DNA of 64,000 nt, taken from positions 1,026,406 through 1,090,405 of the forward strand of contig NZ_CP151800.1 in assembly GCF_038449125.1 (NCBI RefSeq). Direction: 5' to 3'. Shown in pieces: positions 1-64,000 of the stretch. Source of the DNA: Kosakonia sp. BYX6. GTDB taxonomy: Bacteria > Pseudomonadota > Gammaproteobacteria > Enterobacterales > Enterobacteriaceae. How positions within the stretch are numbered: position 1 is the first letter of the stretch; each line of letters opens with the position of its first letter. Below the pieces are notes generated by a model. The model was not told where the DNA came from and made no database searches. It was given only the letters and a program-made list of their open reading frames with translations. Made by a program: the position numbers and the translations under genes.

Positions 1-187
1 CATTTTGAAATTCGTTACAAGGGGAAATCCGTAAACCCGCTGCGTTATTTGCCGCAGCGATAAATCGGTGCAAAGTAACTGAAGTTCTCTGATTTGAACC
101 GTTGTAGCGCGCGCAGATGCCGCTGTAACAGGCGCAATGAAGCGTCTTCATATACTTTGCCCAGGGATCACGGGTAGGAGCCACTTT
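1..187 (+). promoter_or_regulatory. rpoS mRNA 5' leader (sRNA-controlled region)
   Basis: This is the 3' part of the long untranslated leader of rpoS; the promoter lies off the window, in E. coli inside nlpD. The first 60 bases match what I remember of the E. coli leader that pairs with DsrA, RprA and ArcZ, including CGTAAACCCGCTGCG and the small hairpin CGCTGCG...CGCAGCG. The end, GGGATCACGGGTAGGAGCC, is the anti-sRNA/ribosome-binding arm. Between them lies a segment that appears about 60 bases longer than in E. coli and folds on itself (GCAAAGTA at 70-77 with TACTTTGC at 155-162, plus TGAAG/CTTCA). Confidence 0.8.
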
Positions 188-1180
188 ATGAGTCAGAATA
201 CGCTGAAAGTTCATGATCTAAATGAAGACGCGGAATTTGATGAGAACGGAACAGAGACTTTTGATGAGAAAGTCTTAGTAGAAGAGGAACCCAGTGATAA
301 CGACCTGGCTGAAGAGGAGCTGTTATCGCAGGGTGCCACCCAGCGTGTTTTAGACGCGACTCAGCTGTACCTTGGGGAAATTGGGTACTCCCCGCTATTA
401 ACGGCCGAAGAAGAAGTCTATTTCGCACGCCGTGCACTACGTGGTGACGTAGCCTCTCGCCGACGCATGATTGAAAGTAACCTGCGTCTGGTAGTGAAAA
501 TTGCCCGTCGATATAGCAATCGCGGTCTGGCGCTGCTGGATCTGATTGAAGAGGGCAACTTGGGGCTGATCCGTGCTGTTGAGAAGTTTGACCCTGAACG
601 CGGATTCCGTTTCTCAACCTACGCCACCTGGTGGATTCGTCAGACCATTGAACGGGCAATCATGAACCAAACCCGTACCATTCGTCTGCCGATTCACATT
701 GTTAAAGAGCTGAACGTTTATCTGCGTACCGCGCGTGAGTTGTCGCATAAACTGGATCACGAACCGAGTGCGGAAGAGATTGCCGAACAGCTGGATAAAC
801 CTGTTGATGATGTAAGCCGTATGCTGCGTCTCAACGAGCGCATTACCTCCGTTGACACACCGCTGGGCGGTGATTCTGAAAAAGCGCTGCTGGACATCCT
901 GGCCGATGAGAAAGACAACGGTCCGGAAGACACCACGCAAGACGATGATATGAAACAAAGCATCGTCAAATGGCTGTTCGAACTGAACGCCAAACAGCGT
1001 GAAGTTCTGGCACGTCGTTTCGGTCTGCTGGGGTATGAAGCTGCGACACTCGAAGATGTAGGCCGTGAAATTGGTCTCACTCGCGAACGTGTTCGTCAGA
1101 TTCAGGTTGAGGGTCTGCGTCGTTTGCGCGAAATCCTGCAAACACAAGGGCTGAATATCGAAGCGCTGTTCCGCGAATAA
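188..1180 (+). CDS. rpoS: RNA polymerase sigma factor RpoS (sigma-S/sigma-38)
   Basis: Stationary-phase and general stress sigma factor, 330 residues, the usual enterobacterial length. The chosen start is the ATG at 188, preceded by TAGGAGCC; an in-frame ATG at 137 lies in the leader and is not used in known RpoS. Region 1.2 is near residues 55-90 ([17 protein letters not shown]), region 2 follows with [17 protein letters not shown] and the -10 recognition and melting stretch [17 protein letters not shown], then region 3 ([13 protein letters not shown]). Region 4.2 near the C terminus has the helix-turn-helix [20 protein letters not shown]. Translation is expected to be controlled by the structured leader and small RNAs with Hfq, and protein stability by RssB-ClpXP, from knowledge of the family. 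No truncation or frameshift is seen; the identification is secure. Confidence 0.99.
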
Positions 1181-1195
1181 GCACCCTTTCCAGTC

Positions 1196-1228
1196 AAAAA
1201 GGCCGGTCGTAGATGACTCGGCCTTTTT
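1196..1228 (+). terminator. Rho-independent terminator of rpoS
   Basis: An inverted repeat AAAAAGGCCG...CGGCCTTTTT starts 15 bases after the rpoS stop and ends in a T-run, giving a classical intrinsic terminator. The flanking A-run could let it work in both directions. Confidence 0.88.
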
Positions 1229-1255
1229 CTTTGCCTGCTATCCGGCTACCGTTTC

Positions 1256-1423
1256 ATGCAGGCGCCGCCAAAGCAATCTGCCCATTTCCCGTTTGAACAG
1301 CAACTGGTTCACCCTGCCTGGGGTTTTACCTCGCAGGGCATTTATGCCGTTTATGCGGATGCGCAGCATGTTCCCGCCAGGGTGCGCGCGTTTGTTGATT
1401 TTCTGCGTGAATGGGTGGCTTAG
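1256..1423 (+). pseudogene. Remnant of a LysR-type regulator gene (C-terminal end only)
   Basis: A 55-codon open frame from the ATG at 1256 to TAG at 1421 reads like the last strand and helix of a LysR substrate-binding domain: WGFTSQGIYAVYADAQHVPA followed by RVRAFVDFLREWVA. No helix-turn-helix or remaining effector domain lies upstream; rpoS and its terminator begin there instead. I therefore read it as a decayed LysR gene whose 5' part was lost when the mutS-rpoS interval was rearranged. It overlaps the 3' end of hosA by four bases. It might still make a short peptide, but no good ribosome-binding site is visible. Confidence 0.6.
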
Positions 1424-1827
1424 TCGTGCATCATCTTTTTGATAAGCGCGGAAAACGCCGCTTGTTCGTGCGCATCCAGGCGGCCTAAAAAGGCTTTGTC
1501 CACGCTGTTGCCCAGCGGAATGCTGGCGGCCAGCAGCGCTTCGCCTTCGTTTGTCAGGTAGACAAACCGTCGGCGTTTGTCCGCCGGATCGTTTTCCCGG
1601 CGCACCAGACCACGGTTTTCCATGCGGCTGAGCATTTCCGCCAGCGTCGCTTTGGTACTCACCGCCGCTTCCGTTAACGCCACTTGCTCAATACCGGGAT
1701 TGTCCGCAATGGAGCGCAACACAGCGTATTGCGGCTTGGTGAGTTCAGGCAGCGCTTGCTGCCAGCGCGAAGTATGTTGCTGAAACAACTGGCGCAACAG
1801 GTGAAACGCTTCGTTTCTCAATTCCAT
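1420..1827 (-). CDS. hosA: MarR-family regulator HosA
   Basis: 135-residue winged-helix regulator. The E. coli homologue HosA sits in the same mutS-rpoS interval, represses the neighbouring non-oxidative hydroxyarylate decarboxylase operon and is relieved by 4-hydroxybenzoate. The sequence shows the MarR pattern: an N-terminal dimer helix, KPQYAVLRSIADNPGIEQVA, the recognition helix STKATLAEMLSRMENRGLV, and the wing with RRENDPADKRRRFVYLT. The start at 1827 is chosen because GGAG lies five bases upstream; a GTG two codons earlier would overlap that site. The gene is divergent from kpdC, with a 195-bp shared control region holding two palindromes. Its 3' end overlaps the LysR remnant. Confidence 0.88.
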   Translation of the reverse strand: MELRNEAFHLLRQLFQQHTSRWQQALPELTKPQYAVLRSIADNPGIEQVALTEAAVSTKATLAEMLSRMENRGLVRRENDPADKRRRFVYLTNEGEALLAASIPLGNSVDKAFLGRLDAHEQAAFSALIKKMMHD

Positions 1828-1835
1828 AGACACTC

Positions 1836-1849
1836 CGAATTATAATTCG
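1836..1849. promoter_or_regulatory. Perfect palindrome at hosA start, probable autoregulatory operator
   Basis: CGAATTATAATTCG is a perfect 14-base palindrome directly upstream of the hosA ribosome-binding site. It shares the TTCG half-element with the HosA-like site at 1967. Autorepression is an inference. Confidence 0.45.
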
Positions 1850-1966
1850 CATCTATGATAGCCGCTTCTAAGCGGCTTTATAACAACACAATTTTTAACC
1901 TTTCTTGCGGCTAAACAACGGCTGGCTTGTCAGCTCCTCCTGGCGAGCGTAGGGTGCAAAATTAAT

Positions 1967-1980
1967 GTTCGCATACGAAC
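1967..1980. promoter_or_regulatory. HosA-type operator upstream of kpdC
   Basis: The inverted repeat GTTCGCATACGAAC differs by one base from the TTCGTATACGAA core that I remember as the published HosA site in E. coli. It lies 43 bases before the kpdC start, where binding would block transcription. Confidence 0.65.
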
Positions 1981-2022
1981 AAATTCAATCCATTTGACCT
2001 TGCCTCCACAGGAGAATGCGTA

Positions 2023-3450
2023 ATGGCTTTTGATGATTTGCGAAGTTTTTTACAGGCGCTGGACGACCAAGGACAGTTACTGAAAATCAGTGAAGAAGTG
2101 AATGCCGAGCCGGATTTGGCCGCTGCTGCAAATGCGACGGGTCGTATCGGCGAAGGCGCACCGGCGTTGTGGTTCGACAATATTCGCGGCTTTATTGACG
2201 CGCGCGTGGCGATGAACACCATCGGTTCCTGGCAGAACCATGCCATTTCCCTCGGCTTGCCGCCCAATACGCCGGTAAAGCAGCAGATTGACGAATTTAT
2301 TCGCCGCTGGGATACCTTCCCGGTCGCGCCAGAACGCCGGGATAACCCGCCGTGGACGGAAAATAGCGTCGATGGCGACGGTATTAACCTGTTCGACATT
2401 CTGCCGCTGTTTCGCCTGAACGATGGCGATGGCGGTTTCTACCTCGATAAAGCCTGCGTTGTTTCGCGTGACCCGCTCGATCCCGATCACTTCGGCAAAC
2501 AGAATGTCGGTATTTACCGCATGGAAGTGAAGGGCAAACGCAAACTCGGCCTGCAACCTGTGCCGATGCATGACATTGCGCTGCACCTGCATAAAGCGGA
2601 AGAGCGCGGCGAAGATTTGCCGATCGCCATTACGCTCGGTAACGACCCGATCATCACGCTAATGGGCGCAACGCCGCTGAAATACGATCAATCAGAATAT
2701 GAAATGGCGGGCGCGCTACGTGAAAGCCCATACCCGATTGCCACCGCGCCATTGACCGGCCTCGATGTGCCGTGGGGTTCCGAAGTGATCCTCGAAGGGG
2801 TAATTGAAGGTCGCAAACGCGAAATCGAAGGGCCGTTTGGCGAGTTTACCGGTCACTATTCTGGCGGGCGCAATATGACGGTGGTGCGCATCGATAAAGT
2901 CTCTTACCGCACAAAACCGATTTTCGAATCGCTCTATCTCGGCATGCCGTGGACCGAAATTGATTATCTGATTGGGCCGGCCACCTGCGTTCCGCTGTAC
3001 CAGCAATTGAAAGCCGAGTTCCCGGAAGTGCAGGCGGTGAACGCCATGTACACCCACGGTTTGCTGGCGATCATCTCAACGAAAAAACGCTACGGTGGTT
3101 TTGCCCGTGCCGTGGGGTTACGCGCCATGACCACGCCGCACGGTCTGGGCTACGTGAAGATGGTGATTATGGTCGATGAAGATGTCGATCCGTTTAACTT
3201 GCCGCAGGTGATGTGGGCGCTGTCGTCAAAAGTGAATCCGGCGGGCGATTTGGTGCAGTTGCCGAATATGTCGGTGCTGGAGTTGGATCCGGGCTCAAGC
3301 CCGGCGGGCATCACCGACAAGCTGGTGATTGATGCCACCACACCGGTTGCGCCGGATACGCGCGGCCATTACAGCCAGCCGGTGCGCGATTTACCCGAAA
3401 CCAAAGCCTGGGCCGAGAAACTGACTGCCATGCTGGCGAACCGCCAATAA
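2023..3450 (+). CDS. kpdC: UbiD-family hydroxyarylic acid decarboxylase, catalytic subunit C (4-hydroxybenzoate type)
   Basis: 475-residue member of the UbiD family, corresponding to KpdC of Klebsiella and EcdC of E. coli. It is expected to remove CO2 reversibly from 4-hydroxybenzoate or related hydroxyarylic acids using prenylated FMN in the cytoplasm. UbiD hallmarks are visible: QNVGIYRMEV near residue 160, HKAEERGEDLPIAITLGNDP, then the catalytic glutamate segment IEGPFGEFTGHYSGGRN near 260-280, and the C-terminal VDEDVDPFN with the conserved TGITDK-like SPAGITDKLVIDATT. GGAG precedes the ATG. The gene usually preceding it (kpdB/ecdB, the UbiX-like prenyl-FMN synthase) is absent, so the cofactor would have to come from UbiX encoded elsewhere. 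Transcription is probably repressed by HosA. Confidence 0.93.
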   Translation: MAFDDLRSFLQALDDQGQLLKISEEVNAEPDLAAAANATGRIGEGAPALWFDNIRGFIDARVAMNTIGSWQNHAISLGLPPNTPVKQQIDEFIRRWDTFPVAPERRDNPPWTENSVDGDGINLFDILPLFRLNDGDGGFYLDKACVVSRDPLDPDHFGKQNVGIYRMEVKGKRKLGLQPVPMHDIALHLHKAEERGEDLPIAITLGNDPIITLMGATPLKYDQSEYEMAGALRESPYPIATAPLTGLDVPWGSEVILEGVIEGRKREIEGPFGEFTGHYSGGRNMTVVRIDKVSYRTKPIFESLYLGMPWTEIDYLIGPATCVPLYQQLKAEFPEVQAVNAMYTHGLLAIISTKKRYGGFARAVGLRAMTTPHGLGYVKMVIMVDEDVDPFNLPQVMWALSSKVNPAGDLVQLPNMSVLELDPGSSPAGITDKLVIDATTPVAPDTRGHYSQPVRDLPETKAWAEKLTAMLANRQ

Positions 3451-3460
3451 GGAGCAAAAA

Positions 3461-3697
3461 ATGATATGTCCACGTTGTGCCGATGCGCAGATTGAAGTGA
3501 TGGCGACATCGCCAGTGAAAGGCGTCTGGACGGTGTTTCAGTGCCAGCATTGTTTATACACCTGGCGTGATAGCGAACCGCTGCGCCGCACCAGCCGTGA
3601 GCATTACCCCGAGGCGTTTCGGATGACGCAGAAAGAGATTGATGGTGCACCGCAGGTGCCGAGCATTCCGCCGCTGTTGGCGGATGATAAACGTTAG
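3461..3697 (+). CDS. kpdD: Hydroxyarylic acid decarboxylase small subunit D (zinc-ribbon-like)
   Basis: 78-residue protein directly after kpdC (10-bp gap), matching KpdD/EcdD, the small third protein of this decarboxylase operon. CPRC at residues 3-6 and CQHC at 28-31 form a likely zinc ribbon; the segment CLYTWRDSEP is typical of the family. Its exact role is not settled in the family; it is needed for, or accompanies, the UbiD-type subunit. The preceding sequence AAGGAGC provides a strong ribosome-binding site. Confidence 0.9.
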   Translation: MICPRCADAQIEVMATSPVKGVWTVFQCQHCLYTWRDSEPLRRTSREHYPEAFRMTQKEIDGAPQVPSIPPLLADDKR

Positions 3698-3700
3698 CGC

Positions 3701-3786
3701 CTAATGCCGGATGGCGGCACTTCGTTTACCCGACCTACAATATTCCGTAGGCCGGATAAGCGTCAGCGCCATCCGGCGATCATCGT
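3701..3786. repeat. REP/BIME element between kpdD and mutS
   Basis: Two opposing REP units: GCCGGATGGCGGCAC at one side and GTAGGCCGGATAAGCG...CGCCATCCGGCGA at the other. The genes converge here, which is the usual position of such elements, where they stabilise mRNA 3' ends. Confidence 0.8.
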
Positions 3787-3791
3787 CGGCA

Positions 3792-6353
3792 TCACACCAA
3801 ACTCTTCAACCGATAAATCCACTCGAGCGCCTGGCGCGGCGTCAAACTGTCCGGGTCGAGATTCTCCAGCGCTTCGATCGCCGGGCTGGTCTCTTCCGGC
3901 GTGGCGAGCAACGACATTTGCGTACCGTCGATCTGCGTGGCCGCCGCATTTGGCGACAAACTTTCCAGCTCGCGCAATTTACCGCGCGCCCGCTTAATCA
4001 CCTCTTTTGGCACGCCCGCCAGCGCGGCAACGGCCAGGCCGTAACTCTTGCTCGCCGCGCCATCTTGCACGCTGTGCATAAAGGCAATGGTATCGCCATG
4101 CTCCAGCGCGTCGAGATGCACATTCGCCACGCCTTCCATTTTCTCCGGCAACTGCGTCAGCTCGAAATAGTGAGTGGCAAACAGCGTCAGCGCTTTGATT
4201 TTATTCGCCAGATTTTCCGCACATGCCCAGGCCAACGACAAACCATCATACGTCGAGGTGCCGCGACCAATTTCGTCCATCAGCACCAGGCTGTTTTCCG
4301 TGGCGTTATGCAGGATATTGGCGGTTTCGGTCATCTCCACCATAAAGGTCGAACGCCCGCTGGCCAGATCGTCCGCCGCGCCGACGCGGGTAAAGATGCG
4401 ATCGATTGGCCCAATCTCCACTTTCTGCGCTGGCACATAGCTGCCGATATAGGCCAGCAGCGCAATCAACGCGGTCTGGCGCATATAAGTACTTTTACCG
4501 CCCATGTTCGGGCCGGTGATAATCAACATCCGGCGCTGCGAGGACAAGTTCAGCGGATTGGCGATAAACGGCTCTTTCAGCACCTGCTCAACCACCGGAT
4601 GACGCCCTTCGCTAATGCGAATGCCCGGTTTGTCGCTAAATGTCGGGCAACAGTAATTAAGGGTGTAAGCGCGTTCCGCCAGATTGACTAACACATCCAG
4701 CTCCGCCAGCGCAGAAGCGCTCTGTTGCAAGTCCGCCAGATGCGGCATCAGCAGGTCGAACAACTCATCATAAAGCTGTTTTTCCAACGCCAGCGCTTTG
4801 CCCTTCGAGGTCAGAACTTTGTCTTCGTACTCTTTCAGTTCAGGAATAATGTAGCGCTCAGCGTTTTTCAGCGTCTGGCGGCGCACATAATGGATCGGCG
4901 CGAGATGGCTTTGCCCGCGACTGATCTGAATAAAATAGCCATGCACCGCGTTATAGCCGACTTTCAGCGTATCCAGCCCGAGACGCTCGCGCTCGCGGAT
5001 CTCCAGCCGGTCGAGGTAATCGGTCGCGCCATCCGCCAGCCCGCGCCACTCATCAAGCTCCGCGTGATAACCAGGCGCAATCACGCCGCCATCGCGCACC
5101 AGCACCGGCGGCGCTTCAATAATGGCCCGTTCCAGCAGCTCGCGCAGTTCAGTGAACTCGCCCATTTTTTCGCGCAGCACTTGCACCGGCGCGCTGTCGA
5201 CATCCGCTAGCTGGCGGCGCAGCTCGGGTAATTGCTGGAAAGCGTAACGCATACGCGCCAAATCGCGCGGGCGGGCAGTGCGCAGCGCCAGACGCGCCAG
5301 AATACGTTCCAGATCGCCCACCTGGCGCAGCACCGGTTGTAACTCCGCCGCGCGATCTTGTAACGCGCTGATGGTTTGCTGGCGTTCGGTAAGCACGTTG
5401 GTGTCGCGCACCGGCATATGCAGCCAGCGTTTGAGCATGCGGCTGCCCATTGCCGTGACGGTGCAATCAAGCACCGAGGCGAGCGTGTTTTCAATCCCGC
5501 CCGCCAGGTTCTGGGTGATCTCCAGGTTACGGCGCGTGGCGGCATCCATAATAATGGTGTCCTGCTGGCGTTCCATGGTGATCGAGCGAATATGTGGCAG
5601 GGCGGTGCGCTGCGTGTCTTTCACATATTGCAACAGGCAACCGGCGGCGCACAGGCCGCGCGGCGCGTTTTCGACGCCAAAACCAATCAGGTCGCGGGTG
5701 CCAAACTGCATATTTAATTGCTGGCGGGCGGTGTCGATTTCGAACTCCCACAGCGGGCGACGACGCAAGCCGCGACGGCCTTCGATAAGCGCGGTTTCGG
5801 CAAAGTCTTCCGCGTACAGCAGTTCGGCAGGGTTGGTGCGTTGCAGTTCGGCGGCCATGGTGTCGCGATCCGCCGGTTCGCTCACGCGAAAACGCCCGGA
5901 GCTAATATCCAGCGTGGCATAGCCGAAGCCTTTGCTGTCTTGCCAGATTGCCGCCAGCAGGTTGTCCTGGCGCTCCTGCAACAGCGCTTCATCGCTGATG
6001 GTGCCGGGCGTGACGATGCGCACCACTTTGCGTTCCACCGGCCCTTTGCTGGTGGCCGGGTCGCCAATTTGCTCGCAAATCGCCACCGATTCACCCAGGC
6101 TAACCAGTTTCGCCAGGTAGTTTTCCACCGCGTGATGTGGCACACCGGCCATCGGGATCGGTTCACCGGCAGAAGCGCCACGTTTAGTGAGGGAGATATC
6201 CATCAACTGCGACGCGCGTTTGGCATCGTCGTAAAACAGCTCATAGAAATCGCCCATACGGTAGAACAGCAGAATGTCCGGATGCTGCGCTTTCAGCTTC
6301 AGATACTGCTGCATCATGGGCGTATGGGCGTCGAAATTCTCGATAGTACTCAT
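3792..6353 (-). CDS. mutS: DNA mismatch repair protein MutS
   Basis: 853 residues, identical in length to E. coli MutS. It binds base mismatches and small loops and, with MutL and MutH, starts methyl-directed repair. Visible features are the mismatch-reading F-Y-E motif (Phe36, Glu38 in [11 protein letters not shown]), the connector, lever and clamp domains in the middle, and an ABC-type ATPase near the C terminus with Walker [11 protein letters not shown], signature STFMVEMTE and Walker [17 protein letters not shown], followed by the FATHYFELT switch. The C-terminal tetramerisation tail is present ([11 protein letters not shown]). No defect is seen that would predict a mutator phenotype. Confidence 0.98.
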
Positions 6354-6545
6354 CAGTTAGTGATGTCCATTTTCTAGAAAATTAAATGAGTTAGTTATTT
6401 TTAGTTGTTCTCATTAGCCGTTACGTTTTCTCTTATGAAGCGCAAATTCTCTTTTCATAAGAACCAGGCAGCATGATAACGAAGTCCAGGAAGCTGGGAA
6501 ATAAGCAGGGATAAAGTGTACGAAATGAGGCTGTCTGGAGGGAAA

Positions 6546-6572
6546 CAAAAAAATCCACGCCGTAGCGTGGAT
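6546..6572 (-). terminator. Rho-independent terminator of the oprB-type porin gene
   Basis: On the minus strand the stem ATCCACGC-tacg-GCGTGGAT is followed by a T-run (A-run at 6546-6553 on the given strand), 19 bases past the porin stop codon. Confidence 0.85.
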
Positions 6573-6590
6573 CATTATTTTCAGAAAGGA

Positions 6591-7931
6591 TTAAAACGCA
6601 ACGTTCGCAGTAATGCCGCCAACAAACGCATCGTCCACCTGATTTACCGCACCTGGCGCGGAGATGTATTGCAGGTTAGGACGAATTTGCAGCCAGTTTG
6701 TCGCCTGCACGTTGTAGTAAATCTCATAGTTGTACTCTGAACCGTCCTGAATCGGCAGGTACGCCAGGCTGTTGTAGTCGGTCTGGCCGTTGAAACGGTT
6801 CTCGTCGCCCAGCATGCGGGTGTAAGACGAGTTGATGTGAATACGGCCAGCGGCAACGCCAATCTCATCTTGCGGACGGGCATCAAACGGCCCTTTCCAG
6901 GTCAGCGCCACGGACTGGTAATTATCCGTTTTTGAGGTTTTATGATCGTTCATCACCGCCTGAACGGTCAGCGTCAAACCGCGATCGCGTGAGCCGCCCT
7001 GCGCGGTCAATTGCTGTTGCGCGAGGATGTAACCGCCATAAGAGTGCGCGGTGTCACCGTAACTGCCGTTGCGCCATGAACCGTAGACATCATCGTGCGT
7101 TGACGAGTAGTAATAACCGATGCGGTAATTCCCCGGCAGTTTGTCCGCGCCGAGCTGCGGTTGCCAGCCCAGTTCAACCGGCACCAGGTTGCCTTCCGTT
7201 GGGTTGAACTCCATGCGGAAACCGTCGCCGCGATCGTAGTTGTACGGGTTCTGGTTATAGAAACCGACCTGCATAAAGACGTCCGGCGTAAAGTTAAGCC
7301 GCACGCGTCCGCCCCATTGGGACACCGGCCAGTTATACCAGTGATCGCCGCGCCAGTTGCCCGCCTGGCCGCTACCGAACGCCAGGTTCTGGAACTTGCT
7401 ATCGAAGTTATCGAAATCTTCACCAACGGTCACACGGCCCGCTTTCACGTCGAGCACATCATCAAAGAAGCCTTTACGCAGCCAGAACTGCGTCAGACGC
7501 CAGGTTTGCCCGCGCCCGTAAACTTCCTGGGTAGAAGAGAGCATGCCGGTGCGTGGGTCGGCAACCTGGTCGGAAACGTTCTTGCCATCACGGTTGGTAA
7601 TGGTCATCTGGAACTCGGCGTCCTGCCAGTTCAGCAGTTTTTCGAGATCGAGGGTAACGCCAAATGCTTGCTGATCGCTGTAGCGCGCGGTGGTTGAGGT
7701 GTTGTAACCACCTGCGAAGTTTGAGGCGGCTTCCAGTGTGTAATTAAGCTGGAAATCAACACCTTCATCTTTCAGTTCGGAGCGCGTTCCGCCCCAATCG
7801 CCGAGCATCCATGGTGAGTCAGCACTGAAGGCGTCGGCCGCGTGCGCAAAGCCGGGTTGCATGGTCAGGAGTAAAGCTCCGGCAATGCCAGATAAAGCGG
7901 GATGTTTCGCCACTGTTTTGAAATGTTTCAT
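6591..7931 (-). CDS. OprB-family carbohydrate-selective porin
   Basis: 446-residue outer-membrane beta-barrel protein. A signal peptide covers about residues 1-31 (ALLLTMQPGFAHA, cut before ADAF). The mature part has the OprB pattern: GDWGGTRSELKDEGVDFQL close to the N terminus, then FWLRKGFFDDVLDVKAGR, NLAFGSGQAGNW and repeated amphipathic strands, ending in Phe (TANVAF), as is usual for a BAM substrate. OprB proteins admit glucose and other sugars. The gene stands alone between mutS and an antiporter gene, with its own terminator and a 177-bp upstream region. The substrate cannot be read from sequence. Confidence 0.88.
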   Translation of the reverse strand: MKHFKTVAKHPALSGIAGALLLTMQPGFAHAADAFSADSPWMLGDWGGTRSELKDEGVDFQLNYTLEAASNFAGGYNTSTTARYSDQQAFGVTLDLEKLLNWQDAEFQMTITNRDGKNVSDQVADPRTGMLSSTQEVYGRGQTWRLTQFWLRKGFFDDVLDVKAGRVTVGEDFDNFDSKFQNLAFGSGQAGNWRGDHWYNWPVSQWGGRVRLNFTPDVFMQVGFYNQNPYNYDRGDGFRMEFNPTEGNLVPVELGWQPQLGADKLPGNYRIGYYYSSTHDDVYGSWRNGSYGDTAHSYGGYILAQQQLTAQGGSRDRGLTLTVQAVMNDHKTSKTDNYQSVALTWKGPFDARPQDEIGVAAGRIHINSSYTRMLGDENRFNGQTDYNSLAYLPIQDGSEYNYEIYYNVQATNWLQIRPNLQYISAPGAVNQVDDAFVGGITANVAF

Positions 7932-8108
7932 TTTATTTATTCTTAGATAACGGTAATGGATGGAATTTTCAGTGTAATAATCTGGCGAAGCAGGTTTTAT
8001 AGATTTGTGCGCGTAAGTTTTTCTTGGCGAAAAAGTATGATCGGTGCCGCAAAATTACATGCGTAAGATTTCCCTTTGCGCGTTTTAGTGATTCGCCCAT
8101 GCAGGGCG

Positions 8109-9443
8109 TTATTCGTTCTGTTCGCGATGCTCTTTCCGGCGACGCGCGGTCAGCAGTGGCGTGACAGAAATTCCGTGCAGCAACACGCTTAACGTCACAA
8201 TGGTGATGGCGGCATCCGTCACGACATTGGCTTCGGCACCCTGCAAGCCGTGGACATAGGCGTAGGCAATATAATTCAGGCTGCCGATACCGCGAATCCC
8301 CAGCCAGCCGAGGCTGGCGCGGTGAAACCAGGAACTGCCGTCACGCCAGGTGACGATAAACACCGCCAGCGGGCGGATAACCACAAAGATAACGAACGCC
8401 AGAATCAGCGCGTGCGCATCCCAGTGTTGAGAAAGCGTCACGCCCAGCACAATCACCAGCAACGCCGCCAGCAGGCGCTCGACGGTATCGCCAAACGACA
8501 GCGCATCGCCAATCACCAGGCCGACAGATTTGATTGGGTTGCGCTCTTCAAGCCCGTGGCGCGTATGCGGATTGACGCGCATTTCCGCCGGTAAATCGTG
8601 GTCTTCTTCGGGATCTAAATGCCGTTTCTGCACGCTTACTTCCGCGCTACGCAGCCCAATACCCGCCGCAAACGCCGCCAGAAAACCGGATGCGCTGACC
8701 GCAATCGCCAGCGAAAAGCTCAGGCAGATAAGCGCAAGGGCGACAAAATCACTGGGCGCGACTTCCCCCTGCGCATGGCGCGAACGGGTGGCGATAAGGC
8801 CAATCAGCCTGCCCATAATAAAGCCGATGAGCAGCCCGACAACCAGTGCCCACAGCAGGTCAACGCTAAACCATTTTAATAATTCATCGGCACTCACCGC
8901 GCCGTCGGCTTCGTACCAGATAAGCGCGAGGATCAGAAAAGGCAGCGCCGTTCCGTCATTCAGACCGGCTTCACTGGAAAGCGCGATGCGCAACTGATCG
9001 CCATCCCGCGCGTCGTTAATCGCCACAAGGCTTGCCAGCACCGGGTCGGTCGGCGCGAGGATCGCCCCCAGCGCCAGCGATAATGGCCAGGAGAGATCCA
9101 TCAAATAGTGCGCGGCGAGCATAATCCCGGCGATGGTCAGCAGCATGCCGGGCAGCGCCAGCTTGATGCCCATTCTCCAGTACGGCGAGGTAAGCGGAAT
9201 GCGGATTTTCAGCCCGGTAATAAACAGCGACGCCGCCATGGCGATTTCGGTGATGCGGCTGGTAAGCTCAGCGTGCGCCGCGATATCAATGTTGAGAATG
9301 CCCATTTCCCACGGGCCGCAGATGATCCCGACCACCAAATAGAGCCCGAAAACGGGAATAGGCACTCGGCTTATCCAGCCATACGACAGTGACATCAACA
9401 ATAACAAGCCACCCGTGGCAGCCATCCACGCCAAATAACTCAT
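8109..9443 (-). CDS. CPA1-type cation:proton antiporter
   Basis: 444-residue inner-membrane protein with roughly twelve hydrophobic segments and a hydrophilic insert near residues 275-310 (RHLDPEEDHDLPAEMRVNPH). The transport core is recognisable: LAPTDPVLASLVA near residue 130 and the unwound-helix motif SSEAGLNDGTALP near 160, whose Asn-Asp pair is the ion-binding signature of electroneutral CPA1 exchangers. It should exchange Na+ or K+ for protons. No regulatory cytoplasmic tail such as TrkA-C is present. It is a single gene upstream of, and in the same direction as, the porin. Confidence 0.88.
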   Translation of the reverse strand: MSYLAWMAATGGLLLLMSLSYGWISRVPIPVFGLYLVVGIICGPWEMGILNIDIAAHAELTSRITEIAMAASLFITGLKIRIPLTSPYWRMGIKLALPGMLLTIAGIMLAAHYLMDLSWPLSLALGAILAPTDPVLASLVAINDARDGDQLRIALSSEAGLNDGTALPFLILALIWYEADGAVSADELLKWFSVDLLWALVVGLLIGFIMGRLIGLIATRSRHAQGEVAPSDFVALALICLSFSLAIAVSASGFLAAFAAGIGLRSAEVSVQKRHLDPEEDHDLPAEMRVNPHTRHGLEERNPIKSVGLVIGDALSFGDTVERLLAALLVIVLGVTLSQHWDAHALILAFVIFVVIRPLAVFIVTWRDGSSWFHRASLGWLGIRGIGSLNYIAYAYVHGLQGAEANVVTDAAITIVTLSVLLHGISVTPLLTARRRKEHREQNE

Positions 9444-9586
9444 ACTTCTCCCTATCCATGCACAACCTGAATGTTGCCTCTAAAAGTTATAGTTGCTTAA
9501 AAAGGTCTGCACCAGGCGAGCAGGGGATTCGTGGAAGCACTTTCCTTTGGCTACGCTTAAAAGAAAGTGCGTAACGAGGAGTTCGA

Positions 9587-9910
9587 ATGAGCAAGAAGAT
9601 CATGCAGGAATACCTTGTGCTGGGGGGAAAGCATCATGGGGACGTCTGGCGCGGCGTCTACCCGGCAATGGGGCTGAATCTGTCAAAACAGGACGAGCGT
9701 TTTGGTCAGTTTTATGACCGAGAAGGGCAGCAAAAAATCGAACTCTCGCGCAAGGAGCAATATTTCATTTCGGAATGGTTATCGCCCGAAGGGCACACCT
9801 TTTTGCTGGCGACGGCGGAAGATCTGACGGAATTCAATATTGAAGAGGAAATTGGTCGGATTACACCCCCGCTCCGGCCACTGGACTGCAGCATCGAAGA
9901 CTGGATTTGA
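9587..9910 (+). CDS. Small acidic protein of unknown function (107 aa)
   Basis: I do not recognise a family. The gene is supported by an AGGAG ribosome-binding site at the right distance from ATG, a complete frame and coding-like codon use. The product is soluble, acidic toward the C terminus (ATAEDLTEFNIEEEIGRITP), lacks a signal peptide, transmembrane segment or cysteine motif, and ends in a short DCSIEDWI tail. It is divergent from the antiporter gene and followed by an AT-rich gap, so no operon partner suggests a role. Confidence 0.7.
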   Translation: MSKKIMQEYLVLGGKHHGDVWRGVYPAMGLNLSKQDERFGQFYDREGQQKIELSRKEQYFISEWLSPEGHTFLLATAEDLTEFNIEEEIGRITPPLRPLDCSIEDWI

Positions 9911-11839
<1,929 letters not shown>

Positions 11840-11843
11840 GGGG

Positions 11844-11871
11844 AAAAAAAGGCGGCGCAGGGCTGCGCCGC
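11844..11871 (-). terminator. Rho-independent terminator of the chb operon
   Basis: A perfect nine-base stem GCGGCGCAG/CTGCGCCGC is followed on the minus strand by seven T residues (A-run 11844-11850). It lies between the convergent porin and chbG stops and can serve chbG; for the porin it lacks a T-run. Confidence 0.85.
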
Positions 11872-11881
11872 AAAACAGGTA

Positions 11882-12637
11882 CTAAATATCAAGAAAACTG
11901 CCCAGCCGATAACCTCGGTCGGCAATCGCATATTTCAGTGATGGCGACGTCAGCACATCCAGTTCAGTTAAGCGGGGGTAACAATAACTACTCAGGCGAA
12001 TCGGGTTGTCGATAAAAGCCGGGTGGCACATCACTTCCAGCGATGTTTCACCCCGTGCGGCAGAGGCATCCAGCGTGCGCAAAAAGAGCGCTTCTGAAAC
12101 CTCGTCTCCGTAAAATTCACTGCTAAAACCCTGCGTACTGCGAAGCGTTGTGGGCAAATCTGCATCAATCCGTTGGTTGCGATCGATACGCAACGGCAAC
12201 CCGCGTCGGGCGGCGAATTGCGCCATCAGCGGCAAAACCTGCGGGAGCATATGCACATGGTGATGGCTGTCGAGATGCGTCGGTTCGCGACCAAACAGGG
12301 TGGTAAAACGCTGATACTGGCTCTCCAGTTCCTGGGCTATCTCTTCCAGCGGTAGCGTTCCTTGCTCGGCCATTTGCCAAATCCATTTCCCCAGCTTGCC
12401 GTCTCGCGCAAGTCCTGGCATCGGCGTTAACGGTCTACCCAACGTCAGCGCAAAGTGCATGCCGACGGCCAGCCAGGGCGCATCTTGCGAAAGCGCAGCG
12501 GCATGTTCCACCGCGTCACCATTCACCAGCGCGGTGGTGGAGGTCACCACGCCGTGGCGAAAACTCTCGATAATGCCGTAGTTTTGCCCTTTACTGAGGC
12601 CAAAATCATCCGCGTTGACAATCAATAAGCGTTCCAT
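11882..12637 (-). CDS. chbG: Chitooligosaccharide deacetylase ChbG (YdjC family)
   Basis: 251-residue metal-dependent deacetylase that removes one N-acetyl group from imported chitobiose-6-phosphate; in E. coli this is needed before ChbR can induce and ChbF can hydrolyse. YdjC-fold ligands are visible: Asp10/Asp11 in [10 protein letters not shown], the histidine in [12 protein letters not shown] near residue 60, and the [10 protein letters not shown] cluster near residue 120. It is the last gene of the chb operon, 12 bp after chbF. Length agrees with E. coli ChbG. Confidence 0.95.
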
Positions 12638-12649
12638 AGCTCACCTCGA

Positions 12650-14005
12650 TTACTGTTGCCTGGCTTTCAGGCGCGCGGCAGTCTGCGCAAAGTTCGGCAG
12701 CCACTTTTCATGGGCCAGAATCATTTCGCGCGCCAGCATTTCGGCGTCGCTGTCCGAATGAATAAGTGGGCTAAGGTTGAGCGCCAGCAGCACATCGTTG
12801 AACTCGCCGCTGAGTGCCGCCTGGCTCGCCGCCACTTCAAACCCTTTGATGGTGTGAATCAGCCCCAGCACTTTCTCGTCGAAATGGGTAACACGCGGGT
12901 GCGGCGTCGCGCCATTGCGGCCCAATATGCAGGTCATCTCGACTGCCCAGTCCGGCGGAATATTGTCGATATGCCCGTGATGGGGAATATTGACGTAATG
13001 CTCCGTTTGCTTGTCGTTATAGATAGCGTTAATCACTTCGCACGCCGCATCGGAGTAGTACGCGCCGCCGCGCTGTTCCAGCTCTTTGGGTTTGACCTTT
13101 AACTCAGGATCTTTGTAGAGTTCAAACAGTTGCTTCTCAACCTGCTGCACGACTTGCGCCCGCGCGCCGCCTTTGTAGTACTCGCCCATTTCAATCGCCA
13201 GCATCTCTTTTTGCTTGAAGTAATAGAGCAGATAAGAGCAGGGCAACAGATTCAGTGAACGAATCAATCCTTCACTGAACGGCAGATCAAAAATGTTTTT
13301 TACCGTCGAGGTTTTTAACTTTCCACTCGCCACGCCGTCGAGCAGTTCCGCAAAGCGCGAGGTGCCATTCACTAATACGTCTTTGATAAACACCATGTGA
13401 TTCAGGCCAAACAGATCCATGGCGATATCATCGTTGTCGCTTAGCGCCAGCACATCGCGGATAAACATTTTCATGCCAACCGGGATATTGCAGACGCCTA
13501 TAAACTTTTTGAAGTTTGTATGGCGATAGACCGCCTCCGTCACCATGCCTGCCGGATTGGTAAAGTTAATCACCCAGGCGTTCGGGCAAATCGCTTCCAC
13601 GTCTTTAATGATGTCGAAAATAACCGGGATGGTGCGCAGCCCTTTGAACAGGCCGCCTGCGCCATTGGTTTCCTGGCCTAAATAGCCGTGGCTCAGCGGA
13701 ATGCGTTCGTCCAGTTCGCGCGCTTTCAACTGACCGACGCGCAGTTGGGTAGTGACAAAATCCGCGCCCTGCAATGCTTCGCGGCGATCCAGCGTTTTAT
13801 AGAGTTTCAGCGGCACGCCTGCGTTGTCGATCATGCGCTGGCAGAGATCAAAAATGATCGCCAGCTTCTCTTTGCCCTCGTCGACATCAACCAGCCACAA
13901 CTCCGTGACCGGCAGCTCGTGGTAGCGCTTAATAAACCCTTCCAGTAATTCCGGGGTGTAACTGCTGCCCCCGCCAATCGTGACGACTTTCAATTTCTGG
14001 TTCAT
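12650..14005 (-). CDS. chbF: 6-phospho-beta-glucosidase/diacetylchitobiose-6-P hydrolase ChbF (GH4)
   Basis: 451-residue glycoside hydrolase family 4 enzyme that splits phosphorylated chitobiose or cellobiose using NAD+ and a divalent metal. The N terminus is a Rossmann fold (VVTIGGGSSYTPELLEG); the metal site includes the Cys in GVCNIPVGM and the His in LFGLNHMVF. I place the start at MNQKLKV because a good GGGAGAAACC site precedes it; an in-frame ATG 17 codons upstream would read into the chbR end region. The gene follows chbR by 34 bp in the operon. Confidence 0.95.
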   Translation of the reverse strand: MNQKLKVVTIGGGSSYTPELLEGFIKRYHELPVTELWLVDVDEGKEKLAIIFDLCQRMIDNAGVPLKLYKTLDRREALQGADFVTTQLRVGQLKARELDERIPLSHGYLGQETNGAGGLFKGLRTIPVIFDIIKDVEAICPNAWVINFTNPAGMVTEAVYRHTNFKKFIGVCNIPVGMKMFIRDVLALSDNDDIAMDLFGLNHMVFIKDVLVNGTSRFAELLDGVASGKLKTSTVKNIFDLPFSEGLIRSLNLLPCSYLLYYFKQKEMLAIEMGEYYKGGARAQVVQQVEKQLFELYKDPELKVKPKELEQRGGAYYSDAACEVINAIYNDKQTEHYVNIPHHGHIDNIPPDWAVEMTCILGRNGATPHPRVTHFDEKVLGLIHTIKGFEVAASQAALSGEFNDVLLALNLSPLIHSDSDAEMLAREMILAHEKWLPNFAQTAARLKARQQ

Positions 14006-14039
14006 GGTTTCTCCCTTTCGAGTAAAACGCGCAGGTGCA

Positions 14040-14897
14040 TTACGCAGGCTCGCCATCGTTGCTGGTGATTTCAGTTAACCGTTTTCGGTAACTGTTTGGC
14101 GTGAATGACGTCATTTTCTTGAACGTCTTAATAAACAAGCTTGGGCTGCTGTAACCCGATTCCCAGGCGATATCGGTCACCGAATAATTGGTCATTTCGA
14201 GCTGTTTTTTCGCGAAATCAATGCGGATCTCATTGATGATCTGCATTGGCGTTTTGCCGTAAAAACGCCGGGTGGCACGCGTCAGATACTCCTGCGATTT
14301 CGCAGAAAGCCGCACCATATTTTCCATCGCATGTTCACCAAATTGTGTTTTATCGTGCATTGCCTCAACGGTGGTTTTCAGCCACTGCGGCGTATCATCC
14401 AGCACCTGCTCTTCACGGTAGTGGCGCAGGCGGTTGAGCACATAAAAGGTGACGGTTTCGATAAATTCGTCCAGCCCGTTTTCGCGAAAGTTCAGGGAAG
14501 CAATCACCGTTTCGACATAGGTCATAAACGCGCTTTGCGTCCGGTACGCCTGGGAAGCGACAAAACAAAATGGCAGTAAAGCGAGGTAGTGCTGCTCGAA
14601 AAACTGCCGGCTAATACCGACATTGAGGATGCGCGTGGCACCGAATTCATAAAAACTCTGGTGGTGCGATCCCAACGGGATAAACACGAAATCGCCGCGC
14701 TCCAGCAACACCCGTTTGCCATTGATCACCTGGTAGTAACGACCGGTTAAGACCAGCGTAAATTCATAGTAATCATGCTGATGCAGCCCGCTGGCGCTCT
14801 CGGTTTTGTTATAGATAAACACATGGAAATTGTTACCGTTGAACAACTGCTGTTCCTGCGCGGTCGCGATTCCTTGTGTGTTGAGCGTCGGCTGCAT
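14040..14897 (-). CDS. chbR: AraC-family dual regulator ChbR
   Basis: 285-residue regulator of the chitobiose operon. The N-terminal cupin effector domain contains [20 protein letters not shown] and a [15 protein letters not shown] segment; the C-terminal domain has two AraC helix-turn-helices, the first around [20 protein letters not shown] and the second around [20 protein letters not shown]. In E. coli it represses chb without substrate and activates together with CRP when deacetylated chitobiose-6-P is present. It follows chbC after 29 bp; the chbA gene normally between them is missing. Confidence 0.94.
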
Positions 14898-14926
14898 CGT
14901 TCACTCCTGCTGGCTGCGAATGGCGG

Positions 14927-16285
14927 TCAAAATTTTAGCGCGTTGGCGATATCTTCTTCGCTCTCTTCCTGCTCAATGGCATTCTGGGCTTTATTGGCAA
15001 CCACCACAAAGGGCAGGTAAACCAGTGTAGCGATGGCGAGGTTAAACAGCGCCAGCAACAGGGCGAGAATGCTGCCATTGGTGTTGAAGAATGCGCCCAA
15101 CCCGGTTGGCATTGTCCACGGCGCGATATTGGTAATCGGCGGAATCAGGCCCGAGTAATACGCCAACAGCGTGATGGCGGCGAGAATCGGCTGAACCAGA
15201 ATGAACGGGATAAACATCACCGGGTTCATGATGATCGGCAGCCCGAACAGAATCGGTTCGTTAATTTGAAAGAGGCCGGAAGGCAGCGCCAGCTTGGCCA
15301 CCTGGCGGTAATCCGCCCGGCGTGAGGCCAGGAAAATCGCGATGATAAGCCCCAGTGTTGCGCCGCTGCCGCCGAGGAAAATATAGGAGTCGAGCATCGG
15401 TTTTGCCCAGACATGGAAGGTTTTACCGGCTTCCAGCGCCGCGTCTACCGAACCGTATTGCTGGTAGACAGCGATATTTTCCAGCGCCCACGGCGTCATA
15501 ATGCCGCTATCCAACGCGGTCAGCGCCAGCGACCCGTGAATGCCAAAGAACCACAGCAGCGGGACAAAAATCACATACGCCCAGCCGACAACGCTGCCCA
15601 GTGAAGCCAGCGGCGTAGAGATAGTGTCCATAATAATCTGGTGGAAGTTGGTGCCGTGGCTGGCCAGCGCCCAACTGATGATCCCCATAATCGAGAGGAT
15701 AATAAAACCCGGAATCAGGGCGGAGAAGGAGCGGGCAACCGAGCTGGGCACGCTTTCGGGTAAGGTGATCACCCAGTTGCGGCGCACAATAAAGGCGAAC
15801 AACTCGGCGACCACCAGGCCAATAATAATGCCGGAAATTATGTTCGCGCCGCCTAACCAGTTCGCGCCGACGGCGTAGGATTCACCGACGCTGTACGGCG
15901 TGACGGTCATAAAGGCGGCAATCGACAGCAGGCCGGCGGCCAGCGAATCCACTTTACGTTCTTCCGCCAGCGCCATGCCGATAAAAAAGGGCGCCATCAA
16001 CGACATAATGCCCAGCGTGCCGTTATATACATTCGCGCCAATGCCTTTTAACCCGTCGAGGGTTGCAATCGTCGACGCATCCAGCCGAATACCCAGCGAG
16101 TAGAAAAACGAACCTTCGCCAAAGCTCAGGAACACGTTATTGATTAGCACAAACATCGCCCCGGCGAGGGTTAACGGCATTAAGCGGATAAACCCATTTT
16201 TAATGGCGTTGACGTGCGGCTGTTGACCAATTTTTATCGCAAAAGGCAGAAGTATCTTTTCAAGTGAAGCAATGGCATTACTCAT
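14927..16285 (-). CDS. chbC: PTS N,N'-diacetylchitobiose transporter subunit IIC
   Basis: 452-residue inner-membrane IIC of the lactose/cellobiose PTS family, the same length as E. coli ChbC. It carries chitobiose or cellobiose across the membrane while ChbB phosphorylates it. About ten hydrophobic segments and the family stretch [20 protein letters not shown] near residue 340, which forms the substrate site, are visible. The C terminus ([14 protein letters not shown]) is only a short tail, so IIA is not fused to it. It lies 64 bp after chbB. Confidence 0.95.
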
Positions 16286-16349
16286 AGAAAAATACCCTTA
16301 AAAACCGCAATGCAGGATTGCGGTGAGCCAGAGGTGAAGGTTCTGATAA

Positions 16350-16670
16350 TTATTTTGCAGCGGCTTGTTTGATGGCGGCGACGGCCGCTTTCAGTACGCC
16401 TAAGCCATCGACTTTGCCATACAGCATTGAATCAATGACTTCGACGGGTTTATTGGGGAGTAAACGTTGGATTTCGGACAGCTTCCACGCGATTTGTGGG
16501 CCAAGCAATACGACATCGGCTTGCGGGCCTTTTTCTGCGGCGAGCGTCTCAGAAAATGCTTCAATAATGACCGGCACTTCATATTTTTCCGCCTGTGCTC
16601 GCATTTTTGACACCAACAAAGACGTGGACATGCCCGCAGAACAAAACAGATAGATATGCTTCTTTTCCAT
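16350..16670 (-). CDS. chbB: PTS N,N'-diacetylchitobiose transporter subunit IIB
   Basis: 106-residue IIB of the lactose/cellobiose PTS family, the phosphoryl donor to the sugar. Cys10 in [18 protein letters not shown] is the phosphorylated residue, and the P-loop-like segment after it is intact. The start MEKKHIYLF matches E. coli ChbB; an upstream in-frame start five codons earlier is not favoured. It is the first gene of the chb operon. It would normally receive phosphate from ChbA (IIA), for which no gene exists here. Confidence 0.95.
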
Positions 16671-16842
16671 AAACGCGACCCTCATTGTCTCAATTTCCGC
16701 TGGCCTGGTGGCGATTTACTGCTCTTTCCCGGCTGTGCATTTGCATTAGGAAACTTTTTTCTTCCTCTGAAGCAAGTATACGGCAGCGGGGTAATTGCGG
16801 GTATTCCACATCGTTTAAGAATTGTCTCTGGTTGACCTGGTG

Positions 16843-16863
16843 CTATGCGCTTCTTCACATTTT
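16843..16863 (-). promoter_or_regulatory. Weak CRP-like site upstream of chbB
   Basis: On the minus strand AAATGTGAAGAAGCGCATAG has one good CRP half (TGTGA) and a poor second half. The chb promoter of E. coli depends on CRP, and this site lies about 175 bp before chbB, somewhat far. Confidence 0.25.
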
Positions 16864-16878
16864 GGCGAATTTATTCCC

Positions 16879-16941
16879 CTGCCTGATGGCGCTTTGCTTA
16901 TCAGGCCTACAGGCGGAGCCGAAAAATGGCCATCCGGCATT
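16879..16941. repeat. REP element between the chb promoter region and the quinone-reductase gene
   Basis: Opposed units CCTGATGGCGCTTTGCTTAT and GGCCATCCGGCATTC, the latter touching the stop codon of the oxidoreductase gene. Confidence 0.65.
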
Positions 16942-17534
16942 CACGCTGTGGCAAAAATTGTCCTGCCGATCGCTTTTGCTTGTTGCAGGCACACTTGCGG
17001 CGTACCGAGATCCGGCAACATCAACGTCGCATTGGTTTTCACCGGCGCGCCGCAATAATCAAAAATGCCGTGCGCGATTTGCGTGTTCCACGATTGCGCA
17101 TAGCCATGTTTCTCAAAGGTTTTATGATCGGATCCGCCAAGCGCCACCAGGTGCACCGGCAGGTGACCCAGTTTTTTAATCACTTTGCCGGTGCCGCTAT
17201 CTTCATACGCCCAGCCGTTGGCAAATACCCGGTCGATCCAACCTTTCAACAAGCCCGGCATCGTCCACCAATAAATGGGGAACACCAGCACCAGCGCATC
17301 CGCTTTTTCAATGCGCGCCTGCTCGGCTTGCACATCCGGCGGCAGCGGTTCAGTTTGCATAAAGGCGTTGTAATCCGCTGCGGAAAAACTCGGGTTAAAA
17401 CCTTCGCGCGCCAGGTCGGCAATCTCAACGCTATTGGCGGCATTTTCCTCGCGAATCCCTTGTGCGACGGCGTTTGCCAGACCGTGTGTCAATGAATCTT
17501 CCAGCGGGTGGGAAACCACGATTAAAGCGTGCAT
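16941..17534 (-). CDS. NAD(P)H-dependent FMN oxidoreductase (quinone-reductase/flavodoxin fold)
   Basis: 197-residue soluble flavoprotein of the NQO1/MdaB/KefF family, reducing quinones or related electrophiles with NAD(P)H. The N terminus has the FMN phosphate loop (LIVVSHPLEDSLTHGLAN) and the middle has the family hallmark VLVFPIYWWTMPGLLKGWID, followed by the active-site loop near VALGGSDHKTF. The start at 17534 follows a GGAGAGG site; a longer frame would run through the operator. It is divergent from a TetR gene, with a large palindrome between, so that repressor very likely controls it. Confidence 0.9.
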   Translation of the reverse strand: MHALIVVSHPLEDSLTHGLANAVAQGIREENAANSVEIADLAREGFNPSFSAADYNAFMQTEPLPPDVQAEQARIEKADALVLVFPIYWWTMPGLLKGWIDRVFANGWAYEDSGTGKVIKKLGHLPVHLVALGGSDHKTFEKHGYAQSWNTQIAHGIFDYCGAPVKTNATLMLPDLGTPQVCLQQAKAIGRTIFATA

Positions 17535-17580
17535 GTTGCCTCTCCTCAGTTGCCATTCGGGGTGAACAAACGTAGTCTTA

Positions 17581-17623
17581 TATACCATCGGTAACCTACT
17601 GATGGTAAGTTACCGATGGTATA
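17581..17623. promoter_or_regulatory. Operator between the oxidoreductase and TetR genes
   Basis: The arms TATACCATCGGTAAC (17581-17595) and GTTACCGATGGTATA (17609-17623) form a perfect 15-base inverted repeat. The 13-base centre contains a further GATGGTAA copy, so three half-sites are packed together in the divergent promoter region. TetR binding here is inference from position and symmetry. Confidence 0.75.
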
Positions 17624-17647
17624 TAACGATGTCAAGGGAGGATGAAA

Positions 17648-18247
17648 ATGGCCGAAACGCGCGTGCGCCAGCGGTTAACGCGAGAAGAACGCTATGCACA
17701 ATTAATTGAGATCGCCTGGCAAATTATCCGGCAAGAGGGCACCGAAGCGCTGACCCTCGGGCATTTAGCCGAATGCGCCGGGGTGACAAAACCGGTGGTG
17801 TACGATCATTTCACCAGCCGTTCCGGGCTGCTGGCGGCGCTTTATCGCGAATATGATTTGCGCCAGAACCGCAAAATGGATGAAGCGCTGAGTAAAACCG
17901 CAGCGGAGCTGGAAGCGCGCGCGGCGGTGATTGCCTCGGCGTATATCGAATGTGTGTTGCTTCAAGGCCGTGAAATGCCGAGCCTGCTGGCGGCACTGGC
18001 CGGCACGCCGGAACTGGAGAAAATTCGCCGCGAATACGCTGTCGATTTCACTGAAAAATGCCGCACGCTGTTTGCGCCGTTCTGCGAAAAACCGCTACGT
18101 GATGCGGCGTTATGGGCGATGCTCGGTTCTGCCGAAGGGCTTTCCTGGGCCGCGGTGCAAGGCGCCATCAGCGAGGCGCAGGCCAAAGCGGAGTTGCAAC
18201 GGGTGATCATTGCGATGGCGCACGACATTGATGCGCTGATTGCCTGA
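17648..18247 (+). CDS. TetR-family transcriptional repressor
   Basis: 199-residue TetR-type protein. The N-terminal helix-turn-helix is ALTLGHLAECAGVTKPVVYDH, after EERYAQLIEIAWQIIRQEG; the rest is a helical ligand-binding domain. Of two nearby ATG codons I chose the second, because GGGAGG lies seven bases before it but abuts the first. It probably represses itself and the divergent flavin oxidoreductase gene and responds to a quinone or electrophile; the ligand is unknown. The last five codons (DALIA) and stop are part of a 94-bp tandemly repeated unit that continues downstream. Confidence 0.88.
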   Translation: MAETRVRQRLTREERYAQLIEIAWQIIRQEGTEALTLGHLAECAGVTKPVVYDHFTSRSGLLAALYREYDLRQNRKMDEALSKTAAELEARAAVIASAYIECVLLQGREMPSLLAALAGTPELEKIRREYAVDFTEKCRTLFAPFCEKPLRDAALWAMLGSAEGLSWAAVQGAISEAQAKAELQRVIIAMAHDIDALIA

Positions 18248-18605
18248 TGGCGCTTTGCTTATCAGGCCTACGTCCCGGAGTGAATTTGTAGGCCGGATAA
18301 GGCGTCAGCCGCCATCCGGCATGGATGCGCTGATTGCCTGATGGCGCTTTGCTTATCAGGCCTACGTCCCGGAGTGAATTTGTAGGCCGGATAAGGCGTC
18401 AGCCGCCATCCGGCATGGATGCGCTGATTGCCTGATGGCGCTTTGCTTATCAGGCCTACGTCCCGGAGTGAATTTGTAGGCCGGATAAGGCGTCAGCCGC
18501 CATCCGGCATGGATGCGCTGATTGCCTGATGGCACTTTGCTTATCAGGCCTACGTCCCGGAGTGAATTTGTAGGCCGGATAAGGCGTCAGCCGCCATCCG
18601 GCATC
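18230..18605. repeat. Four head-to-tail copies of a 94-bp unit containing a BIME and the tetR 3' end
   Basis: Units start at 18230, 18324, 18418 and 18512. The first three are identical and the fourth has one substitution (GCACTTTG for GCGCTTTG). Each holds the tetR end GATGCGCTGATTGCCTGA, a REP-type CCTGATGGCGCTTTGCTTAT...AGGCCTACG and an opposed GTAGGCCGGATAAGGCG...GCCATCCGGCAT. The near-perfect identity points to recent expansion. Confidence 0.95.
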
Positions 18606-18607
18606 GT

Positions 18608-19900
18608 TCACACCATCATCCGGCGCATAAAATTGATATCGCGGGTCGTATCCAGCGCCAAAAGCTGGTCATACAACGCCTGGGCATCCGGTAACCGGGC
18701 GCAGCAGTCGAGGAATTTCGCCTGCCGCTCTTGTTCGCTAAACGGTTCTTCCCGCGCGCCTTTGGCACTCAGTCGCGCGTGGCGCAATATGCGGCCATCT
18801 TTCAACGTCAGCGTCAAAATATGCGGCAGGGCGGGGTTTTCCGCCTCCTGTTCGGCGGTCCACGCGCTCATGCTTATACGCGCCAGTTTCTGCGCATCCG
18901 CCTGGGTGGCAACGCCATCCGGGGTGAAATCCGCCACGCTGAGCGCGCCTTTTTCCAGCATCACCGCCGCGCAATATTGCATCGAAAAACGCGCCTGCAT
19001 CTCATCGACAGGCTGCGGATACGCCAGGTTACGCCAGTTGGCAATGCCAACCTGGCAATGCGCTTGTTCAACATCATCCGCGGCAAACGCATGCAGCGCC
19101 TGCAAATCGGCAATCGCATCGAGAATGCGGTGCGTCGAGCCACAGCAGGGGTGTTTTTTCGGCATCACGCCAATGCGCTCAATCACATGCTGCGCATCAT
19201 TAAGCCACGTCGGAAGGTTGACGCTGCCGGCATACAGCTCTGCGAAACCTTGCGGGCATTCAATAATGTCCAGCCTACCGTGCATGCCGGTGCGCGCGAG
19301 CGTTGCGGCTTCCACCGCGTTTCGCGCCGCCATTCCGGCGTGAAACGGTTTCAGCGGCGTGCCGAACTGGCCTTTCACGCCGCTTGCCATGCTGACCGCG
19401 ATGCTCAATGTGCGCGCAATGCCATCAGCCTCCAGCCCCATTAACGCGGCGACGCCTGCCGCGCTGCCGATGCAGCCAACGGTGGATGTGCCATGCCAGC
19501 CCGCGGTGTAGTGGCCGTAACCGATGGCTTCGCCAATAAATGCCTGCGCCTGCAACCCGACTAAATAGGCCTCGATCAGCGCCGCGCCGCTGCTTTCCTG
19601 CGCCAGCGCGACGGGTAACAACGCCGGTAACAGCACCGCTGACGCGTGGCTCATGCCGGGCGCGAAGTTGTCGTCATAATCAATCGCGTGCGCCGCGGTG
19701 GCATTGATAAGCGCCGCGTGCGACGGCGTAATGGCCGTTTCGCGCCAGGCGTCGTACACCGCGCGGGTGGAGAAATCGTCCCGCCCGGCGACCAGGCAAG
19801 CAAGGGTGTCGGTGATGGCTTCGCGGGCGAGTTCCCGTGCCCGTTCGCTAAATGGCTCCGGCGCCGCGCACCAGTTTGCCAGCGTTTCAATCAACGTCAT
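18608..19900 (-). CDS. MmgE/PrpD-family protein (2-methylcitrate dehydratase-like)
   Basis: 430-residue protein of the MmgE/PrpD superfamily, which includes 2-methylcitrate dehydratase, cis-aconitate decarboxylase and iminodisuccinate epimerase. Family marks: DTLACLVAG near residue 33, HAIDYDDNFAPGMSHASA near 70-85, GWHGTSTVGCIGSAAG near 140, GTPLKPFHAGMAARNAVEAA near 190 and MPKKHPCCGSTHR near 255. The start at 19900 overlaps the stop of the upstream hydrolase gene (ATGA), so the genes are co-translated. A longer open frame extends upstream but reads through the hydrolase gene. It is not next to prpBCE, so the true substrate is unlikely to be methylcitrate; probably a carboxylate released by this operon's hydrolases. 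Confidence 0.85.
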   Translation of the reverse strand: MTLIETLANWCAAPEPFSERARELAREAITDTLACLVAGRDDFSTRAVYDAWRETAITPSHAALINATAAHAIDYDDNFAPGMSHASAVLLPALLPVALAQESSGAALIEAYLVGLQAQAFIGEAIGYGHYTAGWHGTSTVGCIGSAAGVAALMGLEADGIARTLSIAVSMASGVKGQFGTPLKPFHAGMAARNAVEAATLARTGMHGRLDIIECPQGFAELYAGSVNLPTWLNDAQHVIERIGVMPKKHPCCGSTHRILDAIADLQALHAFAADDVEQAHCQVGIANWRNLAYPQPVDEMQARFSMQYCAAVMLEKGALSVADFTPDGVATQADAQKLARISMSAWTAEQEAENPALPHILTLTLKDGRILRHARLSAKGAREEPFSEQERQAKFLDCCARLPDAQALYDQLLALDTTRDINFMRRMMV

Positions 19901-20823
19901 GATGCCAACTCCTGCGCTTTTAGCGCACTGAAAAGGGAATGCAGTAACTGACCGATTTGATATCGATTCACTTCCTGGCCAGGTTGCCGGGTATCGACCC
20001 GGTGCACCACCACCAGTTGATGAGACGGCACCACCAGGCAAAAATGCCCGCCCGCGCCCTGCGCCGAGAAGCTGCCTTCCGACAAAATTGCCAGCGGCCA
20101 GGCCACGCTGTCGCGGGTCACCCACCACATAAAACCGTACGCCCCGCGTGCGCCCGCGTGTGAAATGGGCGCGGTACTTAAATCGACCCAATGCGCGGGA
20201 ATCACCTGTTTTCCCGCCCAGCAACCCTGCTGTAAAAAGAGTTGGCCGAAGCGCAGCAGGTCGCGACTTGAAAGCGAAAAAGGGTATGCCGGGTGCTGCG
20301 AATGGCTACCCGGTTCCAGCCAGCTATCTTCCTGCGGGCGGTAATCCTGCATGCCAATCGGTTCGGCGATGCGGGTCGCGAAAGCCTGATTGATCGCTTC
20401 CCCGGTAAGCTGGCGCCAGGCGGTGCCGAGCGCGTTGAAATCCCAGTTGCTGTAACACCAGTTTTCGCCCGGCGCGAAGCAATGGCGGGGCGGTTTAATG
20501 CGTTGCATCCACGGCGTTTCATAATTCGCCGGGTGATAAATGCCGGATCGCGCGGTCAGCAGGTCGTACAGCGTCGCCTGCTTTTCCACCGCGCTTAAGC
20601 CTTGCCGATCGTCGATTCCGAGTGCTTCCAGCGTCAGCGACAGGTCGAAACGCCCTTCGGCTTCGGCGCAACCAATCAGCGCGCTGAGGAAACTTTTGCG
20701 CATCGAATGGCAGGGGTAGCGCGTGGTTTCATCGCCATAGCGAAAGAGGATTTCATTGCCGCGCGCTACCAGCAAAACCGCGCTTTGTTGGCGCGCCAGT
20801 TGCTTTTCCAGATCGTCGAACAT
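19897..20823 (-). CDS. Serine hydrolase of the beta-lactamase/penicillin-binding fold
   Basis: 308-residue cytoplasmic protein (no signal peptide) of the class C beta-lactamase/esterase family. The nucleophile motif SxxK is CHSMRKSFL near residue 40, and the second element YSN is WCYSNWDFNALG near residue 123; GAYGFMWWV and the GAGGHFC segment near residue 270 fit the third. Such proteins hydrolyse esters, amides or D-amino-acid peptides. It follows the ABC ATPase gene by two bases and overlaps the MmgE/PrpD gene, so it belongs to the same operon and probably cleaves the imported compound inside the cell. Confidence 0.85.
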   Translation of the reverse strand: MFDDLEKQLARQQSAVLLVARGNEILFRYGDETTRYPCHSMRKSFLSALIGCAEAEGRFDLSLTLEALGIDDRQGLSAVEKQATLYDLLTARSGIYHPANYETPWMQRIKPPRHCFAPGENWCYSNWDFNALGTAWRQLTGEAINQAFATRIAEPIGMQDYRPQEDSWLEPGSHSQHPAYPFSLSSRDLLRFGQLFLQQGCWAGKQVIPAHWVDLSTAPISHAGARGAYGFMWWVTRDSVAWPLAILSEGSFSAQGAGGHFCLVVPSHQLVVVHRVDTRQPGQEVNRYQIGQLLHSLFSALKAQELAS

Positions 20824-20825
20824 GG

Positions 20826-21590
20826 TTATGCCTCGCTGGCTGCCAGAAATTCACGGGTGTAGTTTTCCCGCGCATCGCCGTGGCGCAGGCGTTCAGCGCT
20901 GACCTCTTCCAGCAGCTTGCCCTGGTACATCACACCGACGCGCTGGCACAAATGGGTGACTACCGCTAAATCGTGCGTCACCAGCAAATAGGTGAGGTTA
21001 CGCTGCGCGCGCATGCGGCTGAGTAAGTTGAGGATTTCCGCCTGCACCGACACATCCAGCGCGGAGGTGGGTTCATCCAGCAGCAGCACCGAGGGTTCGA
21101 GGATCAACGCTCTGGCAATCGCCACGCGCTGGCGCTGACCGCCGGAAAGTTGGTGCGGGTAGCGGTAGCGAAACGCATCCGACAACCCGACAGCATGCAG
21201 CACGTCGCTGATGCGCGCTTCGTGCTTGTCCATGCCGTGCAGGCGCAGTGGTTCGCGCAGGCTCGCCCACACCATTTTGCGCGGGTGCAGCGAGGCGTAA
21301 GGATCCTGAAACACCATCTGCACCTGGCGGTAAAAGGGCTTATCGCGGTGCGGCTGTTGCTCACGGTTATTGAATAAAATATGGCCGTGATAGTCATGGT
21401 TCAGCCCGGCCAGCGCGCGCAAGATGGTCGATTTTCCGCAGCCGGATTCACCAATCAAGCCGTAACTTTCGCCGCGCGCCAGCGTCAGGCTGACATCGTT
21501 GACCACCTGGCGGCGCTGGCTGCCCTGACCAAACGCGATGGCGAGCGACACCATTTCAATGGCGCGATCGGCGCCAGCAATCGGGTTCAT
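20826..21590 (-). CDS. Dipeptide/oligopeptide-type ABC transporter ATP-binding protein (DppF-like)
   Basis: 254-residue ATPase. Walker A is GESGCGKST, the Q-loop region contains MVFQDPYASLHP, the signature is LSGGQRQRVAIARAL and Walker B is VLLLDEPTSALD, followed by the switch histidine in LLVTHDLAVV. The C-terminal ENYTREFLAA segment is typical of Opp/Dpp ATPases. The start overlaps the end of the partner ATPase gene by four bases. It energises the importer together with the DppD-like subunit. Confidence 0.93.
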   Translation of the reverse strand: MNPIAGADRAIEMVSLAIAFGQGSQRRQVVNDVSLTLARGESYGLIGESGCGKSTILRALAGLNHDYHGHILFNNREQQPHRDKPFYRQVQMVFQDPYASLHPRKMVWASLREPLRLHGMDKHEARISDVLHAVGLSDAFRYRYPHQLSGGQRQRVAIARALILEPSVLLLDEPTSALDVSVQAEILNLLSRMRAQRNLTYLLVTHDLAVVTHLCQRVGVMYQGKLLEEVSAERLRHGDARENYTREFLAASEA

Positions 21591-22453
21591 AAGGCAACTC
21601 CATAACGATAGCAGGGGCCGTTGAGCCAGGCGGGATCGCGCGTAGGCACGCGCAGCGTTTCTACCGGTTCGCGCAGGCGCGGCTGGCTGGCGAGCAGCGC
21701 CTGGGTATAAGGGTGGCAGGCCTGGTCGAGTTCACTGGCGCGCAACTCTTCAACAATGCGCCCGGCGTACATCACCAGCACCCGGTCACAAAAGCGCGAC
21801 ACCAGGTTCAAATCGTGGGTGATAAACAGCAGCCCGGTTTGGCGGCGCTGCAACTGCTCATCAAGAATGCTCAGCACCTGGCGGCGCACGGTGACATCCA
21901 GCGCGGAAGTCGGTTCATCGGCGATGATCAAATCCGGTTCCGGGATCAGCATCATGGCGATCATCACGCGCTGGCCCATGCCACCGGAAATTTCATGCGG
22001 ATAAAGCCGCGCCACTTTCGCGACTTCGCGAATATGCACGGATTCCAGCATCTCCAGCGCCCGCGCGCGGGCTTCTTCTTTGCTCACCCGGCGATGCAAA
22101 CGCCAGGCTTCCGCCACTTGATCGCCAATGCGCATCAGCGGGTTCAGGGAAAAGCGCGGGTCTTGCAGAATCATTGAGATACGGTTGCCGCGAATGGCGC
22201 GCATTTGCCGCTCGCTGGCGTTCAGCAAATCGATCTCGCCAAAGTGCATTTTGGCGGCCTGTACGCGGGCGATTTTCGGCGTCAGTTTCAGCAACGCGCG
22301 GCAGGTTTGGGATTTGCCCGAACCGGACTCGCCGACAATCGCCACTTTTTCCCGCCCGACCTGAAAGCTCACATCGCGCACCGCGAGGTTATCTTCGTGC
22401 GCGCCTTTAAACAGAATGCTGAGGTTTTCCACCTCCAACAGCGGATTATTCAT
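21587..22453 (-). CDS. Dipeptide/oligopeptide-type ABC transporter ATP-binding protein (DppD-like)
   Basis: 288-residue ATPase, first of the pair. Walker A GESGSGKSQ, Q-loop ILQDPRFSLNPLMRIGDQV, signature ISGGMGQRVMIAMML, Walker B LIIADEPTSALD and switch LLFITHDLNLVSRFC are all present. The C terminus shows the Opp/Dpp extension CHPYTQALLASQPRL but its Fe-S-type cysteine cluster is reduced (a single Cys, NGPCYRYGVAL). It overlaps the upstream permease gene by eight bases. Confidence 0.93.
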   Translation of the reverse strand: MNNPLLEVENLSILFKGAHEDNLAVRDVSFQVGREKVAIVGESGSGKSQTCRALLKLTPKIARVQAAKMHFGEIDLLNASERQMRAIRGNRISMILQDPRFSLNPLMRIGDQVAEAWRLHRRVSKEEARARALEMLESVHIREVAKVARLYPHEISGGMGQRVMIAMMLIPEPDLIIADEPTSALDVTVRRQVLSILDEQLQRRQTGLLFITHDLNLVSRFCDRVLVMYAGRIVEELRASELDQACHPYTQALLASQPRLREPVETLRVPTRDPAWLNGPCYRYGVAL

Positions 22454-23378
22454 GGCGGAGATCCATTACGTCGCGCAGGCCATCACCCAGCAGGTTGAAG
22501 GCCAGGCTGGTGAACAAAATCGCTAAACCGGGAATGGCGGCAATCCAGCCATTGTTCAGCATAAATTCGCGCCCGGAGGCGAGCATCGCGCCCCATTCCG
22601 GGCTGGGCGCTTGCGCACCGAGGCCAAGAAACCCCAGCCCGGCGGCGGTAAGAATGATCGCCGCCATATTGAGCGTCACGCGCACCACCACCGACGGCAG
22701 GCACATTGGCATCACATGGCGCAAAATAATGTGCCACGCCGACGCGCCCTGTAAGCGCACGGCGGCGATGTAATCCATCTTGCGGATCGCCAGCGTTTCG
22801 GCGCGCGCCAGGCGGGCTATCGGCGGCCAGGCGGAGAGCGAAATGGCGATGATCGCGTTCTCGATCCCCGGCCCGAGCGCGGCGACAAACGCCAGCGCGA
22901 GAATCAGGCTCGGGAAGGCGAGGAAAATATCCACCAGCCGCATCAACACCGTATCCACGCGCCCGCCGAGGTAGCCCGCCGTAGCGCCAATCACTAAGCC
23001 GAGCGGGGTGATAATCAGCGCCGTCAGCCCAGTGATATAGAGCGTGATGCGTGCGCCATACAGCAGGCGGCTAAAGATATCGCGCCCCAGTTCATCGGTG
23101 CCGAGCCAGTGGTCGGCGCTCGGCGGTTGCAGGCGCGCCGCCAGGTTTTGCGCATAAATATCGTGGTTCGCCAGCCACGGCGCGAACAGCGCCGCCGCGA
23201 CAATCACCAACAACACCAGCAGGCCAAACAGCGCCGAATGGTTGGCGCGAAAGCGCCGCCACTGGATCCACGCCAGTTGCGCGCGCGCCTGCGTTGGCGT
23301 TTGCGGGGCGGGATCGCTCAGCCAGGCGCGCAGCCCCTGGCGGGGACGAATGCGCAAAGATTTCGCGGAATCGGTCAT
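22446..23378 (-). CDS. Dipeptide/oligopeptide-type ABC transporter permease (DppC-like)
   Basis: 310-residue inner-membrane permease. The N-terminal OppC_N segment FRANHSALFGLLVLLVIVAA, the periplasmic HWLGTDELGRDIFSRLLYGA motif typical of DppC/OppC, five further hydrophobic segments and the ATPase-contact loop YIAAVRLQGASAWHIILRHV are seen. The start overlaps the preceding permease stop by four bases. It pairs with the DppB-like permease to form the channel. Confidence 0.93.
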   Translation of the reverse strand: MTDSAKSLRIRPRQGLRAWLSDPAPQTPTQARAQLAWIQWRRFRANHSALFGLLVLLVIVAAALFAPWLANHDIYAQNLAARLQPPSADHWLGTDELGRDIFSRLLYGARITLYITGLTALIITPLGLVIGATAGYLGGRVDTVLMRLVDIFLAFPSLILALAFVAALGPGIENAIIAISLSAWPPIARLARAETLAIRKMDYIAAVRLQGASAWHIILRHVMPMCLPSVVVRVTLNMAAIILTAAGLGFLGLGAQAPSPEWGAMLASGREFMLNNGWIAAIPGLAILFTSLAFNLLGDGLRDVMDLRHE

Positions 23379-24445
23379 GAGTTCTCCTGTCGCGTGCGGG
23401 GATCGAAGATGCGATACAGCAGATCGCACAGCAGGTTGAGCGCCACAAAAATGCCGCCGATCAAAAGCGTGCAGCCGACCACCGCGTTCATATCCCCCGC
23501 CAATAAAGCGTTCGTTAAATAGCGGCCAAAGCCCGGCCAGGCGAACACGGTTTCCGTCAGCACCGCGCCTTCCAGCAGCCACGCCCAGGAGAGCGCAACC
23601 ACCGTTAGCACCGGCACGGCGATATTGCGAAAGGCATGCACCCAGACACAGCGCGCCCAGGACAAGCCTTTCACCCGCGCGGTGATGATGTACTCCTGCG
23701 AGAGTTGCTCAATCATAAAGCTACGGGTCATGCGGCTGATGTAAGCCAGCGCGCTCAAACCGAGGATCGACGCGGGCAAAATGATGTGACCAAAGACATT
23801 TTTGAACACCGCCCAGTTGCCGCTCATGGCGCTGTCTACCAGCCAGAAACCGGTCACCGGGTGCAGTTCGAACTCATAAATAAAGTCGATGCGCCCCGGC
23901 CCGCCAATCCAGCCAAGCGTGGCGTAAAACAGCAGCAGCCCCATTAAACCGAGCCAGAAATGCGGCGTGGAATAACTCAGCAGGCCGACAAAACGGATCA
24001 GGTGATCGAACCACGAGTTGCGATACATCGCCGCGAAGACCCCGGCAGGAATGCCGAGGCCTACGCCGATAATCGCCGCTACCGTCGCCAGCTCAAGGGT
24101 CGCCGGAAACACGCGGGCGATATCCTGCGCCACCGGCTGGCTGGTGGTGAGCGCGGTGCCGAAATCCAGATGCAGCAGTTGCCAGACATAATCGACAAAC
24201 TGTTTCCACAGCGGCTGATTAAGCCCGAGTTGCTGGTACATCTTCTCGTAAGCTTCCTGACTGGCGTTATCGCCAATCACCGCCACCACCGGGTCGATAG
24301 GCAGCAGCCGACCAATAAAGAAGGTCAGCGCCGCCAGCCCCAGCAGCGTACAACAGATGGAAATCACCCCCCGGCTGGCGCGTCTGAGCAGACGCCACAG
24401 CGGTGCGGGGGAGGTATCGGTCATGGGTGCCATCACCTGAGACAT
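23375..24445 (-). CDS. Dipeptide/oligopeptide-type ABC transporter permease (DppB-like)
   Basis: 356-residue inner-membrane permease. After a longer than usual cytoplasmic N terminus comes CCTLLGLAALTFFIGRLLPI, followed by GLNQPLWKQFVDYVWQLLHL (a DppB-type segment), LSYSTPHFWLGLMGLLLFYA and the ATPase-contact loop EYIITARVKGLSWARCVWVH. The start at 24445 is preceded by GGAGG at six bases; a TTG two codons upstream is less likely. It lies 12 bp downstream of the binding-protein gene. Confidence 0.93.
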   Translation of the reverse strand: MSQVMAPMTDTSPAPLWRLLRRASRGVISICCTLLGLAALTFFIGRLLPIDPVVAVIGDNASQEAYEKMYQQLGLNQPLWKQFVDYVWQLLHLDFGTALTTSQPVAQDIARVFPATLELATVAAIIGVGLGIPAGVFAAMYRNSWFDHLIRFVGLLSYSTPHFWLGLMGLLLFYATLGWIGGPGRIDFIYEFELHPVTGFWLVDSAMSGNWAVFKNVFGHIILPASILGLSALAYISRMTRSFMIEQLSQEYIITARVKGLSWARCVWVHAFRNIAVPVLTVVALSWAWLLEGAVLTETVFAWPGFGRYLTNALLAGDMNAVVGCTLLIGGIFVALNLLCDLLYRIFDPRTRQENS

Positions 24446-24457
24446 CAGCAACCTCCG

Positions 24458-26050
24458 TTACTTACTTGCGTCGCCGTACCAAACGCGAAAGCCGTTCCAC
24501 GTCCAGTTCTTCACGCCCGGGCTAATACCCGCGCTGTTGTACATCTGAAACATGATCGCCATCGGCCCTTTTTCCATGACCTCTTTTTGCAGTGCGGCAT
24601 ACATCTCGCTGCGTTTGGCGTCGTCCGGCTCCAGCAGCGCCGCGTCGACTTTCTGGTTCATCTGCGCGTCGTAATAAGCCGCTCGCCAGCTTGGGTATTG
24701 CGTGGCGCGCGCCTCTTTGCGGTTATCCGGGTTGTAGACCAGACGCGAGGCGTTGCCGTAGGCATCCGGCACCGAGGTTTGCCACGCCATCATCGCGCTC
24801 TGGAATTCACGCCCGCGCGCCCGGCTAAACAACTGGGCATTCGCCATGCGTTCCAGCGTCAGCTTCACGCCGATTTTCGCGGCGTTCTGCTGGATGCTTT
24901 GCGCAATCGGCGCGGAGTGCGGCAGGGTGCCGAAAATCACCGAGGCGCTGAAACCGTCCGGGTAACCGGCTTCGGTCAGCAACTGTTTGGCTTTCGCCAG
25001 ATCGAGTTTGAACGGTTGGCCCTCTTTCTCATCCAACGCGCCGAAGGCGCCAATCTGCACAAAACTGGCGCGCGGCACGCCGAGGTACGGCATCACGCTT
25101 TTTGCTAAGCCGTCGTAATCAATCAGGTAGCGCATGGCGAGGCGCACTTTTTCATTTTTGAAAATTGGATCTTCGTTGTTGAAGGTCCAGAAAAAGAGCT
25201 GCGGTTTAAGGACTTTATCGACCTTAACTTTGCCGCCTTCGTCGAGGGTTTTCAGGTCATCCGCTGACAAATCGCGGGCAATGTCGACATCGCCCTGGGT
25301 CAGCAGCAGCCGCTGAGTGCCGGTTTCCGCAACATGGCGGATCAGCACGCGTTTCAGCACCGGCGCTTTGCCCCAGTAATTGTTGTTGGCCTGCAACATG
25401 ACCCCTTCACCGGCGTTCCAGCGCACCATTTGGTATGGGCCAACGCAGGCGGTGTGGGTGGTCAGGTATTTGTGGCCGAAGTCGCCATCGACGGCCTCTT
25501 TTTCCACCACTTTACGGTCAATCAGCGACGAGACGTTATTGGCTGCTACCGCCTGTAATACCAGGTTGGTCGGGTAGGGCTTGTCCAGCTTGAGCACCAG
25601 CGTTTTGTCGTCCGGCGCGGTGATGCGGCTGTCGGCGTTCTCTTTGTTAAAACCGTATTCGGTGATCTGCGCGGCGTTGCCGTAACCGAGTTTCACGATG
25701 CGCTGCATCGACCAGGCCAGATCGCCGGCGCTGGCGGGCGTACCGTCCGGGAATTTCAGGTTATCTTGCAGATGAAAGGTGATGGTCATCCGGTCGTCCG
25801 ACACATCCCAGCTTTTCGCCATCAGCGGCGTCAGCTTCTTCTCATCTTTCACATCAAAATCGACCAGCGAATCACACACATTGGCGTAAATTTCACTGGT
25901 CACCACTTCGCCAATCTGCGCCGGATCCCAGGTGCTGATGGCGTCGATATTCCAGGCCATCACCAGAGAATCGGGCGGTGTGGCGGCGTTTGCCGCGAGG
26001 CTACAGACGCTGGTTAACGCCAGCGCGGCGGCAACAGGAGAAAATTTCAT
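24458..26050 (-). CDS. Periplasmic solute-binding protein, family 5 (peptide type)
   Basis: 530-residue extracytoplasmic binding protein. A signal peptide covers about the first 22 residues (ALTSVCSLAANA) without a lipobox at the cleavage point, so it should be free in the periplasm. Family 5 marks include the TFHLQDNLKFPDGTPASAGD stretch near residue 95, the NNNYWGKAPVLKRV segment and MRYLIDYDGLAKSV. Members bind peptides, opines, glutathione or other amides. The neighbouring amidohydrolase and hydrolase genes suggest an N-acylated or amide-linked ligand, which is inference. Confidence 0.92.
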   Translation of the reverse strand: MKFSPVAAALALTSVCSLAANAATPPDSLVMAWNIDAISTWDPAQIGEVVTSEIYANVCDSLVDFDVKDEKKLTPLMAKSWDVSDDRMTITFHLQDNLKFPDGTPASAGDLAWSMQRIVKLGYGNAAQITEYGFNKENADSRITAPDDKTLVLKLDKPYPTNLVLQAVAANNVSSLIDRKVVEKEAVDGDFGHKYLTTHTACVGPYQMVRWNAGEGVMLQANNNYWGKAPVLKRVLIRHVAETGTQRLLLTQGDVDIARDLSADDLKTLDEGGKVKVDKVLKPQLFFWTFNNEDPIFKNEKVRLAMRYLIDYDGLAKSVMPYLGVPRASFVQIGAFGALDEKEGQPFKLDLAKAKQLLTEAGYPDGFSASVIFGTLPHSAPIAQSIQQNAAKIGVKLTLERMANAQLFSRARGREFQSAMMAWQTSVPDAYGNASRLVYNPDNRKEARATQYPSWRAAYYDAQMNQKVDAALLEPDDAKRSEMYAALQKEVMEKGPMAIMFQMYNSAGISPGVKNWTWNGFRVWYGDASK

Positions 26051-26059
26051 GGCGCTTCC

Positions 26060-27487
26060 TTATAAAGTGTCCGGGCGGGGCTGGATCGGCGGTTTTACCT
26101 CTGCCGGAATCGGGCAGTGGTACGGTTTTTCGCTCACTTGCTCGAAGTGCGCTTTTTTCACCTGCGCCAGTAACACTTTGTCGGTGAGGACATCCACGGC
26201 GGTGGCGGCCATCACTTTCGCGACGTGGGCGAGGCCTTTATGCGCGGCGGGCATTTTGCCTTGCGCGGTTAACTGCCAGGAGTGACCCGGCGTACCAATC
26301 GCCATGGTCGGAATGTGTGCCTGCACGGTCGGCAACACCCAACTGACATCGCCGACATCGGTGGAGCCAATCATCACTTCGCCATGGGTATCAAGCGGGA
26401 TGATGTAGTCGCTGAGCGGTTTCGGTTTCGCTGGTTTGATACCGGTTTTGCGATAGCAACTGGCGATCTCTTCGTCAGAAAGTGTGCCCTGGATTTCGGC
26501 GGCGAAGGCCTGGTCGGCGTCGTCGAACGGCACCGGGCCGAGGCTTTGCAGGTTGCGCTGCATCGCTTCTTCCAGCGGGCGGTTACCTAACAGGTTGGAG
26601 ACCGCGCTCATGATGCTGATGTCGACTTTGGTATCGGTCATCAGCGCCGCGCCTTGCGCCACGCGTTTAACGCGCTCGTTGAGTTCGAACATGGCGTGGA
26701 CATCGCGAGCGCGAATGGCGTAACGTACCGCCGCTTTCGCCTGCACCACGTTCGGCGCGATACCGCCGGAATCGAGCATCGCGTAATGAATGCGGGAATC
26801 TTGCGGCACATGCTCACGCAAAAACTGCACGCCAACGTTCATCAGTTCTGCGGCGTCCAGCGCGCTGCGGCCTAAATGCGGCGAGGCGGCGGCATGGGAC
26901 GAGCGACCGGTGAAGAAGAAATCCATCCGCGTGTTGGCCAGCGACAGTGGTTTCGCCACTTCGTGATGGGCGCTCGGGTGCCAGGTGATCGCCACATCGA
27001 CACCAGCAAACGCCCCGGCGCGCGCCATAAAGGACTTCGCCGCACCGCCTTCTTCCGCCGGGCAACCGTAGTAACGCACGCGCCCCGGCGTACCCGTCTC
27101 TTCCAGCCAGGCTTTCAGCGCGGTTGCCGCCAGCATCGCGCCGGAACCGAGCAGATTGTGCCCGCAGCCGTGACCGTTGCCGTTACCCGGCAGCGGCGAG
27201 TAGTGCGCGACGCCGGAGGCCTGGCTCAGGCCGGGCAGGGCGTCATATTCGCCGAGAAACGCGATAATCGGCCCGCCTTCACCGGCTTCGCCCATCACTG
27301 CCGTGGGGATGTCCGCCACATTTTCCGTGACGCGAAAACCGTGCGTTTTTAGCATCGCGGTGTGTTCCGCCACCGAGCTGTATTCGGTGTAGCAGATTTC
27401 CGGCATGCCCCAGACTCTGTCGCTCAGATCGCAAAAATCCTGCTGGTGTTTCTCTACCCATTTCCAGACTAACGCTTTGTTTTCCAT
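26060..27487 (-). CDS. AbgB-like M20 amidohydrolase
   Basis: 475-residue metal-dependent amidohydrolase, closest in what I recall to AbgB, the p-aminobenzoyl-glutamate hydrolase subunit of E. coli. Shared stretches are LGEYDALPGLSQASG, NGHGCGHNLLGSGAM with the metal-binding His/Cys-type site near residue 100, GCPAEEGGAAKSFM with the catalytic Glu pair near 135, HLGRSALDAAELM, the STDVGDVSW motif and the end KPYHCPIPAEV. The partner AbgA is absent, so it may work alone on another N-acyl amino acid. Start MENKALVW chosen by homology; the frame is open further upstream. It is the first gene of the transporter operon, 9 bp before the binding-protein gene. Confidence 0.88.
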   Translation of the reverse strand: MENKALVWKWVEKHQQDFCDLSDRVWGMPEICYTEYSSVAEHTAMLKTHGFRVTENVADIPTAVMGEAGEGGPIIAFLGEYDALPGLSQASGVAHYSPLPGNGNGHGCGHNLLGSGAMLAATALKAWLEETGTPGRVRYYGCPAEEGGAAKSFMARAGAFAGVDVAITWHPSAHHEVAKPLSLANTRMDFFFTGRSSHAAASPHLGRSALDAAELMNVGVQFLREHVPQDSRIHYAMLDSGGIAPNVVQAKAAVRYAIRARDVHAMFELNERVKRVAQGAALMTDTKVDISIMSAVSNLLGNRPLEEAMQRNLQSLGPVPFDDADQAFAAEIQGTLSDEEIASCYRKTGIKPAKPKPLSDYIIPLDTHGEVMIGSTDVGDVSWVLPTVQAHIPTMAIGTPGHSWQLTAQGKMPAAHKGLAHVAKVMAATAVDVLTDKVLLAQVKKAHFEQVSEKPYHCPIPAEVKPPIQPRPDTL

Positions 27488-27614
27488 GGTGCTCCCCAGT
27501 TTGGTTGGTCGGGATGACGTAACATCGCTGTGCCACCACAATGAGGTAAAAAGTTTCCAAAAGGCCAATGAGCAATTCACACCGGCTATTCCGTTTTTGC
27601 ATAGTCTGCCGCCA

Positions 27615-28529
27615 TCAGGCGGCATGCGCGGTTTCACTCTGCTGGATCAACTGCCAAAGTTGTTCCGCTTGTGGGTTGCGCAGCACCGGCTGTCGGTAAA
27701 GTCGGATGGCGAGGGTGATCTCCCACTCGCTGCTGCCGGCGCGCACCAGCGATCCGTTCGACAACTCTTCATGCACCAGGCTTAACGGCAACCAGGCGAC
27801 GCCGCCACCTGCCAGCGTCATTGCTTTCAGGTTGGCTGACATGCCGTTTTCATACACCGCCTCCAGCGGCAGAGGATGTTCGCCGAGCATCTGCGCCAGC
27901 GCGTGGGCAAAAAACGAGTGGTTGCCGTAGCTCAGCCACGGAATCGGCCGCCCGTCAGGGTTGATGGGGTAGAGCGGCTGGCCGCCGCTGTCCGGGCGAC
28001 AAACCGGGATCGCCCATTCGCGCCCGAGTGGGATCATGGGATACGGCGCAAGCTGGTGGATCAGCGACACCGCGTCGTGGGCATAGGTGAGCAGAAAGTC
28101 GGTTTCGCCACTGTGCAGAGTGGCGATGTGCTCGACGAAGCTCGGTTTGGAGTTGCACATGCGGATGTAACCCAGCTGCTGTTGCAGGTTCAGGCGCTGG
28201 ATCCAGTCCGGGAAAAAGGTCAATGACAACGTGTTGAGCATGGCGAAGCGCAGCACCGCCGTGCGTGATCGAAAGCGCTGGTTGAGATCGTGGCGCAAAT
28301 GGGTCATTGAGAAGACCGTTTCGCTGGCGGTGGCGAGAAAGCTTTCGCCCTCTGGCGTCAGGGTCACCGGGTAGGTTTTGCGATCGAATAACGGCACGCC
28401 CAGCCACTCTTCCAGTTGGCGAATGCGGCGGCTCAGCGCGGATTGGGTGATATGCCGCTCATCGGCGGCGCGCGTGAAGCTAAGACTGCGGGCAACACTG
28501 AGAAAATCTTCAAACCATTTCAATTCCAT
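27615..28529 (-). CDS. LysR-family regulator (HypT/YjiE-like)
   Basis: 304-residue LysR-type protein. The N-terminal helix-turn-helix is LSFTRAADERHITQSALSRR, the effector domain follows. The N-terminal dimension and phrases such as LGGGVAWLP-like LAGGGVAWLPLSLV and the PLGREWAIPVCRPDS segment recall E. coli HypT (YjiE) and relatives, though the ligand need not be the same. It lies just upstream of, and in the same direction as, the amidohydrolase gene with a 127-bp gap that can hold the operon promoter, so it is the probable regulator of the cluster. Confidence 0.85.
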   Translation of the reverse strand: MELKWFEDFLSVARSLSFTRAADERHITQSALSRRIRQLEEWLGVPLFDRKTYPVTLTPEGESFLATASETVFSMTHLRHDLNQRFRSRTAVLRFAMLNTLSLTFFPDWIQRLNLQQQLGYIRMCNSKPSFVEHIATLHSGETDFLLTYAHDAVSLIHQLAPYPMIPLGREWAIPVCRPDSGGQPLYPINPDGRPIPWLSYGNHSFFAHALAQMLGEHPLPLEAVYENGMSANLKAMTLAGGGVAWLPLSLVHEELSNGSLVRAGSSEWEITLAIRLYRQPVLRNPQAEQLWQLIQQSETAHAA

Positions 28530-28623
28530 AGCGATACCTTGCGAAATGAATGGGAAAACGTCTCTTACATGAAACGAAGGTGATCAAGGCAAGAAACGCG
28601 CCACTCTTGCAGGCGGGCGCTGG

Positions 28624-28660
28624 TGGGGGCTGCGGGAAAGGGAAGGGAGGCCAGCCCCCA
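28624..28660 (+). other. G-rich hairpin with a canonical G-quadruplex motif
   Basis: Nine-base arms TGGGGGCTG and CAGCCCCCA enclose an 18-base purine-rich loop. The plus strand has four G-tracts (28625-29, 34-36, 40-42, 45-47) separated by 4, 3 and 2 bases. It lies between the LysR start and ygbA, about 120 bp before the ygbA start. Confidence 0.6.
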
Positions 28661-28705
28661 TCATTGCGCAGGAAATGCACTAATGGGGTGCAACGGTGGG
28701 ATATT

Positions 28706-28728
28706 AAGTTGTATTATTTATGCATCTT
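28706..28728. promoter_or_regulatory. NsrR-like operator upstream of ygbA
   Basis: Two 11-base arms, AAGTTGTATTA and TTATGCATCTT, separated by one base, match the NsrR consensus (AAGATGCATTT-N-AAATGCATCTT) at 8 and 9 of 11 positions. ygbA of E. coli is an NsrR target, which supports the call. Confidence 0.7.
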
Positions 28729-28745
28729 AATTATTGGTGGTGTGT

Positions 28746-29090
28746 ATGTCTGGTCCACGGATCCTGCGGGAAAAATTGACTATCCGAAAGATGATTGCGC
28801 TTTACCAGCGTGCCTGTCCGGATGCGGTCAGCAGCGCGGCGCATTACGCGGATTTGTACGCCTATGCCGAGAAACGGCTGGATAAATGCGTGTTCGGCGA
28901 GAATAAACCGGCCTGCAAGCAGTGCCCGGTACACTGTTACCAGCCCGCGAAGCGCGAAGAGATGAAGCAGATTATGCGCTGGGCCGGCCCGCGTATGTTG
29001 TGGCGGCATCCGATATTGACGGTGCGCCATTTGATTGACGATAAACGCCCGGTCCCCGAGTTACCGGAGAAATATCGGCGTAAAACGTGA
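28746..29090 (+). CDS. ygbA: YgbA, nitrosative-stress protein ('nitrous oxide-stimulated promoter' family)
   Basis: 114-residue soluble protein of the YgbA family. E. coli ygbA is induced by NO through NsrR and helps recovery from nitrosative stress; its biochemical function is not firmly known. The sequence shows a basic N terminus and a four-cysteine cluster CVFGENKPACKQCPVHC (spacing 8, 2, 3) near residues 50-66 that could bind iron-sulfur or zinc, and the tail WRHPILTVRHLIDD. The start at ATG 28746 is preferred over an upstream TTG. In E. coli it lies between fhlA and mutS; here it stays near fhlA but is 22 kb from mutS. Confidence 0.92.
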   Translation: MSGPRILREKLTIRKMIALYQRACPDAVSSAAHYADLYAYAEKRLDKCVFGENKPACKQCPVHCYQPAKREEMKQIMRWAGPRMLWRHPILTVRHLIDDKRPVPELPEKYRRKT

Positions 29091-29138
29091 TTTGTGGGTT
29101 TGTGGATTTGTGGATTTGTGGGTTTGTGGGTTTGTAGG
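29091..29138 (+). repeat. Six tandem copies of an 8-bp unit
   Basis: TTTGTGGG/TTTGTGGA repeats six times immediately after the ygbA stop codon and fades into TTTGTAGG, the start of a REP unit. Such a run is prone to slippage. Confidence 0.9.
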
Positions 29139-29300
29139 CCGGATAAGGCGCTAGCCGCCATCCGGCGATTATGTCACTGTTATGGAATTATCCCGTTCAC
29201 CGCAATGAGGTTTATTGGGATAACCGTGCTGGTGGTGAACGGAACCCTTCCACCGGATTCAAAACGCCTGATGGCGCTGCGCTTATCAGGCCTACGAATT
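29131..29300. repeat. REP elements downstream of ygbA
   Basis: TTTGTAGGCCGGATAAGGCG with GCCGCCATCCGGCGA (29131-29167) and CGCCTGATGGCGCTGCGCTT with ATCAGGCCTACG (29268-29297). The 100 bases between hold no recognisable gene. Confidence 0.75.
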
Positions 29301-29319
29301 TTTCCGACCTACAACGCCA

Positions 29320-29748
29320 TCATTCGCGCGTGGCAATCAAAATCGCCGAGGCTTTGATCAACGCAATCACCCGCTTGCCCTGCGCCAACGGCATCTCTTG
29401 CAGGCTCTCATTGGTCACTACCGCCACCAACTCAAAACCGGCATCGGTTTTCACATGCACCGTGGCATTCACCGCGCCTTCGGTCACCGCACTGATCTCG
29501 CCAGCGAACTGGTTGCGTGCCGAAAACTTTAACCCGCAATCTTCGGTTGCCAGCGTTACCCACGGCGCTTTAATCAGCGCAATCGCCTCTTTACCCGGCG
29601 CCAGCCCCAGCGCGACTTTACTGCTGGTGGTGACAATCGCCACCAGCTTCGCGCCACCGTCGAGGGTTAATTCCACTTCATCATTGACCGCGCCGTGCGC
29701 CGTTGCGCTGACCTTGCCCACCAACTGGTTACGTGCTGAAACAGCCAT
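29320..29748 (-). CDS. Molybdate-binding protein with two Mop (TOBE) domains
   Basis: 142-residue cytoplasmic protein made of two similar halves of about 70 residues. The first begins SARNQLVGKVSATAHGAVND and the second SARNQFAGEISAVTEGAVNA; each ends in the KxVIALIKAP/KRVIALIKAS pattern. This is the molbindin (Mop) fold that binds molybdate or tungstate oxyanions and buffers or delivers them, as in ModG-type di-Mop proteins. It sits beside fhlA and the formate hydrogenlyase genes, whose FdhF needs molybdenum, so a role in that supply is plausible but inferred. It has its own AGGC-type weak site before ATG and REP elements at both ends. Confidence 0.85.
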   Translation of the reverse strand: MAVSARNQLVGKVSATAHGAVNDEVELTLDGGAKLVAIVTTSSKVALGLAPGKEAIALIKAPWVTLATEDCGLKFSARNQFAGEISAVTEGAVNATVHVKTDAGFELVAVVTNESLQEMPLAQGKRVIALIKASAILIATRE

Positions 29749-29796
29749 ATTGCCTCCGTCATATAGGGGGGGAAATACATTAGCATAGCGGGAAAT

Positions 29797-30030
29797 CGCC
29801 GGATGGCGACTAACGCCTTCTCTGGCCTACAAAAGCCATAAAAGCGCGCTGCGAGTAGGCCCGATAAGCGCAGCGCCATCGGGCGTTTTGCCGGATGGCG
29901 ACTAACGCCTTATCCGGCCGACGAAAACCATAAAAGTGTGCCGCGAGTAGGCCCGATAAGCGCAGCGCCATCGGGCGTTTTGCCGGATGGCGGCTAACGC
30001 CTTCTCCGGCCTACGAAAACCATAAAAGCG
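29797..30030. repeat. REP/BIME array between the Mop gene and fhlA
   Basis: GCCGGATGGCG units recur at 29798, 29890 and 29982 (period 92) with opposed GCCCGATAAGCGCAGCGCCA units between, giving about two and a half tandem BIME copies that end at the fhlA stop. Confidence 0.9.
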
Positions 30031-30039
30031 TGCCGGGTC

Positions 30040-32115
30040 TCAACCCAACGTGTCTTTATCAATCCCCAGCCGTTTCATGCGCGAGAGCAGCGTCGTGCGT
30101 TTCAGCCCCAGCCGCTGGGCTGCGCCTTTTGGTCCGGCGACCACGCCGTTGGTTTCGCGCAGCACGCGGAGAATCAACTGGTACTCATCTTCCCCGTCGC
30201 GCGCCACTTCCGCCGGTTGCGCAACGGGCGCTTGCGGTACGGCGACTTCCGCCATCGACAACTGCAACACATTGCCGCGCGTCAGCAGTACAGCCCGTTC
30301 AATCACGTTTTCCAGCTCGCGCACATTGCCCGGCCACTCCATCGCGCTCAGCACCCGCAACGTTTCCGCCGGAATACTGTCGATGTTGCGCCCCAGCTTG
30401 CGGGCGATTTTGAAGGTAAAGGCTTTCACCAGCAGCGGAATATCTTCCGGGCGCTCGCGCAGCGGCGGCAGATGGATCGGGAACACATTCAGCCGGTAAT
30501 AAAGATCGCTACGAAACTCGCGGTCGGCGACCATTTGTTTCAGATCGCGATTCGTCGCAGCGATCAGCCGTACATCGGTGCGGATCAGCTTATTACTGCC
30601 GAGCCGCTCAAACTCCTGCTCCTGCAATACGCGCAGCAGCTTCGGTTGCAATTCAAGGGGCATATCGCCCACTTCATCAAGAAACAGCGAACTTTTATCC
30701 GCCAGTTCAAAACGACCAATGCGTTGAGCGCTGGCGCCGGTAAACGCCCCGCGTTCATGGCCAAACAGGTCACTTTCCAGCAACCCGGCGGGCATGGCCG
30801 CGCAGTTCATTTTCACCATCCGGCGGCTATTGCGATCGCTCAGGTTGTGGATGGCGCGGGCGATCAGCTCTTTCCCGGTGCCGGTTTCGCCAAGGATCAG
30901 CACCGTGCTGTTGCTCGGCGATACCATTTCCACCTGCTTGAGCACGCGAAACATCGCTTCGCTGCGCCCGATAATTTCGCCAAACTCGCTGTCGACATTG
31001 TTGAGCTGCTCGGTCAGCGCCAGGTTTTCATCCACCAGCCGCTCTTTCAGGCGGTGGATCTCCTGGTAGGCCAGCGCGTTATCCACCGCAATGGCGATGC
31101 GCTCGGCAATCTGGCGCAACAAGTTGAGGTTCGCCTGGGTAAACACCTCTTTCTGGCACTGCGCCAGTTTCAGCACGCCGAGCAGGTTTTTGCCCGACAT
31201 CAGCGGCAGCAGGCACAGCGTCTGGATTTGGTTACCCCAGGTTTCAAACAGCATGCGCTCATAAGGCGCGAGTTTGTCGCGTTCGTGCAGGTTGAGCAGC
31301 AGCATCTCTTTGCTCTGGAATACCCGCTCGGTCAGCGTGCCCGCTTCGTCGGCTTCCTGCGTGTCGTGGGTCGGATCCGTCTCATCCAGATAATGGGTGG
31401 AGTAGATGGTCAGTTTGCCTTTACGGCTGCCGCGCAGCACTAAGCTAATGGCGTCAATACCGAAGTAGTAGTGGATCTCTTTGGCGACTTCACTCACCAG
31501 TTCATCCATATGCAGCCGGGAAAGCACGGCGTTGGTGATGGCGACAAGAATGCGAAAATCATCACGCTGCTGGCTGAGCGATTCATAGTCCGGTGCCTGG
31601 TTTTCGTGATTTTGTAACTGCTCAGCGACCACGGCGACCAGTTGCGTCAGGGTATTGAGCCGGTCGAGTTCCCGCTCGCTCCACGGCTGATCGTGATGGC
31701 GAAAGAATTCGCAGCCGCCAAAAATTTGCCCCTCCGCCGCCAGCGGCAATAACGCGTAATGCGCAAACGCGGGGTAAATGTCGCTTTGCGCGATAGCAGG
31801 CCAGGTCTCGTTAAAAATGTGCGCGGTGCAGTGCAGCGCCTGCGGGTGAGAGAGAATATGCCGCACCGGCCCGTTTGCCAGTAGCGCTTTGTCGCTGTGT
31901 TGCGCGCCGTTGTCGGGCGTTTGCACCGCGTAGCGGCTGGCGCGGTGGCTGTCGGCGTGCCACAGCACAATCGCCGCGCTGTCGGCCAGCGCCGCTTGCC
32001 GGGCCAGGCGCGTCAGCGTCTCGCTCAGTGCTGCCATATCCGGCTGCTGTAATAAAATCCGTGTGATATCGAACAACCCTTGTTGCCCGAGATCGCTCAT
32101 CGGTGTATACGCCAT
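30040..32115 (-). CDS. fhlA: Formate hydrogenlyase transcriptional activator FhlA
   Basis: 691-residue sigma-54 enhancer-binding protein (692 in E. coli). It senses formate through two N-terminal GAF-like domains (residues 1-380) and activates hyc, hyp and hydN-fdhF-hypF. The AAA+ domain has Walker [10 protein letters not shown], the sigma-54 contact loop RGAFTGASAQR, Walker B LFLDEVGDMP and the R-finger region; a C-terminal Fis-type helix-turn-helix ends the protein (AQRLGLKRTTLLSRMKRLGI). I chose MAYTPMSDLGQQG by comparison with E. coli; ATGAGC two codons upstream is also possible. The N-terminal half differs more from E. coli than the AAA+ part does. It follows hypE by 48 bp. Confidence 0.97.
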   Translation of the reverse strand: MAYTPMSDLGQQGLFDITRILLQQPDMAALSETLTRLARQAALADSAAIVLWHADSHRASRYAVQTPDNGAQHSDKALLANGPVRHILSHPQALHCTAHIFNETWPAIAQSDIYPAFAHYALLPLAAEGQIFGGCEFFRHHDQPWSERELDRLNTLTQLVAVVAEQLQNHENQAPDYESLSQQRDDFRILVAITNAVLSRLHMDELVSEVAKEIHYYFGIDAISLVLRGSRKGKLTIYSTHYLDETDPTHDTQEADEAGTLTERVFQSKEMLLLNLHERDKLAPYERMLFETWGNQIQTLCLLPLMSGKNLLGVLKLAQCQKEVFTQANLNLLRQIAERIAIAVDNALAYQEIHRLKERLVDENLALTEQLNNVDSEFGEIIGRSEAMFRVLKQVEMVSPSNSTVLILGETGTGKELIARAIHNLSDRNSRRMVKMNCAAMPAGLLESDLFGHERGAFTGASAQRIGRFELADKSSLFLDEVGDMPLELQPKLLRVLQEQEFERLGSNKLIRTDVRLIAATNRDLKQMVADREFRSDLYYRLNVFPIHLPPLRERPEDIPLLVKAFTFKIARKLGRNIDSIPAETLRVLSAMEWPGNVRELENVIERAVLLTRGNVLQLSMAEVAVPQAPVAQPAEVARDGEDEYQLILRVLRETNGVVAGPKGAAQRLGLKRTTLLSRMKRLGIDKDTLG

Positions 32116-32131
32116 TTTGCTCATCCAGGAA

Positions 32132-32147
32132 CACACCAAACGGTGTG
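32132..32147. other. Small hairpin in the hypE-fhlA gap
   Basis: CACACC-aaac-GGTGTG lies between a poly-T tract and the fhlA ribosome-binding site on the minus strand. It is not a normal terminator because the T-run is on the wrong side; it may mark an mRNA processing or translational control point. Confidence 0.4.
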
Positions 32148-32163
32148 AAAAAAATAAAAAAAG

Positions 32164-33174
32164 CTAGCAGATCCGCGGCAGCGGTTCCGCATGGGGTAAA
32201 TCTAAAAGGCGTTTCACGCCATAAAGCCCAGCCAACCGAACACCTTTGCGTTCGACCACTTCACCAATCATTGCTGCGTCGCGCCCTAATGGGTGAGCGC
32301 GTAATTGTGCCAGCGCCTGCTCTGCGGCCTCGCGCTGTACGGCAATCACCAGTTTTCCTTCGTTGGCAAAATTCAGTGCATCCAGCCCCAGCAGTTCGCA
32401 AACCCCGCGCACCGCCGGTTTTACCGGTAAATCCCGTTCATTCAATTCAATGCCATAACCGCATGCGGCGGCAAACTCATGCACCACCGCGTTGACGCCG
32501 CCTCGGGTGGCATCGCGCAGGGCTTTGATGCCGGGAATATCGCGCAGCGGCTGGATTAACGGCGTTAATACCGCGCAGTCGCTGGCCAGTTCACCGTCCA
32601 GCCCCAGCCCTTCGCGCAGGTTCAAAATGGTCGCGCCGTGGTCGCCCAACGTGCCGCTGACCAGCAACACATCGCCAGGCGCAAGGGAACTCGCCGCCCA
32701 ATGAACCGTGGTGGGGATGGCGCCAATCCCGGCGGTGTTAATAAACAGTTTGTCCGCCGCGCCGCGCTGCACCACTTTGGTGTCGCCGGTGACAATCGCG
32801 ATATCGGCGCTGCGCGCGGTGGCCGCCATGCTTTCGACGAGGGTTTTCAGCGTCGCCATCGGCAAGCCTTCTTCGAGAATAAAGCCGCAAGAGAGGTAAC
32901 GCGGCGTCGCGCCGCTGACGGCAATATCATTCGCGGTGCCGCACACCGCCAGCTTGCCGATATCGCCGCCGGGGAAAAACAGCGGATCGATAACATAGCT
33001 GTCGGTGGAGAAGGCCAGCCGGTCACCGCCTGCGGCAAGTGTGGCTAAATCGAGGCGCGCCTGATCTTCCTGCTCCGCCAGCCACGGGTTGGCGAAGGCT
33101 TCTAAAAAAAGCTGGCTGATTAATTGCTGCATGGCCTGGCCGCCGCTGCCGTGCGCCATCTGCACTTCATTCAT
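32164..33174 (-). CDS. hypE: Hydrogenase maturation protein HypE (carbamoyl dehydratase)
   Basis: 336-residue enzyme that receives carbamoyl from HypF on its C-terminal Cys and dehydrates it with ATP to thiocyanate, giving the cyanide ligands of the NiFe centre. The conserved end PRIC is present (LPRIC). PurM-like ATP-binding features include GGDRLAFSTDSYVIDPLFFP near residue 50, GTANDIAVSGATP and TGDTKVV. The gene overlaps hypD by four bases. Confidence 0.98.
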   Translation of the reverse strand: MNEVQMAHGSGGQAMQQLISQLFLEAFANPWLAEQEDQARLDLATLAAGGDRLAFSTDSYVIDPLFFPGGDIGKLAVCGTANDIAVSGATPRYLSCGFILEEGLPMATLKTLVESMAATARSADIAIVTGDTKVVQRGAADKLFINTAGIGAIPTTVHWAASSLAPGDVLLVSGTLGDHGATILNLREGLGLDGELASDCAVLTPLIQPLRDIPGIKALRDATRGGVNAVVHEFAAACGYGIELNERDLPVKPAVRGVCELLGLDALNFANEGKLVIAVQREAAEQALAQLRAHPLGRDAAMIGEVVERKGVRLAGLYGVKRLLDLPHAEPLPRIC

Positions 33175-34292
33175 GCTTCATACTCCTGAGCGCGATATTG
33201 ATACCAGGCCGCGCAGGCGCCTTCTGATGAAACCATCAGCGCGCCAAATGCGCTTTGCGGGTTGCAAGTGCTGCCAAACAGCGGGCACTGGTGCGGTTTG
33301 CATCTGCCGGTCAGTACATCGCCGCAGCGCGCGCGCGGATCGTCATAGACTTGCTGCATCGCCGGGCGAAAATGCGCTTCGGCATCGAAACGCCGGTATT
33401 GCGCTGTCAGATGCACGCCGGATTCGCCAATCATTCCCAGCCCGCGCCATTCGCTGTCGCCGCTGACCGCAAACACATCGGCGATGGCGGCCTGCGCCAG
33501 CCGGTTGCCTTCATCTGGCACTACGCGGCGATACTGGTTTTCCACCTGGCTGTGGGCAGCGATTTTCTGCTCGACCAGCATCACCACGCCCTGCAGCAGA
33601 TCAAGCGGCTCGAAACCGGCGACCACCAGCGGGCGCTGAAACTCATCGGCAATAAACGTATAGGCGTCGGTGCCGATCACCATGCTGACATGGCCTGGCG
33701 CGAGGAACGCGTCAATGCCGTTATCCGGCTGCTCAAGCAGGCTGCGCAGCGTGGGGATCAACGTAATGTGCTGGCAGAAGAACCAAAAGTTGTCGAGATT
33801 GCGGGCTTTCGCCTGTTGCAGCGTAATGGCGGTGGCGGGCATGGTGGTTTCAAACCCGAGGCCGAAGAACACCACTTTGCGCTGCGGATTTTTTTCCGCC
33901 AGCGCCAGCGCGTCCATCGGCGAATAGACAATGCGCACATCCGCGCCGCGCGATTTGGCCTGCAATAACGAACCGTTTTTCCCCGGCACGCGAATCGCGT
34001 CGCCAAAGGTGCAAAAAATCACCTCCGGGTGGCTGGCGATCTCGACGCAGGTATCAATACGCCCCATCGGCAACACGCAAACCGGGCAGCCAGGGCCGTG
34101 GATAAACTCAATGTTTTCCGGCAGTAATTGGTCGAGGCCGAACTTGAAAATGGCATGGGTATGGCCGCCACACACTTCCATAATGCGCAGCGGGCGTTCA
34201 GGCGTGTAAGAAAGATGTGCCGCCCGCTCGCGCAGGTGGGCGATAAGCTGCATCACCTGTTCCGGGGCGCGGTATTCGTCGACAAAACGCAT
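33171..34292 (-). CDS. hypD: Hydrogenase maturation protein HypD
   Basis: 373-residue iron-sulfur scaffold on which the Fe(CN)2CO unit is assembled together with HypC. The functional Cys41 in EVCGGHTHAIFKFG, the CxxC in GPGCPVCVLP near residue 70 and the C-terminal [4Fe-4S] cysteines (RCGDVLTGRCKPHQCPLFG...CNP) are all in place. It abuts hypC, sharing one base with its stop. Confidence 0.98.
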   Translation of the reverse strand: MRFVDEYRAPEQVMQLIAHLRERAAHLSYTPERPLRIMEVCGGHTHAIFKFGLDQLLPENIEFIHGPGCPVCVLPMGRIDTCVEIASHPEVIFCTFGDAIRVPGKNGSLLQAKSRGADVRIVYSPMDALALAEKNPQRKVVFFGLGFETTMPATAITLQQAKARNLDNFWFFCQHITLIPTLRSLLEQPDNGIDAFLAPGHVSMVIGTDAYTFIADEFQRPLVVAGFEPLDLLQGVVMLVEQKIAAHSQVENQYRRVVPDEGNRLAQAAIADVFAVSGDSEWRGLGMIGESGVHLTAQYRRFDAEAHFRPAMQQVYDDPRARCGDVLTGRCKPHQCPLFGSTCNPQSAFGALMVSSEGACAAWYQYRAQEYEA

Positions 34293-34564
34293 TATCGCTC
34301 CTCGCCATACAGCAGTGCGCCGACATCGGGTTCGACATCGAACATGTTTTGCAGCGCCGCCAGCGTATCCAGCGCTTCGGCTTCATTGATGACGCTCATC
34401 GCAAAACCAACGTGCACCAACACCCATTGCCCAAGGCGTGACTCGCCGTTTTCGTCATGGCTGCCGACCAGCGTTAAATCAACATCGCGCTGAATACCGC
34501 TGACATCCACTTTGGCTTGCAGGCCGTCAATGGCGCAAATCTGACCGGGGACGCCTATGCACAT
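34292..34564 (-). CDS. hypC: Hydrogenase maturation chaperone HypC
   Basis: 90-residue chaperone, the same size as E. coli HypC. The essential N-terminal Cys2 in MCIGVPGQ, which holds the iron unit and later binds the HycE precursor, is present; the body VGQ-type [20 protein letters not shown] and the end [16 protein letters not shown] match the family. The start overlaps hypB by ten bases, so the longer open frame upstream is not used. Confidence 0.98.
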
Positions 34565-35427
34565 CGTTGCGCCTCCAGCCAGTCGAGCCACGCGTCCATG
34601 CCGTCGCCTTTGGTGGCGGAGACCAGCAAAATTTCGATTTGCGGGTTCACTTCCCGCGCGTACGCGATGCACTGTTCGACGTCAAAAGTGAGGTAGGGCA
34701 GCAAGTCCACTTTGTTGAGCAGCATCAGCGAGGCGGCGGCGAACATATGCGGGTATTTGAGCGGTTTATCTTCCCCTTCGGTGACGGACAACACCGCCAC
34801 TTTATGGCGCTCGCCGAGATCAAACCCGGCCGGGCAGACCAGGTTACCGACATTTTCGATAAACAAAATGCCGTGCTCATCCAGCGGTAGACGCGGCGCG
34901 GCATCGGCAATCATTTGCGCATCCAGATGGCAGCCTTTGCCGGTATTGACCTGAATGGCCGGTGTCCCGGTGGCGCGAATGCGCGCGGCGTCATTAACGG
35001 TTTGCTGATCGCCTTCGATAACCGCACAAGGCACGCGCGCTTTCAGGCGTTGAAGGGTTTCGGTGAGCAGGGTGGTTTTGCCGGAGCCGGGGCTGGAAAC
35101 GAGGTTAAGCACCAGTTGCTGGCGGGCGGCGAAGCGGGCGCGATTGCGGGCGGCGATTTGATTGTTCTTATCCAGAACGTCGATTTCCACTTCCACCATC
35201 CGCCGCTGGCTCATGCCTGGCGCATGGGTTCCGGCTTCGCCGTGACCATAATGCAAATCGCCATTTTCCAGTTGCGTCGGGCGGAAATTATCGGTTTTCA
35301 CCCCGGTGATTTTCAACGCCGGGCGCTCAGCCGGGGCGAAGGGCGCGCCGCGAAACGCAGAGTGGGGGTTATGTTCGTCACCTTCTATATAAAGGTTACC
35401 GTCCTGACAACCACATGTTGTACACAT
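34555..35427 (-). CDS. hypB: Hydrogenase nickel-insertion GTPase HypB
   Basis: 290-residue GTPase that works with HypA to insert nickel. The N-terminal CTTCGC high-affinity nickel motif is present (Cys2, Cys5, Cys7), followed by a variable linker. G-domain motifs: P-loop SSPGSGKTT, the metal-binding CxH (GKGCHLDAQ), ENVGNLVCP as G3 and NKVDLLPY as G4. The His-rich stretch of some HypB proteins is absent. It follows hypA by three bases. Confidence 0.97.
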
Positions 35428-35430
35428 TGT

Positions 35431-35778
35431 TTACTCCTCAATTTCCAGTCGCTGAATTTGCATTCCGTCATCGGCGACGATCTGCAATTGGTCGCTGTGG
35501 CATTGTGGGCAGCGGCGCACTCGATGGCTAAGTAACGTCACGTACTGCTGGCAAGACTCGCACCAGCACTCCGCCTGTTGTTGTTCGATGTGCAGTGTAC
35601 AACCTTCCGCCAGGCTGCCGCGGCAAACCAGATCAAAACAAAACGTTAAAGCGTCGGTTTCCACGCAAGAAAACGCCCCGACTTTGAGCCACACGCCGGT
35701 TACCCTTCGTGCGCCATTTGCCGTCGCCTGTTGTTCAATCACTTCCAGCGCTCGCTGGCACAGGGTTATCTCGTGCAT
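35431..35778 (-). CDS. hypA: Hydrogenase 3 nickel chaperone HypA
   Basis: 115-residue nickel and zinc protein. His2 (MHEITLCQ) is the nickel ligand, and two CxxC pairs (CWCESCQQYV and RRCPQCHSD) form the zinc site. It is the first gene of the hyp operon, transcribed from a near-consensus sigma-54 promoter 30-45 bp upstream. HypA serves hydrogenase 3 specifically, consistent with the adjoining hyc operon. Confidence 0.98.
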   Translation of the reverse strand: MHEITLCQRALEVIEQQATANGARRVTGVWLKVGAFSCVETDALTFCFDLVCRGSLAEGCTLHIEQQQAECWCESCQQYVTLLSHRVRRCPQCHSDQLQIVADDGMQIQRLEIEE

Positions 35779-35807
35779 AACGCCTCCTCATGGCTTTGCC
35801 GCCTTAA

Positions 35808-35823
35808 TGCAATAACGGTGCCA
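35808..35823 (-). promoter_or_regulatory. Sigma-54 promoter of hypABCDE(-fhlA)
   Basis: Minus strand TGGCACCGTTATTGCA has both conserved elements (TGGCAC and TTGCA) at exact spacing, about 30 bases before the hypA start. It matches the RpoN consensus perfectly. Confidence 0.92.
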
Positions 35824-35840
35824 TCACCGGTTTAGTCACT

Positions 35841-35880
35841 GTGACGATGACGAACATGTCGAGATGGCACGTCGAAATAT
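35841..35880. promoter_or_regulatory. Probable FhlA binding region between hyp and hyc
   Basis: Contains TGACGATGACGAACATGTCG and ACGTCGAAAT, a cluster of TGACGA/TGTCGA elements resembling the TGTCG...TGACA motif found at the two other FhlA-controlled places in this window. Shared use by hyp and hyc is expected from E. coli. Confidence 0.5.
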
Positions 35881-35907
35881 GCTGCTGTTTTATTTTATTT
35901 TCATAAA

Positions 35908-35920
35908 AATCAATTGATTA
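35908..35920 (+). promoter_or_regulatory. IHF site in the hyc promoter region
   Basis: AATCAATTGATTA fits WATCAANNNNTTR exactly, and lies between the FhlA-like elements and the hyc sigma-54 promoter, where IHF bending is required in E. coli. Confidence 0.7.
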
Positions 35921-35924
35921 AAAT

Positions 35925-35940
35925 TTGGCACGGATGATGC
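35925..35940 (+). promoter_or_regulatory. Sigma-54 promoter of the hyc operon
   Basis: TTGGCACGGATGATGC has the GG and GC pairs at the correct -24/-12 distance, 38 bases before hycA. Confidence 0.88.
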
Positions 35941-35977
35941 TTTACCGCCGTTGTTTCTATTAACCGGGTAAGCAGAC

Positions 35978-36445
35978 ATGACGATTTGGGAAATTAGCGA
36001 AAAGGCGGATTACATTGCCGGGCGACACCACCGCCTGCAAGAAGAGTGGCGCAGTTACTGCAACGCGCTGGTTCAGGGGATTACGCTCTCCAAAGCGCGC
36101 TTGCATCACGCCATTGGCTGCGCGCCGCAGCAGCAGCTCTGTTTTGTGCTGTTCGACCACTTCACGGTTTACATCACCCTGACCGGCGGCTTTAACGGCC
36201 ACACCATCGAATACGCGATTGCCAACAAAGACAGCGACGACAAGCGTTTGATTGCACAGGCGCAACTGACCAGCGATGGCAACGTCGATGGCGCGTTCAG
36301 CGCCCACGATCGCGAAAAAGTGCTGGAACACTATTTGAGCAAAATCGCCACGGTTTACGACGCCCTATACACCGCGTTGGCTGCGGACACGCCGGTCAAC
36401 CTCACTACACTGGTCAGCGAAAACGGTGCGCCCGCGCTGGCCTGA
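35978..36445 (+). CDS. hycA: Formate hydrogenlyase regulatory protein HycA
   Basis: 155-residue soluble protein. In E. coli HycA opposes FhlA and lowers expression of the formate regulon. The sequence follows the family (MTIWEISEKADYIAGRHHRL, QEEWRSYCNALVQGITLSKA) and has no DNA-binding motif, consistent with action through FhlA. It is the first gene of the hyc operon and is separated from hycB by 97 bp that hold further FhlA-like elements. Confidence 0.96.
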   Translation: MTIWEISEKADYIAGRHHRLQEEWRSYCNALVQGITLSKARLHHAIGCAPQQQLCFVLFDHFTVYITLTGGFNGHTIEYAIANKDSDDKRLIAQAQLTSDGNVDGAFSAHDREKVLEHYLSKIATVYDALYTALAADTPVNLTTLVSENGAPALA

Positions 36446-36452
36446 GATTGGG

Positions 36453-36505
36453 TGTCGACAGGTGTCGAAGTGACACAAGGCGCGACACGTTTCGTCATAA
36501 ATGAC
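36453..36505. promoter_or_regulatory. Second FhlA-like site in the hycA-hycB gap
   Basis: TGTCGACA (36453) and TGTCGAAGTGACA (36463) are followed by CGCGACACG and TTTCGTCATAAATGAC. The E. coli hycA-hycB gap also carries an FhlA site that contributes to activation. Confidence 0.6.
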
Positions 36506-36542
36506 CGCCCGTAACCCGGGTGAATCACCTGAGGATTAGCTG

Positions 36543-37151
36543 GTGAACCGTTTTGTAATTGCCGATTCCGCGCTGTGTATTGGCTGCCATACCTGCGAAG
36601 CCGCCTGCGCGGAGACGCACCGGGCGCAGGGGCTGCAAGCAATGCCGCGCCTGCGCGTCATGCGCAGTCAATATGAATCTGCGCCGCAGCAGTGCCACCA
36701 CTGCGAAGACGCGCCCTGCGCGGGCGTTTGTCCGGTCAATGCCATTAACCGCGTCGATGGTGCGGTGCAGCTCAATGAAAGCCTGTGCGTCAGTTGTAAG
36801 CTGTGCGCGATCGCCTGTCCGTTTGGCGCTATCGAATTTTCCGGTAGCCGCCCGTTGGACATTCCCGCCAATGTGAATAGCCCAAAAGCGCCCGCTGCGC
36901 CGCCCGCGCCTGCGCGGGTCAGTACCTTGCTTGACTGGGTGCCGGGTATTCGCGCTATCGCCGTGAAGTGCGATCTCTGCCATTTCGACGCGCAAGGCCC
37001 GGCCTGCGTGCGCATGTGCCCGACCAAGGCGCTGCATCTGGTGAATAAGCGCGATATCGCCAAAGCCAGCCGCCGCAAACGCGAGCAAACCCTCAACACG
37101 GATTACGGCGATTTGTCGCTGTTCACGCAGCTAAACGGGAGCGCGAAATGA
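36543..37151 (+). CDS. hycB: Formate hydrogenlyase subunit HycB ([4Fe-4S] ferredoxin)
   Basis: 202-residue electron carrier that takes electrons from FdhF into the hydrogenase arm. It carries four cysteine groups for [4Fe-4S] clusters: LCIGCHTCEAAC, CHHCEDAPCAGVCPV, LCVSCKLCAIACPFG and KCDLCHFDAQGPACVRMCPT. Translation begins at GTG (36543) after TGAGGATT. It overlaps hycC by four bases. HydN, encoded 18 kb away, is a close relative. Confidence 0.97.
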   Translation: MNRFVIADSALCIGCHTCEAACAETHRAQGLQAMPRLRVMRSQYESAPQQCHHCEDAPCAGVCPVNAINRVDGAVQLNESLCVSCKLCAIACPFGAIEFSGSRPLDIPANVNSPKAPAAPPAPARVSTLLDWVPGIRAIAVKCDLCHFDAQGPACVRMCPTKALHLVNKRDIAKASRRKREQTLNTDYGDLSLFTQLNGSAK

Positions 37152-38962
37152 CTCTTCTCTCTTTGCTCAGCGGCGCGGTGGCGGTGCTGATTTGCGCGGC
37201 GGCGCTGGCGTATTTGTTCACCCCCGCTAAGACGCTCAGCGGCCTGCTGGCCGGGGTTGGCGGCGCTGTCGGCTGCATGCTGGCAACGGCGGTGGGCGCG
37301 ATGTCGCTGGTGGGCGCGCAAACCGTTACCGGTACGATGGCGCTGATTCACTATCACATTTTGGTGACGCCGCTCAGCGCCGTGTGGTTGCTGACCCTCG
37401 GCATCTGCGGCGCGGTTGTCAGCCTGTATAACATCGCCTGGCACCGCCATGACGGCGTGAAAACCAACGGCTTGCTGATGAATTTATTGCTGGCGGCGGC
37501 GCTGTGCGCGGTGAGCGCGGCAAACTTTGGCGCGCTGGTGGTGATGGCGGAAATCATGGCGCTCAGCGCGGTGTTCCTCACCGGTTGTAGCGAATCCGGC
37601 AAATTATGGTTTGCGATGGGGCGCCTCGGTACGGCGCTGCTGGCGATCGTCTGCTGGCTATTGTGGCAACGCTATCACACGCTCGATTTCGCCAGCCTCA
37701 GCGCACAGCCGCTCAGCAGTGGCGTCTGGTTGTTAGGCGTTATCGGTTTTGGTCTGCTGGCGGGGATTATTCCGCTGCATGCCTGGGTACCGCAGGCGCA
37801 TGCCAACGCACCCGCGCCCGCAGCGGCGCTGTTTTCGACGGTGGTAATGAAAATCGGCCTGTTCGGCATCTTGAATCTCTCTTTGCTCGGCGGCCAACCG
37901 CCGTTGTGGTGGGGTGTGGCGCTGCTGGTGTTTGGCATGCTCACTGCTTTTGTCGGTGGCTTGTACGCGCTGATGGAGCACAACATTCAGCGCCTGCTCG
38001 CGTACCACACGCTGGAAAATATCGGCATTATTTTGCTGGGACTCGGCGCGGGCGTGACCGGGCTGGCGCTGCGCCAACCGGCGCTGGCGGCGCTCGGGCT
38101 GATTGGCGGTTTGTACCATCTTTTCAATCACAGCCTGTTTAAAAGCACGCTGTTTCTTGGCGCGGGCGCGCTGTGGTTTGGCACCGGTTTTCGCGATATC
38201 GAAAAACTCGGCGGCATCGGCAAAAAGATGCCGGTGATGTCGCTGGCGATGCTGGTCGGGCTGATGGCGATGGCCGCGTTGCCGCCGCTTAACGGTTTCG
38301 CGGGCGAATGGGTAATTTATCAATCCTTCTTTCGCTTAAGCGGCAGCGGCCACTTTCTGTTGCAACTGATCGGGCCGTCGCTGGCGGTGGGGCTGGCGAT
38401 CACCGGTGCGCTGGCGGTGATGTGCATGGCGAAAGTCTATGGTGTCACCTTCCTCGGTGCACCGCGTAGCGCACAGGCGGAAAACCCGCGCGCGGTGCCG
38501 TGGTTGATGACGGCAAGTGTGGCCGTGCTGGCGGTGTGCTGCATCATCGGTGGCGTTGCCGCGCCGTGGTTGTTGCCGCGCCTGTTCACTGCCGTTCCGC
38601 TGCCGTTGCAAACCGCCAACACCGTGGTGTCGCAACCGATGATCACCCTACTGCTGATCGCCGCCCCCCTGTTACCGCTGCTGTTGATGCTGCTGTTCAA
38701 AGGCGATCGCCTGCCGGCCCGCCGCCGGGGAAGCGCCTGGGTGTGCGGTTACGATCACGAAAGTTCGATGGTGATTACCGCGCACGGTTTTGCCATGCCG
38801 GTTAAAGCCGCCTTCGCCCCGGTACTGAAATTGCGCAAATGGCTGGAGCCCCGGCTTCCGATCCCCGGCTGGAGAGGCGAGGCGGCGCCGGTGTTGTTCC
38901 GGCGGCTGGCGCTGATTGAGCTGGCGGTGCTGGTGGTCGTGGTGATTTCCCGAGGAGCCTGA
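37148..38962 (+). CDS. hycC: Formate hydrogenlyase membrane subunit HycC
   Basis: 604-residue inner-membrane protein of the NuoL/NuoM/MrpD antiporter family, about fourteen to sixteen hydrophobic segments. Core elements include HAWVPQAHANAPAPAAALFS near residue 210, with the lysine of TVVMKIGLFGI, LLAYHTLENIGIILLG and HLFNHSLFKSTLFLGAGALW near residue 330, the helices used for proton movement in complex I-like machines. It anchors the soluble hydrogenase arm with HycD. It shares three bases with hycD. Confidence 0.97.
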   Translation: MTLLSLLSGAVAVLICAAALAYLFTPAKTLSGLLAGVGGAVGCMLATAVGAMSLVGAQTVTGTMALIHYHILVTPLSAVWLLTLGICGAVVSLYNIAWHRHDGVKTNGLLMNLLLAAALCAVSAANFGALVVMAEIMALSAVFLTGCSESGKLWFAMGRLGTALLAIVCWLLWQRYHTLDFASLSAQPLSSGVWLLGVIGFGLLAGIIPLHAWVPQAHANAPAPAAALFSTVVMKIGLFGILNLSLLGGQPPLWWGVALLVFGMLTAFVGGLYALMEHNIQRLLAYHTLENIGIILLGLGAGVTGLALRQPALAALGLIGGLYHLFNHSLFKSTLFLGAGALWFGTGFRDIEKLGGIGKKMPVMSLAMLVGLMAMAALPPLNGFAGEWVIYQSFFRLSGSGHFLLQLIGPSLAVGLAITGALAVMCMAKVYGVTFLGAPRSAQAENPRAVPWLMTASVAVLAVCCIIGGVAAPWLLPRLFTAVPLPLQTANTVVSQPMITLLLIAAPLLPLLLMLLFKGDRLPARRRGSAWVCGYDHESSMVITAHGFAMPVKAAFAPVLKLRKWLEPRLPIPGWRGEAAPVLFRRLALIELAVLVVVVISRGA

Positions 38963-39903
38963 TGATGAATTTTCTGTTTGCTGTTGTTGTTGCTGTCGTG
39001 CAGGCGCTGGTGCTCTTCGCCTTCGCGCCGCTGCTTTCCGGGATCGGTCGCGTGGCGCGTGCGCGGTTGCATAACCGCCGTGGGCCGGGCGTGCTGCAAG
39101 AGTACCGCGACCTTATCAAACTGCTCGGGCGGCAAAGCATTGCTCCGGCGGCGTCCGGCTGGGTGTTTCGCCTGACACCGTTTGTGATGGTCGGCGTCAT
39201 GCTGACCATCGCCACGGCGCTGCCGGTGGTGACGATTGCTTCGCCGCTGCCGCTGCTTGGCGATGTCATCACCCTGATTTACCTGTTCGCCATTGCCCGC
39301 TTTTTCTTTGCGATTAGCGGGCTGGACACCGGTAGCCCATTTACCGGTCTCGGCGCCAGCCGCGAAGCGATGCTCGGCGTGCTGGTCGAGCCGATTTTGC
39401 TGCTCGGTTTGTGGGTGGCAGCGCTGGTCGCCGGTTCCACGCACATTACGTTTATTGCCGACACCGTTTATCACTGGCCGCTGAACTACAGCCTGCCGCT
39501 GTTTTTGGCGCTGTGCGCTTGTGCCTTCGCCACGTTTATCGAGATGGGCAAACTGCCGTTTGACCTCGCGGAAGCGGAGCAAGAGTTGCAGGAAGGGCCG
39601 CTCTCGGAATACAGCGGCAGCGGTTTCGCGGTGTTGAAATGGGGCATCAGCTTAAAGCAACTGGTGGTGCTGCAACTGTTTGTCGGCGTCTTTTTGCCCT
39701 GGGGGCAGATGAGCGCGTTCAGCGCCACGGGGTTATTGCTGGCGGTGGCTGTGGCGATCCTCAAGCTGGTGCTCGGCGTGCTGGTGATCGCGCTGTTTGA
39801 AAACAGCATGGCGCGGCTGCGTTTTGTCGCCACTTCGCGTTTCACCTGGGCCGGTTTCGGCGTCGCCTTTTTAGCCTTCGTCTCCTTGCTGGCGACATAT
39901 TAA
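38962..39903 (+). CDS. hycD: Formate hydrogenlyase membrane subunit HycD
   Basis: 313-residue NuoH-like inner-membrane subunit that connects HycC with the hydrogenase arm. Diagnostic parts are RARLHNRRGPGVLQEYRDLI near residue 30 and the conserved cytoplasmic loop GKLPFDLAEAEQELQEGPLS near 195, with eight hydrophobic segments. The second of two adjacent ATG codons (38965) is an equally good start. Confidence 0.97.
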   Translation: MMNFLFAVVVAVVQALVLFAFAPLLSGIGRVARARLHNRRGPGVLQEYRDLIKLLGRQSIAPAASGWVFRLTPFVMVGVMLTIATALPVVTIASPLPLLGDVITLIYLFAIARFFFAISGLDTGSPFTGLGASREAMLGVLVEPILLLGLWVAALVAGSTHITFIADTVYHWPLNYSLPLFLALCACAFATFIEMGKLPFDLAEAEQELQEGPLSEYSGSGFAVLKWGISLKQLVVLQLFVGVFLPWGQMSAFSATGLLLAVAVAILKLVLGVLVIALFENSMARLRFVATSRFTWAGFGVAFLAFVSLLATY

Positions 39904-39915
39904 GAGAGTTTATGC

Positions 39916-41625
39916 ATGTCTGAAGAAAAAATCGGTCAACACTATCTCGCCGCCCTGCACGAGACATTCCCCGGCGTGGTGCTGGACGAGGCGTGGCAGA
40001 CCAAAGACCAGGTGACCATCACCATCAAGATTAATTATTTGCCGGAGGTGGTGGAGTTTCTCTATTACCAGCAGGGCGGCTGGCTGTCGGTGCTGTTTGG
40101 CAACGACGAACGCAAGCTGAACGGCCATTTCGCGGTGTATTACGTGCTGTCGATGGAGCAGGGCGTGAAGTGCTGGATAACCGTGCGCGTTGAAGTCGAT
40201 GCCCTGAAACCGGAATACCCGTCCGTCACGCCGCGCGTGCCAGCGGCGGTGTGGGGCGAGCGCGAAGTGCGCGACATGTACGGGCTGATTCCGGTCGGCC
40301 TGCCGGATGAGCGCCGCCTGGTGCTGCCGGATGACTGGCCGGATGAACTCTACCCGCTGCGCAAAGACAGCATGGATTACCGCCAGCGCCCCACGCCGAC
40401 TACCGACGCGGAAACCTATGAATTCATTAATGAACTGGGTGACAAGAAAAACAATGTGGTGCCGATTGGCCCGCTGCATGTGACGTCGGACGAACCGGGC
40501 CATTTCCGCCTGTTTGTCGACGGCGAAAACATTGTCGATGCCGATTACCGCATGTTTTACGTTCATCGCGGCATGGAAAAACTGGCAGAAACCCGCATGG
40601 GTTACAACGAAGTCACGTTCCTCTCCGATCGCGTGTGCGGCATCTGCGGCTTCGCCCACAGCACTGCGTACACCACCTCGGTGGAAAACGCGATGGGCAT
40701 TGTCGTGCCGGCGCGCGCGCAGATGATCCGCGCCATTTTGCTGGAAGTGGAACGCCTGCACTCCAACTTGCTAAACCTCGGCCTGGCCTGTCACTTTGTC
40801 GGTTTTGACTCCGGTTTTATGCAGTTTTTCCGCGTGCGCGAAGCGTCGATGAAGATGGCGGAAATCCTCACTGGGGCGCGTAAAACCTACGGCCTGAACC
40901 TGATCGGCGGGATTCGCCGCGACATGCTGAAAGACGACATGATCCAGACTCGCCAGTTAGCGCAGCAAATGCGCCGCGACGTAACGGAATTGGTCGAGAT
41001 GCTGATGAGCACGCCGAATATCGAGCAGCGCACGGTCGGCATTGGGCGGCTCGACCCGCAAATCGCCCGCGACTTCAGTAACGTCGGCCCGATGGTGCGC
41101 GCCAGCGGGCATGCGCGCGACACCCGCGCCGATCACCCGTTTGTCGGTTATGGTCTGCTGCCGATGACCGTGCACACCGAACAGGGGTGCGATGTGATTT
41201 CGCGCCTGAAAGTGCGCATCAACGAAGTGCTTACCGCGCTGAACATGATTGATTACGGCCTGGATAACCTGCCCGGCGGCCCGCTGATGGTGGAAGGTTT
41301 TACCTATATTCCGCACCGTTTTGCGCTGGGTTTTGCCGAAGCGCCGCGCGGGGATGATATCCACTGGAGTATGACCGGCGACAACCAGAAGTTGTACCGC
41401 TGGCGCTGCCGCGCGGCGACTTACGCCAACTGGCCGACGCTGCGCTACATGCTGCGCGGCAACACAGTGTCTGACGCACCGCTGATTATCGGCAGCCTTG
41501 ACCCGTGCTACTCCTGCACCGACCGCATGACGGTGGTCGATGTGCGCAAGAAGAAAAGCAAAGTGGTGGCCTACAAAGAGTTGGAGCGTTACGGCGTTGA
41601 GCGTAAGAACTCGCCGCTGAAATAG
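39916..41625 (+). CDS. hycE: Hydrogenase 3 large subunit HycE (NiFe catalytic subunit)
   Basis: 569 residues, the same as E. coli. Residues 1-160 form a NuoC-like domain fused to a NuoD-like hydrogenase large subunit. Nickel ligands Cys241 and Cys244 (RVCGICGFAHS) and Cys531 and Cys534 (DPCYSCTDR) are all present. The 32-residue C-terminal extension after Arg537 (beginning MTVVDVRKKK) is the piece removed by HycI after nickel insertion. The protein reduces protons to hydrogen on the cytoplasmic side of the membrane. Confidence 0.98.
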   Translation: MSEEKIGQHYLAALHETFPGVVLDEAWQTKDQVTITIKINYLPEVVEFLYYQQGGWLSVLFGNDERKLNGHFAVYYVLSMEQGVKCWITVRVEVDALKPEYPSVTPRVPAAVWGEREVRDMYGLIPVGLPDERRLVLPDDWPDELYPLRKDSMDYRQRPTPTTDAETYEFINELGDKKNNVVPIGPLHVTSDEPGHFRLFVDGENIVDADYRMFYVHRGMEKLAETRMGYNEVTFLSDRVCGICGFAHSTAYTTSVENAMGIVVPARAQMIRAILLEVERLHSNLLNLGLACHFVGFDSGFMQFFRVREASMKMAEILTGARKTYGLNLIGGIRRDMLKDDMIQTRQLAQQMRRDVTELVEMLMSTPNIEQRTVGIGRLDPQIARDFSNVGPMVRASGHARDTRADHPFVGYGLLPMTVHTEQGCDVISRLKVRINEVLTALNMIDYGLDNLPGGPLMVEGFTYIPHRFALGFAEAPRGDDIHWSMTGDNQKLYRWRCRAATYANWPTLRYMLRGNTVSDAPLIIGSLDPCYSCTDRMTVVDVRKKKSKVVAYKELERYGVERKNSPLK

Positions 41626-41635
41626 AGAGGGAACC

Positions 41636-42178
41636 ATGTTTACCTTTATCAAAAAAGTCATCAAAACCGGGACGCCGACCAGCAGCTATCCGCTGTCGCC
41701 GATGCCGGTCGACAAAAACTTTCGTGGCAAACCGCAGCACAACCCGCAGCAGTGCATTGGCTGCGCGGCTTGCGTCAATGCCTGCCCGTCGAATGCGCTG
41801 TCGGTAGAAACGGATCTCGCCACGGGCGAGCTTGCCTGGCAGTTCAATCTTGGGCGCTGCATTTTCTGCGCTCGCTGCGAAGAAGTGTGCCCGACAACGG
41901 CGATCACCCTTTCGCAAGCGTTCGAACTGGCGGTGTGGAATAAGGCCGATTTCCTGCAACAGTCGCGCTTTGAACTCTGCCAGTGCCGCGAGTGCGCGCG
42001 TCCGTTTGCCGTACAAAAAGAGATTGATTACGCCATCGCGTTGCTGGCGCACAATGGCGATACCCGCGCCGAACAGCACCGCGCCAGCTTTGAAACCTGC
42101 CCGGCGTGCAAACGGCAGAAGTGCCTGGTGCCGTCCGATCGCATTGAATTGACCCGCCATATGAGAGAGGCCAGCTAA
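41636..42178 (+). CDS. hycF: Formate hydrogenlyase subunit HycF (ferredoxin-like)
   Basis: 180-residue NuoI-like subunit with two [4Fe-4S] motifs, [17 protein letters not shown] and [17 protein letters not shown], passing electrons between HycB and HycG. The C-terminal half adds two further cysteine pairs ([10 protein letters not shown] and CPACKRQKC) that resemble a rubredoxin or zinc site, as in E. coli HycF. It overlaps hycG by one base. Confidence 0.97.
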
Positions 42179-42942
42179 TGAGCCAGCTGTTAGGTCCGCG
42201 CGACGCAAACGGCATCCCGGTGCCGATGACGGTGGACGAATCCATCGCCAGCATGAAAGCCTCGCTGCTGAAGAAAATCAAACGTTCGGCCTACGTCTAC
42301 CGTGTGGATTGCGGTGGCTGCAATGGCTGCGAAATCGAAATTTTCGCCACGCTTTCGCCGCTGTTCGACGCCGAACGTTTCGGCATTAAAGTGGTGCCTT
42401 CGCCGCGTCACGCCGATATTTTGCTGTTTACCGGCGCGGTGACCCGTGCGATGCGCTCGCCCGCGCTGCGTGCCTGGCAATCTGCGCCGGATCCCAAAAT
42501 CTGTATCTCTTACGGCGCGTGCGGCAACAGCGGTGGTATCTTCCACGACCTGTATTGTGTGTGGGGCGGCACCGATAAAATCGTGCCGGTGGATGTCTAT
42601 ATTCCCGGCTGCCCGCCCACGCCTGCTGCGACGCTGTATGGTTTTGCGATGGCGCTCGGGTTGCTGGAGCAGAAAATCCACGCCCGTTTACCTGGCGAGC
42701 AGGACGATCAACCGGCGGAAATTTTGCACCCGACGATGGTGCAGCCGCTGCGCGTGAAAGTGGATCGCACCGCGCGCCGCCTGGCGGGCTACCGCTATGG
42801 CCGCCAGATTGCCGATGACTACCTGCGTTTGCGCAGTGCCGGTGAGCATGAAGTGGTGCGCTGGCTGGCGCAGGAGAACGATCCGCGCCTGACCGAGATT
42901 GTCAGCCATCTCAACCAGCTGGTGCAGGAGGCGAAAGCCTGA
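42178..42942 (+). CDS. hycG: Hydrogenase 3 small subunit HycG
   Basis: 254-residue NuoB-like subunit, carrying the [4Fe-4S] cluster closest to the NiFe site. Ligands are [13 protein letters not shown] near residue 45, [12 protein letters not shown] near 115 and [13 protein letters not shown] near 145. No signal peptide, consistent with a cytoplasm-facing complex. Start overlaps the hycF stop. Confidence 0.97.
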
Positions 42943-43352
42943 TGGGCGAATCGGTGGTCTTTAGCCAGTTGCGGCGCAAATTTATCGACGAAAACGACGC
43001 GACGCCTGCGCAGGCGCAGCAGGTGGTTTATTACAGCCTGGCTATCGGCCACCATCTTGGGGTGATCGACTGCCTGGAAACGGCGTTGCGTTGCCCGTGG
43101 GATGCCTACCTGGCGTGGATAGCGACGCTGGAAGCGGGCAGTGACGCGCGGCGAAAAATGGAAGGCGTGCCGCGTTACGGCGAAATCGTTATCGACAGTA
43201 CGCACGTGATGCTGCTGGCCAACGCCTTTGACCGGGCGCAGGCGCAGCAAACCCCGGCGCAGCAGGCGTGGAGCAAGACGTTGCTGTCGATGCTGCATGA
43301 TATTCATCAGGAGAGCGCCATCTATTTGATGGTAAGGAGACTGCGTGACTGA
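42942..43352 (+). CDS. hycH: Formate hydrogenlyase assembly protein HycH
   Basis: 136-residue soluble protein of the HycH family, required for maturation or assembly of hydrogenase 3 but absent from the final complex in E. coli. No catalytic motif is evident; the body VIDCLETALRCPWDAYLAWI matches the family. It overlaps hycG by one base and hycI by eight. Confidence 0.95.
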   Translation: MGESVVFSQLRRKFIDENDATPAQAQQVVYYSLAIGHHLGVIDCLETALRCPWDAYLAWIATLEAGSDARRKMEGVPRYGEIVIDSTHVMLLANAFDRAQAQQTPAQQAWSKTLLSMLHDIHQESAIYLMVRRLRD

Positions 43353-43800
43353 CGTGTTGCTGTGTGTTGGCAATAGCATGATGGGCGATGATGGCGCCGG
43401 TCCGCTGTTGGCGGAAATGTGCGCTGCCAACCCGGTGGGTAGCTGGCAGGTGATTGATGGCGGCAGTGCGCCGGAAAACGATGTGGTCGCCATTCGTGAG
43501 CTAAAACCCGCGCGGTTGTTGATTGTCGATGCCACCGATATGGGGCTTAACCCCGGAGAGATCCGCGTCGTCGACCCGGATGACATTGCGGAAATGTTCC
43601 TGATGACCACCCACAATATGCCGCTCAACTACCTTGTCGATCAGTTGAAAGAGGATGTTGGCGAGGTGATTTTTCTCGGTATTCAGCCGGATATTGTCGG
43701 CTTTTATTACCCGATGACGCCGCCGGTGAAAACTGCGGTAGAAAGTATTTACCAGCGCCTGGCGGGCTGGCAAGGGCAGGGCGGTTTCGACAAGTTGTAA
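43345..43800 (+). CDS. hycI: Hydrogenase 3 maturation endopeptidase HycI
   Basis: 151-residue peptidase of the HyaD/HybD/HycI group that cuts the HycE C-terminal extension at Arg537/Met538. Nickel-sensing residues are in GNSMMGDDGAGPLLAEM (Asp16 region), DATDMGL (Asp62 region) and TTHNMPLNYL (His90 region). It ends the hyc operon. A few residues shorter than E. coli HycI at the C terminus. Confidence 0.97.
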   Translation: MTDVLLCVGNSMMGDDGAGPLLAEMCAANPVGSWQVIDGGSAPENDVVAIRELKPARLLIVDATDMGLNPGEIRVVDPDDIAEMFLMTTHNMPLNYLVDQLKEDVGEVIFLGIQPDIVGFYYPMTPPVKTAVESIYQRLAGWQGQGGFDKL

Positions 43801-43802
43801 TC

Positions 43803-43822
43803 TGCGCCGGGCACCCGGCGCA
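43803..43822. terminator. Hairpin at the end of the hyc operon
   Basis: TGCGCCGGG-ca-CCCGGCGCA is a perfect stem three bases after hycI and six before the end of the convergent GGDEF gene. No T-run follows on either strand, so it may slow or stabilise rather than terminate. Confidence 0.5.
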
Positions 43823-43827
43823 ACGCA

Positions 43828-44784
43828 TTAGCGGCGGCGTTTTTCCGCGTACATCACTTTATCGCTGTCATCCAGCATTGCGCGCAGCGAATCGTATTTG
43901 CTGCCGCCGTTTTCAATCACGCCGTGGGAATAGTTGATGTGGTAGTTTTTGCCGGACAGATGGTCGACGGCATCCATCCGCGATTGCAGATCGAATAAGA
44001 ACGCATCCACGCCGTTGACCGCGCTGTTGCCCAGCAGCACCGCAAATTCACCGCCGCCCAGACGCGCAGCGATATCCTGATCTTTCAGGCATTTAGTCAG
44101 GTTTCCCGCGAAGGTTTTCACCACCAGGTCACCCTCTTTATTGCCCAATAACTCATTGATTGATTTCAGGTTGTCGATGCTGAAATAGAGCAGGCTGAAC
44201 GCTTTTTTATGCTCTTTTAACGACGCGAAACGCTTCTCGCCGGTGCGGTAAAAACCGCGACTGTTGGGCATGCCGGTCAGCGGATCGCTCATCGCCATGC
44301 TGAGGATCAGAAACTCATCTTCGACGATGGCGGCGAAATCGAGCAGGGTGTTGATTTCCGCGCTGGAGAATGGGCGCGGGTAGGTATCAATGATACAGAT
44401 GGTGCCCGCAATGGCGCCATCCGGCAGGCGTACCGGGCAACCGGCATAGAAACGCACCCAGGGTTCGCCGGTGACAAACGGGTTTTCGCAAAAACGCGGA
44501 TCGGCCAGTGTGTCTTTGACAATAAAGACGCCCTCTTCGAGGATGGCGTGGGCGCAAAACGAGAGGTTGCGCGGGGTTTCGCAGGTATCGACGCCGCTGC
44601 GCGACAACAGCCACTGGCGGTCGCGATCGAGCAGGCTGATGACAGCAATCGGCACATCAAACGTGGTTTTCGCCGTGCGGGTGAGCCGATCAAAGCGTTC
44701 GTCATCTTTTTTATCAAGCAAATCCATCATATACAGCGACTTAAGCCGCTCGTTTTCATTGACTGGCATGGCTGGAAAAATCAT
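43828..44784 (-). CDS. GAF-GGDEF domain protein with degenerate signature
   Basis: 318-residue cytoplasmic protein. Residues about 25-160 form a GAF sensor (FDVPIAVISLLDRDRQWLLS, FVTGEPWVRFYAGCPVRLPD) and residues 165-318 a GGDEF domain (MSDPLTGMPNSRGFY, DNLKSINELLGNKEGDLVV). The signature reads RLGGGEFAVLL: the third position, normally Asp or Glu and needed for catalysis, is Gly. Diguanylate cyclase activity is therefore doubtful; it may instead bind GTP or c-di-GMP or partner another protein. Start chosen at 44784, with GAGGTG upstream. Confidence 0.85.
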   Translation of the reverse strand: MIFPAMPVNENERLKSLYMMDLLDKKDDERFDRLTRTAKTTFDVPIAVISLLDRDRQWLLSRSGVDTCETPRNLSFCAHAILEEGVFIVKDTLADPRFCENPFVTGEPWVRFYAGCPVRLPDGAIAGTICIIDTYPRPFSSAEINTLLDFAAIVEDEFLILSMAMSDPLTGMPNSRGFYRTGEKRFASLKEHKKAFSLLYFSIDNLKSINELLGNKEGDLVVKTFAGNLTKCLKDQDIAARLGGGEFAVLLGNSAVNGVDAFLFDLQSRMDAVDHLSGKNYHINYSHGVIENGGSKYDSLRAMLDDSDKVMYAEKRRR

Positions 44785-44881
44785 ACGACACCTCGATCTA
44801 CTGTGTTTCCTCAATTGTAGACATTTCTTATATCGATTGCGTTATATATCCGGGGTTTGCATCACGTAAACAGAGGGAAAC

Positions 44882-45135
44882 GCCGGAGGGCGGCTGACGC
44901 CTTATCCGGCCTACAAAATCAGGTACTTTGGCTGGCATGTGGTGCGTAGGCCTGATAAGCGAAGCGCCATCAGGCGATTTTATGCACCAATGCCGGATGG
45001 CGGCTGATGCCTTATCCGGCCTACAAAATCAGGTACTTTGGCTGGCGTGGGACGCGTAGGCCTGATAAGCGAAGCGCCATCAGGCGGTTTTATGCACCAA
45101 TGCCGGATGGCGGCTAACGCCTTATCCGGCCTACA
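44882..45135. repeat. Tandem BIME array (110-bp period)
   Basis: The block CTTATCCGGCCTACAAAATC plus AGGTACTTTGGCTGGC recurs at 44901 and 45011, each followed by the opposed AGGCCTGATAAGCGAAGCGC unit, and a third partial copy runs into the LacI gene stop. Confidence 0.92.
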
Positions 45136-46126
45136 ACAGCGTGCGCACCGATTCGCGGCGTACTAACTCCCCTTGATGGGAACAACTGGCGTTGTCTTCT
45201 GGCGTGAGCACAATGCCAACCGCGTGGCGGATCATCTCATCCATCGGCACGTGAATGGTGGTCAGAGAAGGGTTGTAATATTTGCCGATAACCGAATCAT
45301 CGAACCCGGCGAGGGAAACATCCTGCGGCAGCCGCAAACCCGCTTCGTGACAAGCTTTCGCCACGCCAATCGCCATGTCGTCATTGCCCGCTAACACGCA
45401 GGTAAACGGCACATCGCGCGCCAGCAACTCGCGCCCGGCTTCATAACCGCTGTCGGTGCTCCAGGTGCCGCGCACCAGCAATTGCGGGTCCGGTTCGATT
45501 CCCGCGTTGCGCAATGCGTTGTGGTAACCCGCCAGGCGGCTTTCGCCGGTGGGTGAACCTTCAGATCCTGCGACAAACGCGATGCGCGTGTGCCCTTGCG
45601 CCAGCAGGTAGGCCATCATGGCGGCGCAGCTTTGCTGGTGGTCGACGAACACGCACTGGCTGCGATGACGAACCAGCTCGCGGTTGATCACCACAATCGG
45701 TGTTTCGCTCTGCTCGATGATTTCGTCGAGTTCTTCGACCGTCAGGTATTTGGGGTAAATCATGATCGCTTCACAGCGCAGCGACAGCAGCAGGTCAATC
45801 GCGTCGCGCTCTTCTTGCGCGCTGTGCTTGCCGTCTGCCAGCACCAACTGTCGGCCATGCATTTCGCTGTTGGTGGCGGCGTGGTAAATCATGCTGGAGA
45901 AAAATGGGCCGTTATACAGCCCGTTGGTGATAACCAACCCGACCGAGTTGGTTTTATTGTTGGCGAGGTTGCGCGCCAGTTGGTTGGGTTTGTAACCCGT
46001 TTCCTCAATGGCCTGCATGATGCGGGCTTTGACTTCTTCGCGAACAAACACTTTGCCATTTAACGCGCGCGATACTGTCGCTTTGGAAACGCCAGCCAGC
46101 CTGGCGACATCCAGTATCGTTACCAT
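45131..46126 (-). CDS. LacI-family repressor (AscG paralogue)
   Basis: 331-residue LacI/GalR regulator. The N-terminal helix-turn-helix and hinge are TILDVARLAGVSKATVSRAL and YKPNQLARNLA; the sugar-binding domain includes VGLVITNGLYNGPFF and VAGSEGSPTGESRLAGYHNA. It is strongly similar to AscG in this window across the whole length (both have RQLLLADGKHSAEEER-type text). The PTS gene it precedes in reverse order (31 bp away, same strand) has two AscG-type operators upstream, so it probably represses that gene and is relieved by a beta-glucoside or its phosphate. Confidence 0.88.
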   Translation of the reverse strand: MVTILDVARLAGVSKATVSRALNGKVFVREEVKARIMQAIEETGYKPNQLARNLANNKTNSVGLVITNGLYNGPFFSSMIYHAATNSEMHGRQLVLADGKHSAQEERDAIDLLLSLRCEAIMIYPKYLTVEELDEIIEQSETPIVVINRELVRHRSQCVFVDHQQSCAAMMAYLLAQGHTRIAFVAGSEGSPTGESRLAGYHNALRNAGIEPDPQLLVRGTWSTDSGYEAGRELLARDVPFTCVLAGNDDMAIGVAKACHEAGLRLPQDVSLAGFDDSVIGKYYNPSLTTIHVPMDEMIRHAVGIVLTPEDNASCSHQGELVRRESVRTLL

Positions 46127-46157
46127 TGTTCAACCTCACTCTCGTTATTATGACGTC

Positions 46158-48014
46158 TCAGGCCAGCGACATCAGCGGCACCCCCACGGTAACCGCGCCC
46201 TGCGATTGATGGCGGGTGAGCGTGAATTCATCGCTATTGACCACCAGCACCGGCGTGGTCAGATCGTAACCGGCCTGCTCAATTTGCGCTTTATCGAAGG
46301 CCAACAGCGGTGTCCCTGCGGCCACTCTGTCGCCCTCTTTTACCAGCGGCGTAAAATATTGCCCCTGTAAATTAACGGTATTCAGGCCGACATGGATCAA
46401 TAATTCTGCACCATTATCACATATCAGGCCGATAGCGTGATGAGAGTCAATCAATGTTGCGACCTGCGCATCACATGGAGCCACAACTTTACCTTCGTGG
46501 GGAATGATCGCGATGCCATCGCCCAGCACTTTTCCGGCAAAGGCTTCATCTTTCACGCTCTCCAGCGCAATCACTTCGCCTTTAATCGGGCTTAGCATTT
46601 GCAGGGGACCGACGGTCAGCGGCGCACTTTGCTCGATGTTTTGCGTTTCTTCAACGGGATCCTCAAAACCGACAAACTGCACCATGATGATGGTCAGCAC
46701 AATTGCCGTCCCGGCACCAACCAGTTCGCCAATAAAGGACATCGGCGCGTCGGGGCTGATGGCGTTCACCAGCGTGAATAAACCTGGCAGCGCGGCATAG
46801 GCGTAATAGAGGCTACCAAACAAGCTGGCGACCACGGCACCAATCGCGCCACCGATACAACCACAGATAAACGGCTTTTTAAAGCGCAGCGTCACGCCGT
46901 AAATCGCCGGTTCGGTAATACCAAAAATGGCCGTCACGCCCGCCGACAGCGACGTCGCTTTTAGTTGCTTGTTGCGGCTTTTGATAAACACGCCGAACAC
47001 CGCTGCCATCTGGCCGATCACCGCAATGGTCTGGTAAGCCTGGAAAGAGTCATAACCTTGCGTGTCGAAGTTGGCCATGATCACCGGCGTAATGCCCCAA
47101 TGCACGCCAAAAATAACGATAACCTGCCAGACTCCACCGATAATGGCCGCCGCTAAAGCCGGCGCAGCATGGAACAGCGCGTTATAACCGTTCGCCACGC
47201 CGAGCGCCGCCCAACTGGTAATCGGCCCGATAACAATCAGCGTCAGCGGCACAATCACCACAAAGCAAATCAGCGGCGTAAACAGCGGGCTTATCACTTC
47301 CGGCAGCCATTTTTCCACGCGGCGCTCGAACCAGGAGAGCGCCCAAACAAGGAACAGCGGCGGCAGCACCGACGAGGTATACACCGTTTCCGCCAGTGGG
47401 AAGAAGAAGAATTTCACTTCGCTACCGGTAGCGATTTTCCCGGCTAAGGCTGTCCATTCCGGGTTGATCAGCGCGCAGCAGCAGAGCACGGCGATAAAAG
47501 GGTTACATTTGAAGTGGCGCGCGGCGGTAATCGCGATAAACACCGGCAGGAAGGCAAACGGCGTCCACGACATAAAGTTGAGCACCGCAAAGGTGCCGGT
47601 GGATTTGATATCGGCATCCGCCAGACCCAACAGGATCAACAGCCCCTGCAAAATCCCGGCGGCGGCAAGGATATAAACGATAGGCGCAAAAACCGCCGAC
47701 ATGGTGGCGATCACCGCATCCAGCCAGCGCGTTTTCTGCGCCGCGCCATTTTCATTCATTTTCACCATGCCGCTGAACGCGTTGAACACATCCGCGACGT
47801 GTGTGCCGATCACCACCTGGAACTGGCCGGCGCTTTCCACCACCGCGATCACGCCGGGCATGCTCTGGACATTGGCTTTCGCTGTAGCGGGCGTTTCGTT
47901 TAAGACCAGGCGCAGACGTGTGGCGCAGCGCGAGAAGTTGCTGATGTTTTCCTCACCGCCAACTTCCTGAAGGATATCACTCGCTAACTTGTTGTAATCC
48001 CTGATAACGGCCAT
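46158..48014 (-). CDS. PTS beta-glucoside transporter subunit IIBCA (BglF type)
   Basis: 618-residue inner-membrane enzyme II that imports and phosphorylates a beta-glucoside. Order IIB-IIC-IIA: the phosphorylated Cys30 is in NFSRCATRLRLVL, IIC covers about residues 105-460 with FGITEPAIYGVTLRFKKPFI, and IIA has the active His541 in ELLIHVGLNTVNL. The gene has a LacI-type regulator downstream rather than a BglG antiterminator, and no phospho-beta-glucosidase in its own unit; AscB, 3 kb away, could serve. Confidence 0.93.
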   Translation of the reverse strand: MAVIRDYNKLASDILQEVGGEENISNFSRCATRLRLVLNETPATAKANVQSMPGVIAVVESAGQFQVVIGTHVADVFNAFSGMVKMNENGAAQKTRWLDAVIATMSAVFAPIVYILAAAGILQGLLILLGLADADIKSTGTFAVLNFMSWTPFAFLPVFIAITAARHFKCNPFIAVLCCCALINPEWTALAGKIATGSEVKFFFFPLAETVYTSSVLPPLFLVWALSWFERRVEKWLPEVISPLFTPLICFVVIVPLTLIVIGPITSWAALGVANGYNALFHAAPALAAAIIGGVWQVIVIFGVHWGITPVIMANFDTQGYDSFQAYQTIAVIGQMAAVFGVFIKSRNKQLKATSLSAGVTAIFGITEPAIYGVTLRFKKPFICGCIGGAIGAVVASLFGSLYYAYAALPGLFTLVNAISPDAPMSFIGELVGAGTAIVLTIIMVQFVGFEDPVEETQNIEQSAPLTVGPLQMLSPIKGEVIALESVKDEAFAGKVLGDGIAIIPHEGKVVAPCDAQVATLIDSHHAIGLICDNGAELLIHVGLNTVNLQGQYFTPLVKEGDRVAAGTPLLAFDKAQIEQAGYDLTTPVLVVNSDEFTLTRHQSQGAVTVGVPLMSLA

Positions 48015-48059
48015 TTTTATTTACCTTTTATTATCGGTGACTGAGTCGGTGTAACTGGG

Positions 48060-48109
48060 TGAAACCGGTTTCATGCTAGCCTGGTGAAACGCAGCCGCAA
48101 CCGGTTTCA
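48060..48109. promoter_or_regulatory. Two AscG-type operators upstream of the beta-glucoside PTS gene
   Basis: TGAAACCGGTTTCA (48060-48073) is a perfect palindrome and, as I recall, the AscG consensus; GCAACCGGTTTCA (48097-48109) is a second, with a further GGTGAAACG half between. They lie 45-95 bases before the gene start. Confidence 0.85.
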
Positions 48110-48248
48110 TGGAAAAATGCGAGCTAAATCACTCCGTAATTTGTGGTAGGTCGAGGGAATGTAGACAGGCACATTTCGTTGGCGGGCGAAGCGTTTGGTT
48201 GGTGGCTGCGTAAAACTGGCTGCTCAAAACGATTGATGGAGTGACGTG

Positions 48249-48563
48249 ATGATCGCAGTACTGTTTGAAGCCGATATCGCCGCAGATCAGCAACCGCGCT
48301 ATTTGCAACTTGCCGCCGAGCTAAAGCCGCTGCTGGCGGAGATCGACGGCTTTATTGCTATTGAGCGCTTTCAAAGCCTGAGTACGGAAGGAAAAATTTT
48401 ATCGCTCTCCTGGTGGCGCGATGAAGAGTCAGTACTGGCCTGGAAACAAAATATGCTGCACCAGGCCGCGCAGGCTGAAGGGCGACGATCGATTTTCGCT
48501 TTTTACCGCATCCGCGTCGCAACGGTGTTTCGCGACTATTCATCTGCCACCAGGAAGCCATGA
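48249..48563 (+). CDS. Antibiotic biosynthesis monooxygenase (ABM) domain protein
   Basis: 104-residue protein of the ABM/dimeric alpha-beta barrel type. Typical text is [20 protein letters not shown] at the N terminus, [20 protein letters not shown] in the middle and [15 protein letters not shown] toward the end. Members oxidise small aromatics, quinols or haem without a cofactor, or act as small stress enzymes; the substrate cannot be assigned. The ATG at 48249 is preferred to the GTG before it. First of three genes overlapping by a few bases with an ACT protein and an ArsR regulator. Confidence 0.8.
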
Positions 48564-48564
48564 T

Positions 48565-48957
48565 ATGTTCGATATCCACGTTATTCTTAATAATGCCCCC
48601 GGCGAATTAGCGGCGCTTGGCGAAACGCTCGGCAACAATGGTGTCGGGTTGGAGGGCGGCGGGGTGTTTACCGTTGCGGGCAAGTGCCACGCGCACTTTT
48701 TGGTTATCGAGGGTGAGCGTGCGCGCAAGGTGTTGCTGGCAGCCGGGTTCACGGTGCAAAGCGTGGTTCAACCGGTTATTCGTAAACTGAAGCAGGAGAA
48801 ACCGGGGGAGCTGGGCGAGATTGCCCGCACGCTAGCGCAGCAGGGTATCAATATTATTGTGCAGTACAGCGATCACGATAATCGCTTGATCCTGCTGACC
48901 GATAATGATCCACTGGCCCGCGAGGCCACACAACGTTGGGAAGTTCCGATCGAATGA
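48565..48957 (+). CDS. Double ACT-domain protein
   Basis: 130-residue protein with two ACT-like modules: residues 1-65 ([20 protein letters not shown]) and 75-130 ([20 protein letters not shown]). ACT domains bind amino acids or other small ligands and often regulate partner proteins. No catalytic domain is fused. The start ATG overlaps the previous stop region and the end overlaps the ArsR gene (ATGA), so all three are co-translated. The likely job is ligand sensing for its partners, an inference. Confidence 0.8.
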
Positions 48958-49661
48958 GTTTACCCGGTTTAGATAATTCGCCGTTCGCACTGGAAGAGGC
49001 GCTCTCTGCGGTTGCCAGCGCGATGGCCGATCCTTCCCGCGCGCGAATGTTGTGCGCATTGATGGATGGGCGAGCGTGGACGGCGACCGAATTGAGCGCG
49101 GTGGTGGATATTGCCGCCTCGACGGCGAGCGCGCATCTGACAAAGTTGCTCAACAGTGGTTTGCTGGTTTGCGTGTCGCAAGGGCGGCACCGCTATTACC
49201 GGCTGGCCGGCAGCGATGTTGCCGCGCTACTGGAGACGATGATGGGCGTGTCGATGAAAGGCGCGCAATCCCCGGCGACCCGCACGCCGGTGGCACTGCG
49301 CCAGGCGCGCACTTGCTACGATCATCTTGCCGGGGAGATCGCCGTGGACATTTATGCGTTTATGCAGCGAGAAGGTTGGATAACCCACGACGGTAGCGCC
49401 GTCACCGACCACGGCAAACGCAGCCTGGAAAAAATAGGTGTTACCCTCGATCCGCGCAGCCGCCGCAAACCCTGTAGCGCCTGCCTCGACTGGAGTGAAC
49501 GGCGTTTTCACCTCGGCGGCGATACTGGTGCCGCGCTGCTTATCGCCTTCGAACACCGCGGCTGGCTTAAGCGCACGCCGGGCTACCGCGAAGTCACCGT
49601 AACCGAAGAGGGAAAAGCGGGGTTTTTGAGGGTATTTGGTGTGGCGACAGGCACGCTGTAA
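48954..49661 (+). CDS. ArsR-family helix-turn-helix regulator with C-terminal extension
   Basis: 235 residues, more than twice a minimal ArsR protein. Residues 12-95 carry the winged helix ([59 protein letters not shown]). The remaining part contains a two-cysteine motif [20 protein letters not shown] and a helical region [20 protein letters not shown]. It probably senses a compound or metal and controls this small operon; the target is unknown. Confidence 0.83.
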
Positions 49662-49736
49662 GCATAACGCGCAATGACTTCAGGGAATGGATAGGATGCG
49701 CTTCAGTTTTCTTTTTATCTCTTTCTTGAGCTCGCA

Positions 49737-49760
49737 CGTGGCCGCCGGGCGGCGACCACG
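49737..49760. other. Hairpin between the ArsR gene and the SDR gene
   Basis: CGTGGCCGCC-ggg-CGGCGACCACG forms a nearly perfect stem between two convergent genes. There is no T-run, so terminator function is uncertain. Confidence 0.4.
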
Positions 49761-49775
49761 TAGGGTGAGAAGAAC

Positions 49776-50669
49776 TTACAACGTGCCGGTACCGCCGTCG
49801 GAACACCACACCTGCCCGGAGCTGTAGCTACTTTCCGGGGAGGCTATCGTCACATACAGCGGGGCGATTTCTACCGGCTGACCAGGGCGTTTCAGCGGTG
49901 CGCTGGCGCCAAACTGTTTCACTTTTTCCTGCGGCTGGCCGCCGCTCGACTGCAATGGTGTCCAGTAAGGCCCGGGGGCGACCGCATTCACGCGAATGCC
50001 CTTTTCACCGAGCTGTTGGGCGAGGGATTTGGTGAAGGCGACAATCGACGCTTTGGTCTGCGCGTAATCCAGCAGGATCGGGCTTGGCTGATACGCCTGC
50101 ACCGACGAGGTATTAATGATGCTGGCACCGCGCGGCAGGTGTTCCACAGCCGCTTTGGTTATCCAGAACATCGCGTAGACGTTGGTTTTAAAGGTGGCGT
50201 CGAAATCTTCGGTGCTCAGGGTGAGAATCGACTCGTTGAACTGCTGACGACCGGCGTTATTGACCAGGATATCCAGCCCGCCGAGGCCAGCAACCGCGTC
50301 TTTCACCAGCTTTTTACAAAATTCTTCGGAACGGATGTCGCCAGGTAGGGCGATCGCTTTGCGGCCTTCCGCTTCAATCAGCTTGATCACTTCTGCGGCG
50401 TCCGACTCTTCTTCCGGCAAATAACCAATCGCCACATCCGCGCCTTCGCGGGCATAAGCAATGGCGACGGCACGTCCAATCCCGGAATCACCGCCGGTAA
50501 TCAACGCCTTGCGTCCGGCCAAACGGCCTGAACCGCGGTAGCTGGTTTCGCCGTGATCCGGTACCGGAATCATCTTGCTGGCAAGACCCGGTATGGGTTG
50601 TGGTTGCTCGACGAAAGGAGGGGTAGGGTATTGCGGCGCTAAGGTATTTTTAGGGCTTTGCTCTGCCAT
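49776..50669 (-). CDS. SDR-family NAD(P)-dependent oxidoreductase (YghA-like)
   Basis: 297-residue short-chain dehydrogenase with an N-terminal extension of about 50 residues ([20 protein letters not shown]), typical of the YghA/YhxC-type stress subfamily. Rossmann motif [20 protein letters not shown] at about residue 135, and catalytic Ser and YAQTKAS (Tyr-x3-Lys) are intact. Members reduce aldehydes or ketones, often under osmotic or general stress. The start at 50669 follows GGAGCAAAT; a longer frame is possible. Confidence 0.9.
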
Positions 50670-50767
50670 ATTTGCTCCTTGGACGTTGTGAGACACGCCC
50701 TTAAGCCTGGCATAGATGTGAGCTTTGTCACGTTAGGTCTGTGTAAACCAGGCCTATACAAAAATGT

Positions 50768-50798
50768 GCGGCAGCAGAAAAAACGTCTCCGCTGCCGC
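50768..50798 (-). terminator. Possible terminator after ascB
   Basis: Arms GCGGCAGC and GCTGCCGC enclose a 15-base loop; ACATTTTT follows on the minus strand six bases past the ascB stop. Confidence 0.5.
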
Positions 50799-50803
50799 CG
50801 GGA

Positions 50804-52231
<1,428 letters not shown>

Positions 52232-52248
52232 TTACCTCGCTTCGTTAA

Positions 52249-53691
52249 TCAGGCTCGTGCTTCTTGTACATTAACCGGCTTTGCGGCCTGCGGCTTGTTC
52301 TCGGTTTCCACTGGAATATCTTCAAACCCGAGCAGCAGCGTCAGCACAAACGATAGCACTACCGCCAGCGCCATCACGCCAAACACCCAGACAATGCTCA
52401 TTGGGTTCGCCGGATCGAAGAACTGCACGCTGGTAAATAAGCCCGGTGCCGCCATGGAGTGGCTGGCAAGCCCGGCAATACCCGCGACCGCGCCGCAGAT
52501 AAAGCCGCTAATCAGGCTGGCGATCAATGGGCGTTTCAGACGCACCGCGACACCGTACAGCGCCGGTTCGGAGATCCCGGCAAGAATCGCGGATGCCGCC
52601 GCCGCCAACGCGGTCTGGCGCAGTTCCGGGTTTTTCGTTTTCCACGCCACCGCCAGCGACGAACCGCCGAGCGACAGGTTAGCGCCGATTTCCGACGGCA
52701 TCACCATGCCTTCTTTACCGGTCTCGGCAATGGTTTGAATGATCGTTGGGGTGAACACGCGGTGCATGCCGGTCATCACCAGCAGTGGCCACAGCGCGCC
52801 CATAATGGCGACAGAGAGCCAGCCAAGATAGCCGTGAATGGTGTAAACCAGCGCGGAAATTGCGCTACCGATCCAGATGCCCAGCGGGCCAATCAGCACG
52901 ATCGCCAGCGGCGCGGCAATCAGCACGATCAGCATCGGTTTGAGGAAGTTTTTCGTCACCGCTGGCGTAATGCGATCCACCCAGCGCTCGATATACGACA
53001 GGCACCAGGTCATCACCAGCGCCGGGATCACCGTGTAGGTGTATTTCACCGCGGTCACCGGAATCAGGGCGAATTCAACGTGCTCGCCCTGCGCGGCTTT
53101 TGCCATCAAATCGATAAAGCTCGGGTGCACCAACACACCGGCAATGGCAATCGCCAGCGACATATTGGTTTTGAATTTAACGGCGGCTGAGGCGGCAACC
53201 ATCAGCGGCAGGAAGAAGAACGCGCCATCGCCAATCACCGTCAAAATGGTCAGCGTCGAGGAACCTTTTGGCAGCGCGCCGGACATCTCCAGCACCATCG
53301 CCAGCAGTTTTACCATTGAACCGCCGATGATCGCCGGGATCAGCGGCGACATGGTGCCGATCAGCGCATCGAGAATGCCTGCGCCAACCCGGCGTAAGGT
53401 CAGTTTCTGTTTTGATTGAACTTCAACCGGCTGCATATTTTGCGGCAGCAGGCTGACCACTTCGCGAAAGGCCTGGGAAACGGTATTGCCGATAATCACC
53501 TGGCACTGGTTGTCGTTGCGAACCACGCCCATCACGCCGCTGACGCTTTTCAGCGTTGCGCTGTCGATGCGCGTTTCATCTTTCACCACGAAGCGCAGGC
53601 GCGTCATGCAGTGCGTGACAGCGGCGATGTTATCAACACCACCCAGCGCATCCACGACAGCGTGGGCGAGCGCCGCATAATTCTTTGCCAT
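52249..53691 (-). CDS. ascF: PTS beta-glucoside (cellobiose/arbutin/salicin) transporter subunit IIBC, AscF
   Basis: 480-residue enzyme II with IIB (Cys in AAVTHCMTRLRFVV, near residue 30) and IIC. No IIA domain is fused, in contrast to the other PTS gene here, so another IIA (for example Crr) must supply phosphate. The IIC active loop AGISEPALYGVAVRLKRPLI is present. Start MAKNYAAL chosen by comparison with E. coli AscF; the longer frame begins eight codons earlier. It is divergent from ascG. Confidence 0.97.
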   Translation of the reverse strand: MAKNYAALAHAVVDALGGVDNIAAVTHCMTRLRFVVKDETRIDSATLKSVSGVMGVVRNDNQCQVIIGNTVSQAFREVVSLLPQNMQPVEVQSKQKLTLRRVGAGILDALIGTMSPLIPAIIGGSMVKLLAMVLEMSGALPKGSSTLTILTVIGDGAFFFLPLMVAASAAVKFKTNMSLAIAIAGVLVHPSFIDLMAKAAQGEHVEFALIPVTAVKYTYTVIPALVMTWCLSYIERWVDRITPAVTKNFLKPMLIVLIAAPLAIVLIGPLGIWIGSAISALVYTIHGYLGWLSVAIMGALWPLLVMTGMHRVFTPTIIQTIAETGKEGMVMPSEIGANLSLGGSSLAVAWKTKNPELRQTALAAAASAILAGISEPALYGVAVRLKRPLIASLISGFICGAVAGIAGLASHSMAAPGLFTSVQFFDPANPMSIVWVFGVMALAVVLSFVLTLLLGFEDIPVETENKPQAAKPVNVQEARA

Positions 53692-53764
53692 TGGAGTTTT
53701 ATCCTGTTTAATCAATGCATTATTAAATCACTGCACGCCCTGGCGGCAATGAAACATGAAAATA

Positions 53765-53778
53765 GGTAACCGGTTCCA
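53765..53778. promoter_or_regulatory. AscG operator of the asc operon
   Basis: GGTAACCGGTTCCA shares the AACCGGTT core with the operators at 48060. It lies 74 bases before the ascF start in the ascF-ascG divergent region. Confidence 0.7.
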
Positions 53779-53956
53779 CAAAATCATGATGAGTTTATGT
53801 GGCTATAACAAGATCTAAAAATGAGCAGTTTTCAAAAGCGTGATAACGATCACTTGGTATTCAAAAATGCGCGCTTTTTGACGCATTTGTTAAGTGTTCC
53901 AATAAGCGCAGCGCCTGAAGTACACTTCGGGACAGGAAATTTGCAGGGGTGGAAAA

Positions 53957-54970
53957 ATGGCGACAATGCTGGAGGTGGCAAAGCGGGCAGGGGTGTCGAA
54001 AGCCACCGTGTCACGCGTGCTGACGGGCAAAGGGTATGTCAGTGAAGAGACAAAAAATCTTGTGTTTCAGGCAATTAGCGAAACAGGTTATCGCCCGAAC
54101 TTACTGGCGCGCAGCCTCGCCAGCAGCAAAACCCAAACTCTTGGCCTGGTGGTGACCAACACGTTGTATCACGGCGTTTACTTTAGCGAACTGCTGTCGC
54201 ACGCCGCGCGCATGACCGAGGACAAAGGTCGCCAGTTGTTGTTGGCAGATGGCAAACACAGCGCCGAGGAAGAGCGCCAGGCGATTCAATACCTGCTCGA
54301 CTTACGCTGTGACGCGGTGATTATTTACCCGCGTTTTCTCAGCGTGGATGAGTTGGACGACATTATCGACAGCCATTCGTTGCCGATCATGGTGCTCAAC
54401 CGTCGTTTGCGCAAAAACAGCAGCCATTGTGTCTATTCCGATCAACACGCCTCCAGCCAAAGTGCGGTGGCGCAGCTGATTGCGCAGGGCCATCGGGATA
54501 TCGCGTTTATTACCGGCTCGCTGGATTCGCCCACCGGCATTGAGCGTTTATCCGGCTACAAAGATGCGTTGGTGCAGCAGGGCATTGCCGTGCGTAACGA
54601 GCTGATTGTCGAAGGGAAATGGACGCCGTTGAGCGGCGCACAGGCTGTCGAAGAATTGGTCTCCCGCAACGTGCCTTTTACGGCGCTGGTGGCGAGCAAT
54701 GATGATATGGCGGTCGGCGCTATCAAACAGTTTCACGACAGCGGCATTGCCGTGCCGCAGCAGGTTTCGGTAATTGGTTTTGATGATATCGCGATGGCGC
54801 CGTTTACCGTGCCGGCGCTCTCCAGTGTCAAAATCCCGGTCACGGAAATGGTCAAAGAGACCATCAACCGCCTGATCTTTATGCTTGATGGCGGTGAATT
54901 TACCTGGCAGCGCACGTTCCCCGGCGAATTAATCCTGCGCGACTCACTGATTGCTGGCCCGCACGCCTGA
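53957..54970 (+). CDS. ascG: LacI-family repressor AscG
   Basis: 337-residue repressor of the asc operon (336 in E. coli). Helix-turn-helix ATMLEVAKRAGVSKATVSRV and hinge YRPNLLARSLA are followed by a periplasmic-binding-type sugar domain (VVTNTLYHGVYFSELLSHAA, FITGSLDSPTGIERLSGYKD). In E. coli it can also act on neighbouring promoters such as prpBC. GGAAATTTGCAGG precedes the start. The paralogue at 45131 is nearly as long and shares much of its sequence. Confidence 0.96.
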   Translation: MATMLEVAKRAGVSKATVSRVLTGKGYVSEETKNLVFQAISETGYRPNLLARSLASSKTQTLGLVVTNTLYHGVYFSELLSHAARMTEDKGRQLLLADGKHSAEEERQAIQYLLDLRCDAVIIYPRFLSVDELDDIIDSHSLPIMVLNRRLRKNSSHCVYSDQHASSQSAVAQLIAQGHRDIAFITGSLDSPTGIERLSGYKDALVQQGIAVRNELIVEGKWTPLSGAQAVEELVSRNVPFTALVASNDDMAVGAIKQFHDSGIAVPQQVSVIGFDDIAMAPFTVPALSSVKIPVTEMVKETINRLIFMLDGGEFTWQRTFPGELILRDSLIAGPHA

Positions 54971-54981
54971 TCTCGTCAGCC

Positions 54982-55006
54982 GTCATCGTCACTTCTGTCG
55001 ATGACA
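54982..55006. promoter_or_regulatory. FhlA-like site upstream of hydN
   Basis: TGTCGATGACA (54996-55006) and an outer inverted repeat GTCATCG/CGATGAC (54982-55005) sit 45 bp before a sigma-54-like promoter. It resembles the sites in the hyc region. Confidence 0.65.
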
Positions 55007-55050
55007 GCGCCTTCTTTTATTAATCTTCCTATAAAACAGTAAGTTAAAAA

Positions 55051-55066
55051 TTGGCATGGTTTATGA
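55051..55066 (+). promoter_or_regulatory. Sigma-54-like promoter of hydN-fdhF-hypF
   Basis: TTGGCATGGTTTATGA keeps the -24 element (TGGCA) but the -12 element is weaker (ATGA instead of TTGCA). Position and regulon context support it. Confidence 0.6.
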
Positions 55067-55104
55067 ATACTCCGGCGGGATAAGGCTCTTTGCTGGAGGA
55101 AATG

Positions 55105-55650
55105 ATGAACCGATTTATTATGGCCGACGCCGCAAAATGTATTGGCTGTCGTACCTGTGAGGTCGCCTGCGTGGTGTCTCATCAGGAACAGCAAGATTGC
55201 GCGGCGCTCACCCCCGAAACTTTTCTGCCGCGTATTCATGTTATTAAAGGCGTCAATGTGTCGACGGCGACGTTGTGTCGTCAGTGCGAAGACGCACCCT
55301 GCGCCAACGTCTGCCCGAACGGTGCCATCAGCCGCGATCAAGGTTTTGTGCATGTGATGCAGGAGCGCTGCATTGGCTGCAAAACCTGCGTGGTGGCATG
55401 CCCTTACGGCGCGATGGAAGTGGTCGTTCGCCCGGTGATCCGCCACAGCGGCGCCGGTCTGAACGTGCGCGCGGAAAAAGCCGAAGCCAACAAATGTGAT
55501 TTATGTCACCACAGCGAAAGCGGCCCGGCCTGCATGCAAGCCTGCCCGACAAAAGCGCTGGTGTGTGTCGATCGCGATTTACTGGAACACATGAGCGCTG
55601 AAAAACGCCGTCGTGCCGCGCTGGATGGCACCGTTTCGCTGATGTTCTAA
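55105..55650 (+). CDS. hydN: Electron-transfer [4Fe-4S] protein HydN
   Basis: 181-residue ferredoxin-like protein close to HycB, with four cysteine groups (KCIGCRTCEVACVV, LCRQCEDAPCANVCPN, RCIGCKTCVVACPYG, KCDLCHHSESGPACMQACPT). It accompanies FdhF and is thought to pass electrons or support formate dehydrogenase H maturation. Start at 55105, one codon after an alternative ATG, with GGAGG upstream. Its gene is first in the sigma-54 operon. Confidence 0.96.
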   Translation: MNRFIMADAAKCIGCRTCEVACVVSHQEQQDCAALTPETFLPRIHVIKGVNVSTATLCRQCEDAPCANVCPNGAISRDQGFVHVMQERCIGCKTCVVACPYGAMEVVVRPVIRHSGAGLNVRAEKAEANKCDLCHHSESGPACMQACPTKALVCVDRDLLEHMSAEKRRRAALDGTVSLMF

Positions 55651-55685
55651 ACCCTTTACTTTCACTTTTAACAGGTCTGTTACTG

Positions 55686-57836
55686 ATGAAAAAGATCACA
55701 AGTGTCTGCCCTTATTGCGGCGCGGGCTGCAAACTGAAACTGGTTGTCGACAACGGGAAAATCATTCGCGCTGAGGCGGCCGACGGTCACACTAACCAGA
55801 ACGAACTGTGCCTGAAAGGTTACTACGGCTGGGATTTCCTCAACGACACCAAACTGCTGACGCCACGCCTGACCCAGCCGATGATCCGCTATGAAAAAGG
55901 CGGCAAATTCACCCCGGTCAGCTGGGACGAAGCGATTCGCTATACCGCCAAACGCCTTGGCGAGATCAAAGCCAAATTCGGCCCGCGCGCCATTATGACG
56001 ACCGGTTCGTCGCGCGGCACGGGCAATGAAACCAACTACGTGATGCAGAAATTTGCACGCGGCGTGCTCAACACCAATAACGTCGACTGCTGCGCCCGCG
56101 TGTGCCACGGCCCGTCTGTCGCCGGGTTGCAAGAAACCCTCGGCAACGGCGCGATGAGCAACTCCATCGGCGATATTGAAAACTCCAGCTGCCTGCTCGT
56201 GTTTGGCTACAACTGCGCGGATTCGCACCCGATCGTCGCGCGCCGGGTGATCAAAGCCAAACAAAAAGGGGCGAAAATCATTGTGTGCGATCCGCGGCGT
56301 ATTGAAACCGCGCGCATCGCCGACCAACACTTGCAACTGAATAACGGCTGCAATATGGCGCTGGTCAACGCCTTCGGCCATGTGCTGCTCGAAGAAGAAC
56401 TCTACGACAAAGATTATGTCGCGAGCTTCACCACCGGCCTTGAAGCCTACCGTGAAACGGTCAAAGAGTATGCGCCGGAAGCGGTGGAACACCTGACCGG
56501 TGTGCCGGCAAAACAGGTACGCCAGGCGATGCGCACCTACGCCGCTGCGCCGTCCGCCACCATTATGTGGGGCATGGGTGTGACGCAATTTGGTCAGGCG
56601 GTGGATGTGGTGAAAGGCCTCTCCAGCCTGGCGCTGCTCACCGGTAATCTTGGCCGCGAGCATGTCGGCGTCGGTCCGGTGCGCGGGCAAAACAACGTGC
56701 AGGGCGCGTGCGATATGGGCGTTATTCCAAACCAATTCCCTGGTTATCAGGACGTGGTGAACCCGCAAGTGCGGGCGAAATTCGCCAACGCCTGGGGCAT
56801 CGATCCGGCGGTCATGGACGACAAAGTGGGCGTGCGCATTACCGAAGTGCCGCACCTGGCGCTGGAGGGCAAAGTGAAAGCCTACTACATCATGGGCGAA
56901 GATCCGTTGCAGACCGAGGCGGATCTCGGGCTGGTGCGCAAAGGCTTTGAAGCTCTCGATTTTGTCGTGGTGCAAGATATCTTTATGACCAAAACCGCCG
57001 AACAGGCGGACGTGCTGCTGCCTGCCACTTCGTGGGGTGAACACGGCGGCGTCTTTACCTGCGCCGACCGGGGTTTCCAGCGTTTCGAAAAAGCCATCGA
57101 ACCGATGTACAACGTCAAACGCGACTGGGAAATCATCAGCCTGATTGCCACGGAAATGGGCTACCCGATGCATTACGACAACAACCAGCAGATTTGGGAT
57201 GAGCTGCGCGAATTGTGCCCGCTGTTTTACGGGGTGACTTACGAAAAAATGGGCGATATGGGACATGTGCAGTGGCCGTGCCCGACGCTTGATCACCCCG
57301 GCACGCCGTATCTGTATCAGAACAATAAATTTGATACGCCGGACGGCAAAGGCCACCTGTTCGCCGCACAATGGCGTGCGCCCGCCGAACGTCCGGATGA
57401 CGCGTTTCCGCTGGTGCTCTGTACGGTGCGTGAAGTGGGGCACTATTCTTGCCGTTCAATGACCGGTAACTGCGCGGCGCTGCAAACCCTCGCCGACGAA
57501 CCCGGCTTTGTGCAGATCAACCCGCAAGATGCGCAGGCGCTGGGCATTAAAGATCGCCAACTGGTGTGGGTCGAATCCCGCCGTGGCAAAGTGATCACTC
57601 GCGCCGATGTGAGCGAGCGTGTTAATCACGGCAGCGTTTATATGACCTACCAGTGGTGGATTGGCGCGTGCAACGAACTGACGCAGGATAATCTGGACCC
57701 GATTTCCAAAACGCCGGAAACCAAATATTGCGCGGTGCGGGTGAGTGCGATCAACGATCAGCCCTGGGCGGAAGCGTACACTCAGAGCACTTATCAACAG
57801 ATGAAGACTCGCCTGCGTAACGCGGCGATGCAATGA
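55686..57836 (+). CDS. fdhF: Formate dehydrogenase H (cysteine form), molybdopterin enzyme
   Basis: 716-residue catalytic subunit (715 in E. coli) that oxidises formate to CO2 for the formate hydrogenlyase complex, with a bis-MGD cofactor and one [4Fe-4S] cluster ([13 protein letters not shown] and LCLKGYYGW). The active-site residue is at position 140 in the [14 protein letters not shown] stretch. The codon at 56103-56105 is TGC, cysteine, not the TGA selenocysteine codon of E. coli; the frame is otherwise intact through this place and no in-frame stop occurs. The neighbouring His141 and later Arg are kept. It follows hydN by 35 bp; in E. coli fdhF lies elsewhere. Confidence 0.96.
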
Positions 57837-57840
57837 CGAT

Positions 57841-60078
57841 ATGACCAACAGCAACGGTGTCTGCTTACGCGTTTATGGGAAGGTGCAAGGGGTGGGGTTT
57901 CGCCCCTTTGTCTGGCAACTGGCGCAGCAGCTCGGGCTGAAGGGCGATGTCTGTAACGATGCGCAGGGTGTGGAAGTGCGTTTGCTCGGCGACGAGCGCA
58001 AGTTTCTCACCCTGTTGCAGCAACACTGCCCGCCGCTGGCGCGCATTGATCGCGTGGAGCACGCGCCGTTTCACTGGCACTCTATGCCCGGCGATTTCAC
58101 CATTCGCCACAGCGCGGGCGGCACGATGAACACGCAAATCGTCCCCGATGCGGCAACCTGTCCTGCTTGTCTGGCGGAAATGTTCACGCCCGGCGAGCGC
58201 CGCTTTCGCTATCCGTTTATCAACTGTACCCACTGCGGGCCGCGCTTCACCATTATCAACGCCATGCCCTATGACCGGCCTTACACGGTGATGGCCGCTT
58301 TTCCGCTGTGCCCGGCGTGCGATGCAGAGTATCGCAACCCGCTGGATCGGCGTTTTCATGCCCAGCCGGTCGCTTGCCCGCAATGCGGGCCGCAACTGGC
58401 GTGGCAGGATGATTCGTACCGGGCGAGCGGTGAAGAGGCGTTACAAATGGCCGTCGCGCTGTTAAAAAGCGGCGGAGTGGTGGCGATCAAAGGCGTCGGC
58501 GGCTTTCACCTTGCCTGCGATGCCAGCAATCAAGCCGCCGTTGAACATTTGCGGGCGCGTAAACATCGCCCGGCGAAACCGTTGGCGGTAATGCTGCCCG
58601 CAAGTACCGATCTGCCTGCGGATGCGCGGCGCTTACTCTCCACGCCCGCCGCGCCGATTGTGCTGGTGGACAAAGCCAGCGTCAGCGGGTTATGCGACGC
58701 CATCGCGCCCGGCCTTGATGAAGTGGGCGTGATGCTGCCGGCCAACCCGCTACAACATCTGTTGGCGCAGGCAATGCAGCGCCCGCTGGTGATGACCTCC
58801 GGCAATCTTAGCGGTAAACCGCCCGCCATCACCAACACGCAGGCGCTGGAAGACCTGGCGCAGGTTGCCGACGGTTTTCTGCTGCATAACCGCGATATTG
58901 TGCAGCGCATGGATGATTCCGTGCTCCGGGCGAGCGGCGAAATGCTGCGCCGCGCCAGGGGCTTTGTGCCGGATGCGCTGCCGCTTCCCGCAGGGTTTCG
59001 CGACATCCCGCCGCTGCTGTGCCTTGGCGCGGACATGAAAAATACCTTTTGTCTGCTGCGCGGTGACGCCGCCGTGCCGGGGCAGCACTTTGGGGATTTG
59101 ACCGATGAAGGCGTCGAAGCGCAGTGGCGTAGCGCGCTGCGCCTGATGCAGCAAATCTACAATTTCACGCCGCAACAGGTCGTTATTGATGCACATCCCG
59201 CGTATCGCACCAGCCAGTGGGCGGAAAGTTATGGTTTGCCGGTGCAAACGGTGCTGCATCATCACGCACACGCCGCCGCTTGCCTGGGCGAGCACGGCTG
59301 GCCGCTGGAGGGCGGGGATGTGATTGCGGTTACGCTCGACGGCATCGGCATGGGCGAAAACGGCGCATTGTGGGGCGGCGAATGTCTGCGGGTTAACTAC
59401 CGCGAATGCGAACTGCTTGGCGGTTTACCTGCCGTGGCGCTGCCGGGCGGGGATTTAGCCGCGCAACAGCCGTGGCGCAATTTATTGGCGCAGATGCTGG
59501 CGTTTGTGCCGGGCTGGCAAAATCACCCGGAAACGGCAGAAATCCAGCAGCAGAATTGGCCGCTGTTGGCGCGCGCTATTGAACGAGGCATCAACGCGCC
59601 GCGGGCGTCATCTTGCGGGCGGTTGTTTGATGCGCTGGCCTGTGCGCTTGGCTGTGCGCCGCTGCACCTCAGTTATGAAGGGGAAGCTGCCTGTCGGCTG
59701 GAAGCGCTGGCACGTCAGGTTTCACACATCGAACATCCGGTTCGCCTGCCGCTGCGTGGCAATCAGCTTGATTTGGAAACCTTCTGGCAAACATGGTTTA
59801 ACTGGCAAGCCACACCTGAACAGCGAGCGTGGGCGTTTCACGATGCGCTGGCGCACGGGTTTGCGAAGCTGTCGCGCGAACAGGCGATGCTTCGCGATAT
59901 TCGCACAGTGGTGTTCAGCGGCGGCGTGCTGCATAACCGCCTGCTGAAAACCCGTTTACAGCACTATCTGGCTGATTTTACCTTGCTGTTTCCGCACCAG
60001 CTTCCGGCCGGGGATGGCGGGATTGCCTTCGGTCAGGGGCTGGTGGCAGCGGCGCGGGTTATACCGCCAGCGCTTTAA
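57841..60078 (+). CDS. hypF: Carbamoyltransferase HypF (hydrogenase maturation)
   Basis: 745-residue enzyme that makes thiocarboxamide on HypE from carbamoyl phosphate. Four parts are visible: acylphosphatase domain (residues 1-90, [20 protein letters not shown]), zinc fingers ([35 protein letters not shown]), YrdC-like domain (near 200-370, [13 protein letters not shown]) and a Kae1-like domain with [10 protein letters not shown] near 475. Start lies four bases after the fdhF stop. It overlaps the convergent norW by 20 bp. Confidence 0.97.
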
Positions 60079-61192
60079 GCAGGGCAAACGCCTCTTTCAT
60101 CCGATCTTCGCTGACGACAAACGCACGAAGTTTGTCGTCGCTATCCATCCCTTTTGCCACCATGCCGACGGCGTCGGTGGAAATCTGCCAGCGCAGATCG
60201 GACCGATGAGTTTCGCCAGCCAGATGCAGCGGCATCAGCGGCGTTTTCACTTTCACCAGCATCGCGGGCAGCGTCAGTTGCGCCGGGTTGCCGGTGAGGT
60301 TTTTCGAAAGCGTCAGCGCACTCAGCTGGATCGGTTGCAGGAACGGCAACACCCGACCGTTGATCTCGGCGCAATCACCGAGTGCGAAGATATTCGGGTT
60401 GCTGGTTTGCAGCATGCCGTTTACCACAATCCCGCGCCCGGTTTCCAGCCCGGCGGCCTGCGCCAGTGCGCTATGCGGCAACAGACCGGTGGCGGCGACC
60501 ACCACATCGGCGTCGACAAAACGTTCATCATCAAGCTGCGCGCGCACGCCGTTTTCACGCTCATCAAGCTGCGTTAAGCGCGATGAGAGCAGCAGGCGCA
60601 CGCCCATTGCCGTCAGGCAGTGTTGCAGGCGGCCGCTCACTTCCGGCGGCATCAGCGAAGGCAGAATGCTCGGCGCGTTATCCAGCACGGTCACGGTTTT
60701 GCCCGCGCGGCGAAAATCCATCGCCAGCTCGCAGCCAATCAGCCCCGCGCCGACAATCAACACGTTGTTGGCATCGCGCAGTTTGGCTTCGCAGGCGTGA
60801 TACTCCTGCAAGCTGTTGAGCGTTAGCATTTGCTCGCGCCCCGGCAGCGGCGGCACAAACGCTTTCGCCCCGGTTGCCAGCACTAATTTGTCGTACTGCC
60901 ACTGTTTGTCCGCGCTTTTCACCACCTGCGCGTGAGTGTCGATAGCGGAGACAAAGGTGTAGGGAAACAGCCGCAGGTTAAACTGCTCGGCAAACTCGCC
61001 CGCCGTCTGGCGAATCAACTCATCGGCGCGCTGCGCCTGGCTAATCACATGGCTGAGATCCGGTTTGTTGTACTCTTCCATGCCGTCGGCGGCGATCAGG
61101 GTGAGCGGCACGTTGCTATCCAGTTTGCGGATATTTTTCACCAGCGTCCGGGCGGCGAAGCCCGAACCGATAATCACAATGCCTGCGCTCAT
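60059..61192 (-). CDS. norW: Flavorubredoxin reductase NorW
   Basis: 377-residue FAD/NADH reductase that reduces NorV. FAD motif [15 protein letters not shown] at the N terminus and NAD motif [17 protein letters not shown] near 145 are intact; a second FAD contact is ALGDCAEIN near 275. It overlaps norV by four bases and hypF by 20 bp at the other end, as in a tightly packed convergent pair. Confidence 0.97.
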
Positions 61193-62634
61193 TTTGCCTC
61201 CACCGCCAGTTCGTCAAACACCTCTTTGCCAAGCGAACATTCCGGGCAGAGGAAATTGTCCGGCACTTCGCTCCACGGTGTACCCGGCGCGACATCCTGC
61301 ATCGGCTCGCCTTTTTCCGGGTCGTAAATCCACTGGCAAACACTGCACTGCATGCTTGGGCCGAGATCCGCAGCGGCCGCCGCGGCGCAGGCGCAGGTTT
61401 CTTTTTCTGCGGGTTTGCTTACGGGGGCTGGTAGCGGGGAGAGCGCCCACTGGCGGGCAATCTCACGTCCGTGCTGGCGGCACACTTCCAGCGCGTCCAT
61501 GTCTGGTCGCCATTTCGCCTTCAGGCTGACGGACATCTCAAAGCCAGCATCCTGTAAACGGGTAGAGAGACGGTCAACCGCGCCGCCGCTCCAGCCGTGG
61601 GAACCAAACGCGCTGGCGCGTTTGCTACGAAAACGCAGGCCGGTAATCTCTTCCACCAGCCCGGCGATTTTCGGCATCATCACGTTGTTCATGGTCGACG
61701 TGCCGACCAGCACGCCTTTCGAGCGGAACACGTTGGTGAGAATGTCGTTTTTGTCGCTGCGGGCAACGTTAAAGATTTTCACCGCCACGCGGGGATCGAC
61801 TTCGTTGATCCCCTGAGCGATGGCGTCGGCCATCATGCGGGTGTTGTTGGACATGGTGTCGTAGAAAATCGTGATGCGATCTTCCTGATAATCCGCCGCC
61901 CATTTCAGGTACAGCTCGACGATTTGCGTCGGGTTATCGCGCCACACCACGCCGTGGGAGGTGGCAATCATGTCGACGGGCAGGTTGAAGCCGAGGATCT
62001 CGGTGATTTTTGGTGTCACCAGGCGGCTGAACGGTGTCAGGATATTGGCGTAGTAGCGCTGGCACTGCTCAAACAGTTCGGCCTGATCCACTTCATCATT
62101 GAACAGACGTTCGTCGCAGTAGTGCTGACCAAAGGCGTCGTTGCTGAACAGCACCGCATCGCCGGTCAGGTAGGTCATCATGCTGTCCGGCCAGTGCAAC
62201 ATTGGTGTTTCAACGAAAATAAGCTGTTTGCCGTTGCCGATATCCAGCGTATCGCCGGTTTTCACCACATTGAAATTCCACTCCGGGTGATGGTGGTGGC
62301 CGTTGATCGAGTCGATGGCGTTAAGGGTGCAGTAAATCGGCGTGTTCGGGATGTGGGACATCAACTCAGTCAGTGCGCCAGCATGATCCTCTTCAGCGTG
62401 GTTGATGACGATGTAGTCGATCATTTCAAGGTCGATCTCGCCGCGTAAATTCTGCACGAACTCGCGGCTGAACTTGTGATCGACGGTATCGATCAGTACG
62501 TTTTTGCCTTCGCGGATCAGGTAGCTGTTGTAGCTGCTGCCTTTCAGGGTTTTGTATTCGGTGCCATGAAAATCGCGCACTTCCCAGTCGCGTTGTCCAA
62601 CCCAGTGAATGTTATTTTTTACATGAATAGCCAT
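61189..62634 (-). CDS. norV: Anaerobic nitric oxide reductase flavorubredoxin NorV
   Basis: 481-residue enzyme that reduces NO to N2O under anaerobic conditions. Three domains: a beta-lactamase-type diiron domain (ligands in [12 protein letters not shown] near residue 80, MLHWPDSMM near 148 and [11 protein letters not shown] near 165), a flavodoxin domain ([18 protein letters not shown] near 260) and a C-terminal rubredoxin ([15 protein letters not shown]...CPECS). The start at 62634 matches E. coli; an open frame continues upstream. It is transcribed from a sigma-54 promoter under NorR control. Confidence 0.98.
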
Positions 62635-62678
62635 GGTGTAAGTCCTGTGCAGTTTTTTCAATTCGATAGCATGGCTAT

Positions 62679-62694
62679 ATCAAGATGCGCGCCA
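62679..62694 (-). promoter_or_regulatory. Sigma-54 promoter of norVW
   Basis: Minus strand TGGCGCGCATCTTGAT: -24 element TGGCGC and -12 element TTGAT with proper spacing, 45 bases before norV. Confidence 0.85.
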
Positions 62695-62700
62695 TATTTT

Positions 62701-62713
62701 TAATTTATTGATT
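62701..62713 (-). promoter_or_regulatory. IHF-like site between norV promoter and NorR sites
   Basis: Minus strand AATCAATAAATTA fits WATCAANNNNTTR. IHF bending would bring NorR to the sigma-54 polymerase. Confidence 0.6.
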
Positions 62714-62749
62714 TATAAGTTTTTACTCGTTTTTATTGAAAATATAAAT

Positions 62750-62805
62750 GTCATAATGACTATGATAAATACAGTCAATATGACATTATGCATTGTCAAA
62801 AAGAC
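62750..62805. promoter_or_regulatory. Three NorR enhancer sites
   Basis: GTCATAATGAC (62750-62760), GTCAATATGAC (62774-62784) and GTCAAAAAGAC (62795-62805) all fit the NorR core GT-N7-AC. Three sites in this divergent gap agree with the E. coli norR-norVW arrangement. Confidence 0.92.
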
Positions 62806-62817
62806 AGTGAGGTAAGC

Positions 62818-64000
62818 ATGAGTTTTTCGCTGAATGTGCTGGCAGGTATCGCCATTGAATTGCAAAGCGGCATTGGGCACGCGGACCGTTTCCAGCGGCT
62901 GATCACCACTCTGCGCCAGGTGCTGGAGTGCGATGCGTCGGCGTTGCTGCGCTACGAGGCGCGGCAGTTTATTCCGCTGGCCATCGACGGGCTGGCGCAG
63001 GATGTGCTGGGGCGGCGCTTTACCCTGGAAGGCCACCCGCGACTCGAAGCGATTGCCCGCGCGGGCGATGTGGTGCGTTTTCCCGCCGACAGTTCGCTGC
63101 CCGATCCTTACGATGGCCTGATCCCCGGCCAGGAGAGCCTGAAAGTGCATGCCTGCGTCGGGTTGCCGCTGTTTGCCGGGCAGAACCTGATTGGCGCGCT
63201 GACCCTTGATGGCATGTCGCCGGATCAGTTCGATACCTTCAGCGATGAAGAGTTGCGGCTGATTGCCGCGCTGGCGGCAGGCGCGCTGAACAATGCGCTG
63301 CTGATTGAGCAACTGGAGAGCCAGAATATGCTGCCCGGAGCGCCCGCGGCCTTTGAGCAGGTGGCACGTAGCGAAATGATCGGCCTGTCGGCGGGCATGA
63401 CACAGTTGAAAAAAGAGATTGATATTGTCGCGCCGTCCGATCTTAACGTGCTGATAAGCGGCGAGACCGGCACCGGCAAAGAGTTGGTGGCGAAGGCTCT
63501 CCACGAAGGTTCGCCGCGCGCGGTCAATCCGCTGGTCTATCTCAACTGTGCCGCACTGCCGGAAAGCGTCGCCGAAAGCGAACTATTCGGCCATGTGAAA
63601 GGGGCGTTTACCGGGGCTATCAGCAACCGTAGCGGAAAATTTGAGATGGCGGATAACGGCACGCTGTTTCTCGATGAGATTGGCGAACTTTCCTTGTCGC
63701 TCCAGGCGAAACTGCTGCGTGTGTTGCAGTACGGCGATATTCAGCGCGTGGGCGATGACCGCAGCCTGCGTGTGGATGTGCGCGTACTTGCGGCGACGAA
63801 CCGCGACCTGCGCGAAGAGGTGCTGGCCGGGCGTTTTCGCGCCGATCTTTACCATCGCCTGAGTGTGTTTCCGCTGACGGTGCCGCCGCTGCGTGAGCGG
63901 GGTGAAGATGTGGTGCTGCTGGCAGGTTATTTCTGTGAACAGTGCCGTTTGCGTCTGGGGTTGGGCCGCGTGGCGTTAAGCCCCGGTGCGCGGGCGCATC
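62818..64000 (+). CDS. norR: Nitric oxide-sensing activator NorR (partial, runs off window)
   Basis: The first 394 residues are present; the C-terminal part and Fis-type DNA-binding domain lie beyond 64000. Residues 1-170 form the GAF domain with a non-haem iron that senses NO, followed by the sigma-54 AAA+ domain: Walker [10 protein letters not shown] near 222, contact loop [10 protein letters not shown] near 263 and Walker [11 protein letters not shown] near 282. ATG at 62818 is preceded by GTGAGGTAAGC. It is divergent from norV. Confidence 0.97.

Follow-up and report, generated by a model that had tools for sequence, protein, structure and literature searches.

The stretch of DNA analyzed here (the window) comprises 64,000 nt of a Kosakonia genome, G000, at C1:1026406-1090405, and carries a chitobiose operon on its minus strand. 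The operon begins with an intact chbB encoding a PTS IIB of 106 aa (16350..16670), followed by an intact chbC encoding a PTS IIC of 452 aa (14927..16285), an intact chbR encoding an AraC-type regulator (14040..14897), a gene for a GH4-type glycosidase in the ChbF position (12650..14005) and chbG, encoding a chitin disaccharide deacetylase (11882..12637). ChbB, ChbR and ChbG each scored above their own NCBIfam equivalog cut-offs and ChbC exceeded the cut-off of its equivalog over positions 1-452 of 452, with the ChbB-ChbC-ChbR-ChbG orthologs lying in order. No NCBIfam model scored above its cut-off for the GH4-type protein, which we take to be ChbF-like from its position and its resemblance to that enzyme. 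A gene on the plus strand (10289-11839), presumably porin-like by resemblance, adjoins chbG.

At the expected site of chbA, the chbC-chbR junction is only 29 bp long (14898..14926, minus strand) and retains a ribosome-binding-site-like AGGAGTGA ahead of chbR. A sequence-only reading of this DNA had proposed that just 29 bp separate the two genes, that ChbC ends normally without a fused IIA and that ChbB has no IIA in its operon. All three points were borne out: on the minus strand the last base of chbC is 14927 and the first of chbR is 14897, ChbC is a full-length equivalog of 452 aa with a normal C-terminus and no IIA extension, which rules out a IIA fused to ChbC, and no PF02255 (PTS_IIA) match occurs in the 64,000-nt window and thus none between chbC and chbR. 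A comparison of this junction in sister strains, which the same reading had called for, gave 29 bp in G014 and 30 bp in G013, both of which lack chbA. Since the same or nearly the same spacing is found in independent genomes, an assembly artefact is ruled out as the source of the junction.

In E. coli, chbA is counted among the chb genes (PMC4488073), and the chb genes of L. paracasei are likewise described as carrying their own chbA (PMC12791066). The Kosakonia operon resembles the Escherichia coli-type chbBCARFG operon in its order chbB-chbC-chbR-chbF-chbG and in its ChbB, ChbC, ChbR and ChbG equivalogs, and differs from it in lacking chbA. Among the best 80 of 169 relatives with named ChbR loci, Escherichia included, a PTS_IIA match lies between chbC and chbR in 77. 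The three without it are all Kosakonia records, two with a junction of 68 or 76 bp and the third, K. cowanii (L015), with no chbC match. Across the 15 genomes of the genus (G000 and G001-G014), surveyed by the positions of PF02255, ChbC and ChbR matches, chbA adjoins chbC in six (G004, G006, G007, G009, G011, G012), chbC and chbR occur without chbA but with chbB in seven (G000, G003, G005, G008, G010, G013, G014) and chbC is absent from two (G001, G002). Of 149 genomes sampled across the family, ChbC is present in 30 at E <= 1e-140, and coordinates compared by eye revealed a IIA-less chb operon outside Kosakonia only in G039 and in the second chb copy of G059, the latter with no convincing chbB match; in G054 the IIA is present beyond an inserted GH1 gene. 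The G039 operon reads chbB-chbC-GH1-chbR-chbG. Records L009, L010, L011, L012, L013 and L014 duplicate assemblies already counted among the 15 genus genomes, so the nine chbA-less rows in our alignments represent seven genomes, and some chbA-containing rows are duplicated as well. One of these records, FOAY01000001.1 (L011), is titled K. sacchari SP1; its chb genes group with the chbA-less clade B described below and not with those of K. pseudosacchari or K. quasisacchari, and the label may need checking.

On a tree of thiC, thiE, thiH and rpoC, the chbA-less genomes form two clades. Clade A consists of G000, G014 and G013 together with G002 (support 95.3/88, SH-aLRT/bootstrap) and clade B of G003, G005, G008 and G010 together with G001 (100/100). 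The chbA-containing clade of G006, G007, G009, G011 and G012 is sister to clade A (96.6/87), and G004, which also has chbA, lies outside (81.3/79). A separate chb tree was built without L041, G039 and the second G059 copy. The junctions follow the same division, measuring 29-30 bp in clade A versus 68-76 bp in clade B. The 68-bp spacer of one clade B record (L011, 3933-4000) also contains a strong hairpin (z -6.0), and none occurs in the 29-bp spacer of G000. The simplest reading of the tree and the junctions is that chbA was lost probably twice in Kosakonia. We regard a single ancestral loss, followed by regain of chbA in the G006/G007/G009/G011/G012 clade, as unlikely; it concerns history and would be compatible with any mechanism. 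Such a history would account for the 14 nt CGTAAGGAGTTAAC ahead of chbR, which is identical between G014 and clade B, and the deep splits that speak against it are only moderately supported (95.3/88, 96.6/87 and 81.3/79). However, the two kinds of junction are unlike in sequence as well as in length, and the divergence of chbA from G004 is about that of chbC (dS 0.98 for chbA versus 0.92 for chbC between G006 and G004, and 1.25 versus 0.88 between G012 and G004), which gives no sign of a recent import of chbA.

The sequence-only reading had left two options for an operon of this kind, either that another lactose/cellobiose-type IIA in the genome serves ChbB or that PTS uptake through the operon is impaired. 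The second of these, in which the operon is decaying and chbB and chbC have merely not yet been lost, draws on two genomes inside the chbA-less clades: G002 (L109, clade A), in which chbB, chbC and chbG were not found, and G001 (L110, clade B), in which most of the operon is gone and only a chbR remnant was found, while neither chbC nor chbR is missing from any of the six chbA-containing Kosakonia genomes. Against this, chbB, chbC and chbR are all retained in the seven other chbA-less genomes, and no internal stop was found in any chbB or chbC piece read. Across 12 informative chbA-less pairs (nine when the duplicate record L011 is left out) chbC has a dN/dS of 0.033-0.070, compared with 0.014-0.051 in nine informative chbA-containing Kosakonia pairs and 0.021-0.068 across 15 pairs from other genera with chbA. 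For chbB the values are 0-0.083 in six chbA-less pairs versus 0.031-0.121 in nine chbA-containing Kosakonia pairs, with chbB of G008 and G010 omitted from the run and L011 standing for G010. (For K. pneumoniae L041, whose ChbR piece is interrupted by a stop, the dN values of ChbR were excluded.) The chbC constraint of 0.03-0.07 persists even though chbC dS reaches about 1.1 within clade A, and functionless genes would be expected to be less constrained. Strong purifying selection on ChbC in the chbA-less lineages therefore indicates that the operon is probably not dead, and we consider simple decay to be improbable.

A whole-genome search for IIA proteins, which had been proposed as a check, turned up two lactose-type IIA genes. 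PF02255 has exactly two matches in G000 (E <= 0.001), at C1:44667-44945 and C1:4481524-4481802, both outside the window. The first belongs to a cel operon with the order IIB-IIC-GH1-IIA, which is complete in all 15 Kosakonia genomes. The second belongs to an orphan IIB-IIA pair located between thiH and rpoC (C1 about 4481196-4481823; L004 7197-7824), and both genes of this rpoC-linked pair are likewise present in 15 of 15. The presence of two IIA genes alongside an intact and constrained chbB and chbC favors the option that another IIA serves ChbB, leaving the impaired operon as the disfavored one, with the caveat that G002 and G001 have lost more. On the terms of the sequence-only reading, a IIA at another locus could render the absence of chbA neutral in function. 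EIIA-Glc and other IIA families were also considered as donors on the basis of family membership; EIIA-Glc would be an unlikely phosphate donor to a IIB of the lactose family.

The rpoC-linked IIA scores 106.7 bits against PF02255 (cut-off 27), and its motif VHSQDH aligns with VHAQDH of ChbA at His89, which we take to be the active site. Against the ChbA equivalog NF007768 it scores 106.0 bits, under the cut-off of 148, so it is a paralog rather than a chbA that has moved. Other genera carry the rpoC-linked IIA and chbA together, and a relocated chbA is ruled out on both counts. This coexistence also indicates that the rpoC-linked IIA permits loss of chbA and does not force it. The rpoC-linked IIA is found at an identity of at least 77% in 29 of the 149 family genomes. 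We read the 3' flank of rpoC in 67 genomes covering 28 of these 29 (all but G042), and the flank holds the IIA in 26 of the 28; the exceptions are G057, where the IIA is about 7 kb away, and G005, where the contig ends. A IIB lies alongside in 25 of the 26, the remaining genome, G056 (L258), having the IIA without a IIB match. Other genes at the thiH-rpoC spot vary, an example being a diguanylate-cyclase-like gene in G000.

In the part of G000 that was read around the rpoC-linked pair, no IIC gene lies beside it. Elsewhere the same genome has three IIC genes without an adjacent IIB or IIA, of which L104 and L105 each accompany a GH1 gene and a GntR-type regulator gene (named from sequence) and L106 stands alone. 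An L106-type IIC at an identity of at least 87%, with a partial match in G042 counted in as well, was found in 28 of the 149 genomes, all of them among the 29 with the rpoC-linked IIA; both identity cut-offs were chosen post hoc at gaps in the match lists (87 to 77% for the IIC, 77 to 70% for the IIA), and looser L106 matches (E <= 1e-130) extend to 54 genomes. Only G056 among the 29 has the IIA without an L106-type IIC, and in this genome the module may be breaking up. When the IIA and the L106-type IIC were mapped on an rpoC tree of 67 genomes hand-picked from the 149, an average of 5.6 out of 6 independent pairs were concordant and none were opposed (median p 0.031, range 0.031-0.063); this tree sets the two Kosakonia genomes apart, which makes its finer branching unreliable.

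Loci were read for 30 of 34 genomes with an L104-type IIC (all except G128, G125, G042 and G116), for all 12 with an L105-type IIC and, in the case of the L106 type, for the best 30 of its 54 matching genomes. In genomes with the rpoC-linked IIA, no IIA lies within 1.5 kb of the L104-type IIC at any of 15 loci, whereas in genomes without it a IIA is adjacent at 14 of 15 loci (exception G071), a contrast that may rest on few evolutionary events. These latter loci (L181-L195), 14 of which have the adjacent IIA, show no IIB match within 1.5 kb. The 12 genomes with an L105-type IIC are 11 of the 29 plus G154, and a IIB is present near the G154 copy. A IIB is retained beside the L106-type IIC at four loci (L221, L222, L227 and L229), which suggests stepwise loss; the adjacent IIB may be the ancestral state.

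All 21 sequences aligned upstream of the rpoC-linked pair, 15 from Kosakonia and six from other genomes, contain an exact AACCGGTT. The same sequence occurs within 400 nt upstream of the L106-type IIC at 29 of 30 loci and before the cel operon in all 15 Kosakonia genomes, against a chance expectation of about 0.03 per 400 nt; Fisher values, which take no account of relatedness, carry no weight here. Broken down by genome, the L106-type loci that have it are all 27 whose genomes carry the rpoC-linked IIA and two of the three more distant IICs whose genomes lack it (L236, L237). It is absent upstream of all 30 L104-type and all 12 L105-type loci. The rpoC-linked pair also has a CRP-like site with one mismatch near -92; in G002 and G013 an alternative one-mismatch CRP-like place overlaps the operator. 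Within the window, a gene for a 618-aa PTS protein (46158-48014, minus strand), which we take from its resemblance to be of the bgl/asc type, is preceded by a perfect palindrome, TGAAACCGGTTTCA, at 48060. It shares its core with the sequence found before the rpoC-linked pair, the L106-type IIC and cel, and the AscG operator reads the same as this palindrome. The putative AACCGGTT operator common to these three loci may be of the CelR/AscG kind. CelR and AscG are described as regulators of cellobiose genes (PMC4052901), and the likeness to our case lies in LacI-family control of such genes. Taken together, co-occurrence and the shared operator lead us to infer that the rpoC-linked pair serves the orphan IICs, and from sequence comparison it appears to be a shared module for several IIC permeases in the family that lack an IIA (or IIB) partner encoded with them.

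Comparison of the chb proteins themselves pointed to one residue. Of 835 aligned columns in ChbB, ChbC and ChbR, a single one has a residue common to all nine chbA-less Kosakonia rows (seven genomes) and absent from the chbA-containing rows, namely Lys at ChbB position 63 (codon AAG at 16482..16484, minus strand, in the window). As one of the 83 chbA-containing operons has no ChbB match, 82 rows are available for this position, and they contain Met in 78, Leu in three and Ile in one. The codon is AAG in six of the chbA-less genomes and AAA in G010; the sister chbA-containing clade has ATG in all five genomes, and G004 has CTG. As a control we examined 120 pairs of clades, drawn by hand and with two of the clade groups holding one row each. 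Ten pairs, the chbA-less pair included, have a column of this kind somewhere in ChbB, ChbC or ChbR, and only the chbA-less pair has one in ChbB. The scan of the 835 columns was performed without G039, K. cowanii L015 and the second G059 copy; the separate chbA-less operon of G039 has Thr at ChbB 63. Under a one-loss history, Met63Lys would have arisen once and then reversed. The IIB of the rpoC-linked pair has Lys61 and Glu63, and the cel IIB has Lys61 and Met63. Lys63 in ChbB may be an adjustment to the rpoC-linked IIA. The ChbA-ChbB complex is represented by the solved chains 2wwv and 2wy2, which match both proteins.

We propose that a clean deletion would have removed chbA (probably twice in the genus) while sparing the ribosome-binding site of chbR, and that ChbB and ChbC would still function as a PTS. 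ChbB would then receive its phosphoryl group in trans from a different IIA of the lactose family, for which the best candidate is the one in the orphan pair between thiH and rpoC. As a whole we hold this reading to be somewhat better than even. The maintenance of the operon would most likely be explained by a spare IIA elsewhere in the chromosome that powers ChbB, and we infer on these grounds that ChbB is phosphorylated in strains without chbA. A close rival is the cel IIA, encoded in a complete operon; it would likewise phosphorylate ChbB in trans, and we give it a rather low probability. In its favor, this operon is complete in all 15 Kosakonia genomes, and its IIA is 48% identical to ChbA versus 43% for the rpoC-linked IIA, with an active-site helix (HAQDHLMTS.LAREL) that nearly matches that of ChbA. 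However, the cel IIA is part of its own sugar operon under the AACCGGTT operator, so its supply may depend on cellobiose, and its own IIB has Met63 as in ChbB of chbA-containing strains, leaving the change to Lys63 unexplained.

A further point against the cel IIA comes from G039, a genome with a separate chbA-less operon: its single PF02255 match genome-wide belongs to the rpoC-linked type, with an identity of 65-71% that varies with the stretch compared, and is located away from rpoC. The search for IICs in this genome used ChbC and the three orphan IIC queries only, at strict cut-offs. The lone IIA gene of G039 adjoins GH4-like and LacI-like genes. We therefore put the rpoC-linked IIA ahead of the cel IIA as the presumed donor to ChbB, because the pair seems to be needed by the orphan IICs, because the only PF02255 match of G039 is of this type and because its own IIB has charged residues (Lys61, Glu63) near the Lys gained by ChbB; both IIAs may serve.

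The operators bear on when such a donor would be available. No AACCGGTT operator was found upstream of chbB, and since the rpoC-linked pair has a LacI-type operator that chb lacks, the pair may be poorly expressed on chitobiose alone. A more far-reaching version of our proposal, which we advance only tentatively, is that the chitobiose permease has been captured by the thiH-rpoC IIB-IIA hub, with ChbB retuned through Met63Lys in two lineages. Because the hub has a LacI-type operator in common with cel, together with a CRP-like site, loss of chbA would put chitobiose uptake under the cellobiose regulon.

A supply of IIA or IIB in trans is already known. In Lactococcus lactis, PtcA and PtcB are described as working with CelB (PMC4286628), and, as proposed for the pair in Kosakonia, a cellobiose-type IIA and IIB are encoded apart from the IIC that they serve. 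The L. lactis case is a working Gram-positive system, whereas the Kosakonia case is deduced from genomes, with ChbB encoded in its own operon and only the IIA missing. A PTS without a IIA has also been described as cross-activated by EIIA-Glc (PMC3302838); this is similar in that a IIA-less permease uses the IIA of another locus and different in that the IIA belongs to another family than the lactose-type proteins of Kosakonia. Klebsiella KPN00353 was ruled out as a related case, as its authors assign it to the fructose-mannitol IIA family (PMC5770620). Among the matches listed from the open-access literature, a coverage outside which most subscription papers fall, no title or abstract dealt with the present case. 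The shared-module pattern is the more interesting part here.

PTS operons are usually taken as self-contained. In the chbA-less Kosakonia the chb operon has no IIA and is nevertheless under selection, and annotating such operons as broken may be wrong. The pattern across the family points to a distant chromosomal IIB-IIA pair that would serve several permeases. As the gene losses, a putative donor and one candidate acceptor residue have all been named, this case would provide a direct test of partner swapping in PTS phosphotransfer.
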